DNA of 64,000 bases from Flavobacterium zhairuonense (GTDB taxonomy: Bacteria; Bacteroidota; Bacteroidia; Flavobacteriales; Flavobacteriaceae). Both the position numbers and the translations under genes were made by a program. Positions 1 through 64,000 of this stretch are shown piece by piece (within the stretch, counting starts at the first letter, position 1; each line of letters opens with the position of its first letter). The stretch spans positions 62,001 through 126,000 of the forward strand of contig NZ_SJSY01000065.1 of the NCBI RefSeq assembly GCF_004352915.1, read 5' to 3'. Under the pieces are notes generated by a model, which was given only the letters and a program-made list of their open reading frames with translations, did no database searches and was not told the DNA's origin.

Positions 1-836
1 TTTCATTGGGCGATTATGTTCGAAAAGGACAAGTTTTGGCAGAAATAAAAAGCACCGAATTAAACAGCATGCAATCTGAAAGCAAATCGCTTCAATCACA
101 AATAAATGTGGCTCAACGCAATTTGCAAGCAGTGAAATCAATGTTTGAAGATGGAATTTCGTCTCAAAAAGATTTACTGCAAGCGCAAAGCGAACTCGAT
201 GTTTTAAAGTCTTCCCTTGAAAATGTAAGAGCCAATTTGGCAATGTTTAGCGCGAGCAACGAAAGATCTGTTTTTTTAATTAAAGCGCCGACTGAAGGTT
301 ATATCGTAGACAAAAACATAAGTCCGGGAATGCAGATTACAGACGGCAGTGAACCGCTTTTTACTATTTCTGACTTAAAAGAAATTTGGGTTTTGGTAAA
401 TGTGTATACCAGTAACTTAAAAAATGTATCCGAAAATATGCCTGTAGATGTAACAACTCCAGCCTATCCGGGAGAAGTTTTTAAAGGAAAAATAAAAATG
501 ATGGCCAAAGTTTTTGATGCCGATGAACATGTTTTGAAAGCCCGAATTGTAATGGAAAACAAAAACTTAAAACTAAAACCTGGAATGACCGCAGATATCA
601 CAATCGATAAAAGTCTGGGTGGCGAAATGCTGGAAGCTGTTCCTGCAAAAGCTGTGATTTTTGACAACAATCGCGATCATATTTTAATTTATAAAAACGA
701 TTGTACAATAGAAACAAGAGAAATTAATCCGGTTATTAAAAACAACAACTGGGTTTACTTTAAAGATGGAGTTAAAGAAGGCGAAATGGTGATTACCAAA
801 AATCAGCTTTTAATTCACGAACGATTAAAAAACTAA
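1..836 (+). CDS. Efflux RND transporter periplasmic adaptor subunit (HlyD/CzcB-like), 5'-truncated
   Basis: This is the membrane-fusion protein that joins an inner-membrane RND pump to an outer-membrane channel, here probably for metal cations. The reading frame is open to the left window edge, so the N-terminus (signal peptide, first beta-barrel strands) lies outside. Visible in order are a half-lipoyl motif (GDYVRKGQVLAEIKS), an alpha-helical hairpin rich in E, Q, K and L over about residues 15-85, the second lipoyl half (IKAPTEGYIVDKNISPGMQI), and a beta-barrel and membrane-proximal region with the family signature LKPGMTADITI. The pump gene follows after 33 bp, so the two are probably co-transcribed. 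The family is clear; the metal substrate is inferred only from the HME-type partner. Confidence 0.9.
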   Translation, partial: SLGDYVRKGQVLAEIKSTELNSMQSESKSLQSQINVAQRNLQAVKSMFEDGISSQKDLLQAQSELDVLKSSLENVRANLAMFSASNERSVFLIKAPTEGYIVDKNISPGMQITDGSEPLFTISDLKEIWVLVNVYTSNLKNVSENMPVDVTTPAYPGEVFKGKIKMMAKVFDADEHVLKARIVMENKNLKLKPGMTADITIDKSLGGEMLEAVPAKAVIFDNNRDHILIYKNDCTIETREINPVIKNNNWVYFKDGVKEGEMVITKNQLLIHERLKN

Positions 837-869
837 TTATCTGCCAAACAGATAAACACAATACAAGAC

Positions 870-3800
870 ATGAAAAAATTTGTACAAGGTTTAGTTGCTT
901 TCTCGCTAAAAAACTCCCTTATTGTTTTTTTCCTGACCGCAATATTACTAGTCGCCGGTATAGTGAGCTATATTCACACACCAATTGAAGCTTTTCCCGA
1001 CGTAACCAATACAAGGGCAAGAATTATTACACAATGGCCGGGAAGAAGTGCCGAAGAAGTTGAGAAATTTATCACGCTTCCTATTTCCAAACAAATGAAC
1101 ACGATTCCGAAAAAAGCCGAAGTACGTTCTATTTCGCTTTTCGGATTATCGGTTGTAACCGTATTATTTGATGATGGCGTAGAGGATTTTTATGCACAGC
1201 AATATGCCTCAAACCGTCTTAACGGACTGGATCTTCCAGAAGGAGCTGATGTAGAAATCGATCCGCCATCTGGAGCAACAGGAGAAATCTTTCGATATGT
1301 AATTAAAAGTGATCTTCCGATTAAAGAAATCAAAGCCATTCAAGATTGGGTTATTGAGAGAGAATTAATCGCCGTTCCCGGAGTTGCCGATGTGGTGAGT
1401 TTTGGTGGTGAAGAAAAAATGTTCGAAATCAAAATTAATCCAACACAGTTAGAAAATTACAACCTTTCGGCTTTAGACGTTTACGAAGCGGTTTCGAAAA
1501 GTAATATCAACGTAGGCGGAGATGTTATTCAGCGTGGCGATCAGGCTTACGTGGTTCGTGGTGTCGGTTTAATTAATAAAGTCGAAGATATTGGCAATAT
1601 TTTAATTGAAACCAAAGGCGGAGCTCCCGTTTTAGTAAAACACGTAGCCGAAGTTTCGATTTCGGCAAAACCACGATTGGGACAAGTTGGTTTGGACGGA
1701 AATGATGACGTTGTAGAAGGAATTGTAGTCATGCTTCGCGGAGAAAATCCTGGTGAAGTAATCAAAAAACTTAAAGAACGTTTAGCGGAACTTAACGAAA
1801 GAGTTTTACCTGATAATGTAAAAATTGTTCCGTTTATCGATCGTACCGAATTGGTCAATACCACTGTAAAAACCGTTACCAAAAATCTTGTTGAAGGTAT
1901 TTTACTGGTATCTTTAATTGTATTTATTTTCCTTTACAATTGGAGAACGTCTTTGATTGTGGCTTCTGTAATTCCGCTTTCTTTTTTGTTTGCCATTGTA
2001 ATGTTGAGAATTCAGGGATTGCCAGCGAATTTAATTTCGATGGGAGCTTTAGATTTTGGATTACTGCTCGAAGGAACGCTCGTTATTGTTGAACAGGTCT
2101 TTGTTTCGCTCGAAAAGAAAGCGCATAAAGTGGGAATGGAACGCTTTAATAGCATGAGTAAAATGGGATTGATCAAGAAAAGTGTCGGCAGTGTAGCGAC
2201 TTATATTTTCTTTGCCTTAATCATTTTGATTGTAGCCTTGATGCCTATTTTCTCATTCACGAAAGTAGAAGGAAAAATGTTCTCGCCTCTTGCCTTTACG
2301 CTAAGTTATGCACTTTTAGGATCGTTACTTTTGTCACTTACGTACGTGCCTGCGATGTGTAAAGTCATGTTGACCAAAAACATTGTCGAGAAAGAAAATA
2401 TGATTTCTCGTTTTTTTAGAGAAAACCTTTTTAAACTGTTTCAATGGAGTACCAAACATCGTAAAGCTACTTTTTATGCGTTTTTAGCTTTATTAACGAT
2501 TTGTTGTGCGAGGTTTGCTTTTTACGGATCAGAATTTATTCCGAAACTGAATGAAGGTGCAATTTATGTAAGAGCAACACTGCCAAATAGTATCAATCTT
2601 GACGAATCGGTTAGATTGACGAAGGAAATGAAAACCAAGATTAGAAAATTTGAAGAAGTAAAATTCGTGCTTTCTCAAACTGGAAGGCCGAACGACGGAA
2701 CAGATCCAACGGGATTTTTCAATATCGAATTTCATATCGAATTAAAGCATAAAGACGAATGGAAACATGATATCAGCAAAGAAGAATTAATTGCCGAGAT
2801 CAAAAAAGTGCTTGATGTATATCCCGGAATTGCCTTTGGTTTCAGTCAGCCCATTCAGGATAATGTGGAGGAGTACGTAGCCGGAGTAAAAAGTCCGCTG
2901 GCGATCAAGATTTTTGGAAGCGATCTTTTTCAATTAGAAGAAATGGCTGCAAAAGTCGCTAATTCCATCAAAGACGTAAAAGGAATTGAAGATATCAATG
3001 TCTATAAAAACATTGGATTGCCGAATTAAGAATTCAGCTTAATGACGAAAAAATGGCGCGTTATGCTGTTACTACTGCCGATGCACAAGCCGTAATCAGA
3101 ATGACAATTGGCGGACAAGCAGCAACCAAATTTTATGATGATGAAAAAATATTTGATATCACGCTTCGTTTTGAAAAAGAATATCGTGATTCGAAAGAAA
3201 AAATTGAAGGTATTCTAATTCCAAACCTAAATGGCAAAAAAGTGCCGTTAAAAGAAATCGCAACGGTAGATTACAAAACAGGTCCAACCTTTATTTACCG
3301 TGAAGGAAACAGCCGTTATATTGCTGTAGGATTTAGTATTGAAGGACGAGATTTGGGAAGTACAATTGATGAAGCGCAGAAAAAAGTAGCTGCCGAAGTA
3401 AAACTTCCTAAAGAAAACGTGATGAAATGGGCGGGAGAATTTGAAAGTAAAGAAAGAGCAACAAAACAATTAGCGATGATTATTCCCGTGGTTTTGGTAC
3501 TAATTTTATGTCTGTTGTATTTCAACTTTGGCAATTTCAAAGACACTTTGATTGCTGTAACTGCAATGCCTTATGCTTTTATCGGCGGATTCCTGTCGCT
3601 TTGGGTAACGGGAACTGTATTTGGAATTTCGGCGGGAATTGGGTTTATTATTCTCTTTGGAGTGAGCGCGATTGACAGTATTGTCCTCATTGGAATGATT
3701 CGAGAAAATATGCGTAACGGAATGCAATTAAAAGACGCTATTTCGCACGGAATTCATAGTAGAATTCGTCCTATTGTTATGATTGCCCTTATGGGATCTT

Positions 3801-3973
3801 TAGGATTGCTTCCTGCTGCTTTATCGACTGGAATGGGTTCTGAGGTGCAAAAACCATTAGCTATTATGATTGTGGGCGGTTTAATAACGTGTATGATTTT
3901 ATCGCTTACCGTTCTACCACAAGTATTCTATTGGTTTTACCATAAAAAAGATCCAGACAACACAGAATCTTAA
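870..3973 (+). pseudogene. CusA/CzcA-family heavy-metal RND efflux pump, frameshifted
   Basis: This is an inner-membrane proton/metal antiporter of the HME-RND family. Frame 1 (870-3029) codes 719 residues and stops at TAA 3027-3029. The rest of the protein continues in another frame to 3973 (an internal ATG at 3053 opens that part). Restoring one G after CCG at 3021-3023 would read P-E-L-R-I-Q-L-N-D-E-K straight into the second part and give about 1035 residues, the normal family length. Seen are the N-terminal TM helix, porter domains, the TM4 signature DFGLLLEGTLVIVE with acidic residues typical of metal pumps, and the C-terminal TM bundle (GISAGIGFIILFGVSAIDSIVL). The break lies in the second periplasmic porter domain, so neither half should form a pump. 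A sequencing error cannot be excluded, since the lost base is one of a GG pair. Confidence 0.88.
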
Positions 3974-3994
3974 TCTTAACTTTTATATAAATTA

Positions 3995-4033
3995 AAAAGC
4001 ACCTTTAGACCTTTGGTTTAAAGGTGCTTTTAT
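3995..4033 (+). terminator. Rho-independent terminator after the RND efflux genes
   Basis: A 13-bp stem (AAAAGCACCTTTA, 3995-4007, with TAAAGGTGCTTTT, 4019-4031) sits 20 bp after the pump stop codon and ends in a short T-run. The A-run on the left could let it work on both strands. Confidence 0.75.
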
Positions 4034-4171
4034 TGAAATATAACGAATCGCAAAAATACCGTATTATAATATAATTAAAACTTTTACGGGTAAAATATCT
4101 CGATAACATACTTTCAAAACACTAATTAAATGATCTAAAAACAATTGTATTCTTTTTTAAATTTTCTTTTT

Positions 4172-4600
4172 ATGAAACAGAAAACTGAACATCAAAAAAT
4201 TGACGAAATATCAGAAATAGAGTTACTGCATCATGTCAAACTTAGTATAAATCCTAAATTTCAGGATTGGGTTTTGTTTAAAAACGGAACGTACATTATT
4301 TTTGAACATGCAGATGAAATTTCCAATTTACAAAGCAAAGCCCTAAAACTGATAAAAGAATTTGGTCCCGTTTATACAGAACGATCCGAAGATTTTGATG
4401 TCACCGATTTAAAAAATACAGAAGGCTGGATTGTTTCTGGACATGGCTATGGAATATACACTTATGTAAGTTCTCAGGAAATGAAATCTAAAAAGCCAAA
4501 TACCGCAACAATTGGTTTATTAGGTCGCGGAAAAAGAGATTTGGACGGCCGCAATCCAGTTATTGTTCATGTAAATAGAAAAACAAAAAAATCTCAATGA
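4172..4600 (+). CDS. Conserved hypothetical protein, 142 aa
   Basis: I do not recognise a family. The frame is open from a TTG at 4145, but ATG 4172 (MKQKTEHQKIDEIS) is the more natural start because the upstream part would add only a short hydrophobic stretch. The protein is soluble and mixed alpha/beta, with no signal peptide or TM helix. It has a middle segment PKFQDWVLFKNGTYIIFEHAD and a glycine-rich end (GWIVSGHGYGIYTYV, then IGLLGRGKRDLDGRNP) before a lysine-rich tail. It stands alone between two terminators, so the neighbours do not suggest a role. Confidence 0.7.
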   Translation: MKQKTEHQKIDEISEIELLHHVKLSINPKFQDWVLFKNGTYIIFEHADEISNLQSKALKLIKEFGPVYTERSEDFDVTDLKNTEGWIVSGHGYGIYTYVSSQEMKSKKPNTATIGLLGRGKRDLDGRNPVIVHVNRKTKKSQ

Positions 4601-4647
4601 AGAAAAAGAAACTAAGGAAGATAATTTCATCAACGAGCAATTTTAAA

Positions 4648-4679
4648 CAAAAAAAAAGCATAAAATTTAAATTTTATGC
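4648..4679 (-). terminator. Terminator of the minus-strand gene set 4706-9697
   Basis: A perfect 22-bp palindrome at 4658-4679 (GCATAAAATTT and its complement) is followed on the minus strand by a run of ten T. It lies 27 bp beyond the stop codon of the 4706-5188 gene. Confidence 0.75.
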
Positions 4680-4705
4680 CTTTCAAATATTCTTATAAAT
4701 TTCTC

Positions 4706-5188
4706 TTAGAAAAATCTGCTATGCCAGCTATCGGCAGCAGGAACTTCCCAAGATTCATTAAATTCTTCTATATTATTTACAAGATTATTAAACACAATCG
4801 TATTCTCAGAAACCGATTTATCTTTAACCATCTTTTTAAAATCAATTAGAGGTTTATGAGCGATATGTTCACCCAATTTAAAAGTAACATTCATTTTGTC
4901 AAGCAAATCAACGTCGTATTTTTTTTCTAAGCTTTGAATAAATTCAACTGAACTATCAATAGAACAGCCCGTTGCTGCCTGCACATCTTGATTCACCGCC
5001 AATATAATAAAACGGTTGTATTTCAGCAAAAACGAAGCCTCAAGACTTGTTCCGTGCGCCGCCCATTGCTCCACAAAAGCTTTTAAATCAGTTTCAATTT
5101 CAGAAAACTCTTCCTCAGAAAATTTTCTGTTCGATTGGTAAATCCAAACTCTAGATTCACCAGGTAAATTTTCAAAAGGTATATACAT
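4706..5188 (-). CDS. Conserved small flavobacterial protein (often labelled 'ABC transporter ATPase')
   Basis: The 160-residue protein begins MYIPFENLPGESRVWIYQSNR and carries the run VEQWAAHGTSLEASFLLKYNRFIILAVNQ. Relatives in Flavobacteriia are, as I recall, annotated 'ABC transporter ATPase', but I see no Walker A, Walker B or ABC signature, so that label is not supported. The WxAHG followed by a conserved tyrosine-rich strand and a small central Cys-Ser region suggest a soluble fold of unknown function. It is the last gene of a minus-strand run that includes two Fe-S redox proteins, and may belong with them. Confidence 0.75.
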   Translation of the reverse strand: MYIPFENLPGESRVWIYQSNRKFSEEEFSEIETDLKAFVEQWAAHGTSLEASFLLKYNRFIILAVNQDVQAATGCSIDSSVEFIQSLEKKYDVDLLDKMNVTFKLGEHIAHKPLIDFKKMVKDKSVSENTIVFNNLVNNIEEFNESWEVPAADSWHSRFF

Positions 5189-5283
5189 TTTAATTTTAGA
5201 TTTTAGATTGTTGATTTTAGATTTCTTGATTTCTTTCAGATTAAAAAACTTAGCATCTTAGAATCTTAGCAACTCAGAATCTT
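5189..5283. repeat. AT-rich degenerate tandem repeat between two minus-strand genes
   Basis: Short units related to TTTTAGATT (5192-5223) and TTAGCATC/TTAGAATC (about 5251-5283) repeat imperfectly. No coding or stable secondary structure is evident. Similar low-complexity tracts occur in other intergenic gaps of this window. Confidence 0.5.
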
Positions 5284-6075
5284 TTATAAATCTTGTGCAT
5301 TTGCAATTAACTCGGCAACGTCCATAACTTTTACCTCACCCTCTTTATGTGCATGTTTAATCCCATCTGTCAACATGGTATTACAGAAAGGACAACCTGC
5401 CGCAATAATATCTGGTTTAGTTTCTAGAGCATCTTCTGTACGTAAAACGTTCACTTCTTTATTTCCAGGTTCAGCATCTTTAAACATTTGTGCTCCTCCA
5501 GCTCCACAGCATAATCCATTCGCTTTAGAACGCTTCATTTCAACTAATTCAACATCTAATTTTTGAATTAAATCTCTTGGCGCTTCGTAAACTTTATTCG
5601 CTCTTCCTAAATAACAAGGATCGTGAAACGTGATTTTCTTTCCTTTAAACTGTCCGCCTTCAACAGTCAATCTTCCTTCATCAATTAATGACTTTAAAAA
5701 TTCAGTATGATGAATAACTTCATAGTTTCCTCCTAATTCAGGATATTCATTTTTTAAAGTATTAAAACAATGCGGACAAGCCGTAACAATCTTTTTTGCT
5801 TCATAAGCATTTAAAACCTCGATATTCATCATGGCCTGCATTTGGAACAAAAATTCATTTCCGGCACGTTTCGCAGGATCTCCGGTACAACTCTCTTCAG
5901 TACCTAAAACTGCAAATGAAACATTCGTACGATTTAAAATACGCACAAATGCTTTAGTAATTTTTTTTGCTCTATCATCAAAACTTCCCGCGCAACCTAC
6001 CCAAAATAAAACTTCTGGCTGTGTTCCTTGGGCTAGCATTTCAGCCATTGTTGGCACTACTAAACTTTCTGACAT
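5284..6075 (-). CDS. (Fe-S)-binding protein with two CCG (cysteine-rich) domains, HdrB/GlpC/LutA-like
   Basis: A soluble redox protein of 263 residues. It carries two CCG-type motifs that bind the unusual clusters found in heterodisulfide-reductase subunit B: ACPHCFNTLKNEYPELGG at about residues 99-117 and LCCGAGGAQMF at about 189-199, with CPFCNTML at about 229. The N-terminal FWVGCAGSFDDRAKK is the first cluster's leading Cys. The next gene upstream (6210-7547) codes a membrane HdrE/HdrD-like partner with two [4Fe-4S] ferredoxin motifs. Together they resemble a quinone- or thiol-linked electron transfer complex. The electron donor is unknown. Confidence 0.88.
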   Translation of the reverse strand: MSESLVVPTMAEMLAQGTQPEVLFWVGCAGSFDDRAKKITKAFVRILNRTNVSFAVLGTEESCTGDPAKRAGNEFLFQMQAMMNIEVLNAYEAKKIVTACPHCFNTLKNEYPELGGNYEVIHHTEFLKSLIDEGRLTVEGGQFKGKKITFHDPCYLGRANKVYEAPRDLIQKLDVELVEMKRSKANGLCCGAGGAQMFKDAEPGNKEVNVLRTEDALETKPDIIAAGCPFCNTMLTDGIKHAHKEGEVKVMDVAELIANAQDL

Positions 6076-6209
6076 CTTCTTTTGTTGTTAAATCGGTTAA
6101 TCGTTTATTTGGTTAATCGCTCTCTATCTTAACCTTACTAAAAACCTTAATATTTTTTATTTATAATCGATTAAACGGTTAAAACAATTAACCGTGTAAA
6201 CAATAAATC
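6076..6209. repeat. Imperfect inverted repeat built of GGTTAATCG units
   Basis: Left part (about 6090-6120) holds AAATCGGTTAATCG and TTTGGTTAATCG. Right part (about 6168-6200) holds ATCGATTAAACGGTTAA and ACAATTAACCGTGTAAAC. The arms can pair imperfectly across about 110 bp, lying between the two Fe-S protein genes. It is another member of the palindromic intergenic sequences in this window. Confidence 0.5.
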
Positions 6210-7547
6210 TTAATTTTCGTTTTTCCAATTCAATCGGTCTTGCTGGCTGTACTGCCAAGGCGCACCGTTGTTTTCAATATTAGTCATCATTGCATTTAGC
6301 GACATTGGTGCCGCACTTTGTTCCATAACTAAATAACGACGCATATCCATAATGATAGAAAGCGGACTAATATTTACTGGACATTCCTCAACACAGGCAT
6401 TACATGATGTACAAGCCCATAATTCTTCTGGAGTGATATAATCGTTTAAAAGTGATTTGTTGTCTGGAACAAAAACACCTTTATTGGCATCAATATTTTT
6501 CCCAACTTCTGTCAAACGATCTCTTGTATCCATCATAATTTTACGAGGAGACAATTTTTTTCCTGTTTGATTTGCTGGACAAGATGAAGTACATCTTCCA
6601 CATTCGGTACACGTATATGCGTTCAAAAGTTGCACCCAATTTAAATCCTGAACATCGCTGGCTCCAAATTTAGCCGGAGCAGCATTTTCATCAACGGGAG
6701 CCGCCGCAAACGGATCAGCATTTGGATCCATCATCAACTTCACTTCTTTGGTAACCGATTCTAAATTATCAAACTGGCCTTCTGGTTTCAAGTTTGCAAA
6801 ATACGTATTTGGGAAAGCTAAAAGAATATGCAAATGTTTTGAAAAGTATAGATAGTTCATAAAAACCAAAATACCTACAATGTGAAGCCACCAAAACACT
6901 TCGAACAACAATCCAACCAATTCGTTTGATGTACCATTAAAAATTGGTGCAATAAACTGACTGATAGGATAACTTCCTGCTTTATGAAAATGAGAATATC
7001 CGCCAGGAACATTCTGCAAATGCAAATCTGATGCATTCATCAATAAAAACAGAATCATTAAAACTGTTTCAAAGTACAAAATGTAATTCGCATCGCTCTT
7101 TGGAAAACCAGTTAGATCTTTGCTAACAAAACGTTTTAAACGAATCACATTTCTTCTGATCCAAAAAGTTACAACTGCAACAATAACAAGTATTGCCAAA
7201 ATTTCAAATGAAGCAATCAAAACATCATAAACCACTCCTAAATAAGGAGCAAAAATTCTATGTGTTCCAAAAAGCCCGTCAATGATAATTTCAAGCAATT
7301 CGATATTAATAATTACGAAACCAACATATACAAAAATATGAAGTATTCCGGCAACAGGGCGTCTCACCATTTTTGATTGCCCAAGAGCAATCAGTGCCAT
7401 GTTTTTCCAACGAGCTTTAGGATTATCTTTTCTATCTACGTCAACTCCTAAATTAATGTTTCGGATGATTTTTTTTACGCTCGCTGTAAAAAAACCAAAA
7501 CCTACTACAAGAAGTATGGCGAATAAAATATTATCTAAATAACTCAT
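6210..7547 (-). CDS. Membrane Fe-S oxidoreductase, HdrE/NarI-like b-type cytochrome domain plus two [4Fe-4S] motifs
   Basis: 445 residues. The N-terminal 250 residues hold about five or six TM helices with histidines placed as in NarI/DsrM-type haem b subunits (for example GILHIFVYVGF and FWWLHIVGILVF). The C-terminal part carries two ferredoxin motifs, CTECGRCTSSCP (about residues 314-325) and CTSCNACVEECP (about 380-391). This is the HdrE-HdrD fusion layout, which passes electrons between the quinone pool and a soluble CCG-domain partner, here the gene at 5284-6075. It starts 6 bp after the stop of the MCE gene, so they are one transcript. Substrate unknown. Confidence 0.88.
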   Translation of the reverse strand: MSYLDNILFAILLVVGFGFFTASVKKIIRNINLGVDVDRKDNPKARWKNMALIALGQSKMVRRPVAGILHIFVYVGFVIINIELLEIIIDGLFGTHRIFAPYLGVVYDVLIASFEILAILVIVAVVTFWIRRNVIRLKRFVSKDLTGFPKSDANYILYFETVLMILFLLMNASDLHLQNVPGGYSHFHKAGSYPISQFIAPIFNGTSNELVGLLFEVFWWLHIVGILVFMNYLYFSKHLHILLAFPNTYFANLKPEGQFDNLESVTKEVKLMMDPNADPFAAAPVDENAAPAKFGASDVQDLNWVQLLNAYTCTECGRCTSSCPANQTGKKLSPRKIMMDTRDRLTEVGKNIDANKGVFVPDNKSLLNDYITPEELWACTSCNACVEECPVNISPLSIIMDMRRYLVMEQSAAPMSLNAMMTNIENNGAPWQYSQQDRLNWKNEN

Positions 7548-7553
7548 TTATGA

Positions 7554-8519
7554 TTATTTTTTAGTAGTTGAATTAGCGTCTTCAGTTGGTGCTACGTATG
7601 GTTTGTTTTTCTTTCCAAAAAGCGAAACATTCACGTAACGAGTTGGGTATAAACGAACATCTTGCAATAATAACTCAAGCTCTTTTGAAGTTTTCGCCAA
7701 ATTATTATACAAAGCATCATCATTCAATATTTTTCCTGCAGTTCCTTTTCCAGAATTCAAATTCGCCATCAAGACATCAACTTTAGCCAAAGTCTGATTC
7801 AAATTGCGGACTGTTTTTCCTAAATCAGCTTTGTTTAAAGAATCTGAAATTTTGCTGAAATTACCTGACATTTTATTCAAGTTTGTCACAACTCCGTTAA
7901 TTTGACCTTTATTAGTATCCAAAATAGAGTTAAGACTTCCACCGGCTTTATGAAACTGCTCCATTGTCTTACTTAATTCAGCAATAGTTTTCTTTAAATT
8001 TTCCTGTGTATTTTTATCTAAAGTATTGTTTAATCCAGTAACCAGATTATCAATATTCACAAGCATTTTATCTAATTTGGCTTGAATTGGCTCAAGTTTT
8101 CCTCCCAAAGACTCTGTTAGGCCAAGCTCGACAGTTCCGCTCAATGTTTGACCTTCTTCTGCTGGATCTTTATCTGCAAGATTTGGTACAATTTTAATTT
8201 GTTTTCCTCCAATTAAACTTGGAGAATACAAAGCAGCTGTACTTGTTTTTGAAATTGGAAAATCTGTTTTAAGTTGAAGTTCAACTAATAATTTTCCTGT
8301 TGTTTCATTGATTGTAATTTTATTTACTTTACCAATTGCAAGTCCGTTTATGGTAACTGGTGCTGACGGTGCCAAATCCTCAACATTATCATACTCAACA
8401 AATAATGTTTTATAATTGGTAAAAAGGTCTCTTCCTTTCAAAAAACTGTAGCCCCAAATAAATAATAAAATTGCCCCGATGACTAGAATAGCCGTTTTAA
8501 TTTCTCTTGTTAGTTTCAA
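7554..8519 (-). CDS. MlaD family (MCE domain) protein
   Basis: A lipid-transfer type periplasmic protein anchored by one N-terminal TM helix (AILVIGAILLFIWGYSFL, residues 10-27). The MCE domain follows at about 37-115 (YDNVEDLAPSAPVTINGLAIGKV). After it come long amphipathic helices rich in leucine, asparagine and lysine (about 145-290), the usual MCE tail. Length (321 aa) fits single-MCE bacteroidotal proteins. It lies between the amidase and the Fe-S oxidoreductase genes, all on the minus strand. No MlaE/MlaF permease or ATPase genes are nearby, so the transport partners must be elsewhere. Confidence 0.9.
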   Translation of the reverse strand: MKLTREIKTAILVIGAILLFIWGYSFLKGRDLFTNYKTLFVEYDNVEDLAPSAPVTINGLAIGKVNKITINETTGKLLVELQLKTDFPISKTSTAALYSPSLIGGKQIKIVPNLADKDPAEEGQTLSGTVELGLTESLGGKLEPIQAKLDKMLVNIDNLVTGLNNTLDKNTQENLKKTIAELSKTMEQFHKAGGSLNSILDTNKGQINGVVTNLNKMSGNFSKISDSLNKADLGKTVRNLNQTLAKVDVLMANLNSGKGTAGKILNDDALYNNLAKTSKELELLLQDVRLYPTRYVNVSLFGKKNKPYVAPTEDANSTTKK

Positions 8520-8569
8520 AATTCTAAGTGTTTGTACAAAATTAATATAAATATTCGAACTTGTGGCTA

Positions 8570-9697
8570 TTATTTAGTAGCGTCTTGAATACTGATTTTT
8601 TCTCCATCTTTAGTTGCAGTCAAAAATGCTGCTCCATAACCTTTACTCTTAGCCTCTTGCAAATATTTCTTTGCAGCTTCGTAATCAGATGTTTCTTGAT
8701 AGAAATATTTGTAAATATTATTTTCATAAAGCATCGTTACATTTTTCAAGCCTTTAAAATTCTTAGGCTCTAATGGGGTCTTTTTTATACTAGCAATAAG
8801 CTGTACTTTGTAAAAAGTTCCCTTAACTGCGCTTTTAGCTGCCGCTGAAGGCTCTGCTGGTTTAGTTTTTTTTGGCGTCGAAGTATCTTTTGCTGGCCTA
8901 ACATCTGACATTTCAGGAACTCCTGAACCAAAATACTCGCTCTTATAACTTAAGATTGCTTCAGCAATTGCTTTTGCAATATCATTTTGTCCTTCCTCAG
9001 AATTCAAGATATTTCCTTCTGTAGGATTAGAAACAAAACCTGTTTCAACTAAAACTCTAGGCATATACGCTTTATGAAGTACCATAAATGGCGCTTGTTT
9101 TACACCACCTTGTCTTATTTTTTTTCCAAGTCGGTCAAAATTATCTTCAATTTTTGTTGCCAATGAAATGCTGTTATCCAAATATTCTTCCTGCATTAAA
9201 GTCATTCCGATCATAGATTCTGGTGAGTTTGGATCGTAACCTTCATATTTACGTTTATAATCTTTCTCTAATGTAATTACCGAGTTCTCTTTTTTCGCTG
9301 CTTCAAGGTTGGATGCCACTTTACTCAAACCCATTACATAAGTTTCTGTTCCGTCAGCTGCAGTATTTTTGTTTGCATTACAGTGAATTGAGACAAAAAT
9401 ATTCGAATTTGCTCTGTTTGCGATATTAGCTCTTTCAACCAAATCAATAAAAACGTCCGTTTTACGCGTATAAATCACATCAACATTTGGGCTTGCTTCT
9501 AAAATTTTCCCAACTTTAAGTACAATCGCCAAAGCAATATTTTTTTCAATTCGGCCACTGTAAACAGCTCCAAAATCATGATCACCGTGCCCGGCATCAA
9601 GTGTTACTTTAAAAACATTTGCCTGACTGTAAGCACAAAACGAAATTATAGTTAGAAAAAAACTAAATAATAGCCTAGTTTTGTTAAATATATTCAT
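8570..9697 (-). CDS. N-acetylmuramoyl-L-alanine amidase (Amidase_3)
   Basis: Zinc amidase that cleaves the stem peptide from MurNAc in peptidoglycan, for cell separation. ATG at 9695-9697 gives MNIFNKTRLLFSFFLTIISFCAYSQ, a clean signal peptide; an upstream TTG at 9763 would spoil it. Catalytic residues appear in LDAGHGDHDFGA (zinc His), IEKNIALAI (Glu), VSIHCNAN (His) and LVETGFVSN (Glu). A C-terminal domain of about 80 residues (GTFYKVQLIASI onward) looks like a SPOR-type peptidoglycan-binding module. It is divergent from lptD, with 82 bp between the two starts. Confidence 0.93.
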   Translation of the reverse strand: MNIFNKTRLLFSFFLTIISFCAYSQANVFKVTLDAGHGDHDFGAVYSGRIEKNIALAIVLKVGKILEASPNVDVIYTRKTDVFIDLVERANIANRANSNIFVSIHCNANKNTAADGTETYVMGLSKVASNLEAAKKENSVITLEKDYKRKYEGYDPNSPESMIGMTLMQEEYLDNSISLATKIEDNFDRLGKKIRQGGVKQAPFMVLHKAYMPRVLVETGFVSNPTEGNILNSEEGQNDIAKAIAEAILSYKSEYFGSGVPEMSDVRPAKDTSTPKKTKPAEPSAAAKSAVKGTFYKVQLIASIKKTPLEPKNFKGLKNVTMLYENNIYKYFYQETSDYEAAKKYLQEAKSKGYGAAFLTATKDGEKISIQDATK

Positions 9698-9779
9698 AAA
9701 TCTAAAAGTTAATTTTAATAATATGCAACTGTTATAATTTTCGCAATTGATTATTTTTGCCAAAAAATTATATGTAGTT

Positions 9780-12524
9780 TTGACATGTCAAAAAACAAGC
9801 CATACTTTTACAAAAATAGCATTTAAACCTTTGCACACAAACTTATTTAATATCGTTTTATTATCATTTCTCCTAACTTTAGGATGTGGTAAAGTATATT
9901 CGCAAGATATAAAACCGAAAAAAAAGTCATTACCAACTGTAAAACAAACAGATAAAGCTTCAACTGCTAAAACTGATGCAACAAAACAAACCGATAAATC
10001 TACAGCTGTTAAAGTTGATACTGTAAAGATCGACAGCATAAAGCCTGCAAAGACTTTTCTTGATGGTAAAGTAAGATACAAGTCAAAGGATTATGCAACA
10101 ATAGACAAAAAAAAGAAACAACTTACCTTATATAATGAAGCCGAACTATATTATAAAGATGTAGAATTAAAATCCGGAATCATTATTTTGGATTATGGCA
10201 AAGACGAAGTTTATGCTGGAAGAATAAAAGATTCTGCCGGCGTACTTGTTCAATATCCAAACTTCAAACAAGGATCAAACGAAGTACAGCCAGATTCTAT
10301 CCGATTTAATTTTAAGACCAAAAAAGCCTTAATTTTTAATTCCAGAACAGAACAGGGTGAATTTAAGATCAAAGCCGCTGTTACCAAAAAAGAAAACGAT
10401 TCGGTTTACTTTTTAAGAGGCGCACGTTTCACAACATCAACAGATGTTGATAATCCAGAGTACTATTTCCAAACTAATAAAGTAAAATTTGTTCCTGGGA
10501 AAAAGGTTGTTACGGGATTAACAAACATGGTTATTGCCGACGTTCCCACTCCGCTAGCGCTGCCGTTTGCTTATTTCCCAATGAGCCAAGAAAAAAGTGT
10601 TTCGGGTATTATCATACCAAGTTATAACGACTCTAACACGAGAGGATTTTCTTTGCAAAATATGGGATATTATTTTGCCTTGAGTGATAATTACGATTTA
10701 ACCGCTTTAGCAGATTATTATACCAACGGAAGTTACGCCCTTCGTTTTGAATCGGCATATGCTGAAAGATACAAATACCGAGGCAACCTGAATGTACGTT
10801 TTGAAAATTTGATAAGCAGTGAAAGAGGTTATCCTGATTATTCAAAACAAAAAATTTACAACATTCAGTGGTCGCATTCTAAAGACTCGAAATCCAATCC
10901 AAACTCAACGTTTTCTGCTTCGGTGAACATGGGTAGTAGTAAATATTTTAAGCAATCCATTAACCAAGCGAATATTGGTTCAAACCTGAACAATACTTTA
11001 AGCTCATCTATATCATACAACAAAACTTTCAATATAATTCCTCAAGCCCGAATTGCGTTAACAGCGACACATTCGCAAAACACACAAACAGAGGTCATCA
11101 ACATGACTCTACCATCGCTTCAAGCAAGTATTGATCGTATTTATCCTTTTGTTGGAAAAGATGGAGTTAAAAAAGGCTTTATAAAAAACATTAACCTGCA
11201 ATACAACTTAAGCGGTAAAAACAGTTTTGTCACAACTGATTCATTGTTCTTTAAGCCACAAATGTTTAAAGATGCTCAAATTGGAATGCAACACACAATT
11301 CCATTAAGCACCAACTTTAAGTTATTCAAGTATTTCAGTGCTGGAATGGCGACCAATTACCAAGAAACTTGGGTAACTAAAACCATTCACAAAGATTACG
11401 ATGATACACAAAGTAAAGTTGTCACTCAAACTGTAAACGGTTTTGACGCTTTTAGAACGTATAATTTCAGCTCTAATTTAGGAACTACAATTTACGGTAC
11501 ATTTAATTTTGGCTCAGATAAAAAAATTCAATCTATTCGCCACGTCATGCGTCCGTCGATTACGTACGCATACACGCCTAGTTTTGAAAAATACTACGAC
11601 ACCTACGCAGTTGATGCTTCTGGACGAATTACAACACAATACACGCGTTTTGAAGGCGGTGTTTATGGCGCGCCAGGAAAAGAGAATTCAAACATTGTAG
11701 GTTTTGCATTAAGCAATACTTTTGAAGCTAAAGTAAGAGATAAAGACAGCACAAAAACAGAACCTAAAAAAATCATGTTGTTGAACAACTTAAACTTCAG
11801 CACAAGCTATAATTTCAATGCAGACGGAAAACAAACTCTAGCATGGCAACCTGTACTAGTTTCTGGAGGAACACAATTTTTTGACAATAAAATGAATGTC
11901 AATTTTGGAGCTACATTAGATCCTTATGCAATCGACAATTCTGGAACAAGAATAGACAAATACAACATTGACAACGGAGGAAGCTTATTCAGGATGACTA
12001 GCGCCAATGTCACATTGAATTACTCGTTCTCCAACAAAGGAGGCGAAAAAGAAAAAACCAACTCCCAGAGCCAGCGAAATGGAGGTCGAAATGATGATTT
12101 ATTCGGAACCAATACTGACTTGACCGACAGCCGAAACAGCCAATTTGCCAATGAAAAAGATGACGATAAGGATGTTATCACCGAGTTTTTTAATTCAAAA
12201 ATTCCTTGGGACATGACAATGGCTTATTCGCTTACTTATTCAAACGTAAACCGCGAAAATAAAATCTCAGGAAATTCTATTATGATTTCTGCCAATATGG
12301 ACATTACGCCAAAATGGAAAGGTGGAGTCTCTACAGGATATGATTTTGTTCAAAAAGGAATTACCTTTACCCAATTCCGTTTTGAAAGAGATTTATTGAG
12401 CTGGAGAATGGCATTCAACTGGCAACCACTTGGAACAAATTCTAACTGGAATTTCTTCATCGGAATTAAATCTGGTATGCTTAGCGACATCAAATGGAAC
12501 AAACGAAGCGTTTCAAATCGATAA
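9780..12524 (+). CDS. lptD: Putative LPS-assembly outer-membrane protein LptD
   Basis: Outer-membrane beta-barrel that inserts lipopolysaccharide into the outer leaflet. There is no ATG at the N-terminus. TTG 9780 (MTCQKTSHTF) or a TTG near 9828 (LHTNLFN) would both place a hydrophobic secretion segment NIVLLSFLLTLGCGKVYSQ correctly. A TTG at 9747 also stays in frame. After a Lys/Thr-rich linker comes the OstA-like beta-jellyroll (about residues 70-230, e.g. AELYYKDVELKSGIIILDYG), then the C-terminal barrel with many alternating aromatic strands. Its length, about 915 residues, fits the bacteroidotal LptD family. Motif TAGTTTTG at 9775-9782 resembles a -7 box, which would favour the later start. 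Confidence 0.87.
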   Translation: MTCQKTSHTFTKIAFKPLHTNLFNIVLLSFLLTLGCGKVYSQDIKPKKKSLPTVKQTDKASTAKTDATKQTDKSTAVKVDTVKIDSIKPAKTFLDGKVRYKSKDYATIDKKKKQLTLYNEAELYYKDVELKSGIIILDYGKDEVYAGRIKDSAGVLVQYPNFKQGSNEVQPDSIRFNFKTKKALIFNSRTEQGEFKIKAAVTKKENDSVYFLRGARFTTSTDVDNPEYYFQTNKVKFVPGKKVVTGLTNMVIADVPTPLALPFAYFPMSQEKSVSGIIIPSYNDSNTRGFSLQNMGYYFALSDNYDLTALADYYTNGSYALRFESAYAERYKYRGNLNVRFENLISSERGYPDYSKQKIYNIQWSHSKDSKSNPNSTFSASVNMGSSKYFKQSINQANIGSNLNNTLSSSISYNKTFNIIPQARIALTATHSQNTQTEVINMTLPSLQASIDRIYPFVGKDGVKKGFIKNINLQYNLSGKNSFVTTDSLFFKPQMFKDAQIGMQHTIPLSTNFKLFKYFSAGMATNYQETWVTKTIHKDYDDTQSKVVTQTVNGFDAFRTYNFSSNLGTTIYGTFNFGSDKKIQSIRHVMRPSITYAYTPSFEKYYDTYAVDASGRITTQYTRFEGGVYGAPGKENSNIVGFALSNTFEAKVRDKDSTKTEPKKIMLLNNLNFSTSYNFNADGKQTLAWQPVLVSGGTQFFDNKMNVNFGATLDPYAIDNSGTRIDKYNIDNGGSLFRMTSANVTLNYSFSNKGGEKEKTNSQSQRNGGRNDDLFGTNTDLTDSRNSQFANEKDDDKDVITEFFNSKIPWDMTMAYSLTYSNVNRENKISGNSIMISANMDITPKWKGGVSTGYDFVQKGITFTQFRFERDLLSWRMAFNWQPLGTNSNWNFFIGIKSGMLSDIKWNKRSVSNR

Positions 12525-12651
12525 AAATTATTTAAGTCATAACGCTGAAAATCATAAAATCAAAAGTTTGTCTTTATGAGTATGTAAAAGTTTATGACTA
12601 ATAGCTTATCGCAAAAAATCAAACTTATACTTTTAATAAAATATATTGATT

Positions 12652-13032
12652 ATGAAAAAAATCATCTTTACCGAAAAAGCACCGGCTCCAATAGGGCCTT
12701 ACAATCAAGCCGTTTTATCAGGAAACACACTTTATGCTTCTGGACAAATTGCGATCAATCCAGCTTCAGGAGAACTTGTAACTGACAATATCAACGACGA
12801 AACAAAGCAAGTGATGGAGAACATTGCAGCAATCTTAGAAGCTGCAGGTATGACATTTGAAAATGTTGTGAAATCAACTATCTTCATTATGGACATGAAT
12901 AACTTTGGCGCAATAAACACAGTTTACGGATCTTATTTTAACGAAAAAACCGCTCCAGCACGTGAAACGGTTCAAGTGGCATGTTTGCCAAAAAATGTAA
13001 ATGTTGAGATTTCTATAATTGCTGTGCAATAG
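12652..13032 (+). CDS. RidA family protein (reactive imine/enamine deaminase)
   Basis: A 126-residue member of the YjgF/YER057c/UK114 family, which hydrolyses 2-aminoacrylate and related imines formed by PLP enzymes. ATG 12652 is chosen over TTG 12646. Family motifs present are APAPIGPYNQAV, LYASGQIAINP, the arginine in TAPARETVQVACLP that binds the substrate carboxylate, and NVEISIIAV at the end. Its 3' end overlaps the convergent mgsA by 20 bp. Confidence 0.92.
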   Translation: MKKIIFTEKAPAPIGPYNQAVLSGNTLYASGQIAINPASGELVTDNINDETKQVMENIAAILEAAGMTFENVVKSTIFIMDMNNFGAINTVYGSYFNEKTAPARETVQVACLPKNVNVEISIIAVQ

Positions 13033-13387
13033 CATCTAATAATAATTGTGCCGTTGCTTCGTTTGTTGCCAGCGGCACATTATGCACATCGCACACACGA
13101 ATCAGCATATTGATATCAGCTTCATGCGGATGACTTGACAAAGGATCTTTGAAAAAGAAAACCATATTAGTTATCCCTTCCGCAACTCTTCCAGCAATTT
13201 GCGCATCACCACCAAGAGGCCCTGAAAGCATTCTCTGGGTTTTAAACCCTGCAGCTTCAGCTTTTCCCCCTGTAGTTCCAGTACCAATCAGCCTTATTTT
13301 TTCATTGTGCAAAACTGCTTCATTTTTAATTAAAAAATCAATCAAATCCGCTTTTTTGCCGTCGTGAGCAATAATTGCAATTTCCAT
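13013..13387 (-). CDS. mgsA: Methylglyoxal synthase
   Basis: Converts dihydroxyacetone phosphate to methylglyoxal plus phosphate, a bypass that relieves sugar-phosphate build-up. ATG at 13385-13387 gives a 124-residue protein starting MEIAIIAHDGKK. Family signatures are IGTGTTGGKAE (phosphate loop), MLSGPLGGDAQIAGRVAEG with the catalytic Asp, and FFFKDPLSSHPHEADI. The gene lies downstream of pfkA, gap and a hexosamine kinase on the same strand, a glycolytic setting that suits its job. It overlaps the end of ridA on the other strand. Confidence 0.93.
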   Translation of the reverse strand: MEIAIIAHDGKKADLIDFLIKNEAVLHNEKIRLIGTGTTGGKAEAAGFKTQRMLSGPLGGDAQIAGRVAEGITNMVFFFKDPLSSHPHEADINMLIRVCDVHNVPLATNEATAQLLLDAIAQQL

Positions 13388-13397
13388 AAATCCAGAA

Positions 13398-14249
13398 CTA
13401 TTGATTAGCGACATGATAAGCAATTAAACCATCGATTGGTCTTCTTAAAACATTTCCTAATTTAAGCTCATATTTATCGAAAGTCACTTGTAGCTCATCT
13501 TTTAAATAAAATGCAATAGAACCAACAAAATGTACAGGAACTTCTTTACAGTTGTCAAACTGTTTGATGTAGTTTTTAACGAAAGATTTCATCCCTTTGA
13601 AAATGATTTTTCTGCAGAATTCAGTGTCTTTATGCTTAATTAAAAACTTTGCATAAGTCGCTAAATACGCATTTGGATTTGGCTCTTTATATAATTTGTT
13701 TTTAATAAAATCAGGATCAACGTCGTACTCTTTTTCAAGTTCAACCGCCAATTCTTTAGGCATTTTATTGAAATAATATTTTCTGATCAATTCTTTTCCG
13801 AAAACATTTCCACTACAATCATCCATCACAATATATCCTAATGATTGTACTTTTTGATGCAATACTTTCCCATCGAAATAACTGCAGTTAGAACCCGTTC
13901 CTAGAATTGAAACAATTGCCTCTTCTCCTTTTGGAGTTGTTGCATAAACAGCTGCATAAGTATCTTCTTGAACGTCTACAATTGCATTAGAAAAATATTC
14001 TTGAAAGACTTGTTTCAAATATTCTTTCATTCGGTCTGTTCCGCATCCTGCTCCATAAAAAAACAAGTGCGAAGCATTCTTTTTGTTTTGTAAAATATCA
14101 AAACGGTCATTTAATCTTTCGATGATTTCAGGACCATCAAGAATTTCAGGATTCAACCCTAAAGTTTGTGTCGTGAATAATACTTTTCCATTATCATCTA
14201 TCGCAATCCAGTCTGCTTTAGTAGATCCACTGTCAACTATTAATTTCAT
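13398..14249 (-). CDS. BadF/BadG/BcrA/BcrD-type ATPase, probable N-acetylglucosamine kinase
   Basis: An ASKHA-fold sugar kinase of 283 residues. The N-terminal phosphate-1 motif is VDSGSTKADW, and the glycine-rich ATP loop is ILGTGSNCSYFDG at about residue 114-126, followed by GYIVMDDCSGNVFGKELIRKYY. This layout matches the N-acetylglucosamine kinase branch of the BcrAD family. It sits between gap and mgsA, 10 bp before mgsA, and probably feeds amino sugars (peptidoglycan or chitin derived) into central metabolism. Substrate specificity is inferred. Confidence 0.85.
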   Translation of the reverse strand: MKLIVDSGSTKADWIAIDDNGKVLFTTQTLGLNPEILDGPEIIERLNDRFDILQNKKNASHLFFYGAGCGTDRMKEYLKQVFQEYFSNAIVDVQEDTYAAVYATTPKGEEAIVSILGTGSNCSYFDGKVLHQKVQSLGYIVMDDCSGNVFGKELIRKYYFNKMPKELAVELEKEYDVDPDFIKNKLYKEPNPNAYLATYAKFLIKHKDTEFCRKIIFKGMKSFVKNYIKQFDNCKEVPVHFVGSIAFYLKDELQVTFDKYELKLGNVLRRPIDGLIAYHVANQ

Positions 14250-14335
14250 TTTATTTTTTTGTTTTTTGAGTTAGTTTTTCTTCATTTAAATAAAAAGTGT
14301 ATTTTTTACATTAATTAAAGACGTAACAAAATAAG

Positions 14336-14367
14336 AAAATCCCGTTACTTTGAGATAACGGGATTTT
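14336..14367 (-). terminator. Hairpin terminator downstream of gap
   Basis: An 11-12 bp stem (AAAATCCCGTTA with TAACGGGATTTT) around an 8-base loop lies between the gap stop codon and the kinase gene. A T-rich stretch follows on the minus strand. It may attenuate read-through into the kinase and mgsA. Confidence 0.7.
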
Positions 14368-14383
14368 GCAAAAATATATATTA

Positions 14384-15421
<1,038 letters not shown>

Positions 15422-15480
15422 CTAATTTAAAAGTCTAATTTCCTCACAATAAACTTTCTTTCCTTTTAAACTTTTATTTA

Positions 15481-16467
15481 TTAGGTCGACATAATGTCAG
15501 ACACTCTTAATAATTCTCTATCAATTTCTGATTTTCCTTTAATTGCTTGTTCAAGCGGCGTCAAAACTACTTTGTCCTCTTTAAGACCAACCATATAGTT
15601 TGATTTACCTTCTAATAAAGATTCTACAGCCTTTACACCTAAACGACTCGCCAAAACACGGTCAAAACAAGATGGAGAACCACCACGCTGCATGTGTCCT
15701 AAAACAGAAACTCTTACGTCATACTCAGGCAAATTAGCTTCAACGTAATCTTTTAATTCGAATACATTTTTACCAATTTTATCACCCTCAGCAATAACAA
15801 CTATACTTGATGATTTTCCTGAAGCTTTACTTTTTTGAAGAGAGTCCAACAATCTGTCTAGACCTAAATCTTCTTCAGGAATAAGGATTTCTTCAGCACC
15901 TGCTCCAATACCAGCATTAAGAGCAATATGCCCAGCATCTCTACCCATAACCTCTACAAAAAACAGACGGTTGTGCGAGCTTGCTGTATCTCTGATTTTA
16001 TCTATAGAATCTACAACTGTATTTAAAGCTGTATCATAGCCTAAAGTATGGCTAGTCCCATAAATATCATTATCAATTGTACCTGGAATTCCAATTACTG
16101 GAAAATCGTACTCTGAATTAAAAATCAAACCTCCAGTAAAACTTCCATCTCCACCGATAACCACTAGAGCATCAACTCCAGCTTTTACAAGGTTTTCGTG
16201 AGCTTTTTTTCTACCTTCCGGTGTTCTAAAGTCAACAGAACGAGCCGATTTCAAGATCGTTCCTCCTTTATTTACAATATTGTTTACGCTTCGAGGGCCC
16301 ATTTCTTTAAAATCACCTTCGATCATTCCTTGATACCCTCTATAAATTCCTATGCATTCTATATTATGATAAGCGCATGTTCGAACAACTGATCGTATTG
16401 CAGCATTCATTCCTGGCGAGTCTCCTCCTGAGGTAAGAACACCAACTTTTTTTATTGTTTTTGGCAT
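15481..16467 (-). CDS. pfkA: ATP-dependent 6-phosphofructokinase
   Basis: Phosphorylates fructose 6-phosphate to the 1,6-bisphosphate. 328 residues, with GVLTSGGDSPGMNAAIRSVVR (ATP site), VIGGDGSFTGG, the catalytic GTIDNDI, and EVMGRDAGHIALNAG. The ATP-type residues GGDG are present, pointing to ATP rather than pyrophosphate as donor. First gene of the pfkA-gap-kinase-mgsA set. Confidence 0.97.
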   Translation of the reverse strand: MPKTIKKVGVLTSGGDSPGMNAAIRSVVRTCAYHNIECIGIYRGYQGMIEGDFKEMGPRSVNNIVNKGGTILKSARSVDFRTPEGRKKAHENLVKAGVDALVVIGGDGSFTGGLIFNSEYDFPVIGIPGTIDNDIYGTSHTLGYDTALNTVVDSIDKIRDTASSHNRLFFVEVMGRDAGHIALNAGIGAGAEEILIPEEDLGLDRLLDSLQKSKASGKSSSIVVIAEGDKIGKNVFELKDYVEANLPEYDVRVSVLGHMQRGGSPSCFDRVLASRLGVKAVESLLEGKSNYMVGLKEDKVVLTPLEQAIKGKSEIDRELLRVSDIMST

Positions 16468-16775
16468 TATTTAAGTATTAAGTTGTAAAATTAGCAAACA
16501 TTCGGCACTTTTCAGGCTATGTTTATCATAAATTAATAAAATATGTTAAATTCAAACGTTTTCGTTAATAAGTTTTTTGATACCAAAAAATTCATTTAAA
16601 ATAATAAAAGGCACTTATTTTAATTAAATCCTTAAAATTAACAATACATTAATGAAGTGTTACAAAATTGCGAAAGTGCACTTTGTTCAAAAAAACATTT
16701 AAACCTCTAAATTTAAGCATAAAAAAAACCATTACGCGAATAATGGTTTATAATTTGATTTTATTTAACAATCTG
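16468..16775. other. Intergenic region between tamB and pfkA (308 bp)
   Basis: It contains the tamB terminator near 16721-16749 and the pfkA upstream region. On the minus strand TAATTTTA, near 16480-16495, is one base off the -7 consensus TAnnTTTG. Nothing coding is supported. Confidence 0.5.
16721..16749 (-). terminator. Terminator downstream of tamB
   Basis: Stem AAACCATTA (16726-16734) with TAATGGTTT (16741-16749) around a 6-base loop. On the minus strand it is followed by eight T, and it lies 27 bp after the tamB stop codon. Confidence 0.8.
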
Positions 16776-19700
16776 TTAAAAATCGTCGTTATCAGGAATC
16801 AGACCTTGATTGTTATATACAGGTGGTGGTTTTTTCTCTTCTTCCTTTTTCTCAGGTTTCTTTTTATTTTTTTCAGCATCCTTTTTATTGGTAAAATTGA
16901 TGTAATCCGGATTTAAATACGAATCTTGCACATCATCCGTTGATCCTTTTTTAATAGTACGCTCCAATTTATGGCTCTTAAACAATTTATTAACCAATTC
17001 GCTGAACGTATCAAAATCAACCTCATACGAAATACCAACACCTTGCGTATAACCAATTCCTTGTCCTATATAATTAATGTCGTTTTCTTTATTAAACAAT
17101 CTGAGGTTCATTGAGCCATCTTCATTAACGCGATAAAGGATTTCAATATCTCCAACAATAGCCGATTCGTTCACTCCTCCTACCGGCACTCCGACTTTTC
17201 CATTGATAGATATCTTTTCGTTAATCTGCGATGAAATATTGGCTACAAACTGCCCATCAGCTTCTTGCCCGATTCGCTTGTCTGCAGAAATAAAATTCAG
17301 ATCGATATTTACTTTATCATTATCTGATTTGATTATACCTCCTAACAAACTTGCCGCAGTCTCTGCAAATGTTCCCGACAAATCACTTTGATTAAATCCA
17401 TCAGGACTCATGAACGAGCCTGTTGAAAGCAAATACAATGCTTGTGTTTGGCGAACATCTTTATCATCTAACTTATATTGTATCTCCGACTTTAAAACAC
17501 TGCTCACAGACGGAAATTGAATATCAAAATTAGGATCTGGACTTGTCAAATCTCCTCTTAAGCCAATAACAACCTCTACAGGAACTTTTTTATTAAAAGA
17601 AGAATTCTCCAATAATACCGCAGGATTTGCCGATGTTCTATAAACAGCTTCCAGATTAAGTTGCGCTTTCATTGGGTTTCCTTCCCAAATAATAGAGCCA
17701 CCTTTTTTAACCGCAAATTTTTTATCGATTAAACCTCCATATTTAAAATTATAAGTTCCTTCATATGCCTGGAAATCTCCCCACATATTAAACTTGCCAA
17801 GCGTATTGATTTTAAATAATAAAGATCCGTATCCTTTTCCTTTCATACCGTGACCCGAATTTCTGTCCAAGATTACTTCAACTTCGGCATCTGGCGTAAT
17901 ATCAAAATCAAACTCTAATTCAAGACCGTTGTAATTTCTTGTTTTTTCGACTATACCATTGGCCAAATTGTATTTTTCTTTTGGTGTAACAAAATGAATC
18001 CAGCTGCTTTCACCAACACTTTGTGCATTGCTTATCGGAATTTTAATTTCTGTTCCTTTTTCAGATTTTGCATCTACCTTAATAAATAATCCTTCTGTAG
18101 GACCTTTGATACTTGCTGTTCCGTTTATAAATGCAGTTCCAAAATATGCCGCATCTTCACTGTCCTTGGTATCAAGTGCCAATAATCGTTTTGAAGTCAC
18201 TGTAAGATCCAATTTCCAGTTTCCAAAATTATGATGCTCAATCGTTCCATTCAGCAATCCTTTTGTTTTGTATTTGGTATCTGTTAATTGATTATTTCTA
18301 AACAAAAATTTCTCGTCTGTCAAATCAATTACGGTTCGATCACTTAGCTCATAATCTGTATTTAGGTACGGAATTGTCATTCCAGCTTTTTCAACATAAA
18401 GCCTTCCATTGATTTCTGGTTTTTTCAAATTCCCAACAACTGCAGCATTTCCAGAAACAGATCCGCGAACATTCGAAATTACTTCACCGCCAACTGGTCC
18501 TAAAGTAGCCAAATTAAATCCTTCCATTTTCAAATTCAGATCTAAAAATGTTTCTTTGTTTTCAATCGCAAAAGTTCCGCTCGCTTTAAATGATTCAGTA
18601 AAACCATTTTGAATCGATGAGTTTACCGTGAATTTCCTAAAACTCTCATCTCCCGAAATATCAAAATTCAATGTTCCCAACTCGGTTTTATTCATATTAA
18701 GATGATCGATCTTAATCGAAGCTGTAGGTTGGTAAACATTTTTATTCTGCTTGTAGTTTACCTTTCCGTTCAAATTTCCATTGAAAACAAACTTGGAATT
18801 ATAAGGGGTAATCTTATTGATGTCAACATCTTCAAAATTGAGGACGAGATCTTTATAGTCTGTTCCTTTAATCACGCCATTTAAATCAATTTTCTGGCCT
18901 TCATGAGATAAAACAATATTATCAAAATTGAAGTTTTTAAAATGCTGATCAATAATGATCTGATTGTCTTTTTCTGATTTTTCGTTTAAATACCATATAT
19001 AGTCTTTAAATTTCATTTCAGATTTCTTGATCCCGACAATGTTGTTTTTGTTTTTATCTATTGTATGAAACAAATCGAGATTGAAGTAATCTTCTCCCTT
19101 ATCACCACCTTTAAATTCTGAACGTACATACAGCGTATCTTTTGCAGTAACATTAATTAAATTGAAGTCGCGTATTTTATAATATGGCGTTTTTATACTA
19201 TCTAACTCAACATAAGCATTATAAAGCGCATTTTTATTATCAATATTGATTCGGATGTTGTCAAAAGTGTTTTTGTCCAGCTTGATCTTTTGCGATTTGA
19301 ATCTGAATTTGAATTCTTGCAAATCGGCATCAATTTTACCACGCATAACCGTGGAAGAATCAATGTTAATTTCCGGATAAAGCATTTCCACAACTTTATC
19401 ATATACATGAAAATTAAAACGCAAAAACTGTCCTTTTCCAACCTTATAAGGTTTATAATTGGTATACAAACTTCCTACTGAATTCATTACCAATTTATCC
19501 AATTGATCAAAGCGGAATTTCCCAACAATTTGCCCGTTTACAACATCTGTCGAATTTACCGCAATTGTTCTAAGTCTATCAGCATCAAAACTAGAATTGA
19601 TAGTCAGATCATCAAAAGCATAGGTGTTTTTCGGGTTTTTATATACCGCATCTTTAATGAAAATATTTCCTTGAAGATTCTCAATAGAATTTCCAGAAAC

Positions 19701-21278
19701 TTCAACAACGGCATCTCCCGTGAAAGTAGAAATAGAATCAGACACAAATTTCAATTTGCGCAAATCGGCATTTTCTACATTAATATGAAAATCATATTTG
19801 TTCTCACGTTTACTCAAATCCACCAAACCATCAAAAGTCAAACTTAAGTTAGGATCGTTCACAGAAACTTCTCCTTTATAATATGGAAGTTTGAAATTAC
19901 CATTAACAGTTATATTATTATAGGTGTAATTATTGTAATCCAGTTTTGCAATATCACCTTTTATAATTGTATTCAAATATTTCTCGGTAAAACCAACTCC
20001 ATCCACATCAACATTTAAAGTTGTTCTGCCAATATCTTTTCGATCCAGTAATGCTCCAACATTAAAATTATCCAAAATAATATTACCCGAATAAGATGCC
20101 TTATCAATAAAGTCCATATTATTCAAATGCAAATCGGCTTCTCCATTCCCTAAATCGGTTGCCATTTTAAATTTGGCTTCCAAATCAGTAGTTGAGACTT
20201 TTGTTTTACCCACGATATTAAACTTCCCGATTCTTTTAAGTTCTTTCGGAAGCCTTTTCCCAAGCACATTAGGCAGCAAAACCACAAGATTATCATAGCT
20301 CGAAGTCAATTTATCGAATTTTCCTTCCATAGAAAACTTCTGCATTTTATCTCCTAAAAGATTTTTAAAATTGATGTTTCCAACAATTCTAGAACCATTA
20401 GTATCACTCAATCTTAATTTATGCAGATTCAGATTATTAAGTGGCCCGTTTAATTTGGTTCGAATTCTAAAACGCTGATTTCTTCCTAATCCATCATAGA
20501 AATAACGAATATCATTTGAAGCAATCGAAGCAGAATCAATTGCAACATCAAACTTTACTTTATCTGTAAAATGAAGAAAATCTTCTACTTTATACCTTAA
20601 AATTGCCTGACCATAAAGCGTTGACCTTTTAGTTTTTATCGCAAGATTCTCAACTTTAATTTGTTTTTTGGTATAACTGAATTTCCCAGCGAAATTAGAA
20701 ACATACAAGCCACGGTGATCTTGAAATGAAAACCTGTGGATATTGGTATTTACATCAGGTCCATACAATTTAAATTCGCTTATGTATGCATTTAGCTTTG
20801 TAAATTCAAGAAATTTTGGAGTCTTTTTATTTTCATCAACAACCGAGAAAAATCCTTTAGAAATGTATGCATTTTTAGCTGTAAGCAAAAAATGTTTTTT
20901 TGATTTTGAAGGTTTTCCTGTTTCAAACAGTTTGACAAACTTATTGATATTATTTTCGTCTTCGTTTTTATAGGTTTTCAAATTAAAAATCAAACCCGTC
21001 AATCGAAGATCGCCAAAAATCAAGTCACCATCCATCAATCTTTTAAAACTCAAAATATCAGTTGTAATAATATCAGAAGCGATCATTACTTTTTTATGAT
21101 GATCTAAAATCAAAACATCTTTAAGCTTTACGCCTCCAAAAATATTTATCGCAACTCTCCCTACCGTAATATTAGCATTAAAATCTTCTCGCAAAGATTC
21201 TGTTGCATATCGGGCGATTTTTGTTTGTACGGCAGGCAAAGACAGTATGATAGCGAACGCTAACAAAAGTAAGATCAA
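16776..21278 (-). CDS. tamB: Translocation/assembly module TamB-like protein (DUF490 domain)
   Basis: A giant AsmA-like protein (1500 aa or slightly more) that spans the periplasm as a beta-taco bridge, thought to move lipids or assist outer-membrane protein assembly. One N-terminal TM helix (LLLLAFAIILSLPAVQ) is followed by more than 1000 residues of repetitive beta strands, with the conserved C-terminal DUF490 part (GGLIDKKFAVKKGGSIIWEGNPM, then LDLNFISADKRIG). The C-terminal tail is Lys/Glu/Pro-rich. The start is uncertain: TTG at 21276-21278 begins inside the TM helix, and the frame stays open upstream to a stop at 21342-21344 through a basic segment (KTKIKAAIKKVKKIVSRTL) with no ATG, GTG or further TTG. 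The gene is divergent from tsaD. Confidence 0.88.
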   Translation of the reverse strand: MILLLLAFAIILSLPAVQTKIARYATESLREDFNANITVGRVAINIFGGVKLKDVLILDHHKKVMIASDIITTDILSFKRLMDGDLIFGDLRLTGLIFNLKTYKNEDENNINKFVKLFETGKPSKSKKHFLLTAKNAYISKGFFSVVDENKKTPKFLEFTKLNAYISEFKLYGPDVNTNIHRFSFQDHRGLYVSNFAGKFSYTKKQIKVENLAIKTKRSTLYGQAILRYKVEDFLHFTDKVKFDVAIDSASIASNDIRYFYDGLGRNQRFRIRTKLNGPLNNLNLHKLRLSDTNGSRIVGNINFKNLLGDKMQKFSMEGKFDKLTSSYDNLVVLLPNVLGKRLPKELKRIGKFNIVGKTKVSTTDLEAKFKMATDLGNGEADLHLNNMDFIDKASYSGNIILDNFNVGALLDRKDIGRTTLNVDVDGVGFTEKYLNTIIKGDIAKLDYNNYTYNNITVNGNFKLPYYKGEVSVNDPNLSLTFDGLVDLSKRENKYDFHINVENADLRKLKFVSDSISTFTGDAVVEVSGNSIENLQGNIFIKDAVYKNPKNTYAFDDLTINSSFDADRLRTIAVNSTDVVNGQIVGKFRFDQLDKLVMNSVGSLYTNYKPYKVGKGQFLRFNFHVYDKVVEMLYPEINIDSSTVMRGKIDADLQEFKFRFKSQKIKLDKNTFDNIRINIDNKNALYNAYVELDSIKTPYYKIRDFNLINVTAKDTLYVRSEFKGGDKGEDYFNLDLFHTIDKNKNNIVGIKKSEMKFKDYIWYLNEKSEKDNQIIIDQHFKNFNFDNIVLSHEGQKIDLNGVIKGTDYKDLVLNFEDVDINKITPYNSKFVFNGNLNGKVNYKQNKNVYQPTASIKIDHLNMNKTELGTLNFDISGDESFRKFTVNSSIQNGFTESFKASGTFAIENKETFLDLNLKMEGFNLATLGPVGGEVISNVRGSVSGNAAVVGNLKKPEINGRLYVEKAGMTIPYLNTDYELSDRTVIDLTDEKFLFRNNQLTDTKYKTKGLLNGTIEHHNFGNWKLDLTVTSKRLLALDTKDSEDAAYFGTAFINGTASIKGPTEGLFIKVDAKSEKGTEIKIPISNAQSVGESSWIHFVTPKEKYNLANGIVEKTRNYNGLELEFDFDITPDAEVEVILDRNSGHGMKGKGYGSLLFKINTLGKFNMWGDFQAYEGTYNFKYGGLIDKKFAVKKGGSIIWEGNPMKAQLNLEAVYRTSANPAVLLENSSFNKKVPVEVVIGLRGDLTSPDPNFDIQFPSVSSVLKSEIQYKLDDKDVRQTQALYLLSTGSFMSPDGFNQSDLSGTFAETAASLLGGIIKSDNDKVNIDLNFISADKRIGQEADGQFVANISSQINEKISINGKVGVPVGGVNESAIVGDIEILYRVNEDGSMNLRLFNKENDINYIGQGIGYTQGVGISYEVDFDTFSELVNKLFKSHKLERTIKKGSTDDVQDSYLNPDYINFTNKKDAEKNKKKPEKKEEEKKPPPVYNNQGLIPDNDDF

Positions 21279-21472
21279 CCCAATTAGGGTTCTGGATACT
21301 ATTTTCTTTACTTTTTTGATAGCTGCTTTAATTTTAGTTTTCTATTAATTTGTTTTGCACAGACAAAGTACGGCAGATTTTGATAAAAATTCTTTAATTT
21401 TGGCTTCTCCTTTACAATCAAAGAAATCAAAAATTTGATTTGTCAAATATAATTCAAAATTTGTGCCTTTAT

Positions 21473-22495
21473 ATGCAAAATTCAGAGGTTTTTATTCTTG
21501 CCATTGAAAGTTCCTGCGATGATACTGCGGCTGCAGTTCTACATAACGACAAAGTACTTTCAAATGTTGTGGCCAATCAGTTAATTCACAATCAATATGG
21601 CGGTGTCGTTCCAGAATTGGCTTCAAGAGCGCATCAACAGAACATTGTTCCAGTAATTGATGCTGCACTTCGCAAAGCAAATATACAAAAAGAACAGCTA
21701 AGTGCCATTGCTTTTACACAGGGTCCTGGCTTGATGGGGTCATTGCTCGTGGGTGGTTCATTCAGTAAATCATTGTCATTAGCTTTAAATATTCCGCTTA
21801 TAGCAGTCAATCATATGCATGCTCATATTTTGGCGCATTTTATTGATGAAGAAGGCTTCGACAAACCTGAATTTCCATTCTTAGCTTTGACAATCAGCGG
21901 AGGACATACTCAAATTGTAAAAGTAAACAGCTTTTTTAACATGGAAATCATCGGCGAAACCACTGATGACGCCGTTGGAGAAGCTTTTGACAAAAGCGCC
22001 AAAATTCTTGGACTTCCTTATCCTGGCGGACCTTTGATCGACAAATATGCAAAAGAAGGAAATCCGAAAGCTTTTCAATTCACAAAACCAAAAGTTCCTG
22101 GATTAGACTTTAGTTTTTCTGGATTAAAAACAGCAGTTTTATATTTCATTCAGAAAAACAAACAAGAAAATCCAAATTTCATCGAAGAAAACCTAAATGA
22201 TATTTGTGCATCTATTCAACATACCATCATTGAAATTTTGATGGATAAACTAAAATTAGCTGTAAAAGAAACCGGAATTACGCAGATTGCAATTGGCGGA
22301 GGAGTTTCGGCGAATTCAGGAATCAGAACTACGCTGAAAGAAGCAGAAGGCAAATATGGTTGGAAAACTTTTATTCCGAAATTCGAATACACTACAGACA
22401 ACGCTGCAATGATTGGAATTGTAGGTTATCAAAAATATTTATCAAATCGTTTTGAAGACGCTTCTGTTGTTTCAAAAGCGCGAATTCAATTTTAA
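21473..22495 (+). CDS. tsaD: tRNA N6-adenosine threonylcarbamoyltransferase TsaD
   Basis: Transfers the threonylcarbamoyl group to A37 of ANN-decoding tRNAs, with TsaB and TsaE. ATG 21473 gives MQNSEVFILAIESSCDDT. Motifs: AIESSCDDTAAAV, the metal-binding HMHAHILAHF, LTISGGHTQIV, GEAFDKSAKILGLPYPGGP, DFSFSGLKTA and the C-terminal GGGVSANSGIR. 340 residues, the family length. The rsmE start codon follows after 2 bp, so they are translated from one message. Confidence 0.97.
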   Translation: MQNSEVFILAIESSCDDTAAAVLHNDKVLSNVVANQLIHNQYGGVVPELASRAHQQNIVPVIDAALRKANIQKEQLSAIAFTQGPGLMGSLLVGGSFSKSLSLALNIPLIAVNHMHAHILAHFIDEEGFDKPEFPFLALTISGGHTQIVKVNSFFNMEIIGETTDDAVGEAFDKSAKILGLPYPGGPLIDKYAKEGNPKAFQFTKPKVPGLDFSFSGLKTAVLYFIQKNKQENPNFIEENLNDICASIQHTIIEILMDKLKLAVKETGITQIAIGGGVSANSGIRTTLKEAEGKYGWKTFIPKFEYTTDNAAMIGIVGYQKYLSNRFEDASVVSKARIQF

Positions 22496-22497
22496 TT

Positions 22498-23211
22498 ATG
22501 CAGTTATTTTTCAATCCCGATATCGACGAAACAACCGAAAGTTTTTCTTTTGACAAAGAAGAAAGCCGTCATATCATAAAGGTTTTACGCAAAAAAGATT
22601 CAGATATTCTGCATGTTACAAATGGAAATGGATTATTATTTGAAACCGAAATTACTTTGGCATCAGACAATAAATGTATCGTGGATGTACTTTCGATTCA
22701 AAAATCTCCTGAACCAAAATTCCGATTGCACCTTGCTGTTGCGCCAACTAAAATGAACGATCGTTTTGAATGGTTTTTAGAAAAAGCAACCGAAATTGGC
22801 ATTCAAGAAATTACGCCTATTTTTTGTGATCGATCTGAAAGAAAAGCAATAAATCCGGAGCGTTTTGAAAAAATCATTCTTTCGGCAATGAAACAATCAA
22901 ACGAAACGTTTTTGCCAAAATTAAATCCGGCAATTTCGTTTAAAGAATTTATCAAACAAAAAAATACAGGTTTGCAATTCATTGCGCATTGCGAAGAAAC
23001 AGATAAAAAATCATTGAAAGAAAGCTTGAAACCAAATGAGAATGTAACATTATTAATTGGTCCAGAAGGTGATTTTTCTGAAAAAGAAATTGCATTGGCA
23101 ATCGAAAACAATTTCAAACCCGTTACATTAGGAAATACTCGTTTAAGAACAGAAACTGCAGCGGTTGTGGCTTGCCATAGTGTAGTATTCTTTAATGAAA
23201 GTTCAAATTAA
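22498..23211 (+). CDS. rsmE: 16S rRNA (uracil1498-N3)-methyltransferase RsmE
   Basis: SPOUT-fold methyltransferase acting on the 30S subunit. 237 residues, an N-terminal PUA-like part (FDKEESRHIIKVLRKKDSDIL), LEKATEIGIQEITPIFCDRS, and the trefoil-knot SAM site LLIGPEGDFSEKE with LGNTRLRTETAAVVA. It follows tsaD directly. Confidence 0.95.
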   Translation: MQLFFNPDIDETTESFSFDKEESRHIIKVLRKKDSDILHVTNGNGLLFETEITLASDNKCIVDVLSIQKSPEPKFRLHLAVAPTKMNDRFEWFLEKATEIGIQEITPIFCDRSERKAINPERFEKIILSAMKQSNETFLPKLNPAISFKEFIKQKNTGLQFIAHCEETDKKSLKESLKPNENVTLLIGPEGDFSEKEIALAIENNFKPVTLGNTRLRTETAAVVACHSVVFFNESSN

Positions 23212-23240
23212 AAATCACTGTTCGATTAATTAACGCTACG

Positions 23241-23344
23241 TTTGTAATCTCGACGAAGGAGAGATCGCAAACGTAGCGCTACAAAGATTGGCGATATAGC
23301 TTGAGGAATTTCTAGTGCGATTTCTCCTTCGTCGAAATGACAAA
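23241..23344 (-). repeat. Family A inverted-repeat element, copy A1 (104 bp)
   Basis: In minus orientation it begins TTTGTCATTTCGACGAAGG and ends with the inverted equivalent, with the core ATATCGCCAATCTTTGT. Copies A2 (41592-41697) and A3 (48073-48177) share the ends, the core and the length. No ORF inside. It lies between rsmE and the DUF4159 gene. The flank 23231-23244 also pairs with the interior (CGCTACGTTTG with CAAACGTAGCG). Confidence 0.88.
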
Positions 23345-23354
23345 ACATATAATT

Positions 23355-23993
23355 ATGAAAAAAATATTCTTGTTGTTTTTATTGATTTCAATCTCTTCTT
23401 TTTCACAAGAAATTGCTTTGTTGAAATACAGCGGTGGTGGCGACTGGTATGCCAATCCAACTTCATTGCCAAACTTGATTCGTTTTTGTAATTCTAACAT
23501 CAATACGCGCATCAAAGCAAAACCCTCAACGGTCGAACCTAGCAATCCTGATCTTCTTTCCTATCCTTTTGTCCATATGACGGGACACGGAAATGTAGTT
23601 TTCAGCGATTCAGATATCACTAATTTGAGAAATTATTTGACCTCTGGTGGTTTTCTTCATATTGATGACAACTATGGAATGGATCAATATATCCGAAAAG
23701 AAATCAAGAAAATATTTCCAAATAATGATTTGATCGAAATTCCTGCAAATCATCCTATTTTTCAAAAACCTTTCCCTTTCCCAAATGGATTGCCAAAAAT
23801 CCACGAACATGATGGTACGCGCGCGCAAGCCTTTGGAATTTTTGTCGAAAACAAATTAGTGCTTTTATATACTTACGAATGTGATTTAGGCGATGGATGG
23901 GAAGATGCCGAAGTTCATAATGATCCTGCAAATGTTCGCGACAAAGCTTTAAAAATGGGCGCCAATATTATCAATTATATTTTTACCAATTAA
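23355..23993 (+). CDS. DUF4159 domain-containing exported protein
   Basis: 212 residues. ATG 23355 gives the signal peptide MKKIFLLFLLISISSFSQ; an upstream ATG at 23337 would lie in the repeat. The mature part shows the DUF4159 features YSGGGDWYANPTSLPNL, MTGHGNVVFSD, LTSGGFLHIDDNYGMD and KIHEHDGTRAQAFGI. The fold resembles class I glutamine-amidotransferase-like domains, but I see no catalytic Cys, so the activity is unknown. It overlaps no neighbour and is probably read with the trmH-like gene, 12 bp downstream. Confidence 0.87.
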   Translation: MKKIFLLFLLISISSFSQEIALLKYSGGGDWYANPTSLPNLIRFCNSNINTRIKAKPSTVEPSNPDLLSYPFVHMTGHGNVVFSDSDITNLRNYLTSGGFLHIDDNYGMDQYIRKEIKKIFPNNDLIEIPANHPIFQKPFPFPNGLPKIHEHDGTRAQAFGIFVENKLVLLYTYECDLGDGWEDAEVHNDPANVRDKALKMGANIINYIFTN

Positions 23994-24005
23994 TATTTAA
24001 CCAAA

Positions 24006-24503
24006 GTGCAGCTCACTCATTACGACAATCAATTTGAAAGAAAGACGTTTCCAATAACTTTAGTCTGTGATCATATTTATTTCCAGCAAAATATTGGTTC
24101 ACTTTTTAGAATTAGTGAAGCTTTTGGAGTCGAAAACATCATTTTTTCAGGAAAAGATATTCCGCTTACACCTCGCAAAATCAACAAAACTTCACGAAGC
24201 ACACATTTGCATGTATCGCATCAAGTAATTGAAGAAACTTCAAATTTAATTACTTATCTAACTGAAAACAATTTTGAAATTATTGCGCTGGAAATCGCCA
24301 GCAACAGTAAACCGCTTAAAGAAGTTGTTATCCCTGAAAATCAAAAAATTGCACTTTTAATTGGAAGCGAAATAAATGGTATTTCAGACGAGCTTTTAAA
24401 AATTTCGCATCAAATAGTACATATAAATATGTTTGGAAAAAACTCCAGCATGAATGTTGTGCAAGCGGCAAGTATTGCACTTTACGAGATTACTTCTTCA
24501 TAA
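24006..24503 (+). CDS. TrmH family RNA methyltransferase (SpoU)
   Basis: Small 2'-O-methyltransferase of 165 residues, starting at GTG 24006. SpoU motif 1 is NIGSLFRISEAFGVENIIF, motif 2 is LLIGSEINGISDELL and motif 3 is SSMNVVQAASIALYEI. Its length matches the stand-alone catalytic domain (TrmL-like). The RNA target cannot be read from sequence. It belongs to a group of RNA-modification genes starting at tsaD. Confidence 0.9.
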   Translation: MQLTHYDNQFERKTFPITLVCDHIYFQQNIGSLFRISEAFGVENIIFSGKDIPLTPRKINKTSRSTHLHVSHQVIEETSNLITYLTENNFEIIALEIASNSKPLKEVVIPENQKIALLIGSEINGISDELLKISHQIVHINMFGKNSSMNVVQAASIALYEITSS

Positions 24504-24784
24504 AATTCTTTTTAAGTATCCTATCGTTTTTTTCTTCCGATTTGATTTGTTTAATTTCTTCGATAAACAACAGATAATCACGATGAAATGCACTTTAAAA
24601 TACAAAAGAAAGAAAAAACTTATTAATATTTTTTGTTAATTTTTTGTAGGAATCAGTATTTGTAAGGGATTGTAAAATTTCTCACAAAATAATCTTTGTA
24701 ATATTTTTCCACAATATTTTTTTGTTATAAAATTGCGTTATAATTAACCAAAGTAATTTTTTTATAACAAAAACCCAAACTATT

Positions 24785-25744
24785 ATGAAAAAAATTTTTA
24801 TTACCGCAGTTGCAGCGTTAATGCTGTTTTCTTGTCAAAATGACCAAACTGAAGGAACTGGAGCAGAAGCAAAAGTTGCTACACTTCGTTCTTGTGCTTC
24901 ACAAGACGTATTAGAAGCGCAATTAAAAGCTGATCCAATGCAGGCCATCAGAATGAATCAAATTGAAGCTTTTACAAACGAGCAATTGCTTAAAGGATTT
25001 TCTGGTCGTTTAGTAAATGGCAAAATCGAAATTCCGGTTGTTGTGAACGTTTTATACAAAACAACTGCACAAAACATTTCGGATGCACAAATCCAAACTC
25101 AAATTGATGTTTTAAACAAAGATTTCAATGCTCTAAATTCAGATTACAATAGCGTTCCAGCTTTATTTGCAGGAGTTAAAGCTAACATCGGAATTACATT
25201 TGTATTGGATCAAGTAATCCGAAAATCAACTACTAAAACATCTTGGGGAACCAATGACGCTATGAAAAAAACAGCTCAAGGCGGTATTGCACCAACATCT
25301 CCTACTACAAAACTTAACTTATGGTCTTGCGCTATTGGTGGCGGAATTCTAGGTTATGCGCAATTCCCTGGCGGTTCATCTGCAACAGATGGAGTTGTAA
25401 TTGATTCTCGTTATTTTGGTTTGTCTGGTGCTGCAAATGCTCCATTCAACTTAGGAAGAACAGCAACTCACGAAGTTGGACACTGGATGAATTTACGTCA
25501 CATTTGGGGAGATGCAACTTGCGGAAGCGATTTGGTATCTGATACTCCAACACACAATACTGCAAATTATGGTGTACCAGCATATCCACACTATAGCACT
25601 TGTTCTGGAACTCCAGTTGAAATGACTATGAACTACATGGATTATGTTGACGACAACGCAATGTATATGTTCTCTACAGGTCAAAAAAGCAGAATGTTAG
25701 CTATTTTTGCTTCTGGAGGACCAAGAGCTGCTTTTGCACAATAA
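24785..25744 (+). CDS. M43 family zinc metalloprotease (pappalysin/cytophagalysin-like), lipoprotein signal
   Basis: Secreted or surface protease of 319 residues. A lipobox (LFSC, Cys17) follows a short hydrophobic signal. The zinc motif HEVGHWMNLRH begins at about residue 229; the usual Gly of HExxHxxGxxH is Asn here, as I recall in several flavobacterial members. The Met-turn is MTMNYMDYVDD. Family residues GGSSATDGVVIDSRYFG precede the zinc site. There is no C-terminal secretion domain, so it is probably held by the lipid anchor. A clear terminator follows. Confidence 0.9.
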   Translation: MKKIFITAVAALMLFSCQNDQTEGTGAEAKVATLRSCASQDVLEAQLKADPMQAIRMNQIEAFTNEQLLKGFSGRLVNGKIEIPVVVNVLYKTTAQNISDAQIQTQIDVLNKDFNALNSDYNSVPALFAGVKANIGITFVLDQVIRKSTTKTSWGTNDAMKKTAQGGIAPTSPTTKLNLWSCAIGGGILGYAQFPGGSSATDGVVIDSRYFGLSGAANAPFNLGRTATHEVGHWMNLRHIWGDATCGSDLVSDTPTHNTANYGVPAYPHYSTCSGTPVEMTMNYMDYVDDNAMYMFSTGQKSRMLAIFASGGPRAAFAQ

Positions 25745-25765
25745 ATCCAAATAAAATGCACAATG

Positions 25766-25795
25766 AAAGCGAGATATTTACGTCTCGCTTTTTTT
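25766..25795 (+). terminator. Rho-independent terminator after the M43 protease
   Basis: Stem AAAGCGAGA (25766-25774) with TCTCGCTTT (25783-25791) around an 8-base loop, followed by further T residues, 21 bp after the stop codon. Confidence 0.85.
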
Positions 25796-25850
25796 ATGCT
25801 TGTTAAATTTTTCAAAGCTTTTTCCTATATTTATGGTCTAAAACTTAACT

Positions 25851-26942
25851 ATGATCACTTCAAAAATCATTTCTAACGGAATTCTAAGAGCCTTGGCAAC
25901 CATACTGGCAGTTGCTGCAGTTTTATACTTTTTATATGAAATACAGACAGTGATCGTTTACCTCTGTATTTCGCTAATTCTATGTTTGATCGCAAATCCT
26001 TTAGTGCAATTTTTAAGAAGCAAATTGAAATTCAGCAATTCTTTGGCAGCGACCACAACAATTATTCTTTTTATATTATTAATGGTTGGCTTCATTCTTT
26101 TATTTGTGCCGTTGATTATTTCCCAAGCCAATAATTTATCCTTATTAGATACAAATCATTTGCAGGCACAATTCATAGATACAGAAAAAAGTTTAGAAAA
26201 CTACTTCAATATCGAACATGTTGATTTGAATAAAATGCTGAGTGATTCAAAAATAACATCGGCTTTGGATTTTAATTATTTCACAAGCTTTATAAATTCC
26301 ATTATGAGTTTTATGGCCGATATGGGAATGGGATTAGTTTCTGTTTTTTTTATTACTTTTTTCTTCATCAAAGATCAGGAAGCTTTTAAAATTCAAGCCC
26401 GAAAAATTCTTCCTGACACAAACGAAGACAAAATCTTAAACTCAATTACAAAAATAAACCATTTGCTGACGCGCTATTTTATTGGGTTGCTTTTGCAATT
26501 AACCGTTGTCTTTTTTCTATACCTTATTGTATTGATTATCTTCGGAAATAAAAATGCTTTTGTAATTGCTTTTTTGTGCGCCATCTTAAATGTAATTCCA
26601 TACATCGGACCAATTATCGGAACTATATTAGCTGCCATTTTAACGATGATCAGTTTGATTGGAAATGATTTTCAATCTGAAATTTTGCCAACAACGATTT
26701 ACGTCGTAATCGGTTTCTTGTTGGTTCAGGCCATTGATAATAACATCAGCCAACCTATAATTTCGTCAAAAAGTGTAAATTCGCATCCTCTGGAAATATT
26801 CCTGATTACTTTAATCAGCGGTATTACTTTTGGAATTGTCGGAATGATCATCGCAATTCCAGTCTATACGATGCTGAAAGTGATTTTAAAAGAGTTTTTT
26901 CCAGACAATAAAATCGTCTCCGTATTAACTGAAAGAATTTAG
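25851..26942 (+). CDS. AI-2E family transporter (PerM/YdgG-like permease)
   Basis: Polytopic inner-membrane protein of 363 residues with about eight TM helices. It shows the typical order: two N-terminal helices, a pair near residue 60-85, a soluble amphipathic stretch (about 95-155), then the conserved core FIKDQEAFKIQARKILPDT, AILNVIPYIGPIIGTILAAI and the C-terminal GIVGMIIAIPVYTMLKVIL. Family members export autoinducer-2, ions or other small molecules; the substrate here is unknown. The next gene starts 2 bp after its stop. Confidence 0.9.
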   Translation: MITSKIISNGILRALATILAVAAVLYFLYEIQTVIVYLCISLILCLIANPLVQFLRSKLKFSNSLAATTTIILFILLMVGFILLFVPLIISQANNLSLLDTNHLQAQFIDTEKSLENYFNIEHVDLNKMLSDSKITSALDFNYFTSFINSIMSFMADMGMGLVSVFFITFFFIKDQEAFKIQARKILPDTNEDKILNSITKINHLLTRYFIGLLLQLTVVFFLYLIVLIIFGNKNAFVIAFLCAILNVIPYIGPIIGTILAAILTMISLIGNDFQSEILPTTIYVVIGFLLVQAIDNNISQPIISSKSVNSHPLEIFLITLISGITFGIVGMIIAIPVYTMLKVILKEFFPDNKIVSVLTERI

Positions 26943-26944
26943 CT

Positions 26945-28126
26945 TTGAACACAATTATTTTGCACCAAAACATTCAAGATTTTATATCCAAAAATGTTGG
27001 TGCTCCGATTTCAAAACTGGCACTTCAAAAGAATCCTTTTCCTGAAGTGGACTGGATTTTGATTTTAAATCAAATCGAAGCCAAAACAAAAGCTAAAGAT
27101 AAACTCCCAACTTGGTTTAAGACCGAAAATATTATTTATCCGAGTAAAGTTTCGGTTGAACAGACTTCTTCCGAAAAAACAGCAGCTTACAAAGCTTCTT
27201 TAATTTCGGGAAAAACCTTAATTGATCTTACTGGAGGCTTTGGCGTTGATGATTTTTATTTCTCACAAAAGTTTAAATCTGTAACTCATTGTGAAATTAA
27301 TCCAGATTTATCAGAAATTGTAAACCATAATTTACAACAATTAGGCATAAAAAATTGTTTTTGCTACGCAGATGATTCAGCCAATATTTTAAAAGAGTCA
27401 GAAATAAAATGGGATTGGATTTATATTGATCCTTCCCGAAGAAATGATGCAAAAGGAAAGGTTTTCATGTTGAAAGATTGTTTGCCGAACGTTCCTGAAT
27501 CTTTGGATTTTTACTTCGAAAAAAGCGATTCTATTTTAATAAAAACCGCTCCCCTTTTAGACATTTCTGCGGGTTTATCTGAATTGAAATTTGTAAAAAA
27601 CATTCACATCATTGCACTTGAAAATGAAGTGAAAGAATTGCTTTTCGAAATTCACAATAATTATTTGGGAGAGATTACGATTAAAACCGCCAATATCATA
27701 AAAGAAAAAACAGAAGCTTTTGAATTTGTTTTAGGCAATGAAACCGAATTTCCCTCTTATGAATTGCCTCAAAAATATTTATACGAACCGAATTCGGCTA
27801 TAATGAAATCTGGTGGATTTGATGAAGTGAGTACTTTTTTCAAAATTAACAAACTTCACAAACACTCTCATTTATATACTTCAGAAGATTTAATTGATTT
27901 TCCAGGCAGAACTTTTAAGATAGAAAAAGTGATTCCGTACAGCAAAAATGAGATGAAAACGGAGCTTGCAAATCAGCAGGCCAATATAACAACACGCAAT
28001 TTTCCTGATACTGTAGAAAACATCCGAAAAAAATGGAAAATAAAAAATGGAGGCAATTTGTATTGTTTTTTTACAACTGATGTAAAAGATAACAAAATAG
28101 TTTTAATTTGCACCAAAATAATCTAA
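26945..28126 (+). CDS. Class I SAM-dependent methyltransferase with THUMP-like domain
   Basis: 393 residues starting at TTG 26945. SAM motif I is LIDLTGGFGVDDFYFSQ, and the base-methylation-type motif is YIDPSRRNDAKGKVF (DPxR) at about residue 160-175. The C-terminal part (PNSAIMKSGGFDEVSTFFKI, then RNFPDTVENIRKKWKIKNGG) matches the THUMP-like domain of this bacterial family. It probably methylates RNA. It is translationally linked to the permease upstream and to the small secreted protein downstream (3 bp). Confidence 0.87.
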   Translation: MNTIILHQNIQDFISKNVGAPISKLALQKNPFPEVDWILILNQIEAKTKAKDKLPTWFKTENIIYPSKVSVEQTSSEKTAAYKASLISGKTLIDLTGGFGVDDFYFSQKFKSVTHCEINPDLSEIVNHNLQQLGIKNCFCYADDSANILKESEIKWDWIYIDPSRRNDAKGKVFMLKDCLPNVPESLDFYFEKSDSILIKTAPLLDISAGLSELKFVKNIHIIALENEVKELLFEIHNNYLGEITIKTANIIKEKTEAFEFVLGNETEFPSYELPQKYLYEPNSAIMKSGGFDEVSTFFKINKLHKHSHLYTSEDLIDFPGRTFKIEKVIPYSKNEMKTELANQQANITTRNFPDTVENIRKKWKIKNGGNLYCFFTTDVKDNKIVLICTKII

Positions 28127-28129
28127 ACA

Positions 28130-28693
28130 ATGAAACAACTAATTACACTAACCCTTTTTTTATTAACCTTTACTGCATTTGCACAAAAACCATGTGAATA
28201 TAGCGCCAATGTAACTGACTCGCTAGGCACTTATAAAGTAACAAACGAATATCTTATCAGTGAAAAAAACTTTGGAGGAAACTCTAGTTATGTTTTCTTC
28301 TCTTTGGCACAAACCGATGGACTTCCAACACTTAATTTGCAGCTTATCCAAAAAAGCAAAGATTTTATAAAAGCAAACTGCTTTGACAAAAACTCACGCG
28401 TATTTTTACAACTACAAAACGGAAAAGTAGTAACTTTAATGCACATCGATCAAGAAAACTGCGGAACGCTTATTCGCGAAGGCGGATTTGACAATCGAGT
28501 AAACACGGGCATTTTTATGTTTGTAAAAGACAATTACGAAGAGCTTAAAAAATCGCCAGTGACGATGATGCGAATCAAATATTTGACTGATACCGAAGAT
28601 TACATTGTAAAAAGCGAAATAACATCTGAAATGAATAAAAAGGTTTACAACCCTGACACTTATTTCATTCAGAACATTCGATGCGTTGAATAA
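28130..28693 (+). CDS. Exported hypothetical protein, 187 aa
   Basis: Signal peptide MKQLITLTLFLLTFTAFAQ with a typical cleavage after AFAQ. The mature region has four cysteines (CEY, NCFDK, ENCG, RCVE) that could form disulfides, and the segment YVFFSLAQTDGLPTLNLQLIQKS. I do not recognise a domain. The stop codon abuts the stop of the convergent M15 gene without any spacer. Confidence 0.75.
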   Translation: MKQLITLTLFLLTFTAFAQKPCEYSANVTDSLGTYKVTNEYLISEKNFGGNSSYVFFSLAQTDGLPTLNLQLIQKSKDFIKANCFDKNSRVFLQLQNGKVVTLMHIDQENCGTLIREGGFDNRVNTGIFMFVKDNYEELKKSPVTMMRIKYLTDTEDYIVKSEITSEMNKKVYNPDTYFIQNIRCVE

Positions 28694-29347
28694 TTATTCG
28701 CATTTCCAGTTTTGATCAGATACTTTATCATTCAAACCTGCTTTTAGATTATAATGCCACCATTCTGAATCAAATGAATTAAAACCGTTTTTGATCATTA
28801 TTTTTTTCAAAAACTTTCTATTCGATTTCACTTCTTTTGAAAGTGCTGTATAATTATGACTGGCTTCGATCCCAAAAAAATCAAAGGGAGTTCCCATATC
28901 AACTTCTTTACCATTGGCATCAACTATTGAAATATCAACGGCTCCTCCTCTATTGTGGATGGAGCCTTTTTTTGGATCGGCCACATACTTCGGGTTAGAA
29001 ACAATTGTCCACATTCTTTTTTGAATTGACAAAGGCCTGTAACAATCATAAAGTTTGATTTTGAAACCTTTCTTTTTAAAATCATTATTTGCAGCAATTA
29101 GCGCTTTGACCGTTTTCATTCTCAAAACACATTCCGCACAATCATAAACTTTTGCTTTCAAAAAATTATCTTCTGTGGCATATTTCATGTCGTAAACAAA
29201 ATCCTTGCTGAAATCTTTCAAATTAACAAAAGAAGTATCAGGAATTTCTTGTTTTACAGGGCCTTCGTACGCTTCGTTTTGGGCATTTGAAGAAATATTC
29301 CAAAAAAGAAAAACAGCAAAAAACAAGAATTTTACAAATTGCGACAT
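28694..29347 (-). CDS. M15 family D-alanyl-D-alanine dipeptidase (VanX/DdpX-like)
   Basis: Periplasmic zinc dipeptidase that hydrolyses D-Ala-D-Ala from peptidoglycan turnover. Signal peptide up to SSNAQ (residue 23). VanX zinc and catalytic residues are visible: SIHNRGGAVD (His131, Asp138) and EWWH (Glu195, His198), plus YDCYRPLSIQKRMW. 217 residues. No vanA or vanH genes are near, so a role in wall recycling is more likely than glycopeptide resistance. Confidence 0.9.
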   Translation of the reverse strand: MSQFVKFLFFAVFLFWNISSNAQNEAYEGPVKQEIPDTSFVNLKDFSKDFVYDMKYATEDNFLKAKVYDCAECVLRMKTVKALIAANNDFKKKGFKIKLYDCYRPLSIQKRMWTIVSNPKYVADPKKGSIHNRGGAVDISIVDANGKEVDMGTPFDFFGIEASHNYTALSKEVKSNRKFLKKIMIKNGFNSFDSEWWHYNLKAGLNDKVSDQNWKCE

Positions 29348-29498
29348 AATGGTTGAGATTTAAAAAAATGAAATTAAACAATATTTCAAATCTTTCAAAT
29401 CAGAAATCAATTTCTTTTTAAATAAAAAATGATGTTTTTTCATTAAATTAGCTAAACAAGACTTTACAAATCAATTAGTTAATTCAAAAAGATATACT

Positions 29499-30017
29499 AT
29501 GAACAAAGGAAAGAAGCATTTTTTTATAGTTGCATTGAGTTGTTTTGCAATTGTATCCTGTAAAAAAGAACATATAAAAAGTGTCCCAACGACTGATTCC
29601 ACTTCTATAAGAACCGAAGCCTTAAAAACAGATAGCACCGTTTTAAATCCAACAGATTCGCTGTATACTTTGGTAGATAAAAGCGTAATCGGAACGCAAT
29701 TTTTAACTAAAAGCGCACTTGCTCCAAGATTAAAAACTTTGCTGGGAGCAGATTATGATGAAATGGTGAAAAATTGGAATACAGAAACTCCTTTTGAAAA
29801 ACAAGAAAACATAGTACATGCTTGGGGCTGCAAACAGCATGACTGCAACACGTATTCTTATGATCTTTTTATTGACGTAAAAAACAATAAGATCAATGTT
29901 TACAAATTTGCAAAATCGAAAATGACGATTTTTAAAGAAGATAATTTTGAAATTGAAATCAAAGATGCTTTTTTAAAGGACTTAAATACGAAAAAGAGTA
30001 ATGCTGAAATTAAATAG
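29499..30017 (+). CDS. Lipoprotein with Ivy-like (lysozyme inhibitor) CKxHDC loop
   Basis: 172 residues with a lipobox at IVSC (Cys21), then a Ser/Thr/Asp-rich linker. The folded part (about 60-165) holds WGCKQHDCNTYSYDLFIDV (Cys111, His114, Cys116). In E. coli Ivy the loop CKPHDC, closed by a disulfide, plugs the active site of C-type lysozyme. The order here, helix (LKTLLGADYDEMVKNW), then loop, then strand with an NKINVYKF end, matches Ivy. The neighbour at 28694-29347 is a peptidoglycan dipeptidase on the other strand. This is inference from a short motif, so moderate confidence in function, higher that it is a real lipoprotein gene. Confidence 0.6.
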   Translation: MNKGKKHFFIVALSCFAIVSCKKEHIKSVPTTDSTSIRTEALKTDSTVLNPTDSLYTLVDKSVIGTQFLTKSALAPRLKTLLGADYDEMVKNWNTETPFEKQENIVHAWGCKQHDCNTYSYDLFIDVKNNKINVYKFAKSKMTIFKEDNFEIEIKDAFLKDLNTKKSNAEIK

Positions 30018-30089
30018 AGTTTTCAGTCGCAGTCACGGCCCACAGTGCTCACTGCATCTGAAAATTGAGACTGCGACTGAAGACTGCTA
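30018..30089. repeat. Inverted repeat with CAGTCGCAGTC arms
   Basis: TTTTCAGTCGCAGTC on the left (about 30020-30036) faces GACTGCGACTGAAGAC on the right (about 30069-30084), around a GC-richer loop. It lies between two convergent genes and could serve as a bidirectional terminator, although T-tracts are weak. Confidence 0.6.
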
Positions 30090-31193
30090 CTAAATTTCTC
30101 CTGTCAATAGAATGTTTTCTTGAATACCTTTATCTTTCAACATTCTAAAATGAGAGCGTATCGCATGATAAAATGGATATGAAGTGTATGGCAAATCATA
30201 TTCTTTTGCATAACGCATTATAATGGGTGTAATATAAGGATAATATGTATGTCCTACACCAGGAAACAAGTGATGTGCGACATGATGTGTAAAGCCTCCG
30301 TATAAGAAGTTTGCTAATTTGCTGTTTGTACTGAAATCTTTGGTCACAATCATTTGATGCATTGCCCATGTTGCAGAAAGATTTCCATCTTCATCCGTTT
30401 GTGGAAAATGAGCATCTTCATCGACATGTGTAGATACAAGAGCAACCACTCCTAAGGCGCTTCCGCATAAATGCATGGCCAACCAACCGTATAAAACCAT
30501 ATACCAAGGCTGTTGCAAAAGAAGCATCGGAATAAAAAGCATGTAAATCAAATTGATGATTTTGGCAGCAAATAATCTATAGATTTCGCGTGTTGGGATT
30601 TTTTCAACGACTTTTTTCACATAATTATTTTTTGTTCCAAAAAAATCTTTAAAATCACGAATATACATCCAATTCAGACTATAAAGAGGGTAAATAAACC
30701 ACATATAAATATGCTGGTATTTGTGATAATTAAACAGCGGACTGTTTGGAAAAATCCTGATGATATCGCTTTGCTTGATATCGACATCCCAATCTGGGAC
30801 ATTTGGATACGCATGATGAAGATTAATGTGACGACGCGTCCAAAGCCAATGATTGCTTCCAAAAAGCTCCAAAACATACATAAAATACTCATTGTATTTT
30901 TGCTTCTTAAAAAGTGCTCCGTGAGCAGCATCATGAAATGCATTTATAAAAAGTACGATCATGGTAAAACCGCACAAGATATAAAATAGGAATAACAACG
31001 GAGTACTGTTTCCGAACAGCAAAATACAGGCATAAAATAAAAAAAAGAGAAATACAAGTCCGAGGGACTTGATAATGTTTAGCATATACAATGATGAATT
31101 TTGCAAAACAGTTTCGTTCACTTCAGTACGTAACTTTTTAAAAAAATCATCATTGCCCGCTTTAACGTAAACTGGGCGTTTTAATTTTTCCAT
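30090..31193 (-). CDS. Membrane fatty acid desaturase (acyl-lipid type)
   Basis: Di-iron membrane desaturase of 367 residues; ATG at 31191-31193 gives MEKLKRPVYVKAGNDDFF, the usual bacteroidotal N-terminus. Histidine boxes are HDAAHG, HINLHHAYPN and HHVAHHLFPG, with an extra conserved THVDEDAHFP. Four or more TM helices flank the boxes. Family members introduce double bonds into membrane acyl chains, using ferredoxin or cytochrome b5 as electron donor. Position of the double bond is not readable. Monocistronic, divergent from GH9. Confidence 0.92.
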   Translation of the reverse strand: MEKLKRPVYVKAGNDDFFKKLRTEVNETVLQNSSLYMLNIIKSLGLVFLFFLFYACILLFGNSTPLLFLFYILCGFTMIVLFINAFHDAAHGALFKKQKYNEYFMYVLELFGSNHWLWTRRHINLHHAYPNVPDWDVDIKQSDIIRIFPNSPLFNYHKYQHIYMWFIYPLYSLNWMYIRDFKDFFGTKNNYVKKVVEKIPTREIYRLFAAKIINLIYMLFIPMLLLQQPWYMVLYGWLAMHLCGSALGVVALVSTHVDEDAHFPQTDEDGNLSATWAMHQMIVTKDFSTNSKLANFLYGGFTHHVAHHLFPGVGHTYYPYITPIIMRYAKEYDLPYTSYPFYHAIRSHFRMLKDKGIQENILLTGEI

Positions 31194-31517
31194 AGAATTA
31201 AATTTTGCTGAAATTGTCATACCAAATTTAATAAAAAAAAGTTAAAAGACATTAAAACAAACCTTTACAATTCAAAAAAAGTAAGAAAAATCAATTCCTC
31301 AAAAAAGTATACTAAAAGTCCGATTTATTCGCAAAAAGCACAACAAAAACACATCATTTTTTTGTTCCATACATTTAAAACATCAGCAGAAATAAGCTAA
31401 AACTCAATGTTCTTTAATTTTTTATACGATTTTAAAAAGCGTTTCAAATTTTCAGTTTTTCGTATTTTGCTTAAAAGTTATTTGAAAACCAATTCCATTT
31501 TGCTAAAAAATTCAACC
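31194..31517. other. Divergent intergenic region between desaturase and GH9 gene (324 bp)
   Basis: AT-rich, with an A-rich stretch near 31259-31310 and no clear TAnnTTTG box or hairpin on either strand. The GH9 frame is open back to 31407 (MFFNFLYDF), but that segment lacks a plausible signal peptide. I see nothing else in it. Confidence 0.5.
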
Positions 31518-33278
31518 ATGCTAAAACTAAAATGCGCTTTGCTAGTTTTGTTTCTTTCATTTTCAGCGTACAGCAAAACTATCATTCATGTAAATCAAGT
31601 TGGCTTTGATCCAAAAAGTCCAAAAATTGCTATTATCGAATACTATAACAACCTTTTGAAAACCACTTTTGATGTTATAGATACCGAATCTGGAAAAACA
31701 GTTTTTACTTCTAACATTGGAAAAGCGGAAAGTGTTGACGACTGGAAACTCGGTAAATTTTATTATAAAGCCGATTTTTCATCTTTTCAAAAACCAGGAA
31801 ATTATAAAATTTCTTTCAAAATTGCTGATCAAATCTACACTTCAGCTCGCTTTTCAATTGAAGAAAATATATTAGCGAAGAAAACGATTTCTGCGATTGT
31901 ACATTATTACAATAAGCAAAGAGCCAACACACCCGAAGAACTCGAAGCAGACAAAAACATGCTGTTGTTTGGAAGTATAAAAAAAGTAGATGTTCACGGC
32001 GGATGGTGTGATGCATCGGGAGACGTAAGCAAATATTTTTCGCATTTGGCCTACGCCAATTTTGTATCGCCACAACAAACACCATTGGTAACTTGGTCGC
32101 TTATTAATACTTCTGAAAGCATTCCGAAAAAACTAGAACAATGGAAAATAAAAGATTCACTGGATAACGAAGCCATTTGGGGAGCCGATTACATGATGCG
32201 CTGCCTTTCTGATGAAGATTATTTTTATATGATTGTTTTCAGTTATTTTGATAAAAATCCTTCGGCTCGCAGAATCGTTGGATTAAAAGCAAATAGTGTA
32301 ACCACAGATGAATATCAGTCGGCTTTTCGTGAAGGCGCAGGTATGGCAATTGCTTCACTGGCGAGAATTTCGCAATGGAAGAAAAATGGAGATTTTACTT
32401 CACAGCAATATTTAGACGGTGCAAAAAGAGCCTACAAACATCTTTTATCAAACAACACAAAATATGATGATGACGGAAAAGAAAACATCATAGATGATTA
32501 TTGCGCTTTGATGGCAGCCACCGAATTATGGATTGCTACAAATGAAAATTTCTATCGAGATGAAGCCAGAAAATGGGCCCACAATCTTGAAAACCGAATG
32601 ACAGATAAAGGCTGGTTTAGAAGCAATGACGGAAATCGTCCTTTTTGGCATGCCGCCGATGCTGGCTTGCCTATTGTGGCTTTGACTCGATATCTGAAAA
32701 AAGAAAATGACAAAAAGAAAAGAAACATAGTTACGCCTGTGATCAAAAAAGCATTGGATTATAATTTATCCGTTACAAACAATACTAGCAATCCTTTTGG
32801 TTATGCAAGGCAAAGTTTTTTATTTAACGGACAAGTAAAAGACGGATTTTTTATTCCGCATGAAAACGAAACTGGCTGGTGGTGGCAAGGCGAAAACGCG
32901 CGTTTAGCTTCGCTTGCAACCGCCGCAATTGAAGGAGCAAAGGCTACATCTCTTCAAAAAAATGACAATACAAAAAAATCACTTGATATTTTCGCTTCAC
33001 AGCAATTATCTTGGATTTTGGGATGCAATCCATATTCTGTTTGCTTTTTGTATCAATTTGGAGAAACAAATGTTCCGTACATGCATTCTAATTATGGCCA
33101 CGGATCTGAAAAAGGCGGTATTTCGAATGGAATTACAGGAAAAGAAGGCAATCCCGACGGATCAGGAATTGAGTTTAATATGGATGTAGACGGAAATGAC
33201 GAGTGGCGTTGGACAGAACAATGGATTCCGCATTCAGCATGGTTTTTACAAGCTATAACGGCTATGGTTGAAAATTAA
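31518..33278 (+). CDS. Glycoside hydrolase family 9 protein (endoglucanase-like)
   Basis: Exported enzyme of 586 residues; ATG 31518 gives MLKLKCALLVLFLSFSAYS, a signal peptide. An N-terminal Ig-like domain (CelD_N; IHVNQVGFDPKSPKIAIIEY) precedes the (alpha/alpha)6 barrel. The nucleophile region is GGWCDASGDVSKYFSH at about residues 160-175, with two Asp residues as in other GH9 enzymes. Near the C-terminus NPYSVCFLYQFGE and RWTEQWIPHSAWFL hold the general acid Glu (about residue 566). Substrate could be a beta-glucan or a glycan side chain. No SusC/SusD genes are near. The ThuA gene follows by 29 bp. Confidence 0.9.
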   Translation: MLKLKCALLVLFLSFSAYSKTIIHVNQVGFDPKSPKIAIIEYYNNLLKTTFDVIDTESGKTVFTSNIGKAESVDDWKLGKFYYKADFSSFQKPGNYKISFKIADQIYTSARFSIEENILAKKTISAIVHYYNKQRANTPEELEADKNMLLFGSIKKVDVHGGWCDASGDVSKYFSHLAYANFVSPQQTPLVTWSLINTSESIPKKLEQWKIKDSLDNEAIWGADYMMRCLSDEDYFYMIVFSYFDKNPSARRIVGLKANSVTTDEYQSAFREGAGMAIASLARISQWKKNGDFTSQQYLDGAKRAYKHLLSNNTKYDDDGKENIIDDYCALMAATELWIATNENFYRDEARKWAHNLENRMTDKGWFRSNDGNRPFWHAADAGLPIVALTRYLKKENDKKKRNIVTPVIKKALDYNLSVTNNTSNPFGYARQSFLFNGQVKDGFFIPHENETGWWWQGENARLASLATAAIEGAKATSLQKNDNTKKSLDIFASQQLSWILGCNPYSVCFLYQFGETNVPYMHSNYGHGSEKGGISNGITGKEGNPDGSGIEFNMDVDGNDEWRWTEQWIPHSAWFLQAITAMVEN

Positions 33279-33307
33279 AAATCAGCAAATCATAACATCA
33301 AGATTAA

Positions 33308-34108
33308 ATGAAAAATTCAATTCTAATTGTCACTTTATTACTGACAACCTTGTTCTTTCAGACAAATTGTAGTGCTCAAAAATCAAAAAAGACAAGATTC
33401 AAGGCTCTAGTTTTATATGAAAATGGCGGACATCATTTGGCTTTTACTAAAGCAGCAAAACCTTGGCTGAACAAACTAGCAATTGACAGCAGTTTTACAA
33501 TTGATTATATTGAAAACACAAAAACGATAAGTGAGAAACTTTTAAAACAATATCAAGTCTTTATACAGCTTGATTATCCGCCTTACACTTGGAGCGAAGA
33601 ATCGATGCAAGCGTTTCAGAAATACATGAATAATGGGAAAGGTGGCTGGGTTGGCTTGCATCATGCAACTTTGCTTGGCGAATTTGACGGTTATCCAATG
33701 TGGAAATGGTTTTCTGATTTTATGGGCGGAATAAAATTTGTCAATTACATTCCGGATTTTGCCAATGGAAAAGTAACTATTGAAGACAAATCGCATCCTG
33801 TCACAAAAGGAGTTCCAACTGATTTTCTCATCAAAAAGGAAGAATGGTACATTTATGACAAAAGCCCAAGACAGAATGTTCACGTACTCGCCTCAGTTGA
33901 CGAATCGACTTATGATCCCGATTCAAAAATAAAAATGGGCGATCATCCTGTAGTTTGGACCAATGATCATTTTGCTTCACGAAACGTTTATATTTTTATG
34001 GGGCATGCGCCAGAATTATTCCAAAACGAAGCTTACACTACACTATTGCGGAATTCTATTTTCTGGGCGGCTCAAAAAAATAATTTTTCTGTTAGAACAA
34101 AAAAATAA
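33308..34108 (+). CDS. ThuA domain-containing protein
   Basis: Exported ThuA-fold protein (glutamine-amidotransferase-like) of 266 residues; signal peptide ends near SAQ. Motifs: ALVLYENGGHHLAFTKAAKPW, GWVGLHHATLLGEFDGYPMW, DKSHPVTKGVP and YIFMGHAPELFQNEAYTTLLRNSIFW. ThuA proteins take part in sugar metabolism (trehalose, others) and often neighbour glycoside hydrolases, as here. The stop codon abuts the stop of the convergent fusion gene. Confidence 0.9.
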   Translation: MKNSILIVTLLLTTLFFQTNCSAQKSKKTRFKALVLYENGGHHLAFTKAAKPWLNKLAIDSSFTIDYIENTKTISEKLLKQYQVFIQLDYPPYTWSEESMQAFQKYMNNGKGGWVGLHHATLLGEFDGYPMWKWFSDFMGGIKFVNYIPDFANGKVTIEDKSHPVTKGVPTDFLIKKEEWYIYDKSPRQNVHVLASVDESTYDPDSKIKMGDHPVVWTNDHFASRNVYIFMGHAPELFQNEAYTTLLRNSIFWAAQKNNFSVRTKK

Positions 34109-36385
34109 TTATTCTATTTTCAATGCATACCAACCAAATGTTCGTAATTTAATTTTAAAAAAAGAATCAGTTATAATTTCATCTACTTTTTTCCAAGCTT
34201 CTTCCATATATGCTTCAGCTTCTTTACGAGACTCATCAATAGCGCCACAATCTTCCAATAAAACAATCACAGATTTTATTATCTCAAAATCAGTTGGCAT
34301 AGTCTCCAAGATTTTCCAAACATATTCCCGTTTATCCAAAGGCAATAAACGCATTGCTTTTGCGACTGGCATAGTTATTTTTCCAGCTGTAATATCCTCA
34401 CCTTTATCTTTAAGATTGTTTTCATACCCTTCCAAATTGAGTACATCATCCATTATTTGATAAGCAACTCCAATGGCTTCAAAAAAACTACCCAATGCAT
34501 TTATTTCCGTATCGTTTCCTCCTCCAATCATAGCTCCCATTTTTGCTAATGTGCATGCTGGCGCAGCAGTTTTTAATCGGTGAATTGTATAAATTCTTTC
34601 CTCGAGCAAATAACTTTCTCCCTTGTCTACAGCTTCAGGCATAAAAGAATGAAGGCCACTTATATCCATGGCTTGACCCGCATGTGCAACACGCATCATT
34701 TCAAAATACATCTCATATACCTTTAAGCGGGTTTGATCTGTAAGCCTAGGTGAATAAGTGAACAATTCACCTATAAAATAACATATATTTCCTGCATTAA
34801 TCGCAAGTGGTTCACCATATAAATGATGGAGCGCAACTCCTCCTCTTCGTGTATCAGACCTATCTTGAACATCATCAACAATTAATGATCCTGTATGGAT
34901 AAGTTCTGGCATAGCCAGCCAGTCAATAAATGGTTGAGAGTTTCCACCAACAACATCCATACAAGCTAGAAAAACGTAAGAACGCCACGCCTTTTTACTC
35001 CTATCCACTACTTCTCTTATAGGCTTAATTACAGACAACACATATTGCTCTTTATCTTGAGAAGTAAAAAACCCAACTCCCAAAGGGCTATAAACCAACC
35101 TATGAAACTGATCATCAGTAGGATTTAAAGGCAGAAGAGATTCTATAGATTTTTGTGTCGCCTTACCAATACCTTTTAAAAAGCTTTCAATATTATCATT
35201 GGTATTAAATCCATTTCTCCCAATGTAGCCGTGACCAGAAACCTGAACCCCTCCAAAACTCCCCTCAACCTTTACAGATCCTTCCCACAATGCAGGTGGC
35301 GAGAGAATTGTAATAAACTCCTGTTCAGGAAAATTAGCTGTTATAGAAAGATAGATATTCATCTCTGGAATTTCAAATTTCCACAAAACAGGATAGGATA
35401 CAAAAGTTCCGCTACTTGTCCAGTATTTTTCAGGAACAAACACAAAATCTTCTATGCTGTTTTCATTTCCATCTTTGTCAATTACAATTACAGTTCCTCC
35501 TAAAGGTTTTCCACTATCTGTATTATCAAAAAGATTATAAGCCGATATTTGACAATCGTTATCCATTTGCAATGCAGCCCAATTCCATGCAATATCATGT
35601 TTAAATTCTATTTCTGATGTTTCTTCTGCCGAACCACTAAACTCATGATCATACCAGCCACTTCCTTCAACTTCATAAATATCATCTCCTATTTTAATTT
35701 TCCCTTTGGCATTGCATTTTGGAATAAAATAATAAAACATATCTTCTTTTCTGATACCTCTTACCAATCCGTCTTGTCCATGTCTTATCGGTTTTGTTAA
35801 AGGAACAAATTCAATATCACACATAATCTCATCTGATAAATTCTCCAGTTTTAAGTGATAATTATTCTGATCATCTTTTTTAAAAGAGTTTTCATCATAT
35901 TCAAGCAAAAGATTTTTTATCCCAACTTTAGCTGGTTGTTTTAAAAGTTTGTCAGGAAGTGGCAAATTTCCCTTTTCATATATCTCTTTTAAGGCACGGC
36001 GGACTAATTTATTCCCAACATTCTTTTCTTCATTTCTTTTAATGATCTTCAAAATTTCAGTTGGAGTTTCCCTATCTAAAAGAGAGCTTGAATGATATTT
36101 TTTAGTGCTCAAATCGGACAACGACCATATCATTGAATGTGTATGTTTGAAAGCGCCTTGCTTATCTTTTCCGAGTGTCAATCTAAAAAAGGAAGCAAAT
36201 AGAGAAAACTTTTTCCCTTCTTTTGAAACAACATGACAATTAAGGTACCACCATTCTATCACAGAACCATGATGAGGCAAATCGTGTATATTTAAATCAA
36301 TAAATCCTTCGGCAGGCCATGTTGAAGGATAATTTTCTAAAACAACTTTAAAATTCATTCCTTGAGTAGATACTTCTTCTTTCAT
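34109..36385 (-). CDS. Fusion protein: CrtC/AttH-like lipocalin domain plus polyprenyl (geranylgeranyl-type) diphosphate synthase
   Basis: 758 residues without signal peptide. Residues about 25-395 match the CrtC/AttH family (carotenoid 1,2-hydratase and relatives): EWWYLNCHV at 44-52, GSGWYDHEFS at 241-250, WNWAALQMDNDCQISAYNLFD, and VSGHGYIGRNG. Residues about 430-750 form a complete trans-prenyl diphosphate synthase: LIHTGSLIVDDVQDRSDTRRG with the first Asp motif DDVQD (504-508), GEPLAINAGN, GQAMDISG, and the second motif DDVLN (646-650) followed by KGEDITAGKITMP. DDVLNL and DDVQDRSxxRRG resemble type III (eukaryotic-like) GGPP synthases. The natural reading is that the C-terminal half makes a C20-like diphosphate and the N-terminal half hydrates, cyclises or otherwise processes the prenyl chain. 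Coordinates of the junction are near 35185. No carotenoid genes are adjacent. The gene lies beside a tRNA cluster, and both halves are in one intact frame. Confidence 0.87.
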   Translation of the reverse strand: MKEEVSTQGMNFKVVLENYPSTWPAEGFIDLNIHDLPHHGSVIEWWYLNCHVVSKEGKKFSLFASFFRLTLGKDKQGAFKHTHSMIWSLSDLSTKKYHSSSLLDRETPTEILKIIKRNEEKNVGNKLVRRALKEIYEKGNLPLPDKLLKQPAKVGIKNLLLEYDENSFKKDDQNNYHLKLENLSDEIMCDIEFVPLTKPIRHGQDGLVRGIRKEDMFYYFIPKCNAKGKIKIGDDIYEVEGSGWYDHEFSGSAEETSEIEFKHDIAWNWAALQMDNDCQISAYNLFDNTDSGKPLGGTVIVIDKDGNENSIEDFVFVPEKYWTSSGTFVSYPVLWKFEIPEMNIYLSITANFPEQEFITILSPPALWEGSVKVEGSFGGVQVSGHGYIGRNGFNTNDNIESFLKGIGKATQKSIESLLPLNPTDDQFHRLVYSPLGVGFFTSQDKEQYVLSVIKPIREVVDRSKKAWRSYVFLACMDVVGGNSQPFIDWLAMPELIHTGSLIVDDVQDRSDTRRGGVALHHLYGEPLAINAGNICYFIGELFTYSPRLTDQTRLKVYEMYFEMMRVAHAGQAMDISGLHSFMPEAVDKGESYLLEERIYTIHRLKTAAPACTLAKMGAMIGGGNDTEINALGSFFEAIGVAYQIMDDVLNLEGYENNLKDKGEDITAGKITMPVAKAMRLLPLDKREYVWKILETMPTDFEIIKSVIVLLEDCGAIDESRKEAEAYMEEAWKKVDEIITDSFFKIKLRTFGWYALKIE

Positions 36386-36599
36386 AACATCAGAGATATT
36401 TAGTTGTAGTTATTTTCTTAAGAATAAAATTACATAAAAAACTAAATAAAAAAACACCACAACAATCTTATATACTTGAAAAACAAATACTTAACATTCA
36501 GATAACAACATTCTAAACCCCAATAAAAAAAATGATCACTTGTGACTTATAAAAATGTTTTAAAAAGTTTTCCTATCGAAATAAAAAAGTAGCAAAACG
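36386..36599. other. Upstream region of the fusion gene (214 bp)
   Basis: AT-rich, no consensus TAnnTTTG box in a good position on the minus strand and no ribosome binding site before ATG 36385. It also forms the spacer to the tRNA-Arg terminator. Nothing else seen. Confidence 0.4.
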
Positions 36600-36623
36600 A
36601 CAAAACCCGCTAAAAAGCGGGTT
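36600..36623 (-). terminator. Terminator of tRNA-Arg (36631-36704)
   Basis: GC-rich 8-bp stem (AACCCGC with GCGGGTT) around a short loop, T-rich on the minus-strand downstream side, 8 bp from the tRNA 3' end. Confidence 0.85.
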
Positions 36624-36630
36624 TCAGAAG

Positions 36631-36704
36631 TGATCTCAGAAGGATTCGAACCTTCGACCTACGCATTAGAAGTGCGTTGCTCTATCCAGCTGAGCTATGA
36701 AACC
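36631..36704 (-). tRNA. tRNA-Arg (anticodon TCT)
   Basis: 74 nt on the minus strand. Acceptor GGTTTCA pairs with TGAGATC (two G-T pairs). D-loop AGCTGGAT, anticodon loop CTTCTAA in a 5-bp stem (ACGCA/TGCGT), and T-arm with GGTTCGAATCC. CCA is not encoded. Confidence 0.93.
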
Positions 36705-36753
36705 ATTATTTTAAAATTTCTGAAGATAGAAATCAAAACTATCTACATAAAAA

Positions 36754-36783
36754 CAAAAAAGCCCTTCAAATGAAGGGCTTTTC
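36754..36783 (-). terminator. Terminator copy after the decayed tRNA
   Basis: Stem AAGCCCTTCA with TGAAGGGCTT plus a run of T on the minus strand. Identical to the hairpin near 36894-36923, as expected from a tandem duplication. Confidence 0.8.
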
Positions 36784-36784
36784 G

Positions 36785-36860
36785 TGAACGCAGAAGGATT
36801 CGAACCTTCGACCGTCCCGATTATAAATCGGGATGCTCTATTCATCTAAGCTATCTTATC
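36785..36860 (-). pseudogene. Degenerate tRNA copy (derived from tRNA-Arg TCT)
   Basis: The 3' half, with T-arm and downstream terminator, is identical to tRNA-Arg 36924-36997. The 5' half has decayed: GATAAGA cannot pair with TGCGTTC, GG of the D-loop is GA, and the anticodon arm is replaced by a 19-nt hairpin with TCCCGAT/ATCGGGA arms and a 5-nt loop. A formal anticodon TAT could be read but the cloverleaf is broken, so I call it a pseudo-tRNA. Confidence 0.8.
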
Positions 36861-36893
36861 TTTTCAATAAATAATTACAAACTACTACAAAAC

Positions 36894-36923
36894 AAAAAAG
36901 CCCTTCAAATGAAGGGCTTTTCG
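36894..36923 (-). terminator. Terminator of tRNA-Arg (36924-36997)
   Basis: Same stem-loop as the one at 36754-36783, directly after the tRNA 3' end on the minus strand. Confidence 0.85.
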
Positions 36924-36997
<74 letters not shown>

Positions 36998-37027
36998 ATT
37001 TCTTTTTAAACTTATGGCAAAGTTTTG

Positions 37028-37102
37028 TCGGGGTGGCAGGATTCGAACCTGCGGCCTCCTGCTCCCAAAGCAGGCGCGATAACCGGGCTACGCTACACCC
37101 CG
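37028..37102 (-). tRNA. tRNA-Pro (anticodon TGG)
   Basis: 75 nt. Acceptor CGGGGTG pairs fully with CACCCCG. Anticodon loop TTTGGGA in stem CCTGC/GCAGG. GGTTCGAATCC T-arm. CCA not encoded. Confidence 0.95.
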
Positions 37103-37116
37103 AGGCAAAATTTAAG

Positions 37117-37200
37117 CGGAGAGACAGGGACTCGAACCCTGGCGACGGTTACCCGTCGACAGATTAGCAATCTGCTCCATTACCGCTCTGGCACCTCTCC
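37117..37200 (-). tRNA. tRNA-Ser (anticodon GCT)
   Basis: 84 nt with the long variable arm typical of serine tRNA (CGACGG/CCGTCG hairpin). Acceptor GGAGAGG with TCTCTCC, anticodon loop TTGCTAA, GGTTCGAGTCC T-arm. It heads the minus-strand tRNA cluster. Confidence 0.95.
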
Positions 37201-37384
37201 TTGCTCAAGGAATTGCTTCCGTTTTGCGAGTGCAAATGTATAACAACATTCCATATCTCACAACTATTTTTTTGAGTTTTTTTAGTTTTTTTTCATCTTT
37301 TTTCAAAACCTCTTCACAATCAAACAAATAGAATTAACATAAATTTGACCTTAAATTTAAAATCTGCCCTATGCAAGGTAAAAT

Positions 37385-37414
37385 TTGAATTTATTCAAAT
37401 AAACAGTAAATTTG
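37385..37414 (+). promoter_or_regulatory. Promoter of the thiolase gene, full Bacteroidota consensus
   Basis: TTG at 37385-37387, 19 bp spacer, TAAATTTG at 37407-37414. This matches TTG-N17-23-TAnnTTTG exactly, and transcription would begin near 37421, 20 bp before ATG 37442. A second TAAATTTG at 37340-37347 has no good -33 partner. Confidence 0.7.
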
Positions 37415-37441
37415 CTTACATTAACTAATATTAAACAGAAA

Positions 37442-38620
37442 ATGAACAAAAGAGTTGTTATCGTTTCTGCCGTTAGAACACCTATCGGAAGTTTCATGGG
37501 AGGATTATCTACCGTACCCGCACCAAAATTAGGCGCTGCCGCTATAAAAGGAGCCCTTCAAAAAATTAACCTTGACCCAAAATTAGTTGATGAAGTTTTT
37601 ATGGGGAATGTAATTCAGGCAGGCGTTGGACAAGCTCCAGCGCGTCAAGCAGCACTTTTTGCTGGTTTATCTGAAGAAGTTGCCGCTACAACAGTAAACA
37701 AAGTTTGTGCTTCTGGAATGAAAGCTGTCATGTTTGCCGCACAAGCAATTGCATGTGGAGACGCTGAAATTGTAGTAGCAGGCGGAATGGAAAGCATGAG
37801 TTTGATTCCACATTACGTGCAAATGCGCGCTGGAAACAAATTTGGTCCAGCAACTATGTTGGACGGAATGCAAAAAGATGGTTTGACAGATGCTTATGAC
37901 AACAACGCAATGGGAGTTTGCGCTGATTTATGCGCATCTGAATACAAAATCAGCCGTGAGGAGCAAGATGCTTTCGCAATTCAATCTTATGAAAGAAGTG
38001 CTAAAGCCTGGGATTCTGGAAAATTTGACAATGAAGTTGTTCCTGTTGAAGTTCCTCAAAGACGTGGCGAACCAATTATTTTTTCAAAAGACGAAGAATA
38101 TACTAATGTTAAATTAGATAAAATTCCATCTTTAAGTCCAGTTTTCACAAAAGACGGAACTGTAACCGCTGCAAACGCTTCAACAATTAACGATGGAGCT
38201 GCTGCTTTAGTTTTAATGTCTGAAGAAAAAGCAAATGCTCTAGGCCTGAAACCTCTAGCATACATAAAAGGCTATGCAGATGCAGCACAAGAACCAAAAT
38301 GGTTTACGACAAGTCCAGCAAAAGCATTGCCAAAAGCTTTAAACAAAGCTGGAATTTCAATTTCAGATGTTGATTTCTTCGAATTCAATGAAGCTTTCTC
38401 AGTAGTTGGTTTAGCCAATGCAAAAATATTAAATCTTGATAACGACAAAGTAAACGTAAACGGTGGCGCTGTTTCTTTAGGGCATCCTCTTGGAGCTTCT
38501 GGAGCACGTATAATTGTAACTTTGCTTAATGTTTTAGAACAAAACAATGCAAAAACTGGTGCTGCTGCAATTTGCAACGGTGGTGGTGGCGCATCAGCAA
38601 TTGTTATCGAAAGAGCTTAA
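37442..38620 (+). CDS. Acetyl-CoA C-acyltransferase (thiolase)
   Basis: Condenses or cleaves acyl-CoA with acetyl-CoA. 392 residues from ATG 37442 (MNKRVVIVSAVRTPIGSF). Nucleophile Cys in NKVCASGMKAVMFAAQ (about residue 88), GGMESMS, the His of FNEAFSVV, and NGGAVSLGHPLGASGARI and CNGGGGASAIVIE at the C-terminus. Length and motifs match biosynthetic or degradative AtoB-type thiolases; the direction is not readable. A hairpin follows at 38636-38671. Confidence 0.95.
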   Translation: MNKRVVIVSAVRTPIGSFMGGLSTVPAPKLGAAAIKGALQKINLDPKLVDEVFMGNVIQAGVGQAPARQAALFAGLSEEVAATTVNKVCASGMKAVMFAAQAIACGDAEIVVAGGMESMSLIPHYVQMRAGNKFGPATMLDGMQKDGLTDAYDNNAMGVCADLCASEYKISREEQDAFAIQSYERSAKAWDSGKFDNEVVPVEVPQRRGEPIIFSKDEEYTNVKLDKIPSLSPVFTKDGTVTAANASTINDGAAALVLMSEEKANALGLKPLAYIKGYADAAQEPKWFTTSPAKALPKALNKAGISISDVDFFEFNEAFSVVGLANAKILNLDNDKVNVNGGAVSLGHPLGASGARIIVTLLNVLEQNNAKTGAAAICNGGGGASAIVIERA

Positions 38621-38635
38621 AATAATATCAAACAA

Positions 38636-38671
38636 AATTAGGAGTTATAGCAATTATAACTCCTAATTTTA
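38636..38671 (+). terminator. Hairpin terminator after the thiolase gene
   Basis: 13-bp perfect stem ATTAGGAGTTATA with TATAACTCCTAAT and a 4-5 base loop, followed by TTTTAAA. T-tract is short, so efficiency is uncertain. Confidence 0.65.
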
Positions 38672-38690
38672 AACTTATAAATTACCATAA

Positions 38691-39452
38691 ATGTTCGGAA
38701 TTTGCAATCTTGCCATAGTACCTGTTCGAGCTGAACCAAGCGACAGAAGCGAAATCACTACACAGCTTTTATTTGGAGAACATATCGAAATTTTAGAACG
38801 CCATAATCAGTGGGCTAAAATAAGAATTCAATTTGACGACTACGAAGGCTGGGTCGATTCAAAACAATATCAGGTAATTTCAAAAGAGCAATTTGACCAA
38901 TTAAGCAAAGAAGCCATAATCCTGAATGCCGATTTAATTGATTATATCACGGCACCAAATAATCTATTGCTTCCTATTCCGCTTGGAGCTTCATTATCAT
39001 TTTTAAATAATAACGAAATCAATATTTCAAATTTTGATTTCGAAGGCACCAAAACGAGCGGTATAAAACCAAAAAGCGCCTTAATAAGCACTGCTTTTAT
39101 GTATTTGAACGCGCCTTATCTTTGGGGAGGAAAAACACCTTTCGGTATTGATTGTTCTGGCTTTACGCAAATGGTTTATAAATTAAACGGCTATAAAATT
39201 CACCGCGATGCTTCGCAACAAGCGTTAGAAGGAGAATCTTTGAGTTTCATTGAAGAATGCGAACCAGGCGATTTAGCTTTTTTTGATAATGATGAAGGAA
39301 ACATCATCCATGTCGGAATCATTATGGAAAATAATTACATCATTCACGCAAGCGGAAAAGTTCGTATTGATCGTTTAGACCATACCGGAATTTATAATCC
39401 TGAAACAAACAAACACACACATAAATTGCGTGTGATCAAAAAGATTATTTAA
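38691..39452 (+). CDS. C40 family (NlpC/P60) peptidoglycan endopeptidase with SH3 domain
   Basis: 253 residues with no signal peptide. An SH3b-type domain fills about 3-62 (IVPVRAEPSDRSEITTQLLFGE...GWVDSKQY) and the NlpC/P60 domain about 130-250. Catalytic Cys155 in GIDCSGFTQMVYKL, His207 in NIIHVGIIME; His219 is a further candidate in the active site. The lack of a visible signal implies non-classical export or a cytosolic recycling role, a common feature of flavobacterial members. A hairpin separates it from the thiolase gene. Confidence 0.9.
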   Translation: MFGICNLAIVPVRAEPSDRSEITTQLLFGEHIEILERHNQWAKIRIQFDDYEGWVDSKQYQVISKEQFDQLSKEAIILNADLIDYITAPNNLLLPIPLGASLSFLNNNEINISNFDFEGTKTSGIKPKSALISTAFMYLNAPYLWGGKTPFGIDCSGFTQMVYKLNGYKIHRDASQQALEGESLSFIEECEPGDLAFFDNDEGNIIHVGIIMENNYIIHASGKVRIDRLDHTGIYNPETNKHTHKLRVIKKII

Positions 39453-39558
39453 ACACGAATTACACAAATTATCACAAATAAAATCCTTTTAATCTGTGTA
39501 TCCCGACATCTATCGGGAGTGGCTAAAAAAAATTCGTGCAAATTTGTACAATCCGTGT
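39453..39558. repeat. Family C inverted repeat, copy C1
   Basis: Left arm AACACGAATTACACAAATT (from about 39451) and right arm AATTTGTACAATCCGTGTTT (to about 39560) are complementary over about 25 positions. A GC-rich hairpin ATCCCGA...TCGGGA (39499-39522) is nested inside. Related to C2 at 44386-44460. It separates the C40 and AraC genes. Confidence 0.7.
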
Positions 39559-40404
39559 TTATGCACTAACACGAATCGTTTTTCTAAACTCAGAAGGACT
39601 ATTTCCCTTTTGTTTTTTGAAGAACTTATTAAAGTGGCTTTCATCTGTAAAACCAAATTCATAAGCAATTTCATTGATACGTTTATCACTGAATTGCAAA
39701 CGATGCTCAATCAGTTTCGTTTTATAATTGCTGATATATTGTTGCATCGTTTCATCAGCATGCTTTTTAAAATAGCGTCCTAAATACGTATTCGAAATTC
39801 CGAAATAATCACTAATGGATTCTGCTTTTATTTTCTCTGGATAATAAATATTCGTTTGAATATATTGCAGGATATCCATTGCTTTAGCTTCAGTTCCCAC
39901 ATTTACCTGTTCCGGCAAATATTTAGCAATATTTCTGGCAACTATAATAATAAGTGTATTTACCAATTGCTGAATCAATTCCTGATTGTAAACATCTTTA
40001 TCCTGATGTTCACGACAAATCGCTTCCACCATCACTTTCACCAAACATTTATCGGCGTCGTTTTTTAAAATACAGCCCGGTTGATGATTCGCATTCTGCA
40101 AAATATATTCTAAACGCTGAATATTTTCATTTTGCAAACTCGAATTCTTCAAATAAATATCATTAAATCTTAAAAAGAAAAACTTCGTTTTAGTCTCAAT
40201 CGTAAAATTGTGACAATCCTCAGGAGTTAACAAAAACATATGTCCGGCATCATATTCAAAAATATTTTTGTTGATGCATTGTGTTCCTGTTCCATTTAAA
40301 ATATAAACCAGTTCAAAGAAATTATGACGATCTCCAACATCTGGATATTCATCTAATGTTTCAAAAGAAACGGTAAACGGTTCGTATAAATTTTCTTTTT
40401 TCAT
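39559..40404 (-). CDS. AraC family transcriptional regulator
   Basis: 281 residues from ATG at 40402-40404 (MKKENLYEPFTVSFETLDEY). N-terminal cupin-like ligand domain (HNFFELVYILNGTGTQCINKNIF...HMFLLTPEDCHNF), then two helix-turn-helix units at the C-terminus (ESISDYFGISNTYLGRYFKKH and RINEIAYEFGFTDESHFNKFFKKQKG). It is divergent from the aldo-keto reductase, with 119 bp between, and probably controls it and perhaps the redox genes beyond. The inducer is unknown. Confidence 0.92.
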   Translation of the reverse strand: MKKENLYEPFTVSFETLDEYPDVGDRHNFFELVYILNGTGTQCINKNIFEYDAGHMFLLTPEDCHNFTIETKTKFFFLRFNDIYLKNSSLQNENIQRLEYILQNANHQPGCILKNDADKCLVKVMVEAICREHQDKDVYNQELIQQLVNTLIIIVARNIAKYLPEQVNVGTEAKAMDILQYIQTNIYYPEKIKAESISDYFGISNTYLGRYFKKHADETMQQYISNYKTKLIEHRLQFSDKRINEIAYEFGFTDESHFNKFFKKQKGNSPSEFRKTIRVSA

Positions 40405-40460
40405 GACTCCTAAATTATTTGAAGTTGCAAATTTACATAAAAAAGACAAATATATACAAG

Positions 40461-40489
40461 TTTACACTCTTAAAAATGGTATAATTTTG
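40461..40489 (+). promoter_or_regulatory. Promoter of the aldo/keto reductase gene
   Basis: TAATTTTG at 40482-40489 is a perfect -7 box (TAnnTTTG). TTT at 40461-40463 is a near match to the -33 TTG, with 18 bp spacing. The start codon is 34 bp downstream. Confidence 0.55.
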
Positions 40490-40523
40490 CCAAGTAAAAT
40501 TTAAGCTTTAAAAATACAACATT

Positions 40524-41510
40524 ATGGAATATAGAAAATTAGGCAATTCAGAACTTCAATTATCAGCTATAACTTATGGTGCTTTTGCTATTGGAGGAAA
40601 TATGTGGGGCGGCAATGAAAAAGCAGATTCAATCGCTTCAGTTCACGCATCAATTGACCACGGTGTTACTACAATCGATACCGCTCCTTTTTATGGTTTC
40701 GGTCTAAGCGAAGAAATGATTGGTGAAGCAATTAAGGGCCAAGATCGTTCAAAAATTCAATTACTTACTAAATTTGGTTTGGTTTGGGATGGCAGCAACA
40801 ACGGAAAAGGCGATTTCTTTTTCGACGCTGACGACAATGGGAAAAAAGTTCCGATTTACAAATATTCATCAAAAGCAAACGTAATTAAAGAAGTTGAAGA
40901 AAGCTTAAAACGCCTTCAAACCGATTATATCGATTTATTGCAAATTCACTGGCCAGACAGCACAACACCAATTTCTGAAACTATGGAAGCTGTTGAAACT
41001 TTAATCCAACAAGGAAAAATTAGAGCTTTTGGAGTTAGCAATTACAGCATTCCTCAAATTCAGGAAGCGCAAAAAACAGTTCAAATCGCTTCAAATCAGG
41101 TTGCGTACAGTATGTTGAACCGTAAAATTGAAGAAGAACTAATTCCTTTCACTGTTACAGAAAACATCGGAATTATTGCTTACAGTCCGATGGAAAGAGG
41201 TTTGTTAACCGGAAAATATTTTACAGACAGTAAACTAAAAGAAAACGATCACAGAAATGGTTATTTCGGGCAATTTGATCTTCAAAGAGTAAAAACTTTG
41301 ATCGAAGAATTAAGTTCTTTAGCAAACGCAAAACACATTTCGATTTCGCAATTAGTGCTTCGCTGGACAACATTACAAAAAGGAATTTCAATAGTTTTAG
41401 CAGGCGCAAGAAATGCAGAACAAGCTATTTTAAACGCTAAAGCAATGGATTTTGATTTATCAGCTTCAGAATTGGAATTTATCAATCAAGCAATTTCAAA
41501 AATAAAATAA
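40524..41510 (+). CDS. Aldo/keto reductase
   Basis: 328 residues, NADPH-dependent reductase of aldehydes and ketones. Catalytic tetrad visible: Asp and Tyr in TIDTAPFYGFGLSEE, Lys in LLTKFGL, His in LLQIHWPD. Cofactor region FGVSNYS and GARNAEQAILNAKAM. First gene downstream of a divergent AraC regulator. An intergenic block with repeats separates it from mdaB. Confidence 0.95.
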   Translation: MEYRKLGNSELQLSAITYGAFAIGGNMWGGNEKADSIASVHASIDHGVTTIDTAPFYGFGLSEEMIGEAIKGQDRSKIQLLTKFGLVWDGSNNGKGDFFFDADDNGKKVPIYKYSSKANVIKEVEESLKRLQTDYIDLLQIHWPDSTTPISETMEAVETLIQQGKIRAFGVSNYSIPQIQEAQKTVQIASNQVAYSMLNRKIEEELIPFTVTENIGIIAYSPMERGLLTGKYFTDSKLKENDHRNGYFGQFDLQRVKTLIEELSSLANAKHISISQLVLRWTTLQKGISIVLAGARNAEQAILNAKAMDFDLSASELEFINQAISKIK

Positions 41511-41518
41511 TACTTCTT

Positions 41519-41773
41519 AACACATAGAAACATAGTCTTTAGTTGTGATCAAAGGCGTTTCACTCGCATTAATAAAACATAGCCAACATAATTTGTCATT
41601 TCGACTGAAAGGAGAAATCACACTAGAAACTCCACAATGCATATCGCCAATCTTTGTCGAATCCCGAGTGTGATTTCTCGTTCCTCGAAATGACAAACAT
41701 GAGAACTATGTGCTAGAAACTAGTTTCTTTCAATTCCCTTTTCAAGAAAGAAAATTCTATGTTTCTATGTGTT
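41519..41773. repeat. Family B inverted repeat, copy B1 (255 bp, with A2 nested inside)
   Basis: Terminal arms AACACATAGAAACATAG (41519-41535) and the exact complement (41757-41773). Without the A2 insertion the remainder (about 149 bp) aligns with B3 at 57489-57626 (reverse orientation) through AAGGCGTTTC, AACATAG and AACTAGTTTCTTTCA-like segments. No ORF. Confidence 0.85.
41592..41697 (+). repeat. Family A inverted-repeat element, copy A2 (106 bp)
   Basis: Arms TTTGTCATTTCGA and TCGAAATGACAAA flank a core with ATATCGCCAATCTTTGT. The element sits within the B1 repeat. Ends, core and size match A1 and A3. Confidence 0.9.
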
Positions 41774-41807
41774 TAAAAAATCTCAAAAAACAATTAAATG
41801 ATTAGAA

Positions 41808-41925
41808 TTTGGGCGTGTTTCGTCGCGGCGAACCGGGCTATCCGCTAAATTCCCGATTAACAAAAACTACGGCTAAATAGCCTTGTTTTTCTAAATCGGG
41901 AGATACCGCCTCTATCCCTCACACA
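41808..41925 (+). other. Structured GC-rich intergenic element with nested hairpins
   Basis: Starts TTTGGGCGTG, then hairpin TTCGTCGCGGCGAA, CGGGCTATCCGC, a long hairpin CCCGATT...AATCGGG with inner CGGCTAAATAGCC, and ends CCGCCTCTATCCCTCAC. The G+C content is clearly above the surroundings. It lies before mdaB. I recall similar GGGCTATCCGC...TATCCCT blocks scattered through flavobacterial genomes, but this is unverified. Confidence 0.5.
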
Positions 41926-41953
41926 TCCGTTTTCAAAAGAAAAAATAATTAAA

Positions 41954-42559
41954 ATGAAAAAAATATTTATAATTAACGGCGGGCAAAAATTTGCTCATTC
42001 AGGTGGAAAATTCAATCAAACCGTTCAGGACTGGACGGTTGAATTTCTTTCAAAAAATACAAATTACGAAATCAAAACAACGCATATCGAAAACAAAATC
42101 GATCTTCAGGAAGAAGTTGAAAAATTCGTTTGGGCAGATTTAATCATTTACCATACACCAGTTTGGTGGTTTCAGTTGCCAAACCTTTTTAAAAAATACA
42201 TTGACGATGTTTTTACGCAAGGACACAACAACGGAATCTACAAAAGCGATGGAAGAAGCCGAGTAAATCCAGATATCAACTACGGAACTGGCGGACTTTT
42301 ACACGGTAGAAAATATATGCTTACAACAAGCTGGAACGCACCCGCAACCGCTTTTACGCTTCCAGGAGAATTCTTCGAAGAAACTTCTGTTGATGATGGC
42401 GCAATGTTCGGTTTCCATAAAATGAACAAATTCACAGGAATGGAAAAACTAGACGGATTTCATTTTCATGATGTCGAAAAAGGCGCAACACCAGAAAATA
42501 TTATTACCTTTAAAGAACAGTATACCAAACATTTAGAAGAAACCTTTAAAACTTTATAA
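41954..42559 (+). CDS. mdaB: NAD(P)H-dependent quinone oxidoreductase, MdaB family
   Basis: Flavodoxin-fold FAD/FMN enzyme of 201 residues that reduces quinones by two electrons. Motifs: IFIINGGQKFAHSGGKFNQT (phosphate loop), ADLIIYHTPVWWFQLPNLFKKYIDDVF and LTTSWNAPATAFTLPGEFF. It is followed after 2 bp by a YgiN-like monooxygenase gene, the same pairing seen in E. coli (mdaB-ygiN), where the two make a quinone redox cycle. Confidence 0.93.
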   Translation: MKKIFIINGGQKFAHSGGKFNQTVQDWTVEFLSKNTNYEIKTTHIENKIDLQEEVEKFVWADLIIYHTPVWWFQLPNLFKKYIDDVFTQGHNNGIYKSDGRSRVNPDINYGTGGLLHGRKYMLTTSWNAPATAFTLPGEFFEETSVDDGAMFGFHKMNKFTGMEKLDGFHFHDVEKGATPENIITFKEQYTKHLEETFKTL

Positions 42560-42561
42560 TC

Positions 42562-42840
42562 ATGATATCTATCACTGCCATCATTAAAAGTAAAAAAGAG
42601 AACATTCAACAACTTCAAAGTTTATTGAATAATCTGGTAACCGAAACAAGAAAAGAAGCTGCTTGTATACGCTATGATCTTCATCATTCTGAAAACGTTT
42701 TTATAATCTGGGAAGAATGGAAAGATCAACCCGGTTTAGACCTTCATAACAATCAATCACATTTACAAGATTTTATCAGCAAAAGTGAAAATCTTATTTC
42801 AGCACCAATTCAGGTCTACAAAACAGCACAAATTTTATAA
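42562..42840 (+). CDS. Putative quinol monooxygenase (ABM domain, YgiN-like)
   Basis: 92-residue dimeric alpha+beta barrel protein. Pattern ISITAIIKSKKENIQQLQSLL, RKEAACIRYDLHHS and FIIWEEWKDQ matches ABM monooxygenases. E. coli YgiN oxidises menadiol made by MdaB; the same role is likely since the genes are 2 bp apart. The MDR gene follows 8 bp downstream. Confidence 0.88.
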   Translation: MISITAIIKSKKENIQQLQSLLNNLVTETRKEAACIRYDLHHSENVFIIWEEWKDQPGLDLHNNQSHLQDFISKSENLISAPIQVYKTAQIL

Positions 42841-42848
42841 TTAATCAA

Positions 42849-43826
42849 ATGAAAGCATTATTTACAAATACATACGAATCAGATTTTGTAACGGCAGAAA
42901 CTGAAAAACCATCTCCTAAAAAAGGAGAAATCTTGGTTAAAATACATGCAAGCGGCGTTAACCCAATTGATAACAAAATCCGACTTGGACTTTCGCCTTA
43001 TGCATCACCAGTTCTACCAGCAATATTAGGCACTGATCTTGCCGGTATAATCGAAGAAATTGGCGAAGGCGTTACTGATTTTAAAGTTGGTGACGAAGTG
43101 TACGGACTTGCCGGAGGTGTTTTAGGTCTTCAGGGAACTTTAGCAGAATATACCGCTGTCGATGCAGATTTACTCGCCATAAAACCAAAAAACTTAACCA
43201 TGAAGGAAGCAGCGGGAGTTCCGTTGGTATTGCTTACTGCCTGGGAGGGTTTAATTGACAGAGCAAAAGTTCAAAAAGGAGACAAAGTTTTGGTTCATGC
43301 AGGCGCAGGCGGCGTTGGGCACATGGTAGTGCAACTTGCCAAAATTTTTGGTGCCGATGTATACGCAACAGTTTCCTCTCAAAAAGCAGAAATTGTAAAA
43401 TCGTATGATGCAACTCCAATTGATAAAAACACAACAGTTGATGATTATGTTAATCAATACACAAGCGGAAAAGGATTTGATATTATTTACGATACTATTG
43501 GCGGTCAAGCATTCGATAATTCTTTAAAAGCCATTCGCCATTACGGACAAATCAGCAGTTGTTATGCTTTTGGAACTCATACTTTAGCAACAAGTTCGCT
43601 TCGTAATGCGAGTATTCATGGTGTTTTTGTTTTACGCCCAATGATTGGCAACGAAGGAAGAAAACATCATGGTGATATTTTAAAAGAAACAACAAAATTT
43701 ATTGAAGAAGGAAAGCTAAAACCATTAATTGACCCTAGAACATTTACTTTAAACAATGCTATGGAAGCCCATAAAGCAGTAAGTGATGGTTCAGCAATTG
43801 GAAAAATTGTAGTCGATATTATTTAA
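42849..43826 (+). CDS. NADP-dependent zinc-type alcohol dehydrogenase-like (quinone oxidoreductase, MDR) protein
   Basis: 325 residues, zinc-free medium-chain reductase. GroES-like N-terminus (KIHASGVNPIDNKIRLGL), PAILGTDLAGIIEEIGEG, then the NADP-binding Rossmann motif VLVHAGAGGVGHMVVQLAKIFGA and YDTIGGQAFDNSL. Catalytic zinc ligands of true alcohol dehydrogenases are absent. Third gene in an operon-like run with mdaB and the YgiN-like gene, which supports a quinone or enone substrate. Confidence 0.93.
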   Translation: MKALFTNTYESDFVTAETEKPSPKKGEILVKIHASGVNPIDNKIRLGLSPYASPVLPAILGTDLAGIIEEIGEGVTDFKVGDEVYGLAGGVLGLQGTLAEYTAVDADLLAIKPKNLTMKEAAGVPLVLLTAWEGLIDRAKVQKGDKVLVHAGAGGVGHMVVQLAKIFGADVYATVSSQKAEIVKSYDATPIDKNTTVDDYVNQYTSGKGFDIIYDTIGGQAFDNSLKAIRHYGQISSCYAFGTHTLATSSLRNASIHGVFVLRPMIGNEGRKHHGDILKETTKFIEEGKLKPLIDPRTFTLNNAMEAHKAVSDGSAIGKIVVDII

Positions 43827-43882
43827 TTTTTTGAATATACAATCTAAAAAAGGTAAATTGCTGTCTCTTTAATAGTCTAAAT

Positions 43883-44344
43883 ATGAGCAGTTATCATCTA
43901 GCAGAAATTAATATCGCCAAAATGAAAGGCGTCGACATTAACGACCCAATCATGAAAGAATTTGTAGACAATTTAGATTTAGTAAATACTTTAGCTGAAA
44001 ACAGTGACGGTTTTGTCTGGCGTTTAAAAGACGATAGCTACAACGCCACAAACTTAAACCCATACAATGACGAGCAGATTATTGTAAATGTTTCGGTTTG
44101 GGAAAATATTGAAACTCTCGAACATTATATGTACAAAACGTTTCACAGCGAATTTTTAAGACGCCGAAAAGAGTGGTTTCAGAAATTCGGAAAAGCCCAC
44201 ACAGCAATGTGGTGGATTCCAAAAGGACATATTCCAACGCTTGATGAAGCTGTTGAAAAATTAGATTATCTTCAGCAAAATGGACCATCAGAATTAGTTT
44301 TTGACTTAAGAACTAAATTCCCGGCTCCTAAACAAATCGCATAA
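43883..44344 (+). CDS. DUF3291 domain-containing protein
   Basis: 153 residues. HLAEINIAKMKGVDINDP, NSDGFVWRLKDDS, VSVWENIETLEHYMYKTFH and AMWWIPKGHIPTLDEAVEKLDYL are typical. The fold is related to ABM dimeric ferredoxin-like domains, so it may be another small monooxygenase or a binding protein. It is 56 bp after the MDR gene and probably in the same unit. Confidence 0.9.
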   Translation: MSSYHLAEINIAKMKGVDINDPIMKEFVDNLDLVNTLAENSDGFVWRLKDDSYNATNLNPYNDEQIIVNVSVWENIETLEHYMYKTFHSEFLRRRKEWFQKFGKAHTAMWWIPKGHIPTLDEAVEKLDYLQQNGPSELVFDLRTKFPAPKQIA

Positions 44345-44385
44345 TTATTTGTTTGCCACGACCCGAGCGATAGCGAACTGGCGAA

Positions 44386-44460
44386 GCAATTACACTAATT
44401 TTCACAAATTTTTATACGCTGATAAAAAATTAATTCGTGTAAATTAGTGTAATTCGTTGC
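44386..44460. repeat. Family C inverted repeat, copy C2
   Basis: GCAATTACACTAATTTTCAC on the left (from 44386) faces TAAATTAGTGTAATTCGTTGC on the right (to 44460). A GC-rich flank with CCCGAGCGATAGCGAACTGG precedes it. Lies between convergent genes. Confidence 0.7.
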
Positions 44461-44471
44461 TATAAAAAAAC

Positions 44472-45179
44472 TTATTTAATTCCTCCAAAAGCGCCAAAAC
44501 ACATATTTTTATGCAAAATTTCGACTTTTGAGAAACCAACTTTTTTCATCAAATCCAATTGATAATTCATCGATCTTGGAGAATCTTCTTTTTCGATATA
44601 ATCCAAAACTTTCTGACGGTACTCCGCCCCTCCTATTCCTTCCAAATACTCGCCATAACGCTGCCAAGTATATTCGTTCAATAATTCTGTGTCCTGCGTT
44701 ATTAAATCAGAAATCATCAAACAGCCACCAGGCTTCAACAATTTAAATAATTTTGTAAAAGTCGTTTCCCAATCGTTATCATCACGCAAATGATGCAAAA
44801 CTGCACCTGCCAAAATAATATCAAAACTACTTTCTTCTAAATCTATTTCTCGAATATCACCTTGTTTGATTTCAACTTTTCCGTTTGTTTCCGCTGAAAC
44901 TCTTTCAAAAGCACGATTCAACATTGGCAAACTCAAATCGACCAAAGTGCAATTCAAGTTTGGCACTTTAGATAGCATTTTTAAAGTATAATTACCAGCT
45001 CCGCAACCCACATCCAAAATAGTTGCAGCATTTGGAACAATGCGTTTTGAAGCTTCCGTTATTAATTCTAAAGAAATAGTAGCGTCAATTGTTGCTACTT
45101 GTCCTGTCTCTAAATTTGAAAATCGTTCGACATCATTGTCAAATCGTTCTTTGATTTCTTCAATAGTTGATTTTTTCAT
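44472..45179 (-). CDS. Class I SAM-dependent methyltransferase
   Basis: 235 residues from ATG at 45177-45179. SAM motif I ILDVGCGAGNYTLKML, motif II area CTLVDLSLPMLNRAFERV, and AGAVLHHLRDDNDWETTFTKLFKLLKPGGCLMISD. This resembles UbiE-like or small-molecule methyltransferases. Substrate unknown. Divergent from the LysR gene. Confidence 0.88.
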   Translation of the reverse strand: MKKSTIEEIKERFDNDVERFSNLETGQVATIDATISLELITEASKRIVPNAATILDVGCGAGNYTLKMLSKVPNLNCTLVDLSLPMLNRAFERVSAETNGKVEIKQGDIREIDLEESSFDIILAGAVLHHLRDDNDWETTFTKLFKLLKPGGCLMISDLITQDTELLNEYTWQRYGEYLEGIGGAEYRQKVLDYIEKEDSPRSMNYQLDLMKKVGFSKVEILHKNMCFGAFGGIK

Positions 45180-45471
45180 GGTCTTTGTTTTTTTTAATCT
45201 CTCGCAGATCAAGCAGATTGAGCTAATCTTTTTGCTATTATATGATTGGGATATTATTATGATTAAGATGATCTATCTAAATTAATAATCTGCTCTATCT
45301 GCTAGAGACTTATTTTCTTTTAAAATTTATAAGCTTTTTGTTAAGAGTTATTCGTTACAGCTTTCACTTTTAACGTTTCACATCTAACATTTAACTTAAA
45401 ACCAAAACTACCTCTTTCATAAATACTTTAAAAATACTATTTTTATCAATTAACAATACTTTAAAAGTATA

Positions 45472-46359
45472 ATGGAATTACGTCATCTAAAATATTTTTT
45501 GGCTGTAGCCGAAGAACTGAACTTTACAAAAGCTTCTGAAAAACTCTTTATTTCTCAACCTCCATTAAGCCGGCAAATTGCAGAACTGGAAGAAGAACTT
45601 CAAGCAAAACTTTTTATCAGAAATAATAAAAAAGTAGAACTAACTGAAGCAGGTAAATATTTTAAAGAAGAAGTTACAGCGATTTTTCAGAATCTAGAAC
45701 GCATTTCTGTGAAAACAAAAAAGATTGCAGAAAATGTCTCTGGAGAATTTAGGATCGCTTATATCAGTTCGATATATTCTGCTGTGATTTCAGATTTAAT
45801 CAAACATCTAAAGGCACTATTTCCGTATGTAAATTTCAAACTTTTTGAAATTTCAACAACCAAACAAATTGATGCTTTAGAGCAAGGAAAAATCGAAATG
45901 GGAATTATTCGATCGCCTATTCATTCACCCAAAATAAAATCGCATTTATGGTTTAAAGATGGTTTTTCATTGGTTTACAATAAAAAATTCATTCAGATTA
46001 AAACTGAAAATGAAATTATAAAACTGAAAGACGAAACGTTTGTATTCTTCAATAAAGATTACGCACCGCATTATCATGAAGTTTTATTGGAATTGTGTGC
46101 CTTTTATAATTTTACACCACAGATCGTACACGAAGCAAATAACATCAACTCAATTGTGCAATTAGTCAAAAACGGATTGGGAATTTCGATTGTTCCTTCA
46201 AACATTGCGAAAAATAATCAAGATTCTGAAATTGGTTTTATTGAATTGAAAAAGGTTAATCTATATACAAATGTCTCGTTAATTACATCAAAAGAGGATC
46301 ATTCTGAGATTACTCGATCTGCAGTTGAGTTTTTGTTGAATAAAAATGGTTCACGCTAA
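45472..46359 (+). CDS. LysR family transcriptional regulator
   Basis: 295 residues. Winged HTH in 1-60 (MELRHLKYFLAVAEELNFTKASEKLFISQPPLSRQ is the start of it), then a LysR substrate-binding domain (about 90-290) with the two-lobe pattern. Divergent from the methyltransferase gene with 292 bp between, so that gene is a candidate target. Effector unknown. Confidence 0.93.
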   Translation: MELRHLKYFLAVAEELNFTKASEKLFISQPPLSRQIAELEEELQAKLFIRNNKKVELTEAGKYFKEEVTAIFQNLERISVKTKKIAENVSGEFRIAYISSIYSAVISDLIKHLKALFPYVNFKLFEISTTKQIDALEQGKIEMGIIRSPIHSPKIKSHLWFKDGFSLVYNKKFIQIKTENEIIKLKDETFVFFNKDYAPHYHEVLLELCAFYNFTPQIVHEANNINSIVQLVKNGLGISIVPSNIAKNNQDSEIGFIELKKVNLYTNVSLITSKEDHSEITRSAVEFLLNKNGSR

Positions 46360-46372
46360 GTTTTGTGGTGAA

Positions 46373-46615
46373 ATTAATCTCGCAAAGACGCAGAGGCGCA
46401 AAGTTTTTTTTAGCCACAGATTAAAGGATTAAAAGGATTTATTGAATTGCCTCCAGCTTTAGCTGGAGGTATAAAAGTTGAATTAGAAAAGGCTTTAGCC
46501 AAATCCGTAGCTGTTTGGTTAAAGTCTTTTGAACTTAATTATTGTTCCATCCAGTTAAAGCTGGACGTAACTTATAAATAAAACTTTGCGCCTCTGCGTC
46601 TTTGCGAGATTAAAT
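46373..46615. repeat. Family D inverted repeat (about 243 bp) with nested hairpins
   Basis: Terminal arms of about 33 bp, TTAATCTCGCAAAGACGCAG onward and its complement at 46580-46615. Inside, CCTCCAGC/GCTGGAGG (46449-46470), GGCTTTAGCC and a TCCAGTTAAAGCTGGA hairpin (46551-46566) form further stems. The segment with those hairpins looks like a separate element inserted in D. No ORF. It fills most of the gap between LysR and DUF2130 genes. Confidence 0.75.
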
Positions 46616-46757
46616 CATAAAAAAAATTTTGCGTCTTAGCGCCCTCGTGGCCATAACAAAAATTCGTTACAAATTAGTACAGAAATCCACATCATAAAAA
46701 GAGAACTTTTAAATATCTTAGCAAATTCAAATTCTACAATAAAAATTTCAATATAAA

Positions 46758-48044
46758 ATGGCTGAGCAATCTTCAATTCAGTGTCCAAACTGCGGAACTC
46801 CTATCGATGTAAATGATGTTTTAAAACATCAGTTGGAAGATAGCATTCGTAAAGAATTCCAGCAAAAAGCTAACATTCAAAACCGTGAATTAGAGCTTAA
46901 AAACGAACAATTGGATAAAGCCAAAGCCGAATTTGAAGCCAAAAAGAAACAAGAAAATGAACTTTTTGCCGAACGTTTAGAGCGTGAGAAAAAAACAGCC
47001 GAAAAAGAAATCTCCGAAAAACTAAAAGCCAAACTTGAAGAAGAAAATAAAGATCGTTTGCTTTTAATGGAGAAAGAACTCTCTGAAAAATCGGAAAAAA
47101 TCAGAGAATTAAATAAAATGGAAGGTGAAATCGCCAAATTACAACGCGAAAAACTGGAAATGAAAGATGCCATTCAAGCTGAAGCCGAAAAGCAATTGAA
47201 TGCTCAACTGGCTTTGGAACGTGAAAAAATCAGAAAACAAGAAGACGATAAAAACGAACTGAAATTCAAAGAACTTCAAAAACAGCTTGAAGAACAAAAA
47301 AAGCTGACGGAAGAAATGAAACGCAAGCAGGAACAAGGTTCGATGCAATTGCAAGGCGAAGTAATGGAGTTAGCAATTGAAGAATGGCTTGCCAATAACT
47401 TCCCTCTTGACAGTATTGATGAAATTAAGAAAGGGGCAAACGGCGCTGACTGTCTTCAAGTTGTAAATACAAGAGAACACCAAAATTGCGGTTCTATTTA
47501 TTACGAAAGTAAAAGAACAAAAGCTTTCCAACCTTCGTGGATTGAAAAATTTAAAAATGATATTAGAACCAAAAGAGCCAATATTGGAGTTTTGGTTACT
47601 GAAGTTATGCCAAACGGAATGGACCGAATGGGAATGCGCGACGGAATCTGGATTTGTACCTATGAAGAATTCAAAGGTTTAAGCGCTGTGTTGCGTCAAT
47701 CTTTAATTCAGATCAATCAAGCGGTTCAGGCACAGGAAAACAAAGGCGATAAAATGTCGATGTTATATGATTTCCTTACAAGCAACGAATTCCGTTTGCA
47801 GATTGAAGGAATTGTAGAAGGTTTCACTCAAATGCAAAGCGATCTCGATTCTGAAAAAAGAGCCATGCAAAGAATCTGGAAACAGCGCGAAAAACAAATC
47901 GAAAAAGTGGTTCACAATACTTTAGGAATGTACGGATCAATTCGTGGTATTGCTGGAAATGCAGTTCAGAGTGTAAAGGCTTTGGAATTGGATTTTATTG
48001 AAGGTGATCACGAAGAGGAAGAAACTAAGGAATTGCTTGAGTAA
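46758..48044 (+). CDS. DUF2130 domain-containing protein (PD-(D/E)XK-like nuclease fold)
   Basis: 428 residues. A CxxC zinc ribbon (CPNCG, Cys9 and Cys12), a long Glu/Lys/Gln coiled coil (about 30-195), then DUF2130. Possible nuclease residues are Glu in MELAIEEWL, Asp in GADCLQV and Glu/Lys in YYESKRTKAFQPSW, the order expected for a PD-(D/E)XK fold. The C-terminal helical tail (LYDFLTSNEFRLQIEGIVEGF) is typical. Coiled coil plus nuclease-like end suggests a DNA or RNA maintenance role, not known in detail. Monocistronic. Confidence 0.9.
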   Translation: MAEQSSIQCPNCGTPIDVNDVLKHQLEDSIRKEFQQKANIQNRELELKNEQLDKAKAEFEAKKKQENELFAERLEREKKTAEKEISEKLKAKLEEENKDRLLLMEKELSEKSEKIRELNKMEGEIAKLQREKLEMKDAIQAEAEKQLNAQLALEREKIRKQEDDKNELKFKELQKQLEEQKKLTEEMKRKQEQGSMQLQGEVMELAIEEWLANNFPLDSIDEIKKGANGADCLQVVNTREHQNCGSIYYESKRTKAFQPSWIEKFKNDIRTKRANIGVLVTEVMPNGMDRMGMRDGIWICTYEEFKGLSAVLRQSLIQINQAVQAQENKGDKMSMLYDFLTSNEFRLQIEGIVEGFTQMQSDLDSEKRAMQRIWKQREKQIEKVVHNTLGMYGSIRGIAGNAVQSVKALELDFIEGDHEEEETKELLE

Positions 48045-48072
48045 AGGATTTAATCAAGATTTAAGCGTTAAG

Positions 48073-48177
48073 TTTGTCATTCCGAGGAACGAGGAATCAC
48101 ACAAGTAATTCCGCTTGCAATATCGCCAATCTTTGTCGACAAACTAGTGCGATTTCTCCTTTCAGTCGAAATGACAA
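48073..48177 (+). repeat. Family A inverted-repeat element, copy A3 (105 bp)
   Basis: Arms TTTGTCATTCCGAGGAACG and AGTCGAAATGACAA, core ATATCGCCAATCTTTGT. Same orientation as A2. Lies between convergent genes. Confidence 0.88.
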
Positions 48178-48221
48178 CAGCAACATGAAACTTTAAACCT
48201 AAAACAAAATAAACAAAACTT

Positions 48222-48995
48222 TTAATCTACCTTCTTAAAAACAGCCAATTTCCCCGAAGGATTTGACAAAGTCAGCTGATTATTTCCAACAGAATACGTT
48301 ACTGTACTTTGTAAAGCTTTCAAAAATTCACCTTCTTTATTTCCTTGAGGGCAAGCCATTAAAGTTGAAATTACCTTTGTGAAACGTAAAACATCTTTCT
48401 CAAAAAAGATTTGTCCAGTTATCGAATTACATCCACCAAAACCAGAAAATCTGTTTTCTGTTGAATTAATCTCAAGTCTTGGAAATTCCTTTTGAAAATC
48501 GGTTGCAAAAACTTTATAGCCGTTTAATTCTTCCAAAACCCAAATATCATGAAGGCGATAATCTGTGATATATTTACCGCATCCGCTTAATTTTTTCGTT
48601 TCCAGTTCAGAATTATTCTTGATTTCTACCTTGACACTATAAGGAGAAATTGCACCGGACATAGAATCCTGACAATCCAACTGCTGAATGGTAATTGTTG
48701 CCGAAGCAGATTCATTATTGACTTTGTACATTTTCACATTAGCATCCATTGCTCTAATCGCATCAACCGCTGGAAAAACGATTTTTTCTTTCCCAGGTAT
48801 TAATGACGTAAAAACAATTTCCTCATTCCCTATTTTGATTCCCCAAAACGGTTCGTTTCCTGTTCCTTTAAAATAATATTTTAAATCTTCTTCTGTTGAA
48901 CTTACAGAAGTTGTTGTGCCAGATTCTTTGTTTGCAGTCGTTCTACAGCCAATTATTAAAGCTGATAATAACAATATTGAAAGTACTTTTTTCAT
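48222..48995 (-). CDS. META domain lipoprotein with N-terminal COG3650-like domain
   Basis: 257 residues. Lipobox IIGC (Cys17). COG3650-like segment YYFKGTGNEPFWGIKIGNEEI with paired cysteines, then a META domain (about 150-255; GGCNSITGQIFF, FTKVISTLMACPQG) related to heat-shock HslJ. Such proteins sit on the outer membrane and are linked to heat and novobiocin tolerance in other species; role here unproven. Divergent from nirB, with 269 bp between. Confidence 0.9.
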   Translation of the reverse strand: MKKVLSILLLSALIIGCRTTANKESGTTTSVSSTEEDLKYYFKGTGNEPFWGIKIGNEEIVFTSLIPGKEKIVFPAVDAIRAMDANVKMYKVNNESASATITIQQLDCQDSMSGAISPYSVKVEIKNNSELETKKLSGCGKYITDYRLHDIWVLEELNGYKVFATDFQKEFPRLEINSTENRFSGFGGCNSITGQIFFEKDVLRFTKVISTLMACPQGNKEGEFLKALQSTVTYSVGNNQLTLSNPSGKLAVFKKVD

Positions 48996-49204
48996 GAGAT
49001 TTTAGTTTAAAAATGTTCTTCCTAACAAAACACCAGTAAAATTCTTATGAATTTACGACATTTTTTTCAAACGCTTATTTAGAATCCTTTCAAATTTAAA
49101 AAAACTAAGTAACTCCAAAAACATTGAAAACCCGCACTACGTAAAAGATTAAGACAAAATACGTAGTTTTTAAAATATGCCCACTACTTAAAAAATATTT
49201 TATT

Positions 49205-49238
49205 TACGTATTTTTATAAGTATAAATACTTATATTTG
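49205..49238 (+). promoter_or_regulatory. nirB promoter: TACGTAT heptamer, TAAGTAT/ATACTTA inverted pair and TACTTA-NN-TTTG core
   Basis: TACGTAT at 49205-49211, a perfect 7-2-7 inverted pair (TAAGTAT-AA-ATACTTA) at 49217-49232, and the -7 box TATATTTG at 49231-49238. The -33 region lacks TTG, so the promoter probably needs an activator. Same core occurs before narK and nasA. Confidence 0.65.
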
Positions 49239-49264
49239 CGTAGTAATACTTAATTAAAGAAATC

Positions 49265-51778
49265 ATGATTAGAGTAATAGTAGTTGGAAACGGCATGGTT
49301 GGTTATAAATTTTGCGAAAAGTTTGTTGCAAAATCAGGACAAGAAAAGTATCAAATCACGGTATTTGGAGAAGAACCAAGACGCGCCTACGATCGCGTTC
49401 ACTTAAGCGAGTACTTTGGAGGAAAAACGGCAGATGATTTATCACTATCAACGACCAATTGGTACACAGAAAACAATATTATTCTAAATACATCAGAGTT
49501 AATTACAGATATTAATCGTGATGTAAAAACTATTCATACGCACTTAGGCAAAACACATACGTACGACTACTTAGTTTTAGCTACAGGTTCTTCGGCATTT
49601 GTACCACCAATTGAAGGTGTAGAAAAAGAAGGTGTTTTTGTTTACAGAACTATCGAAGATCTAGATGCTATTATGGCTTATGCCAAAAAAATAAAAATTA
49701 AAGGCGCTACAGAAGCAGCAGTTTTGGGCGGAGGTTTATTAGGATTAGAAGCTGCTAAAGCCGTTAGAGATTTAGGCTTAAATCCGCATGTGGTGGAATT
49801 TGCACCACGTTTGATGCCGAGGCAATTGGATCAAGGCGCGAGTGATATGCTTCAATCAAAAATAGAAGAATTAAACATCGGAATTCATCTTAACAAAGCA
49901 ACACAATACATTGATGGAAAGGAAAGTATAACGGGAATGATGTTTGCAAACGACGAATTGTTAAAAGTAGACATGTTGGTTATATCTGCTGGAATTAAAC
50001 CTCGCGACGAACTGGCAAGAGTTTCAGGACTTGAAGTTGGTGTACGAGGCGGAATTGTGGTAAACAATCAAATGCGAACATCAGATCCTTCTATTTTTGC
50101 AATTGGCGAAGCAGCTCTTTACAATCATAACATTTACGGACTTGTTGCACCAGGTTACGAAATGGCCGATGTAGCTGCTGAACAAATCTTAAATGGTGAT
50201 AAAACCATGAGAGAAACCATCGATATGTCAACACAATTGAAATTAATTGGTGTTGAAGTTGCGAGTTTTGGTGATCCTTTTATCGAAAACAATGACGTTA
50301 CTGCTATTATTTATGAAAATAAATTAAGTGGCGTTTACAAAAGAATCAACGTTACTAAGGATTCTAAAAAACTTTTGGGCGGAATTTTAGTTGGAGATTC
50401 TAGCGATTACGGTTCGCTTTTTCAGATTTACATCAACGAAATGGCGTTGCCTAAAAACCCAGAAGATTTGATTTTAGGTTCTCGTGACGGTTCTGAAGGT
50501 TCTTCTTTAGGAAGCGTAATGGATTTGCCAGACACCGCCGTAATTTGTTCTTGCGAAAATGTTACAAAAGGCGCTATCTGCTGTAAAATTCTAGACGAAA
50601 GCTGTTCTTCACTTTCAGATGTCGTTAAAGCGACTAAAGCAACTTCGGGTTGTGGAGGCTGTAAACCAATGGTTTCTGATTTGGTAAAAGCAACACAGAA
50701 ATCTTTAGGAAAAGAAGTAAAAGAAGTGATCTGCGAACATTTCAGCTACACACGTCAAGAATTATTTGATTTGGTAAAAATCAACAAATACGAGAATTTC
50801 TACGATGTTTTAGATCATCACGGAAAAGGCGACGGATGCGAGGTTTGTAAACCCGTTGTTGCTTCTATTTTCTCAAGTATTTACAATGATACTGCTAATA
50901 AACACGTAACTACACAAGATACAAACGATAGATTTTTAGCAAACATTCAACGTAACGGAACCTATTCTGTAGTCCCAAGAGTTGCTGGAGGAGAAATTAC
51001 TGCTGAGAAATTAATCGTAATTGGCGAAGTGGCAAAACAATTCGATTTGTACACTAAAATTACTGGAGCACAAAGAGTAGATTTATTTGGAGCACATTTA
51101 AGCGATTTACCTAAAATCTGGAAAATCTTAATCGACAATGGTTTTGAAAGCGGTCATGCCTACGGAAAATCACTTCGTGCTGTAAAAAGCTGTGTCGGAA
51201 ATGCTTGGTGCCGTTACGGAATGGACGACAGCGCCGGATTTGCCATCGAACTAGAAAACAGATATAAAGGAATCCGTTCTCCGCATAAACTAAAAGGTGG
51301 CGTTTCAGCCTGCATTCGCGAATGCGCCGAAGCTCGCGGAAAAGATTTCGGATTAATTGCCGTAGAAGGCGGATGGAATTTATACATCTGCGGAAATGGT
51401 GGAGCAAATCCAAAACATGCCGTTTTATTGGCTGAGAAAATCGACAAAGAAACTGTGATCAAATACATGGATCGCTTCTTAATGTATTACATACGTACCG
51501 CTGGTCCGCTGATTAGAACTTCAACTTGGCTGGAAAAACTAGACGGAGGTTTAGAGTATTTGAAACAAGTAATTATCGAAGACAGTTTAGGAATCTGCGA
51601 AACGCTTGAAGCTGAAATGCAGACTTTAGTAAACACTTTTGAATGCGAATGGAAACAAGTGCTAGAAAAACCAAGATTATTGAAACGTTTCAATCATTTT
51701 ATAAACTCAGACGAAAAAGACGATAACGCTGTTTTCGTACCATTAAGAGATCAAAAAATGCCAAAAGCTTGGTCATAA
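49265..51778 (+). CDS. nirB: Nitrite reductase [NAD(P)H] large subunit
   Basis: Assimilatory reduction of nitrite to ammonium. 837 residues, the family length. FAD/NAD domains 1-310 (VIVVGNGMVGYKFCEKF, AVLGGGLLGLEAAKAVRDLG). Two BFD-like [2Fe-2S] segments: Cys428, Cys430, Cys463, Cys466 (CSCENV...SGCGGCKP) and a second less complete one (DGCEVCKPVV). Siroheme/[4Fe-4S] ligands Cys643 and Cys649 (SCVGNAWCRYG), Cys683 and Cys687 (SACIRECAEARGKD). nirD follows after 265 bp that contain a repeat (B2). Confidence 0.96.
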   Translation: MIRVIVVGNGMVGYKFCEKFVAKSGQEKYQITVFGEEPRRAYDRVHLSEYFGGKTADDLSLSTTNWYTENNIILNTSELITDINRDVKTIHTHLGKTHTYDYLVLATGSSAFVPPIEGVEKEGVFVYRTIEDLDAIMAYAKKIKIKGATEAAVLGGGLLGLEAAKAVRDLGLNPHVVEFAPRLMPRQLDQGASDMLQSKIEELNIGIHLNKATQYIDGKESITGMMFANDELLKVDMLVISAGIKPRDELARVSGLEVGVRGGIVVNNQMRTSDPSIFAIGEAALYNHNIYGLVAPGYEMADVAAEQILNGDKTMRETIDMSTQLKLIGVEVASFGDPFIENNDVTAIIYENKLSGVYKRINVTKDSKKLLGGILVGDSSDYGSLFQIYINEMALPKNPEDLILGSRDGSEGSSLGSVMDLPDTAVICSCENVTKGAICCKILDESCSSLSDVVKATKATSGCGGCKPMVSDLVKATQKSLGKEVKEVICEHFSYTRQELFDLVKINKYENFYDVLDHHGKGDGCEVCKPVVASIFSSIYNDTANKHVTTQDTNDRFLANIQRNGTYSVVPRVAGGEITAEKLIVIGEVAKQFDLYTKITGAQRVDLFGAHLSDLPKIWKILIDNGFESGHAYGKSLRAVKSCVGNAWCRYGMDDSAGFAIELENRYKGIRSPHKLKGGVSACIRECAEARGKDFGLIAVEGGWNLYICGNGGANPKHAVLLAEKIDKETVIKYMDRFLMYYIRTAGPLIRTSTWLEKLDGGLEYLKQVIIEDSLGICETLEAEMQTLVNTFECEWKQVLEKPRLLKRFNHFINSDEKDDNAVFVPLRDQKMPKAWS

Positions 51779-51791
51779 ATATTTAAAATTA

Positions 51792-51904
51792 AACACATAG
51801 AGACATAGATTTTGCAATTATAAAGCATTTCAATTCTCCTAATACTAGAATGATTTTCTTTTGACAATTCTTTTTTCAAACTCATAAGTCTATGTCTCTA
51901 TGTG
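51792..51904. repeat. Family B inverted repeat, copy B2 (113 bp)
   Basis: AACACATAGAGACATAG (51792-51808) faces CTATGTCTCTATGTG (51890-51904). It lies between nirB and nirD. Confidence 0.8.
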
Positions 51905-52043
51905 ATTAAAATAAAGCTCCAAAAAAAAGAAAAAAAATCATTAAACGTTTGCTGTCCTTCTTGCCCTCTTTTTTACTGCGCCATCAAAACTCTCTTGATT
52001 GTAAAAAGAGGGACAAGAAACAGGAAATCAAAATTTAAACAAA

Positions 52044-52421
52044 ATGGAAGAAATCTTAAATCAATACGAAACAGTTCACGCAAGCGACGCTACAATTTGG
52101 TTCAAAGCAGGTAAAGTTGAAGATTTCCCAACCAATCGAGGCGGATGCATCAAATACAAAAACAAACAGATTGCAATTTTTAATTTCACACGCAGAAACG
52201 AATGGTACGCTTGTCAAAACGCCTGCCCACACAAAATGGAAATGGTGCTTTCAAGAGGAATGACAGGTTCTGCAGATGATATTCCGAAAATCGCCTGCCC
52301 GATGCATAAAAAGACTTTTTCACTTGTTGATGGTTCAAATTTAAACGGCGAAGAATATAGCATTGCAACTTACCCAGTAAAGATTGTCGAAGACGAAGTT
52401 TTTGTTGGATTTGTTGATTAG
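52044..52421 (+). CDS. nirD: Nitrite reductase small subunit (Rieske-like)
   Basis: 125 residues. Rieske pattern CPHKMEM...CPMHKKTF (Cys-Pro-His and Cys-Pro-Met-His) that can bind [2Fe-2S]. WYACQNACPHK and FVGFVD end. It partners NirB. The gap from nirB is unusually long (265 bp). Confidence 0.92.
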   Translation: MEEILNQYETVHASDATIWFKAGKVEDFPTNRGGCIKYKNKQIAIFNFTRRNEWYACQNACPHKMEMVLSRGMTGSADDIPKIACPMHKKTFSLVDGSNLNGEEYSIATYPVKIVEDEVFVGFVD

Positions 52422-52427
52422 ACTTTT

Positions 52428-52551
52428 AAAGAGCCAAGAAGCAAGAAGCAAGATTTGAAAAACCTAGATAGTCTTGCTTCTTGGCTCTTTCATCTTACTT
52501 TCGACTTTCGACTTTTGACTTTCAACTTTTGACTTTCGACTTTTCTACTTA
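52428..52551. repeat. Hairpin and tandem repeat downstream of nirD
   Basis: A perfect 19-bp stem (AAAGAGCCAAGAAGCAAGA, 52428-52446, with its complement 52472-52490) is followed by tandem units TTTCGACTTTTGACTTTCAA-like (about 52497-52551). The stem may terminate nirBD transcription. Confidence 0.75.
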
Positions 52552-52588
52552 ATTCCGTATCTTTGAAATTCTATTATCAAACCAAAAA

Positions 52589-53173
52589 ATGACTACACCT
52601 TTTCAAAAAGCAAGCGAATGGATTGATGCTGAAAACGCACAAGATCCAAACATCGAATTAGACCAAAACAAAGAATATCCGAAAGAATTGTTGTATTCTG
52701 ACAGGATGTATAAAAAACTGATGGAATTTGAACCGAATGCATCCGAAGAAGTTCAAATTGCTTCAAAAGCACAACACATCTGCCGATGGAAAGTCGCTCG
52801 CGAATCATATCCAATGGATCGTGTCGGTTATTTAAAATGGAGAGAAGAACTGAAAAAATTCCACGCAAAAACTACAGCTGAAATTTTGGTTAAAGCAGGT
52901 TACGACCAAGCTTTTATCGATCGTGTTTCGTTTTTAATTGAGAAAAAATTACTTAAAAAAGATGCTGAAACCCAGTTGCTTGAAGATGTAATTTGTCTAG
53001 TGTTTTTAGAATATTATTTAGAACCTTTTGTTCACAAACATGACGAAGAAAAACTAAAAAACATCATCAAGAAAACCTGGGATAAAATGTCAGACAAAGG
53101 ACATCAAGAAGCTTTAAAAATAAGTTATTCTGAAGAAAATTTAAACCTAATAAAAGCTTCTTTAGGATTGTAA
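52589..53173 (+). CDS. DUF4202 domain-containing protein
   Basis: 194 residues. Conserved DAENAQDP, AQHICRWKVARESYPMDRVGYLKWR and LLEDVICLVFLEYYLEPF. The pattern of His, Arg-rich and acidic helices hints at an HD-like fold but metal ligands are not certain. It sits between nirD and the histidine kinase and ends 6 bp before the kinase gene, so it is likely part of the nitrate regulon. Function unknown. Confidence 0.88.
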   Translation: MTTPFQKASEWIDAENAQDPNIELDQNKEYPKELLYSDRMYKKLMEFEPNASEEVQIASKAQHICRWKVARESYPMDRVGYLKWREELKKFHAKTTAEILVKAGYDQAFIDRVSFLIEKKLLKKDAETQLLEDVICLVFLEYYLEPFVHKHDEEKLKNIIKKTWDKMSDKGHQEALKISYSEENLNLIKASLGL

Positions 53174-53179
53174 AAAGAT

Positions 53180-54991
53180 ATGAAGAAAAGCAATCAGGAA
53201 GCAGCAGAAAAAATCACTTTCAAAAATTTACGCCGTCTGTATTTTTTTGCGCTTCTTACTATTGCCTTAACTATAATTATCAGTCAGTTTCTGGTTCAAT
53301 ACAATCTGAATCAGCAATTAAGCGATTCCAAAATCATTAATTTTTCTGGTAAGCAAAGAATGCTGAGTCAGAAAATCGTCAAAGAAGTTCTGATTCTGCA
53401 TTACGTTTCTGATACTGCTTCTGCGAAACAAATTTCGCATTTAGAAGAAGTTTTGGCACTTTGGAAAAAGAACCAAAACGCGCTCGAAAACGGAAACGAC
53501 AGCCTTGCTTTCCCAAAAGAAAAATCAGAAACAATCAATAAATTATACTTGGAAATCAATCCGATTTTCAGCAAAATTGTAAAAGCCACCGATTCGTTTT
53601 TACAAAATTTAAAACAAAAAAAACAATCCAACGAAAATAAAAAATACGTTCAGATAATCTTAGAAAATGAAGGTTCATTTCTTTCCAAAATGAATCAAAT
53701 CGTAACCCAATACGATCTTGAAGCACACGAAAAAGTAACCGAACAACGTAAGATAGAATACTGGATTTTCGGATTCACTTTACTTGTTCTTCTTCTGGAA
53801 TTCTTCTTCATTTTCAAACCTACCAACAAGAAAATCGAACGATTAATTGCCAAGCTTTTGTCATCAGAAAAAAAAGCTTTAAAACTGGCATACGACACTG
53901 AAATTCTAAGCGAAATCAAGGAAAACTCTGTAAAAGAGCTCAAATCGCTCAATTACGCAATGGAAAACACCTTGCTCTATTGCCGAATTTCACCAGACGG
54001 TTCCATCATTCATATTGGCGAAAAATTTGCCAAATTGCTGAATTACACCAAATTCTCATCCAACAAAAAATTCTCTGAAGTTTTAACCGTTGATGAAAAA
54101 GAACAACTCAATTTCGACCGACTTATTTTCGAAAAACAGCGCAGTGGTTGGCAGGGGGAAATCAATATTTTAAACAAAGAAAACGAAACCATTTGGCTTG
54201 ATTTATCTATGGTTCCCGTAATGATCAAAAAAGACGAACTCGAACTTTTAATCGTTTGTTTCAACATTACCGAGCGCAAAAAAGCACAGCGCGAAGTCGA
54301 GCGTCTAAACCTTGAAAACACGACCGAAAAAATCAATCAGCAAAAGATTATTTCAAGCAAAATCGTCGAAAATCAGGAAAACGAACAAAACCGAATCGCT
54401 AAAGAAATTCACGACGGAATCGGGCAAATGCTTACAGGTTTAAAATTCAGTCTGGAAAGCATCAACTTAGACGACAGAGAAAAATCGGAACAAAAAATTG
54501 AGTACCTAAAGAAACTTTCGCTAGACATTATAAAAGGTGTTCGAACAGCAACTTTCAACCTAATGCCACCAGAATTAAGCGATCACGGAATCGTTTCATC
54601 ATTAGCAAAACTAACTCAGGAACTTTCAAAACTAACCGGAAAAGAAATCCTTTTCTACAATAAAACCGATTTTGACCAACGTTTAGATTCTTTAATCGAA
54701 ATTAATATTTATCGACTAACTCAAGAAGCGATAAACAATGCCATTAAATATGCCGAATCGTCGCATATTATAGTACAGCTTTCGCACAGCGAAACTTTAC
54801 TAAGCATTATTGTAGATGACAACGGAAAAGGTTTCGATATCAAATCAGTCGACAAAAAACGCAACAGCGAATCCGGAATGGGCTTACTATTCATGAACGA
54901 ACGCATCCAGTACATCAACGGGCGCGTTTTCATCAAATCAATCCCAGGCGAAGGAACGAGAATCACGTTCAATATTCCTATTCTTAAATGA
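53180..54991 (+). CDS. NarX-like sensor histidine kinase (PilJ-type sensor, PAS, HisKA_3)
   Basis: 603 residues. TM1 about 20-40, periplasmic domain with the P-box-like FSGKQRMLSQKI (55-66), TM2 about 194-213, PAS about 260-365 (WQGEINILNKENETIWLDL), HisKA_3 with phospho-acceptor His411 in EIHDGIGQMLTGLKFSLES, and HATPase (EAINNAIKYA, DDNGKGFDI, GMGLLFMNER). NarX and NarQ bind nitrate and nitrite through the same kind of P-box. The response regulator gene follows 223 bp downstream. Likely the nitrate sensor of this cluster. Confidence 0.92.
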   Translation: MKKSNQEAAEKITFKNLRRLYFFALLTIALTIIISQFLVQYNLNQQLSDSKIINFSGKQRMLSQKIVKEVLILHYVSDTASAKQISHLEEVLALWKKNQNALENGNDSLAFPKEKSETINKLYLEINPIFSKIVKATDSFLQNLKQKKQSNENKKYVQIILENEGSFLSKMNQIVTQYDLEAHEKVTEQRKIEYWIFGFTLLVLLLEFFFIFKPTNKKIERLIAKLLSSEKKALKLAYDTEILSEIKENSVKELKSLNYAMENTLLYCRISPDGSIIHIGEKFAKLLNYTKFSSNKKFSEVLTVDEKEQLNFDRLIFEKQRSGWQGEINILNKENETIWLDLSMVPVMIKKDELELLIVCFNITERKKAQREVERLNLENTTEKINQQKIISSKIVENQENEQNRIAKEIHDGIGQMLTGLKFSLESINLDDREKSEQKIEYLKKLSLDIIKGVRTATFNLMPPELSDHGIVSSLAKLTQELSKLTGKEILFYNKTDFDQRLDSLIEINIYRLTQEAINNAIKYAESSHIIVQLSHSETLLSIIVDDNGKGFDIKSVDKKRNSESGMGLLFMNERIQYINGRVFIKSIPGEGTRITFNIPILK

Positions 54992-55132
54992 GATAATGAG
55001 TCAATTTGAGAATGAGTCAATTTGATAATTAGACAATTAGAAAATGTTTTGAAATGCTTTAAATAATTATCTAATTATCAAATTGGCACATTCCCTAATT
55101 TTCTAATTGCCACATTTTCTAATTATCTAATT
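54990..55132. repeat. Imperfect palindrome between histidine kinase and response regulator
   Basis: Units such as GAGTCAATTTGAGAATGAGT and TTTGATAATTAGACAATTAG on the left mirror CTAATTATCAAATTGGCACA and TTCTAATTATCTAATTA on the right. The arms pair imperfectly over about 60 bp. Confidence 0.6.
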
Positions 55133-55147
55133 AAAAAATTCAAAAAT

Positions 55148-55186
55148 TACGTATATTAGCGTCTTCGTTATAGATGAATATACGTA
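55148..55186 (+). promoter_or_regulatory. Candidate TACGTAT half-sites upstream of the response regulator
   Basis: TACGTAT at 55148-55154 and ATACGTA at 55180-55186, inverted and 25 bp apart, before ATG 55215. Possible autoregulation sites of the regulator or of the FNR-like protein. Confidence 0.4.
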
Positions 55187-55214
55187 AAAACCTAGAATCT
55201 AAATTAAGTAAATT

Positions 55215-55874
55215 ATGAGTAATATCATTCGTGTAGTGCTGGCAGATGACCATGTTTTTGTTCGAGACGGAATCAAATCTTTATTGGAAAACGAAGCAAA
55301 CATTGAGGTTGTAGGTGAAGCAATTGATGGTGCCGATGCGCTTGAAGTAGTTGCCGAAACCAAACCCGATTTACTTATAGCCGATATTCGTATGCCAAAC
55401 ATGACCGGTATCGAATTAGTAGAAAAACTTAGAAGCGAAAACAATCCCATAAAAATCATCATGCTTTCGATGCACGAATCGGAAGAATACGTATTGAAAT
55501 CAATAAAAGCCGGCGCAGATGGCTATTTACTAAAAGGTTCATCAAAAGAAGAATTCTTAAAAGCATTGCACAGCGTTTCGGCTGGCGGAAAATATTTCAG
55601 CGGAGACATTTCTTCTATCTTAATTGGCCAATTGACAAATCCGTCCAATTCATTAGAACCTAAACAAACTTTAGGTGAAGAAATGATGATTACCAAAAGA
55701 GAAAAAGAAATCCTTACGCTGTTATTATCTGGAAAAGGAAACAAAGAAATCGCCGAAGCACTTGACATCAGTAAACGAACGGCAGAAGTACACCGTTTCA
55801 ACCTAATGAAGAAATTGAAAGTAAAAAACTTGATGGAACTTTCGAACAAAGCAACTGAGTATTCTTTAATTTAA
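55215..55874 (+). CDS. NarL/FixJ-type response regulator
   Basis: 219 residues. Receiver domain with DD at 11-12 and phospho-acceptor Asp57 in LLIADIRMPNMTG, Lys107 region LLKGSSKEE. LuxR-type HTH at about 158-212 (ITKREKEILTLLLSGKGNKE, ISKRTAEVHRFNLMKKL). Likely partner of the kinase at 53180. Adjacent promoters carry 7-2-7 sites of NarL type. Confidence 0.94.
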   Translation: MSNIIRVVLADDHVFVRDGIKSLLENEANIEVVGEAIDGADALEVVAETKPDLLIADIRMPNMTGIELVEKLRSENNPIKIIMLSMHESEEYVLKSIKAGADGYLLKGSSKEEFLKALHSVSAGGKYFSGDISSILIGQLTNPSNSLEPKQTLGEEMMITKREKEILTLLLSGKGNKEIAEALDISKRTAEVHRFNLMKKLKVKNLMELSNKATEYSLI

Positions 55875-55880
55875 AAAAAA

Positions 55881-55896
55881 TACGTATAAATACGTA
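55881..55896 (+). promoter_or_regulatory. 7-2-7 inverted heptamer site upstream of narK
   Basis: TACGTAT-AA-ATACGTA, perfect inverted heptamers with a 2-bp spacer, the arrangement of E. coli NarL operators (TACYNMT-N2-AKNRGTA). It lies about 73 bp before the likely start of transcription. Confidence 0.65.
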
Positions 55897-55940
55897 ATTA
55901 TTTTTCTAAAACTGCGTTTTCGCATCTTTTAACTAAGTTA

Positions 55941-55974
55941 TAGTACTTACTTTTGATAAAAAATATAAGTACTA
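55941..55974 (+). promoter_or_regulatory. narK promoter core with TAGTACTTA/TAAGTACTA inverted repeat
   Basis: -7 box TACTTTTG at 55948-55955 within the shared core TACTTACTTTTG (55944-55955). A perfect 9-bp inverted repeat TAGTACTTA (55941-55949) and TAAGTACTA (55966-55974) flanks the likely transcription start and overlaps the narK ATG. Confidence 0.6.
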
Positions 55975-57473
55975 TGAAAACGACAAACTCATTATCGCAA
56001 TCACACAAGATTTTATTTCTGAATACGCTGGCATTTACAATCTGTTTTGCCTGCTGGACCTTAAACGGAGTTTTAGTAACCTTTTTGGTCGATAACGGAA
56101 TTTTCCATTGGGATGTTATTCAAGTTGGATGGCTTTTGGGAATTCCGATTCTAACTGGATCAATCATGCGTCTCCCAATCGGAATTTTGACGGATAAATT
56201 TGGAGGCAAATATGTTTTTTCACTCTTATTATTATTAAGTTCGATTCCGCTTTTCCTCCTTCCCTATGCTGACAGTTTTGCCATGTTTGCTTTATTGAGC
56301 TTCTTATTCGGAATGGTCGGAACCAGCTTTGCAGTAGGAATTGGCTACACTTCAATCTGGTATCCAAAAGAATGGCAAGGACGCGCCTTAGGAATTTTCG
56401 GAATGGGAAATGCCGGTGCCGCCATTACAACGTTTTTAGCTCCTTCATTATTAAATCATTTTTCAGTAAATGATCCACAAAATGGCTGGAAAGTTCTTCC
56501 TGTTATTTATGCTGTTTCTTTAGTTGTAATTGGCATTGCCTTTTTACTTTTCACTCAAAACAAAAAACCAGAAAGCAGTACCAAAACGGTTTCACAAATG
56601 CTTGTGCCATTAAAATCTCAAAGAGTTTGGAGATTTGGAGCTTATTATTTCTTGGTTTTTGGTTGTTTTGTGGCCTATTCACAATGGCTTTTACCAAATT
56701 TCATGAACGTGTATCAAACCAGTTTAGTAATGGGCGGTTTATTTGCAACTATGTTTAGTTTGCCTTCTGGTGTTATTAGAGCCTTTGGAGGTTATTTATC
56801 TGATAAATTCGGAGCAAGAAAAGTAATGTATTGGGTTTTGGGTTCTTCGGTAATTTTAAGCGCATTATTATCAATTCCAAAAATGGAAATCACCACTTCC
56901 GGTCCTGGAATACTAGCCGCTAAAAAAGGCGTTGTAAACCAAATCAGCGATAAAACCGTAAAAGTTGGAGATAAAGAATATCCAATTGCGCAAAAAACAG
57001 CAAATACAGCTCAAAATACGATTTTCCCAACGACTTCAAGCTGGCAAGATGTAGTAGTATCACACAATCAAAGCGTTGCGAAAAAAGAGCTTATCGCCAA
57101 AGGAGTAACGGTTATTAAATTTGATGCCAATATGTGGGTTTTCTTGGTTCTCGTAATTCTAATTGGGATTTCTTGGGGAATTGGAAAAGCGGCGGTTTAC
57201 AAACATATTCCAGAATATTTCCCTAATGAAGTTGGTGTTGTAGGCGGAATGGTTGGAATGATTGGCGGTTTAGGCGGTTTCTTTGGCCCAATTATCTTCG
57301 GATATTTATTGACCGCAACCGGAATCTGGTCAAGCTCATGGATTTTTATTTTGCTATTCTCAACTGGTTGTTTAGTTTGGATGCATTATACCATTACCAA
57401 AAAGGTTAAAGAGAAAAAAGTAGCATTAGAAAAACCAGCTAAAGAACAACAACTTGCTCCTGCGATGAATTAA
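55974..57473 (+). CDS. narK: Nitrate/nitrite transporter NarK (MFS)
   Basis: 499 residues, 12 TM helices. Nitrate signatures GNAGAAITTFLAPSL and GMVGMIGGLGGFFGPIIFG; the conserved Arg in RLPIGILTDKFGG. A soluble insertion of about 80 residues (from TSGPGILAAKKGVVNQ to about VIKFDANMW) lies between TM8 and TM9, as I recall in other bacteroidotal NarK. It imports nitrate for the NasA/NirBD route. ATG 55974 is chosen because the inverted repeat promoter lies just upstream. Confidence 0.95.
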   Translation: MKTTNSLSQSHKILFLNTLAFTICFACWTLNGVLVTFLVDNGIFHWDVIQVGWLLGIPILTGSIMRLPIGILTDKFGGKYVFSLLLLLSSIPLFLLPYADSFAMFALLSFLFGMVGTSFAVGIGYTSIWYPKEWQGRALGIFGMGNAGAAITTFLAPSLLNHFSVNDPQNGWKVLPVIYAVSLVVIGIAFLLFTQNKKPESSTKTVSQMLVPLKSQRVWRFGAYYFLVFGCFVAYSQWLLPNFMNVYQTSLVMGGLFATMFSLPSGVIRAFGGYLSDKFGARKVMYWVLGSSVILSALLSIPKMEITTSGPGILAAKKGVVNQISDKTVKVGDKEYPIAQKTANTAQNTIFPTTSSWQDVVVSHNQSVAKKELIAKGVTVIKFDANMWVFLVLVILIGISWGIGKAAVYKHIPEYFPNEVGVVGGMVGMIGGLGGFFGPIIFGYLLTATGIWSSSWIFILLFSTGCLVWMHYTITKKVKEKKVALEKPAKEQQLAPAMN

Positions 57474-57488
57474 GAAAAAAAGCACTTC

Positions 57489-57626
57489 AACACATAGAAA
57501 CATAGAATTTTACAATCTAAAAAAAAGAGTGAAAGAAACAAGTTTCCACAAATAGCTAGACTATGTTCATTTAAATTAGCGAAACGCCTTTCTTTAAATC
57601 CTCAAACAACTATGTTTCTATGTGTT
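57489..57626. repeat. Family B inverted repeat, copy B3 (138 bp)
   Basis: AACACATAGAAACATAG (57489-57505) and its exact complement (57610-57626). Internal segment CTATGTTCATTTAAATTAGC with GAAACGCCTTT matches the interior of B1 in the opposite orientation. Between narK and the porin gene. Confidence 0.85.
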
Positions 57627-57738
57627 AAAAATAATTTCCTCCTACAAGGTCAGAGAAAAATCAAAAAAATAACCAACAATACTAGCAAAGGCTTATTTTT
57701 CTTATAAATTTACGCCCGAAGAAAAAAATACCAAACCC

Positions 57739-58998
57739 ATGAAACAAATCAAAACCATAATTCTACTGCTTCTAGGATCTACAGCATTACTTCAGGCGCA
57801 GGAACTAGACGTAAATTTACAAATAAGGCCACGCTTTGAATATCGCAATGGTTACAAAACCTTATTACCTTACGGACAGGAAGGCACATCGCAAATTTCA
57901 CAACGTTCCCGTTTAGGTTTCAATTATAAACAAGAAGACTTAATCGTTAAATTGACATTGCAAAATACCAGAACATGGGGAGATGTAGTACCAAATGCAG
58001 TTGCTGATAAAAATGGAGTTGCCGTTTTCGAAGCTTGGGCACAATATAATTTCACTGAAAAATGGAGTTCACGATTAGGACGTCAAGTACTTTCTTATGA
58101 CAATCAGCGTATTTTGGGAGAACAAGACTGGGGACAGCAAGCGCAGAGTCACGACGCGCTTACGGTGACTTTTCATACCGAAACACAGAAATTGGACTTT
58201 GGAGGCGCTTACAATTCTACAGCCGAAAACACGTTTCAAACTCCTTATACTGTTGCTAATTACAAAGCAATGCAATATGCGTGGTATCATAATCAATTCA
58301 GTGATGCTTTTGGCTTGAGTTTTCTTGCATTAAATACAGGTTACGAATATGCCAATGCTGACGCTAAACTTCTAGTAGATTACAAACAGACTTTTGGTCC
58401 TTATTTGACTTATAAAAACAGTAAAATCGATACAAATTTCTGGCTTTACGGACAAACCGGAAAAAGCACCGACAGACAAGTGAGCGCTTTTGATGTTGCG
58501 GCAAATTTCAATTACAATATCACAGCTGCCTTTAAAGCTGGTTTAGGATATGAATTTCTTTCTGGAAAAGCGACAAATGACGGCAGTTCAGTAATCAAGT
58601 CCTTCAATCCTATTTTTGGAACCAACCACGGTTTTAATGGTTTTATGGACTATTTTTATGTTGGAAATCATTTAAATAGTGTGGGTTTACAAGATGCTTT
58701 TATCAAACTGGGTTACAATGTAAACAAATGGCAGTTTGGCTTGAGCCCCCATGCGTTTTTAGCTGCTGCTGATGTGGTGACTCCGTTAAATGAAAAAATG
58801 GATTCTTATCTAGGAACTGAGATTGATGCTTCTTTTGGTTATACTTTCAAAAAAGACATTATAGTTACAGGAGGTTACTCTCAAATGTTTGGTTCAAAAA
58901 CGATGGAATTTATCAAAAACGGAGACGCTGATCATACCAACAATTGGGCTTGGTTGATGATTTCTGTAAATCCGAGAATTTTTAACTGGAAAAAATAA
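57739..58998 (+). CDS. Outer-membrane porin, alginate-export family
   Basis: 419 residues with signal peptide ending near ALLQAQ. Alternating aromatic strands (RPRFEYRNGYKTLLPYG, WSSRLGRQVLSYDNQRILGEQDWGQQ) and C-terminal Phe-x-Trp-Lys-Lys. The family forms 16-18-stranded porins; here it sits in the nitrate operon and may help nitrate cross the outer membrane. Direct evidence of substrate is lacking. Confidence 0.85.
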   Translation: MKQIKTIILLLLGSTALLQAQELDVNLQIRPRFEYRNGYKTLLPYGQEGTSQISQRSRLGFNYKQEDLIVKLTLQNTRTWGDVVPNAVADKNGVAVFEAWAQYNFTEKWSSRLGRQVLSYDNQRILGEQDWGQQAQSHDALTVTFHTETQKLDFGGAYNSTAENTFQTPYTVANYKAMQYAWYHNQFSDAFGLSFLALNTGYEYANADAKLLVDYKQTFGPYLTYKNSKIDTNFWLYGQTGKSTDRQVSAFDVAANFNYNITAAFKAGLGYEFLSGKATNDGSSVIKSFNPIFGTNHGFNGFMDYFYVGNHLNSVGLQDAFIKLGYNVNKWQFGLSPHAFLAAADVVTPLNEKMDSYLGTEIDASFGYTFKKDIIVTGGYSQMFGSKTMEFIKNGDADHTNNWAWLMISVNPRIFNWKK

Positions 58999-59026
58999 TT
59001 TTTCTTTAAAATTAGCTTCTAAAAAT

Positions 59027-59064
59027 TACCCTTTTACAAAATCGTAAAAGGGTATTTTTTTTTT
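59027..59064 (+). terminator. Rho-independent terminator after the porin gene
   Basis: 11-bp stem TACCCTTTTAC with GTAAAAGGGTA around a 6-base loop, followed by ten T. Confidence 0.9.
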
Positions 59065-59136
59065 GACTTACAAAATCGTTTTATATACATTAATTATTTA
59101 TATTTGAAACGATTAAGAACCCCAAATTCTATCCAA

Positions 59137-59502
59137 ATGAAACCATTTCTAAAATTGTCTTTGCTGACATTTATTGTCACGCAAACAGGTATCGCCGAAA
59201 AATACGATGATACCTTAATTTCGAAAAACTCCGAAATTAATTTTGCAAAAACGCAAAAAAGAGGAATCAAAAAAAACAACATAGTTTATTATGTTGAAAA
59301 TGATTTGCAAACAATCTCTGCTTACAAAAGAAAAAAGTTGAAGTGGCAAACTAATGTTATTTCGGCTTGCGGAAAACCAAAAAATGGAAATCCTGAAATT
59401 AGGTATGTTGGTTACAACTCCAACAAACTACTTATTGTGATGGGAAAACATCATTTTGCAGAAATTGACATTAATTCCGGCACAACAAAACTTGTTGGTT
59501 AA
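59137..59502 (+). CDS. Hypothetical protein, 121 aa, with signal-like N-terminus
   Basis: ATG 59137 gives MKPFLKLSLLTFIVTQTGIA, a weak signal peptide; a TTG at 59104 lies inside a -7 box (TATATTTG, 59099-59106), which argues for the later start. Beta-strand-rich remainder (NNIVYYVENDLQTISAYKRK, NKLLIVMGKHHFAEIDINSG) recalls a PQQ-like beta-propeller blade, but this is not firm. Flanked by terminators on both sides. Confidence 0.65.
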   Translation: MKPFLKLSLLTFIVTQTGIAEKYDDTLISKNSEINFAKTQKRGIKKNNIVYYVENDLQTISAYKRKKLKWQTNVISACGKPKNGNPEIRYVGYNSNKLLIVMGKHHFAEIDINSGTTKLVG

Positions 59503-59535
59503 GAGTAAAACTATGATTAAAATACAGCTATAATT

Positions 59536-59576
59536 TGCCTTTTTTCAAAATTGAGAAAAGGCATTTTTGTTTTTGA
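59536..59576 (+). terminator. Terminator after the 121-aa gene
   Basis: Stem TGCCTTTT with AAAAGGCA (imperfect extension TTC/GAG) and T-rich tail TTTTTGTTTTTG. Confidence 0.8.
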
Positions 59577-59655
59577 AGAAACTGATTTCAAACTTCTAAA
59601 TAAGTATATTTGATAAGCATTTCGGTTATTTAATTTCTTAAGAGCTATTTTAAAC

Positions 59656-60369
59656 ATGAAACTCATCGCTTGGAATTGCAATATGGCATTCAGAAAAAAA
59701 GCTCAGTATATTCAAGCTTTCAATCCTGATATTGCTGTAATTTCTGAATGTGAAAACCCAGAAAAACTCAAATTTCCAGACGGTACAAAATTACCTTCAG
59801 ATATAATTTGGTACGGCACAAATCCGAATAAAGGAATTGGTGTTTTTTCTTATGGTGATTATAGATTTCAACTTTTGGAATGCCATAATCCAGATTTCAA
59901 AAATATCCTTCCTATTGCCGTTACTGGCGGAAAAATTGATTTTACTTTATTTGCCATTTGGGCAAATAATCCTGCTGACAAAGACGGAGCTTATGTAACT
60001 CAAATTTGGAAAGCGATTAATTATTATGAAGATTTGATCAAAGAAACCAAAACCATTTTAATTGGAGATTTCAACAGCAATGCGATTTGGGACAAACCAC
60101 GAAGAGAAGGAAATCATACCACTGTGGTAAATAAATTAGCCGAAAAGAAAATTTTCAGCACGTATCATAAATATTTCAATCAAATTCAAGGCAAAGAAGA
60201 ACATCCGACTTGGTATTTGTATCGTCATGAAAACAAACCCTATCATCTTGATTATTGTTTTGCTTCAAATGATTTTATTGAGGCTTTAGAACAGGTCGAA
60301 ATTGGACGTTATCAAGATTGGACAATGTATAGTGATCATAAACCTTTAATCATTAAATTTACTTTATAA
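59656..60369 (+). CDS. Endonuclease/exonuclease/phosphatase (EEP) family protein
   Basis: 237 residues, DNase I/ExoIII fold. Active-site residues in AWNCNM (Asn), VISECE (metal Glu), LIGDFNSN (Asp, Asn), HLDYCFAS and SDHKPLII (Asp, His). No signal peptide. Could act on nucleic acids or phosphoesters; substrate unclear. Not part of the nitrate group by function. Confidence 0.9.
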   Translation: MKLIAWNCNMAFRKKAQYIQAFNPDIAVISECENPEKLKFPDGTKLPSDIIWYGTNPNKGIGVFSYGDYRFQLLECHNPDFKNILPIAVTGGKIDFTLFAIWANNPADKDGAYVTQIWKAINYYEDLIKETKTILIGDFNSNAIWDKPRREGNHTTVVNKLAEKKIFSTYHKYFNQIQGKEEHPTWYLYRHENKPYHLDYCFASNDFIEALEQVEIGRYQDWTMYSDHKPLIIKFTL

Positions 60370-60420
60370 TTTTAGGTCTGTAATTTAAAATACGACTAAA
60401 AATGGAATCAATAATACAAT

Positions 60421-61125
60421 ATGAAGAAAATCGTATCCTTAGTATTTATTATCTCTATTATACTATTGACAAGCTGTAAAAAAGAAATTTCAGATCTAGA
60501 ATTTGAAAAAAACGTAATGACCGAAATTTTCCCGAGCTTAATTGATTCAACTTACATTGATTATAGATTTTTCAGTGTTGTTAAACCACCTCTTTACGGA
60601 AAAATAATATTTGACGATAATGGTAATAAAATTGGCATTGATACTACAAATGCAAAAGCAAATTATGAACGAGAATTATTAGAACAAAAATCTAAAATGG
60701 CTCAAATCGAAAAAGATACTTCAAAACTAATTCTTGCATTTAATCCCATTTTAAAATATGATCAAGAAGATTTAACAGAATACTTTAAAACACATTTTAA
60801 AAAAGCAAAAACTTTAATTCCCAAAGCAACAAAAGACAGTGTATATTTATTCGAGTACAAAAACATAAAGCTTTCAAATAAATTTAAAATAAAAGACATT
60901 TCGCTATTCCCAAAAGGAAGAGAAATCTGGAAAACAAAATACCCATTTATTTTTAATGGAGTCATCTATTTCACGAGAATTCAATTTGATCTAGATAAAA
61001 GATTTGGAATTTTAAATGGTGGCTTTACTTGTGACAGACATTGTGGACAAGGCTTCAGAATCTTTATAAAAAAAGTGAACGAAAAATGGATTATTGATAA
61101 AGTAGAAAGCACTTGGGTTTCTTGA
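60421..61125 (+). CDS. Lipoprotein of unknown function
   Basis: 234 residues with lipobox LTSC (Cys19). No known domain seen. Conserved-looking FNGVIYFTRIQFDLDKRFGI, GGFTCDRHCGQGFRIFI with a Cys pair at C-terminal end and KVESTWVS. It is 51 bp from the EEP gene and 35 bp before the next. Confidence 0.7.
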   Translation: MKKIVSLVFIISIILLTSCKKEISDLEFEKNVMTEIFPSLIDSTYIDYRFFSVVKPPLYGKIIFDDNGNKIGIDTTNAKANYERELLEQKSKMAQIEKDTSKLILAFNPILKYDQEDLTEYFKTHFKKAKTLIPKATKDSVYLFEYKNIKLSNKFKIKDISLFPKGREIWKTKYPFIFNGVIYFTRIQFDLDKRFGILNGGFTCDRHCGQGFRIFIKKVNEKWIIDKVESTWVS

Positions 61126-61160
61126 ATATTCAATTTAAAACTTAAACCAACTTAAAAATA

Positions 61161-61784
61161 ATGAACAACACCTGGACTCAAAGATGGGATGACCGTTACA
61201 AAACCGAAGAATTTGCATACGGAGAAGAACCCAACAATTACTTAAAAGAACAAATTGAAAAACTACAAACAGGCACAATTCTTTTCCCCGCTGAAGGTGA
61301 AGGAAGAAATGCCGTTTTTGCAGCAAAACTAGGATGGGAAGTTTCAGCTTTTGATATTAGTGAAGAAGGCAGAAACAAAGCGCTTCTATTAGCCAAAAAC
61401 AATAATGTTTCAATTGATTATCAAGTTGGCGAACTGGAAATACTAGATTTTGAACCAGCACAATTTGATGCAATAGCTTTAATTTATGCACATTTCCCGG
61501 CTGAAATTAAATCGGAAATTCATCAACAGCTGAATATTTTATTAAAAAAAGATGGCATTATTATTTTTGAAGCTTTCAGCAAAAAACATTTAGAATATGT
61601 AACCAAAAACGAAAAAGTCGGCGGACCAAAAGACATCGAGTCTCTTTTTTCAATAGAAGAAATCAAAGCTGATTTTCCAAATTATGAAATCACTGAATTA
61701 GAAGAAAAAGAAATCGAACTCAACGAAGGTTTATTCCATAACGGAACAGGTTCTGTAATTCGATTTGTGGGAAGAAAAAAATAA
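61161..61784 (+). CDS. SAM-dependent methyltransferase, TehB/UbiG-like
   Basis: 207 residues. [23 protein letters not shown] motif [20 protein letters not shown], then [15 protein letters not shown] and LIYAHFPAE. Members detoxify tellurite or thiols in some species; substrate here unknown. Confidence 0.88.
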
Positions 61785-61797
61785 ATACCCGACGTAG

Positions 61798-61875
61798 AGA
61801 CGTATGCGGTAAAGACGCACTGCAGTGCGTCTCTACAATGAGAAATCTTTGCAACTTTGTACCTTTGTAACTTTG
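61798..61875. repeat. Palindrome and tandem CTTTG-type repeats
   Basis: Perfect 20-bp palindrome AGACGCACTGCAGTGCGTCT (61814-61833) with outer GTAGAGACG/TCTCTAC partial matches, then tandem units TTTGCAAC-TTTGTACC-TTTGTAAC-TTTGCACC (about 61848-61880). Lies between convergent genes. Confidence 0.75.
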
Positions 61876-61883
61876 CACCTCTT

Positions 61884-62588
61884 TTAAAAATATTTATGCT
61901 CCATAATCTCAGATCTTAACTCTGAAATTCCTAAAATCCCAACACGTTTTCCTTCCGTTTTAATCAACGCTTCTTTTTTAAGACTAGACAAAATACGTAT
62001 TGCTTGTTCTTCTGTAGTTCCAGCAAAATCTGCAATTTCCTTTCGCGAAAGCTCAATATCAATTAGACCATTAGTTTGTCCGAATTTGCGATGAATATAA
62101 AGCAGCAAATCAATTACGCGTTCACGAACATTCATGTGAGCGATTTTGCGAATATTGTTTTCACTTTTATTTAATTCCTCGGCATAAAACAACATTAAAG
62201 CATAGGTGAACTCAGGAACTTCTTTTAAAATTTCGAGCATCGTTTCGTTGCTGAAATTACACAAAACAGTATCTTCAAGCGCATAAGCACCAATTAAGTA
62301 TTTTTTGCTTGTTCCAAATCCGCGGAAACCAATAATATCGCCGTTGGTAGTAAGACGTACGATTTGTTCGCGGCCGTTAATACCGGTTTTAACTGTTTTA
62401 GCTTTTCCTTTACGGATGAAATAAAGCCCTTGAAAAGTCGCTCCTTCTTTAATAAATGAATCTGATTTTTTGCAGTTTACTTGCTGTTTCTGAGAAACAT
62501 AGTTTTTCATCTGCTCTAAATGCAGGTGTTTCTTGATAAAACAATTTTCATTGGCACAAGAATAACAGAGAGTTTGCTCTTCTTTCAT
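61884..62588 (-). CDS. Crp/Fnr family transcriptional regulator, FNR-like cysteines
   Basis: 234 residues. Cyclic-nucleotide-binding-like beta-barrel (about 30-130) and winged HTH (about 150-225; ELSRKEIADFAGTTEEQAIR). Cys8, Cys11, Cys16 near the N-terminus and Cys110: the spacing Cys16 to Cys110 (94) is like Cys29 to Cys122 (93) in E. coli FNR, so an oxygen-sensitive [4Fe-4S] cluster is plausible. It is divergent from nasA, sharing a 177-bp promoter region. Confidence 0.9.
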   Translation of the reverse strand: MKEEQTLCYSCANENCFIKKHLHLEQMKNYVSQKQQVNCKKSDSFIKEGATFQGLYFIRKGKAKTVKTGINGREQIVRLTTNGDIIGFRGFGTSKKYLIGAYALEDTVLCNFSNETMLEILKEVPEFTYALMLFYAEELNKSENNIRKIAHMNVRERVIDLLLYIHRKFGQTNGLIDIELSRKEIADFAGTTEEQAIRILSSLKKEALIKTEGKRVGILGISELRSEIMEHKYF

Positions 62589-62672
62589 GAGTCCTGATTT
62601 TTTATCTGATTAAAAACTAATTTCTTGTGGTTCTTTTAATTGCATCAAAAATAAAAAAATAAATTTAAAAAT

Positions 62673-62704
62673 TACGTATAAATACGTAAAAATACTTATT
62701 TTTG
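62673..62704 (+). promoter_or_regulatory. nasA promoter: 7-2-7 heptamers plus TACTTA-NN-TTTG core
   Basis: TACGTAT-AA-ATACGTA at 62673-62688, identical to the narK site, then TACTTATTTTTG at 62693-62704 with -7 box TATTTTTG (62697-62704). The palindrome takes the place of a -33 TTG. ATG is at 62766. The same region may control the divergent FNR-like gene. Confidence 0.65.
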
Positions 62705-62765
62705 TATACGTAATTCATTTGCAACCTAAATAGATTTCAGAATTAGCATCTAAAAAAGAACTGTA

Positions 62766-64000
62766 ATGCAAACTACCAAAATCAAAACTACCTGTTCCTA
62801 CTGCGGCGTTGGCTGTGGCATAATCGTGACCAACGATGCTAAAAATGGTGTAATGGTCGAAGGCGACAAAGATCATCCTGTAAACAAAGGAATGTTATGT
62901 TCTAAAGGAATGAACCTGCACTACGTAGTTAATGACACCTCTGACCGAATTTTATATCCAGAAATGCGCGGCAGCAAATCATATCCGCTGGAACGCGTAA
63001 GTTGGGACACTGCTCTTGACCGAGCGGCTGCCGTCTTTTCTTCCATCATCAAAAAACATGGACCAGACAGCGTTGGTTTTTATATTTCAGGACAATGTTT
63101 AACTGAAGAATATTATTTAGTCAATAAATTAGTAAAAGGTTTTTTGAAAACCAATAATATAGACACCAATTCCAGGCTCTGCATGAGTTCTGCAGTTGTG
63201 GGTTATAAAAAGACATTTGGAGAAGATTCGGTTCCAATTGCTTACGATGATATCGAATTGGCAGATACTTTTTTAATTACAGGCGCAAATCCTGCTTGGT
63301 GCCACCCTATTCTATTCAGAAGACTTGAAAAACACAAAGAGAAAAATCCGAAAACTAAAATAATCTGCATCGATCCGAGAAGAACAGATACAGCAGCTTT
63401 CGCTGATTTACACTTACAGATTATTCCGGGATCAGATATTATTTTATATCACGCAATTGCGAGACGAATTATCGAGAAAGGTTATGTAGATCACGATTTT
63501 GTAAAAAACCACGCTGAGAATTTCAAACAATATAAAGACTTAGTTTTAGGAACTTCACTTGAAAAAGCTTCTAAACTTTGTGGCATTTCTGTAAACGATA
63601 TTAAGCTTGCTGCTGATATTATAGGAAAAGCAAAAGGATTTATTTCACTTTGGGCGATGGGATTAAATCAAAGTGCGGTTGGTGTTGATAAAAATACGGC
63701 TTTGCTTAATTTATCTTTATTAACAGGACAAGTTGGAAAACCGGGTTCTGGTCCATTTTCATTAACAGGTCAGCCAAACGCAATGGGCGGACGCGAAGTT
63801 GGCGGAATGGCGACACTTCTAGCTGCACATAAAGACATTGCAAACCCCACACATCGCAAAGAAGTTGCCGATTTTTGGGGTGTTGACGAAATTTCAGATA
63901 AACCAGGCTTAACAGCGACAGAAATGTTTGAAGCTTTAGAATCTGGAAAAATGAAAGCCGTTTGGATAATCTGTACGAATCCGTTAGTCAGTTTGCCTGA
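62766..64000 (+). CDS. nasA: Assimilatory nitrate reductase catalytic subunit (NasA-type molybdopterin enzyme), 3'-truncated
   Basis: About 411 codons seen; runs off the window. N-terminal [4Fe-4S] ligands Cys10, Cys13, Cys17 and Cys45 (CSYCGVGCG...GMLCSKG). Mo-ligand Cys in NSRLCMSSAVVGYKK, ITGANPAWCHPILF, IDPRRTDTAAFADLHL and LTGQPNAMGGREVGGMA, all typical of NasA/NapA. No twin-arginine signal, so cytoplasmic and assimilatory. Upstream site and core promoter are shared with nirB and narK. Confidence 0.93.
   Translation, partial: MQTTKIKTTCSYCGVGCGIIVTNDAKNGVMVEGDKDHPVNKGMLCSKGMNLHYVVNDTSDRILYPEMRGSKSYPLERVSWDTALDRAAAVFSSIIKKHGPDSVGFYISGQCLTEEYYLVNKLVKGFLKTNNIDTNSRLCMSSAVVGYKKTFGEDSVPIAYDDIELADTFLITGANPAWCHPILFRRLEKHKEKNPKTKIICIDPRRTDTAAFADLHLQIIPGSDIILYHAIARRIIEKGYVDHDFVKNHAENFKQYKDLVLGTSLEKASKLCGISVNDIKLAADIIGKAKGFISLWAMGLNQSAVGVDKNTALLNLSLLTGQVGKPGSGPFSLTGQPNAMGGREVGGMATLLAAHKDIANPTHRKEVADFWGVDEISDKPGLTATEMFEALESGKMKAVWIICTNPLVSLP

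Follow-up and report, generated by a model that had tools for sequence, protein, structure and literature searches.

A double lipocalin of the CrtC/AttH type fused to a trans-prenyl diphosphate synthase in Flavobacterium and other bacterial phyla

Assembly-line terpene synthases carrying their own prenyltransferase have been described for fungi. In the copalyl diphosphate synthase PvCPS, a prenyltransferase and a class II cyclase of the beta-gamma fold share one chain, while in chimeric terpene synthases of the PaFS type (PTTS) the prenyltransferase lies C-terminal to the terpene-converting domain, a class I cyclase, and channelling occurs by proximity (available part of PMC8190136). The chimeric PTTS family is described as fungal only in the accessible text of PMC8307374. 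In bacteria, the drimenol synthases of Aquimarina and others are bifunctional and thought to have arisen by fusion (PMC9128629, accessible part), but they combine a HAD-like domain with a terpene synthase beta domain and use preformed FPP.

A different fold is found in the carotenoid 1,2-hydratase CrtC of Rubrivivax gelatinosus (RgCrtC), a stand-alone protein which serves carotenoids and acts on the terminal isoprene double bond. Replacing His239, Trp241, Tyr266 or Asp268 by alanine inactivates it (PMC4717167, available sections), and substitutions of Trp110, Trp283, Trp285 and Asp268 lower or abolish activity (PMC12402844, available sections); from the same two sources of RgCrtC residues, Trp283 and Trp285 are carbocation-stabilising. 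Free terpenoids are also converted (geranylgeraniol 4%, farnesol 17%, homofarnesol 78%), and no diphosphates appear among the CrtC substrates in the available text of PMC12402844. Kievitone hydratase of Nectria haematococca (PDB 7A0Q/7A0T), a secreted fungal enzyme with no prenyl synthase attached, adds water to the prenyl group of an isoflavonoid (PMC5805349, accessible part). Two further proteins of solved structure are of relevance: AttH NE1406 (PDB 2ICH), which is stand-alone and of unknown function, and 25-phosphosteroid lyase (PDB 9FZN, 9G4C), which eliminates phosphate at the tertiary carbon of an isoprenoid side chain.

The gene described here lies in a stretch of 64,000 nucleotides of Flavobacterium zhairuonense DNA, referred to as the window. 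It is a single ATG-to-stop frame of 758 codons on the minus strand, with no interruption. Its features are given below, with conservation evaluated over 53 aligned full-length copies, the window gene among them.

34109..36385, minus strand: fusion gene, 758 aa, CrtC/AttH-type double lipocalin plus trans-prenyl diphosphate synthase; intact ORF, dN/dS 0.10
35636..36259, minus strand: CrtC N-terminal lipocalin domain, residues 43-250 (PF07143, E 9e-19)
35648..35650, minus strand: codon of Asp246, counterpart of the catalytic CrtC residue Asp268 in the alignment and putative proton donor; Asp in 52 of 53 copies, Glu in Streptomyces canus
35579..35587, minus strand: Trp267-x-Trp269, aligned with Trp283-x-Trp285 of CrtC; both Trp in 53 of 53
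35222..35590, minus strand: Lipocalin_9 domain, residues 266-388 (PF17186, E 5e-19)
35027..35221, minus strand: inter-domain segment, residues 389-453, predicted to be partly helical (395-417, 424-431) in a low-confidence model
34265..35026, minus strand: polyprenyl synthetase domain (polyprenyl_synt), residues 454-707 (PF00348, E 7e-43)
34862..34876, minus strand: first Asp-rich motif, DDVQD, residues 504-508; D504, D505 and D508 in 53 of 53
34436..34450, minus strand: second Asp-rich motif, DDVLN, residues 646-650; D646 and D647 in 53 of 53, N650 in 51 of 53

All three Pfam matches exceed the curated cut-offs. PF07143 and PF17186 score 69.2 bits each, against gathering cut-offs of 22.5 and 26.2, and assign the N-terminal half to the double lipocalin family. 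An earlier note, made from the letters alone, had proposed one unbroken frame joining a CrtC-like half to a polyprenyl synthetase half, with DDVQD and DDVLN motifs and a junction near residues 400-430; frame, domains and motifs were all found as proposed, the frame being on the minus strand, on which the note is silent, and the Pfam borders place the junction at about 389-453. The note's reservation that the first half might have no profile match to CrtC or AttH is removed by the same search. With NCBIfam no model reached its cut-off on the window protein, the best names being generic prenyl synthases, and a PHROGs search gave no match. The G+C content of the gene (0.348) is close to that of the window (0.344).

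In the synthase half, residues R468, R513, R514, Q571, D574 and K605 are present in all 53 fusions, K465 in 52 and K669 in 51. These positions are taken here to be functional sites of prenyl synthases, including the Lys and Arg of the IPP site (K465, R468). Two Asp-rich motifs together with the IPP-site Lys/Arg identify the half as a trans-prenyl diphosphate synthase, and the modelled residues 395-758 match the fold of Rv0562 with a Z score of 24.6. At positions -5 and -4 before the first Asp-rich motif, where residue bulk presumably sets chain length, the residues are Gly (52/53) and Ser (50/53), neither of them bulky; a C20 product may be guessed, and the earlier note's likening of this half to type III GGPP synthases is conjectural to the same degree.

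The lipocalin half was aligned to RgCrtC by using the CrtC of Roseobacter litoralis as a bridge, in which the H-W-Y-D-W-W residues are spaced exactly as in RgCrtC (0, 2, 27, 29, 44, 46). The two proteins share a Pfam domain, and Asp268, Trp283 and Trp285 correspond by alignment to Asp246, Trp267 and Trp269 of the fusion. His239 has no counterpart, Trp241 is replaced by Phe217 and Tyr266 by Trp244. By strict CrtC standards Asp268 is retained, while His239-x-Trp241 and Tyr266 are not, and the fusion was not filed as a CrtC. Since CrtC accepts free terpenoids, short prenyl substrates are reasonable for a site of this kind. In a profile search kievitone hydratase scores E 2.5e-9 and has its Asp and W-x-W in register, and AttH NE1406 is the best match of the N-terminal half among solved structures, both by sequence and by fold. 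The Asp and W-x-W are also carried by AttH NE1406 and by the AttH-like L050, whose functions are unknown; they are therefore markers of the fold family, and not of hydration itself. The relationship to CrtC and AttH claimed in the earlier note stands with respect to the AttH and kievitone hydratase matches, the Asp and the W-x-W, but does not extend to CrtC His239. The classical terpene synthase motifs D-x-D-D and D-x-D-T-T are absent from the window protein; a D-x-D-D pattern occurs somewhere in the first 440 residues of ten of the 53 copies, and was treated as chance.

The full-length structural model has a mean pLDDT of 60. Because of this low confidence, the N-terminal half was also modelled alone (mean pLDDT 66, pTM 0.60); in these models confidence falls below 50 at or just past Asp246. 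The full-length model matches AttH, kievitone hydratase and prenyl synthases, among its matches being the prenyltransferase Ord1, and further down the prenyltransferase domain of PvCPS and 25-phosphosteroid lyase. For the N-terminal half, structural neighbours were collected from a Foldseek list and ranked by Z scores on the model of mean pLDDT 66: AttH (18.9), kievitone hydratase (17.8), 25-phosphosteroid lyase (15.4, at about 10% identity) and CghA (15.3) are followed by Fsa2, Phm7 and other pericyclases (13.8-14.2), and then, well below them, by an unrelated barrel at 9.0. The predicted structure of this half is consistent with the AttH/kievitone hydratase fold. CghA, Fsa2 and Phm7 are taken to be Diels-Alderases, partly from their entry titles. 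Judging from these neighbours, the fold accommodates hydration and lyase reactions on the ends of prenyl or isoprenoid groups, as well as cycloaddition.

When the full protein was searched against related genomes, 98 of 100 gave a match. Among the matches listed, own genome aside, none (22-31% identity) starts before residue 405, the pattern expected of ordinary prenyl synthases. A search with the N-terminal half finds 11 of 398 Flavobacterium genomes, counting the own genome, where the fusion is the sole PF07143 match; ten of the 11 copies have an open frame of at least 761 aa, while the remaining one (L049) is frameshifted near the junction. A scan of named genomes yielded near-full-length matches in five Flavobacterium (65-88% identity) and in three Myxococcota MAGs (40-44%). 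In the Myxococcota group, the phylum of one of the MAGs, a profile search matched 74 of 282 genomes. About 38 of the 282 match strongly (E <1e-70), with a frame longer than 740 aa in 35 cases; the other three are taken to be fragments cut by contig ends, as confirmed for L130. The remaining matches of this group are weaker; most of them involve the second half of the profile alone, and many have frames of 350-500 aa. In Bacteroidota 69 of 395 genomes match the profile. Two of the matches are Flavobacterium; at least four from outside that genus are divergent fusions, matched through profile position 424-426 with frames of 697-746 aa and 25-27% identity, Pfam having been run on three of the four and L120 ending at a contig edge; the matches listed also include other long frames, such as those of G800 and G849.

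Cyanobacterial and actinobacterial copies were drawn from plasmid records only. Near-full-length matches were obtained there from Tolypothrix, a cyanobacterium (36.6%, two records), and from Streptomyces canus (26.6%); in the records of both, the fusion is labelled 'polyprenyl synthetase family protein'. A Nitrosomonas plasmid protein matches residues 303-742 of the query, and Pfam finds nothing in its N-terminal part. Two scans of viral contigs revealed no relative; five matches in phage records involve essentially the synthase half and cover at most 44% of the query. The survey suggested in the earlier note hence shows a member of a multi-phylum family, with full-length copies in several phyla and a patchy distribution inside Flavobacterium. 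Among the papers listed by searches of the open-access literature none describes the fusion, which does not in itself prove absence; within that search, the note's caution that this might be a known, well-characterised enzyme had nothing to support it.

Several observations indicate that the two halves are maintained together. Compared with the copy of F. anhuiense (88% identical protein), the window gene has a dN/dS of 0.10 overall, 0.14 over residues 1-405, 0.09 over residues 445-758 and 0.07 over the junction residues 391-455, the last value being based on only about 41 synonymous sites. By these low values, including that of the junction, selection acts on the fused frame as a whole. The spacing from Gly369 to Lys465 is 97 residues in 46 of the 53 copies; of the other seven, three have 98, three have 92 and one has 101. 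Quick trees of the two halves, in which long branches were flagged, both recover Flavobacterium (support 100 and 100), a pair formed by Tolypothrix and L135 (99 and 100) and the divergent Bacteroidota clade (99 and 100); other placements are unstable, with S. canus, L133 and L038, among others, shifting between the trees. Full-length homologues across several phyla make the fusion more than a chance event: it is real, selected and widespread.

Two copies reach 1509 aa, one in Tolypothrix and the other, L135, in genome G560 of the Myxococcota-group search; in both, the CrtC-Lipocalin_9-synthase block is preceded by a sulfotransferase and a glycosyltransferase of the GT28/EryCIII type. Both transferases need an acceptor group, for instance a hydroxyl, and a hydratase would provide one. 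In Tolypothrix, the DevB gene sits about 1.3 kb upstream on the opposite strand and those of DevC and DevA 1 kb downstream, and all three exceed their model cut-offs; a gene for adenylyl-sulfate kinase lies about 11.5 kb further along. A sulfatase gene is located 358 bases upstream of the fusion in L135. In S. canus the fusion adjoins an ABC transporter pair. A similarly annotated ABC pair accompanies a lone synthase in Streptomyces sp. NBC_01431. Parts of RND exporters are found near L033 and L036, where their proximity may be a coincidence.

Taken from the domains, the conserved motifs, the fold similarity, the conserved fusion, the extra domains and the adjacent exporters, the reading of a bifunctional assembly-line terpenoid enzyme, whose catalysis, channelling and product are all deduced, is judged to be slightly on the probable side. 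The C-terminal domain would condense IPP with an allylic diphosphate, and the chain of the prenyl diphosphate so formed would cross the length-conserved connector to the AttH/CrtC-type domain. There, Asp246 would protonate the terminal (omega) double bond, and the resulting tertiary cation could be held by aromatic residues, e.g. Trp46, Trp244, Trp267 and Trp269, until quenched by water (hydration) or attacked by the chain itself (cyclisation). In the relatives fused to a sulfotransferase and a glycosyltransferase, the hydroxylated product would next be glycosylated and sulfated, and in Tolypothrix it might be exported via the DevBCA-type pump. The earlier note had likewise proposed a prenyl diphosphate made and then hydrated or cyclised; this is the best-supported reading, in view of kievitone hydratase, 25-phosphosteroid lyase, CghA, Fsa2 and Phm7 as fold neighbours. 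Weighing against it are the missing His239 and the replaced Trp241 and Tyr266 of CrtC, the Glu of S. canus, the occurrence of the Asp and W-x-W in AttH-like proteins, the lack of a diphosphate among the CrtC substrates in the available text, the weak models, the lack of pathway genes beside the window gene and the unstable placements in the trees.

The main rival is a carrier role, in which the enzyme makes the prenyl diphosphate only and a non-catalytic lipocalin half shields the product or delivers it to membranes or exporters. The lipocalin-like fold, a weak Svf1 match in the window protein (E 0.0013, under the Svf1 cut-off), the missing His239 and the export genes near some copies (DevBCA in Tolypothrix, the ABC pair in S. 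canus, the RND parts at L033 and L036) would all suit a carrier, which is nonetheless considered unlikely: a near-invariant Asp246 and W-x-W over 53 copies exceed the needs of a generic carrier, the top fold matches are enzymes, AttH of unknown function excepted, and the transferases of Tolypothrix and L135 would require a hydroxyl acceptor. The Diels-Alderases among the neighbours of the N-terminal half, together with the Ord1 match of the full model, raise another scheme, in which the C-terminal half prenylates a non-isoprenoid acceptor and the N-terminal half cyclises or rearranges the adduct. Against it, the motifs typical of chain elongation hardly vary among the copies and no polyketide, peptide or aromatic pathway occurs among the annotated neighbours at the Tolypothrix and S. 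canus loci, so that its probability is put very low. That two genes were joined by a sequencing error, as the earlier note had allowed for, or by a recent accidental fusion has practically negligible likelihood; the split of the Flavobacterium copy L049 near the junction could be quoted in its favour, but the joined frame recurs in independent assemblies of several phyla and is under selection at the junction, by which a chance join is ruled out.

The relationship of the N-terminal half to CrtC also suggests a CrtE-CrtC fusion, with the C-terminal half supplying GGPP for phytoene and the N-terminal half hydrating an acyclic carotenoid end. A gene of the phytoene/squalene synthase family (PF00494) is present in all 12 fusion-bearing Flavobacterium genomes tested, one of which has a broken copy of the fusion, and in L119 and L120, two of the divergent Bacteroidota, a desaturase is encoded two genes off on the same strand, above the cut-off of the crtI family but below those of CrtD. 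This reading is nevertheless regarded as quite improbable. The same 12 genomes contain a full-length match (E <1e-47) to the lycopene-cyclase family PF05834, which makes acyclic ends less expected, although this family is not specific: of 14 control genomes 10 also match it, E. coli included (PF00494: 7 of 14). PF00494 is also missing from 7 of 18 tested fusion genomes of the Myxococcota group (MAGs, possibly incomplete), and no carotenoid gene adjoins the window gene. On gene content, the carotenoids of the 12 Flavobacterium hosts are probably cyclised and a role of the fusion as a carotenoid CrtC in this genus is unlikely; for the divergent Bacteroidota clade, the crtI-family desaturase makes a carotenoid role possible.

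With the assembly-line terpenoid enzyme as the preferred reading, the architecture would parallel that of PvCPS and PaFS, with a lipocalin-fold partner in place of the cyclase; no cyclase domain of class I or of the beta-gamma class II type is found in the window protein, whose N-terminal half is a lipocalin. The fusion would then be a multi-phylum bacterial counterpart of the fungal enzymes with a different second domain. More tentatively, the fusion may define a new, non-canonical family of bacterial terpene synthases, in which hydration or cyclisation, proton-initiated in a class II-like manner, is the work of a lipocalin-fold domain joined to a prenyl synthase of its own. If true at its fullest, a single chain of 1509 residues would assemble the prenyl chain, hydrate or cyclise it, and glycosylate and sulfate the resulting terpenoid, which is then exported. 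Were the lipocalin half catalytic, genome mining for classical terpene synthase folds would overlook a class of terpenoids, and a cofactor-free tool for hydrating unactivated alkenes might become available. The fusion may represent an overlooked one-protein route to terpenoids.

At the window locus, a convergent gene ending at base 34108 adjoins the fusion gene, and four tRNA genes (Arg, Arg, Pro, Ser) lie upstream, at 36630-37200 on the minus strand. No pathway genes, carotenoid genes included, were found beside it, in agreement with the earlier description of a gene standing alone next to tRNA genes, with no carotenoid genes adjacent. Among relatives, a neighbour of about 210 aa recurs in the Myxococcota-group loci, one member of which gave no Pfam or NCBIfam match; shared neighbours in this group mostly resemble local synteny of near relatives. 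The tRNA cluster of the window recurs in L031, at about 3 kb from the fusion, and, minus one tRNA-Arg, near the fusion in L032, while it was not found in L033-L035; it is therefore taken to be a shared neighbourhood of the nearest relatives, outside the function of the fusion.

The CrtC-type lipocalins and the prenyl synthase are found together with a sulfotransferase and a glycosyltransferase in two four-function proteins of 1509 aa, encoded, with their neighbours, as follows:

L135:7075-11604, four-function protein gene, in a genome from the search of the Myxococcota group
L135:5097-6716, sulfatase gene, immediately 5' of the former
L147:9655-14184, four-function protein gene, on a cyanobacterial (Tolypothrix) plasmid
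L147:7188-8378 and 15184-17207, DevB, DevC and DevA exporter genes, on both sides of the latter

An adenylyl-sulfate kinase gene is also carried by the Tolypothrix plasmid.

Partial relatives were detected on other plasmids. In a 649-aa protein from a conjugative plasmid of Nitrosomonas stercoris, the prenyl synthase half is joined to an N-terminal half that is not recognized by Pfam but aligns in part with the fusion. In five more Streptomyces canus plasmids, only the last third of the S. canus fusion (residues 525-746) was matched, about 5 kb or less from the end of the record.

L149:11392-13341, gene for the N. stercoris protein

In two loci of the divergent Bacteroidota fusions, a crtI-family desaturase is encoded two genes away, which hints at a carotenoid link for this clade. 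In five other loci (L121, L123, L130, L134, L136) a protein of about 210 aa is encoded within two genes of the fusion; one member, searched against Pfam and NCBIfam, gave no match.

L119:10861-12360 and L120:2616-4115, crtI-family desaturase genes
L121:7420-8061, recurrent neighbour of about 210 aa

One Flavobacterium copy carries a frameshift close to the junction between the lipocalin and synthase halves, so that either the gene was lost recently or the assembly contains a sequencing error at this point. Two tRNA-Arg(tct) genes belong to a four-tRNA cluster in the window; the count is likewise two in F. anhuiense (L031) and one in L032.

L049:1-4257, frameshifted fusion copy
Window 36630-36704 and 36923-36997, tRNA-Arg(tct) genes
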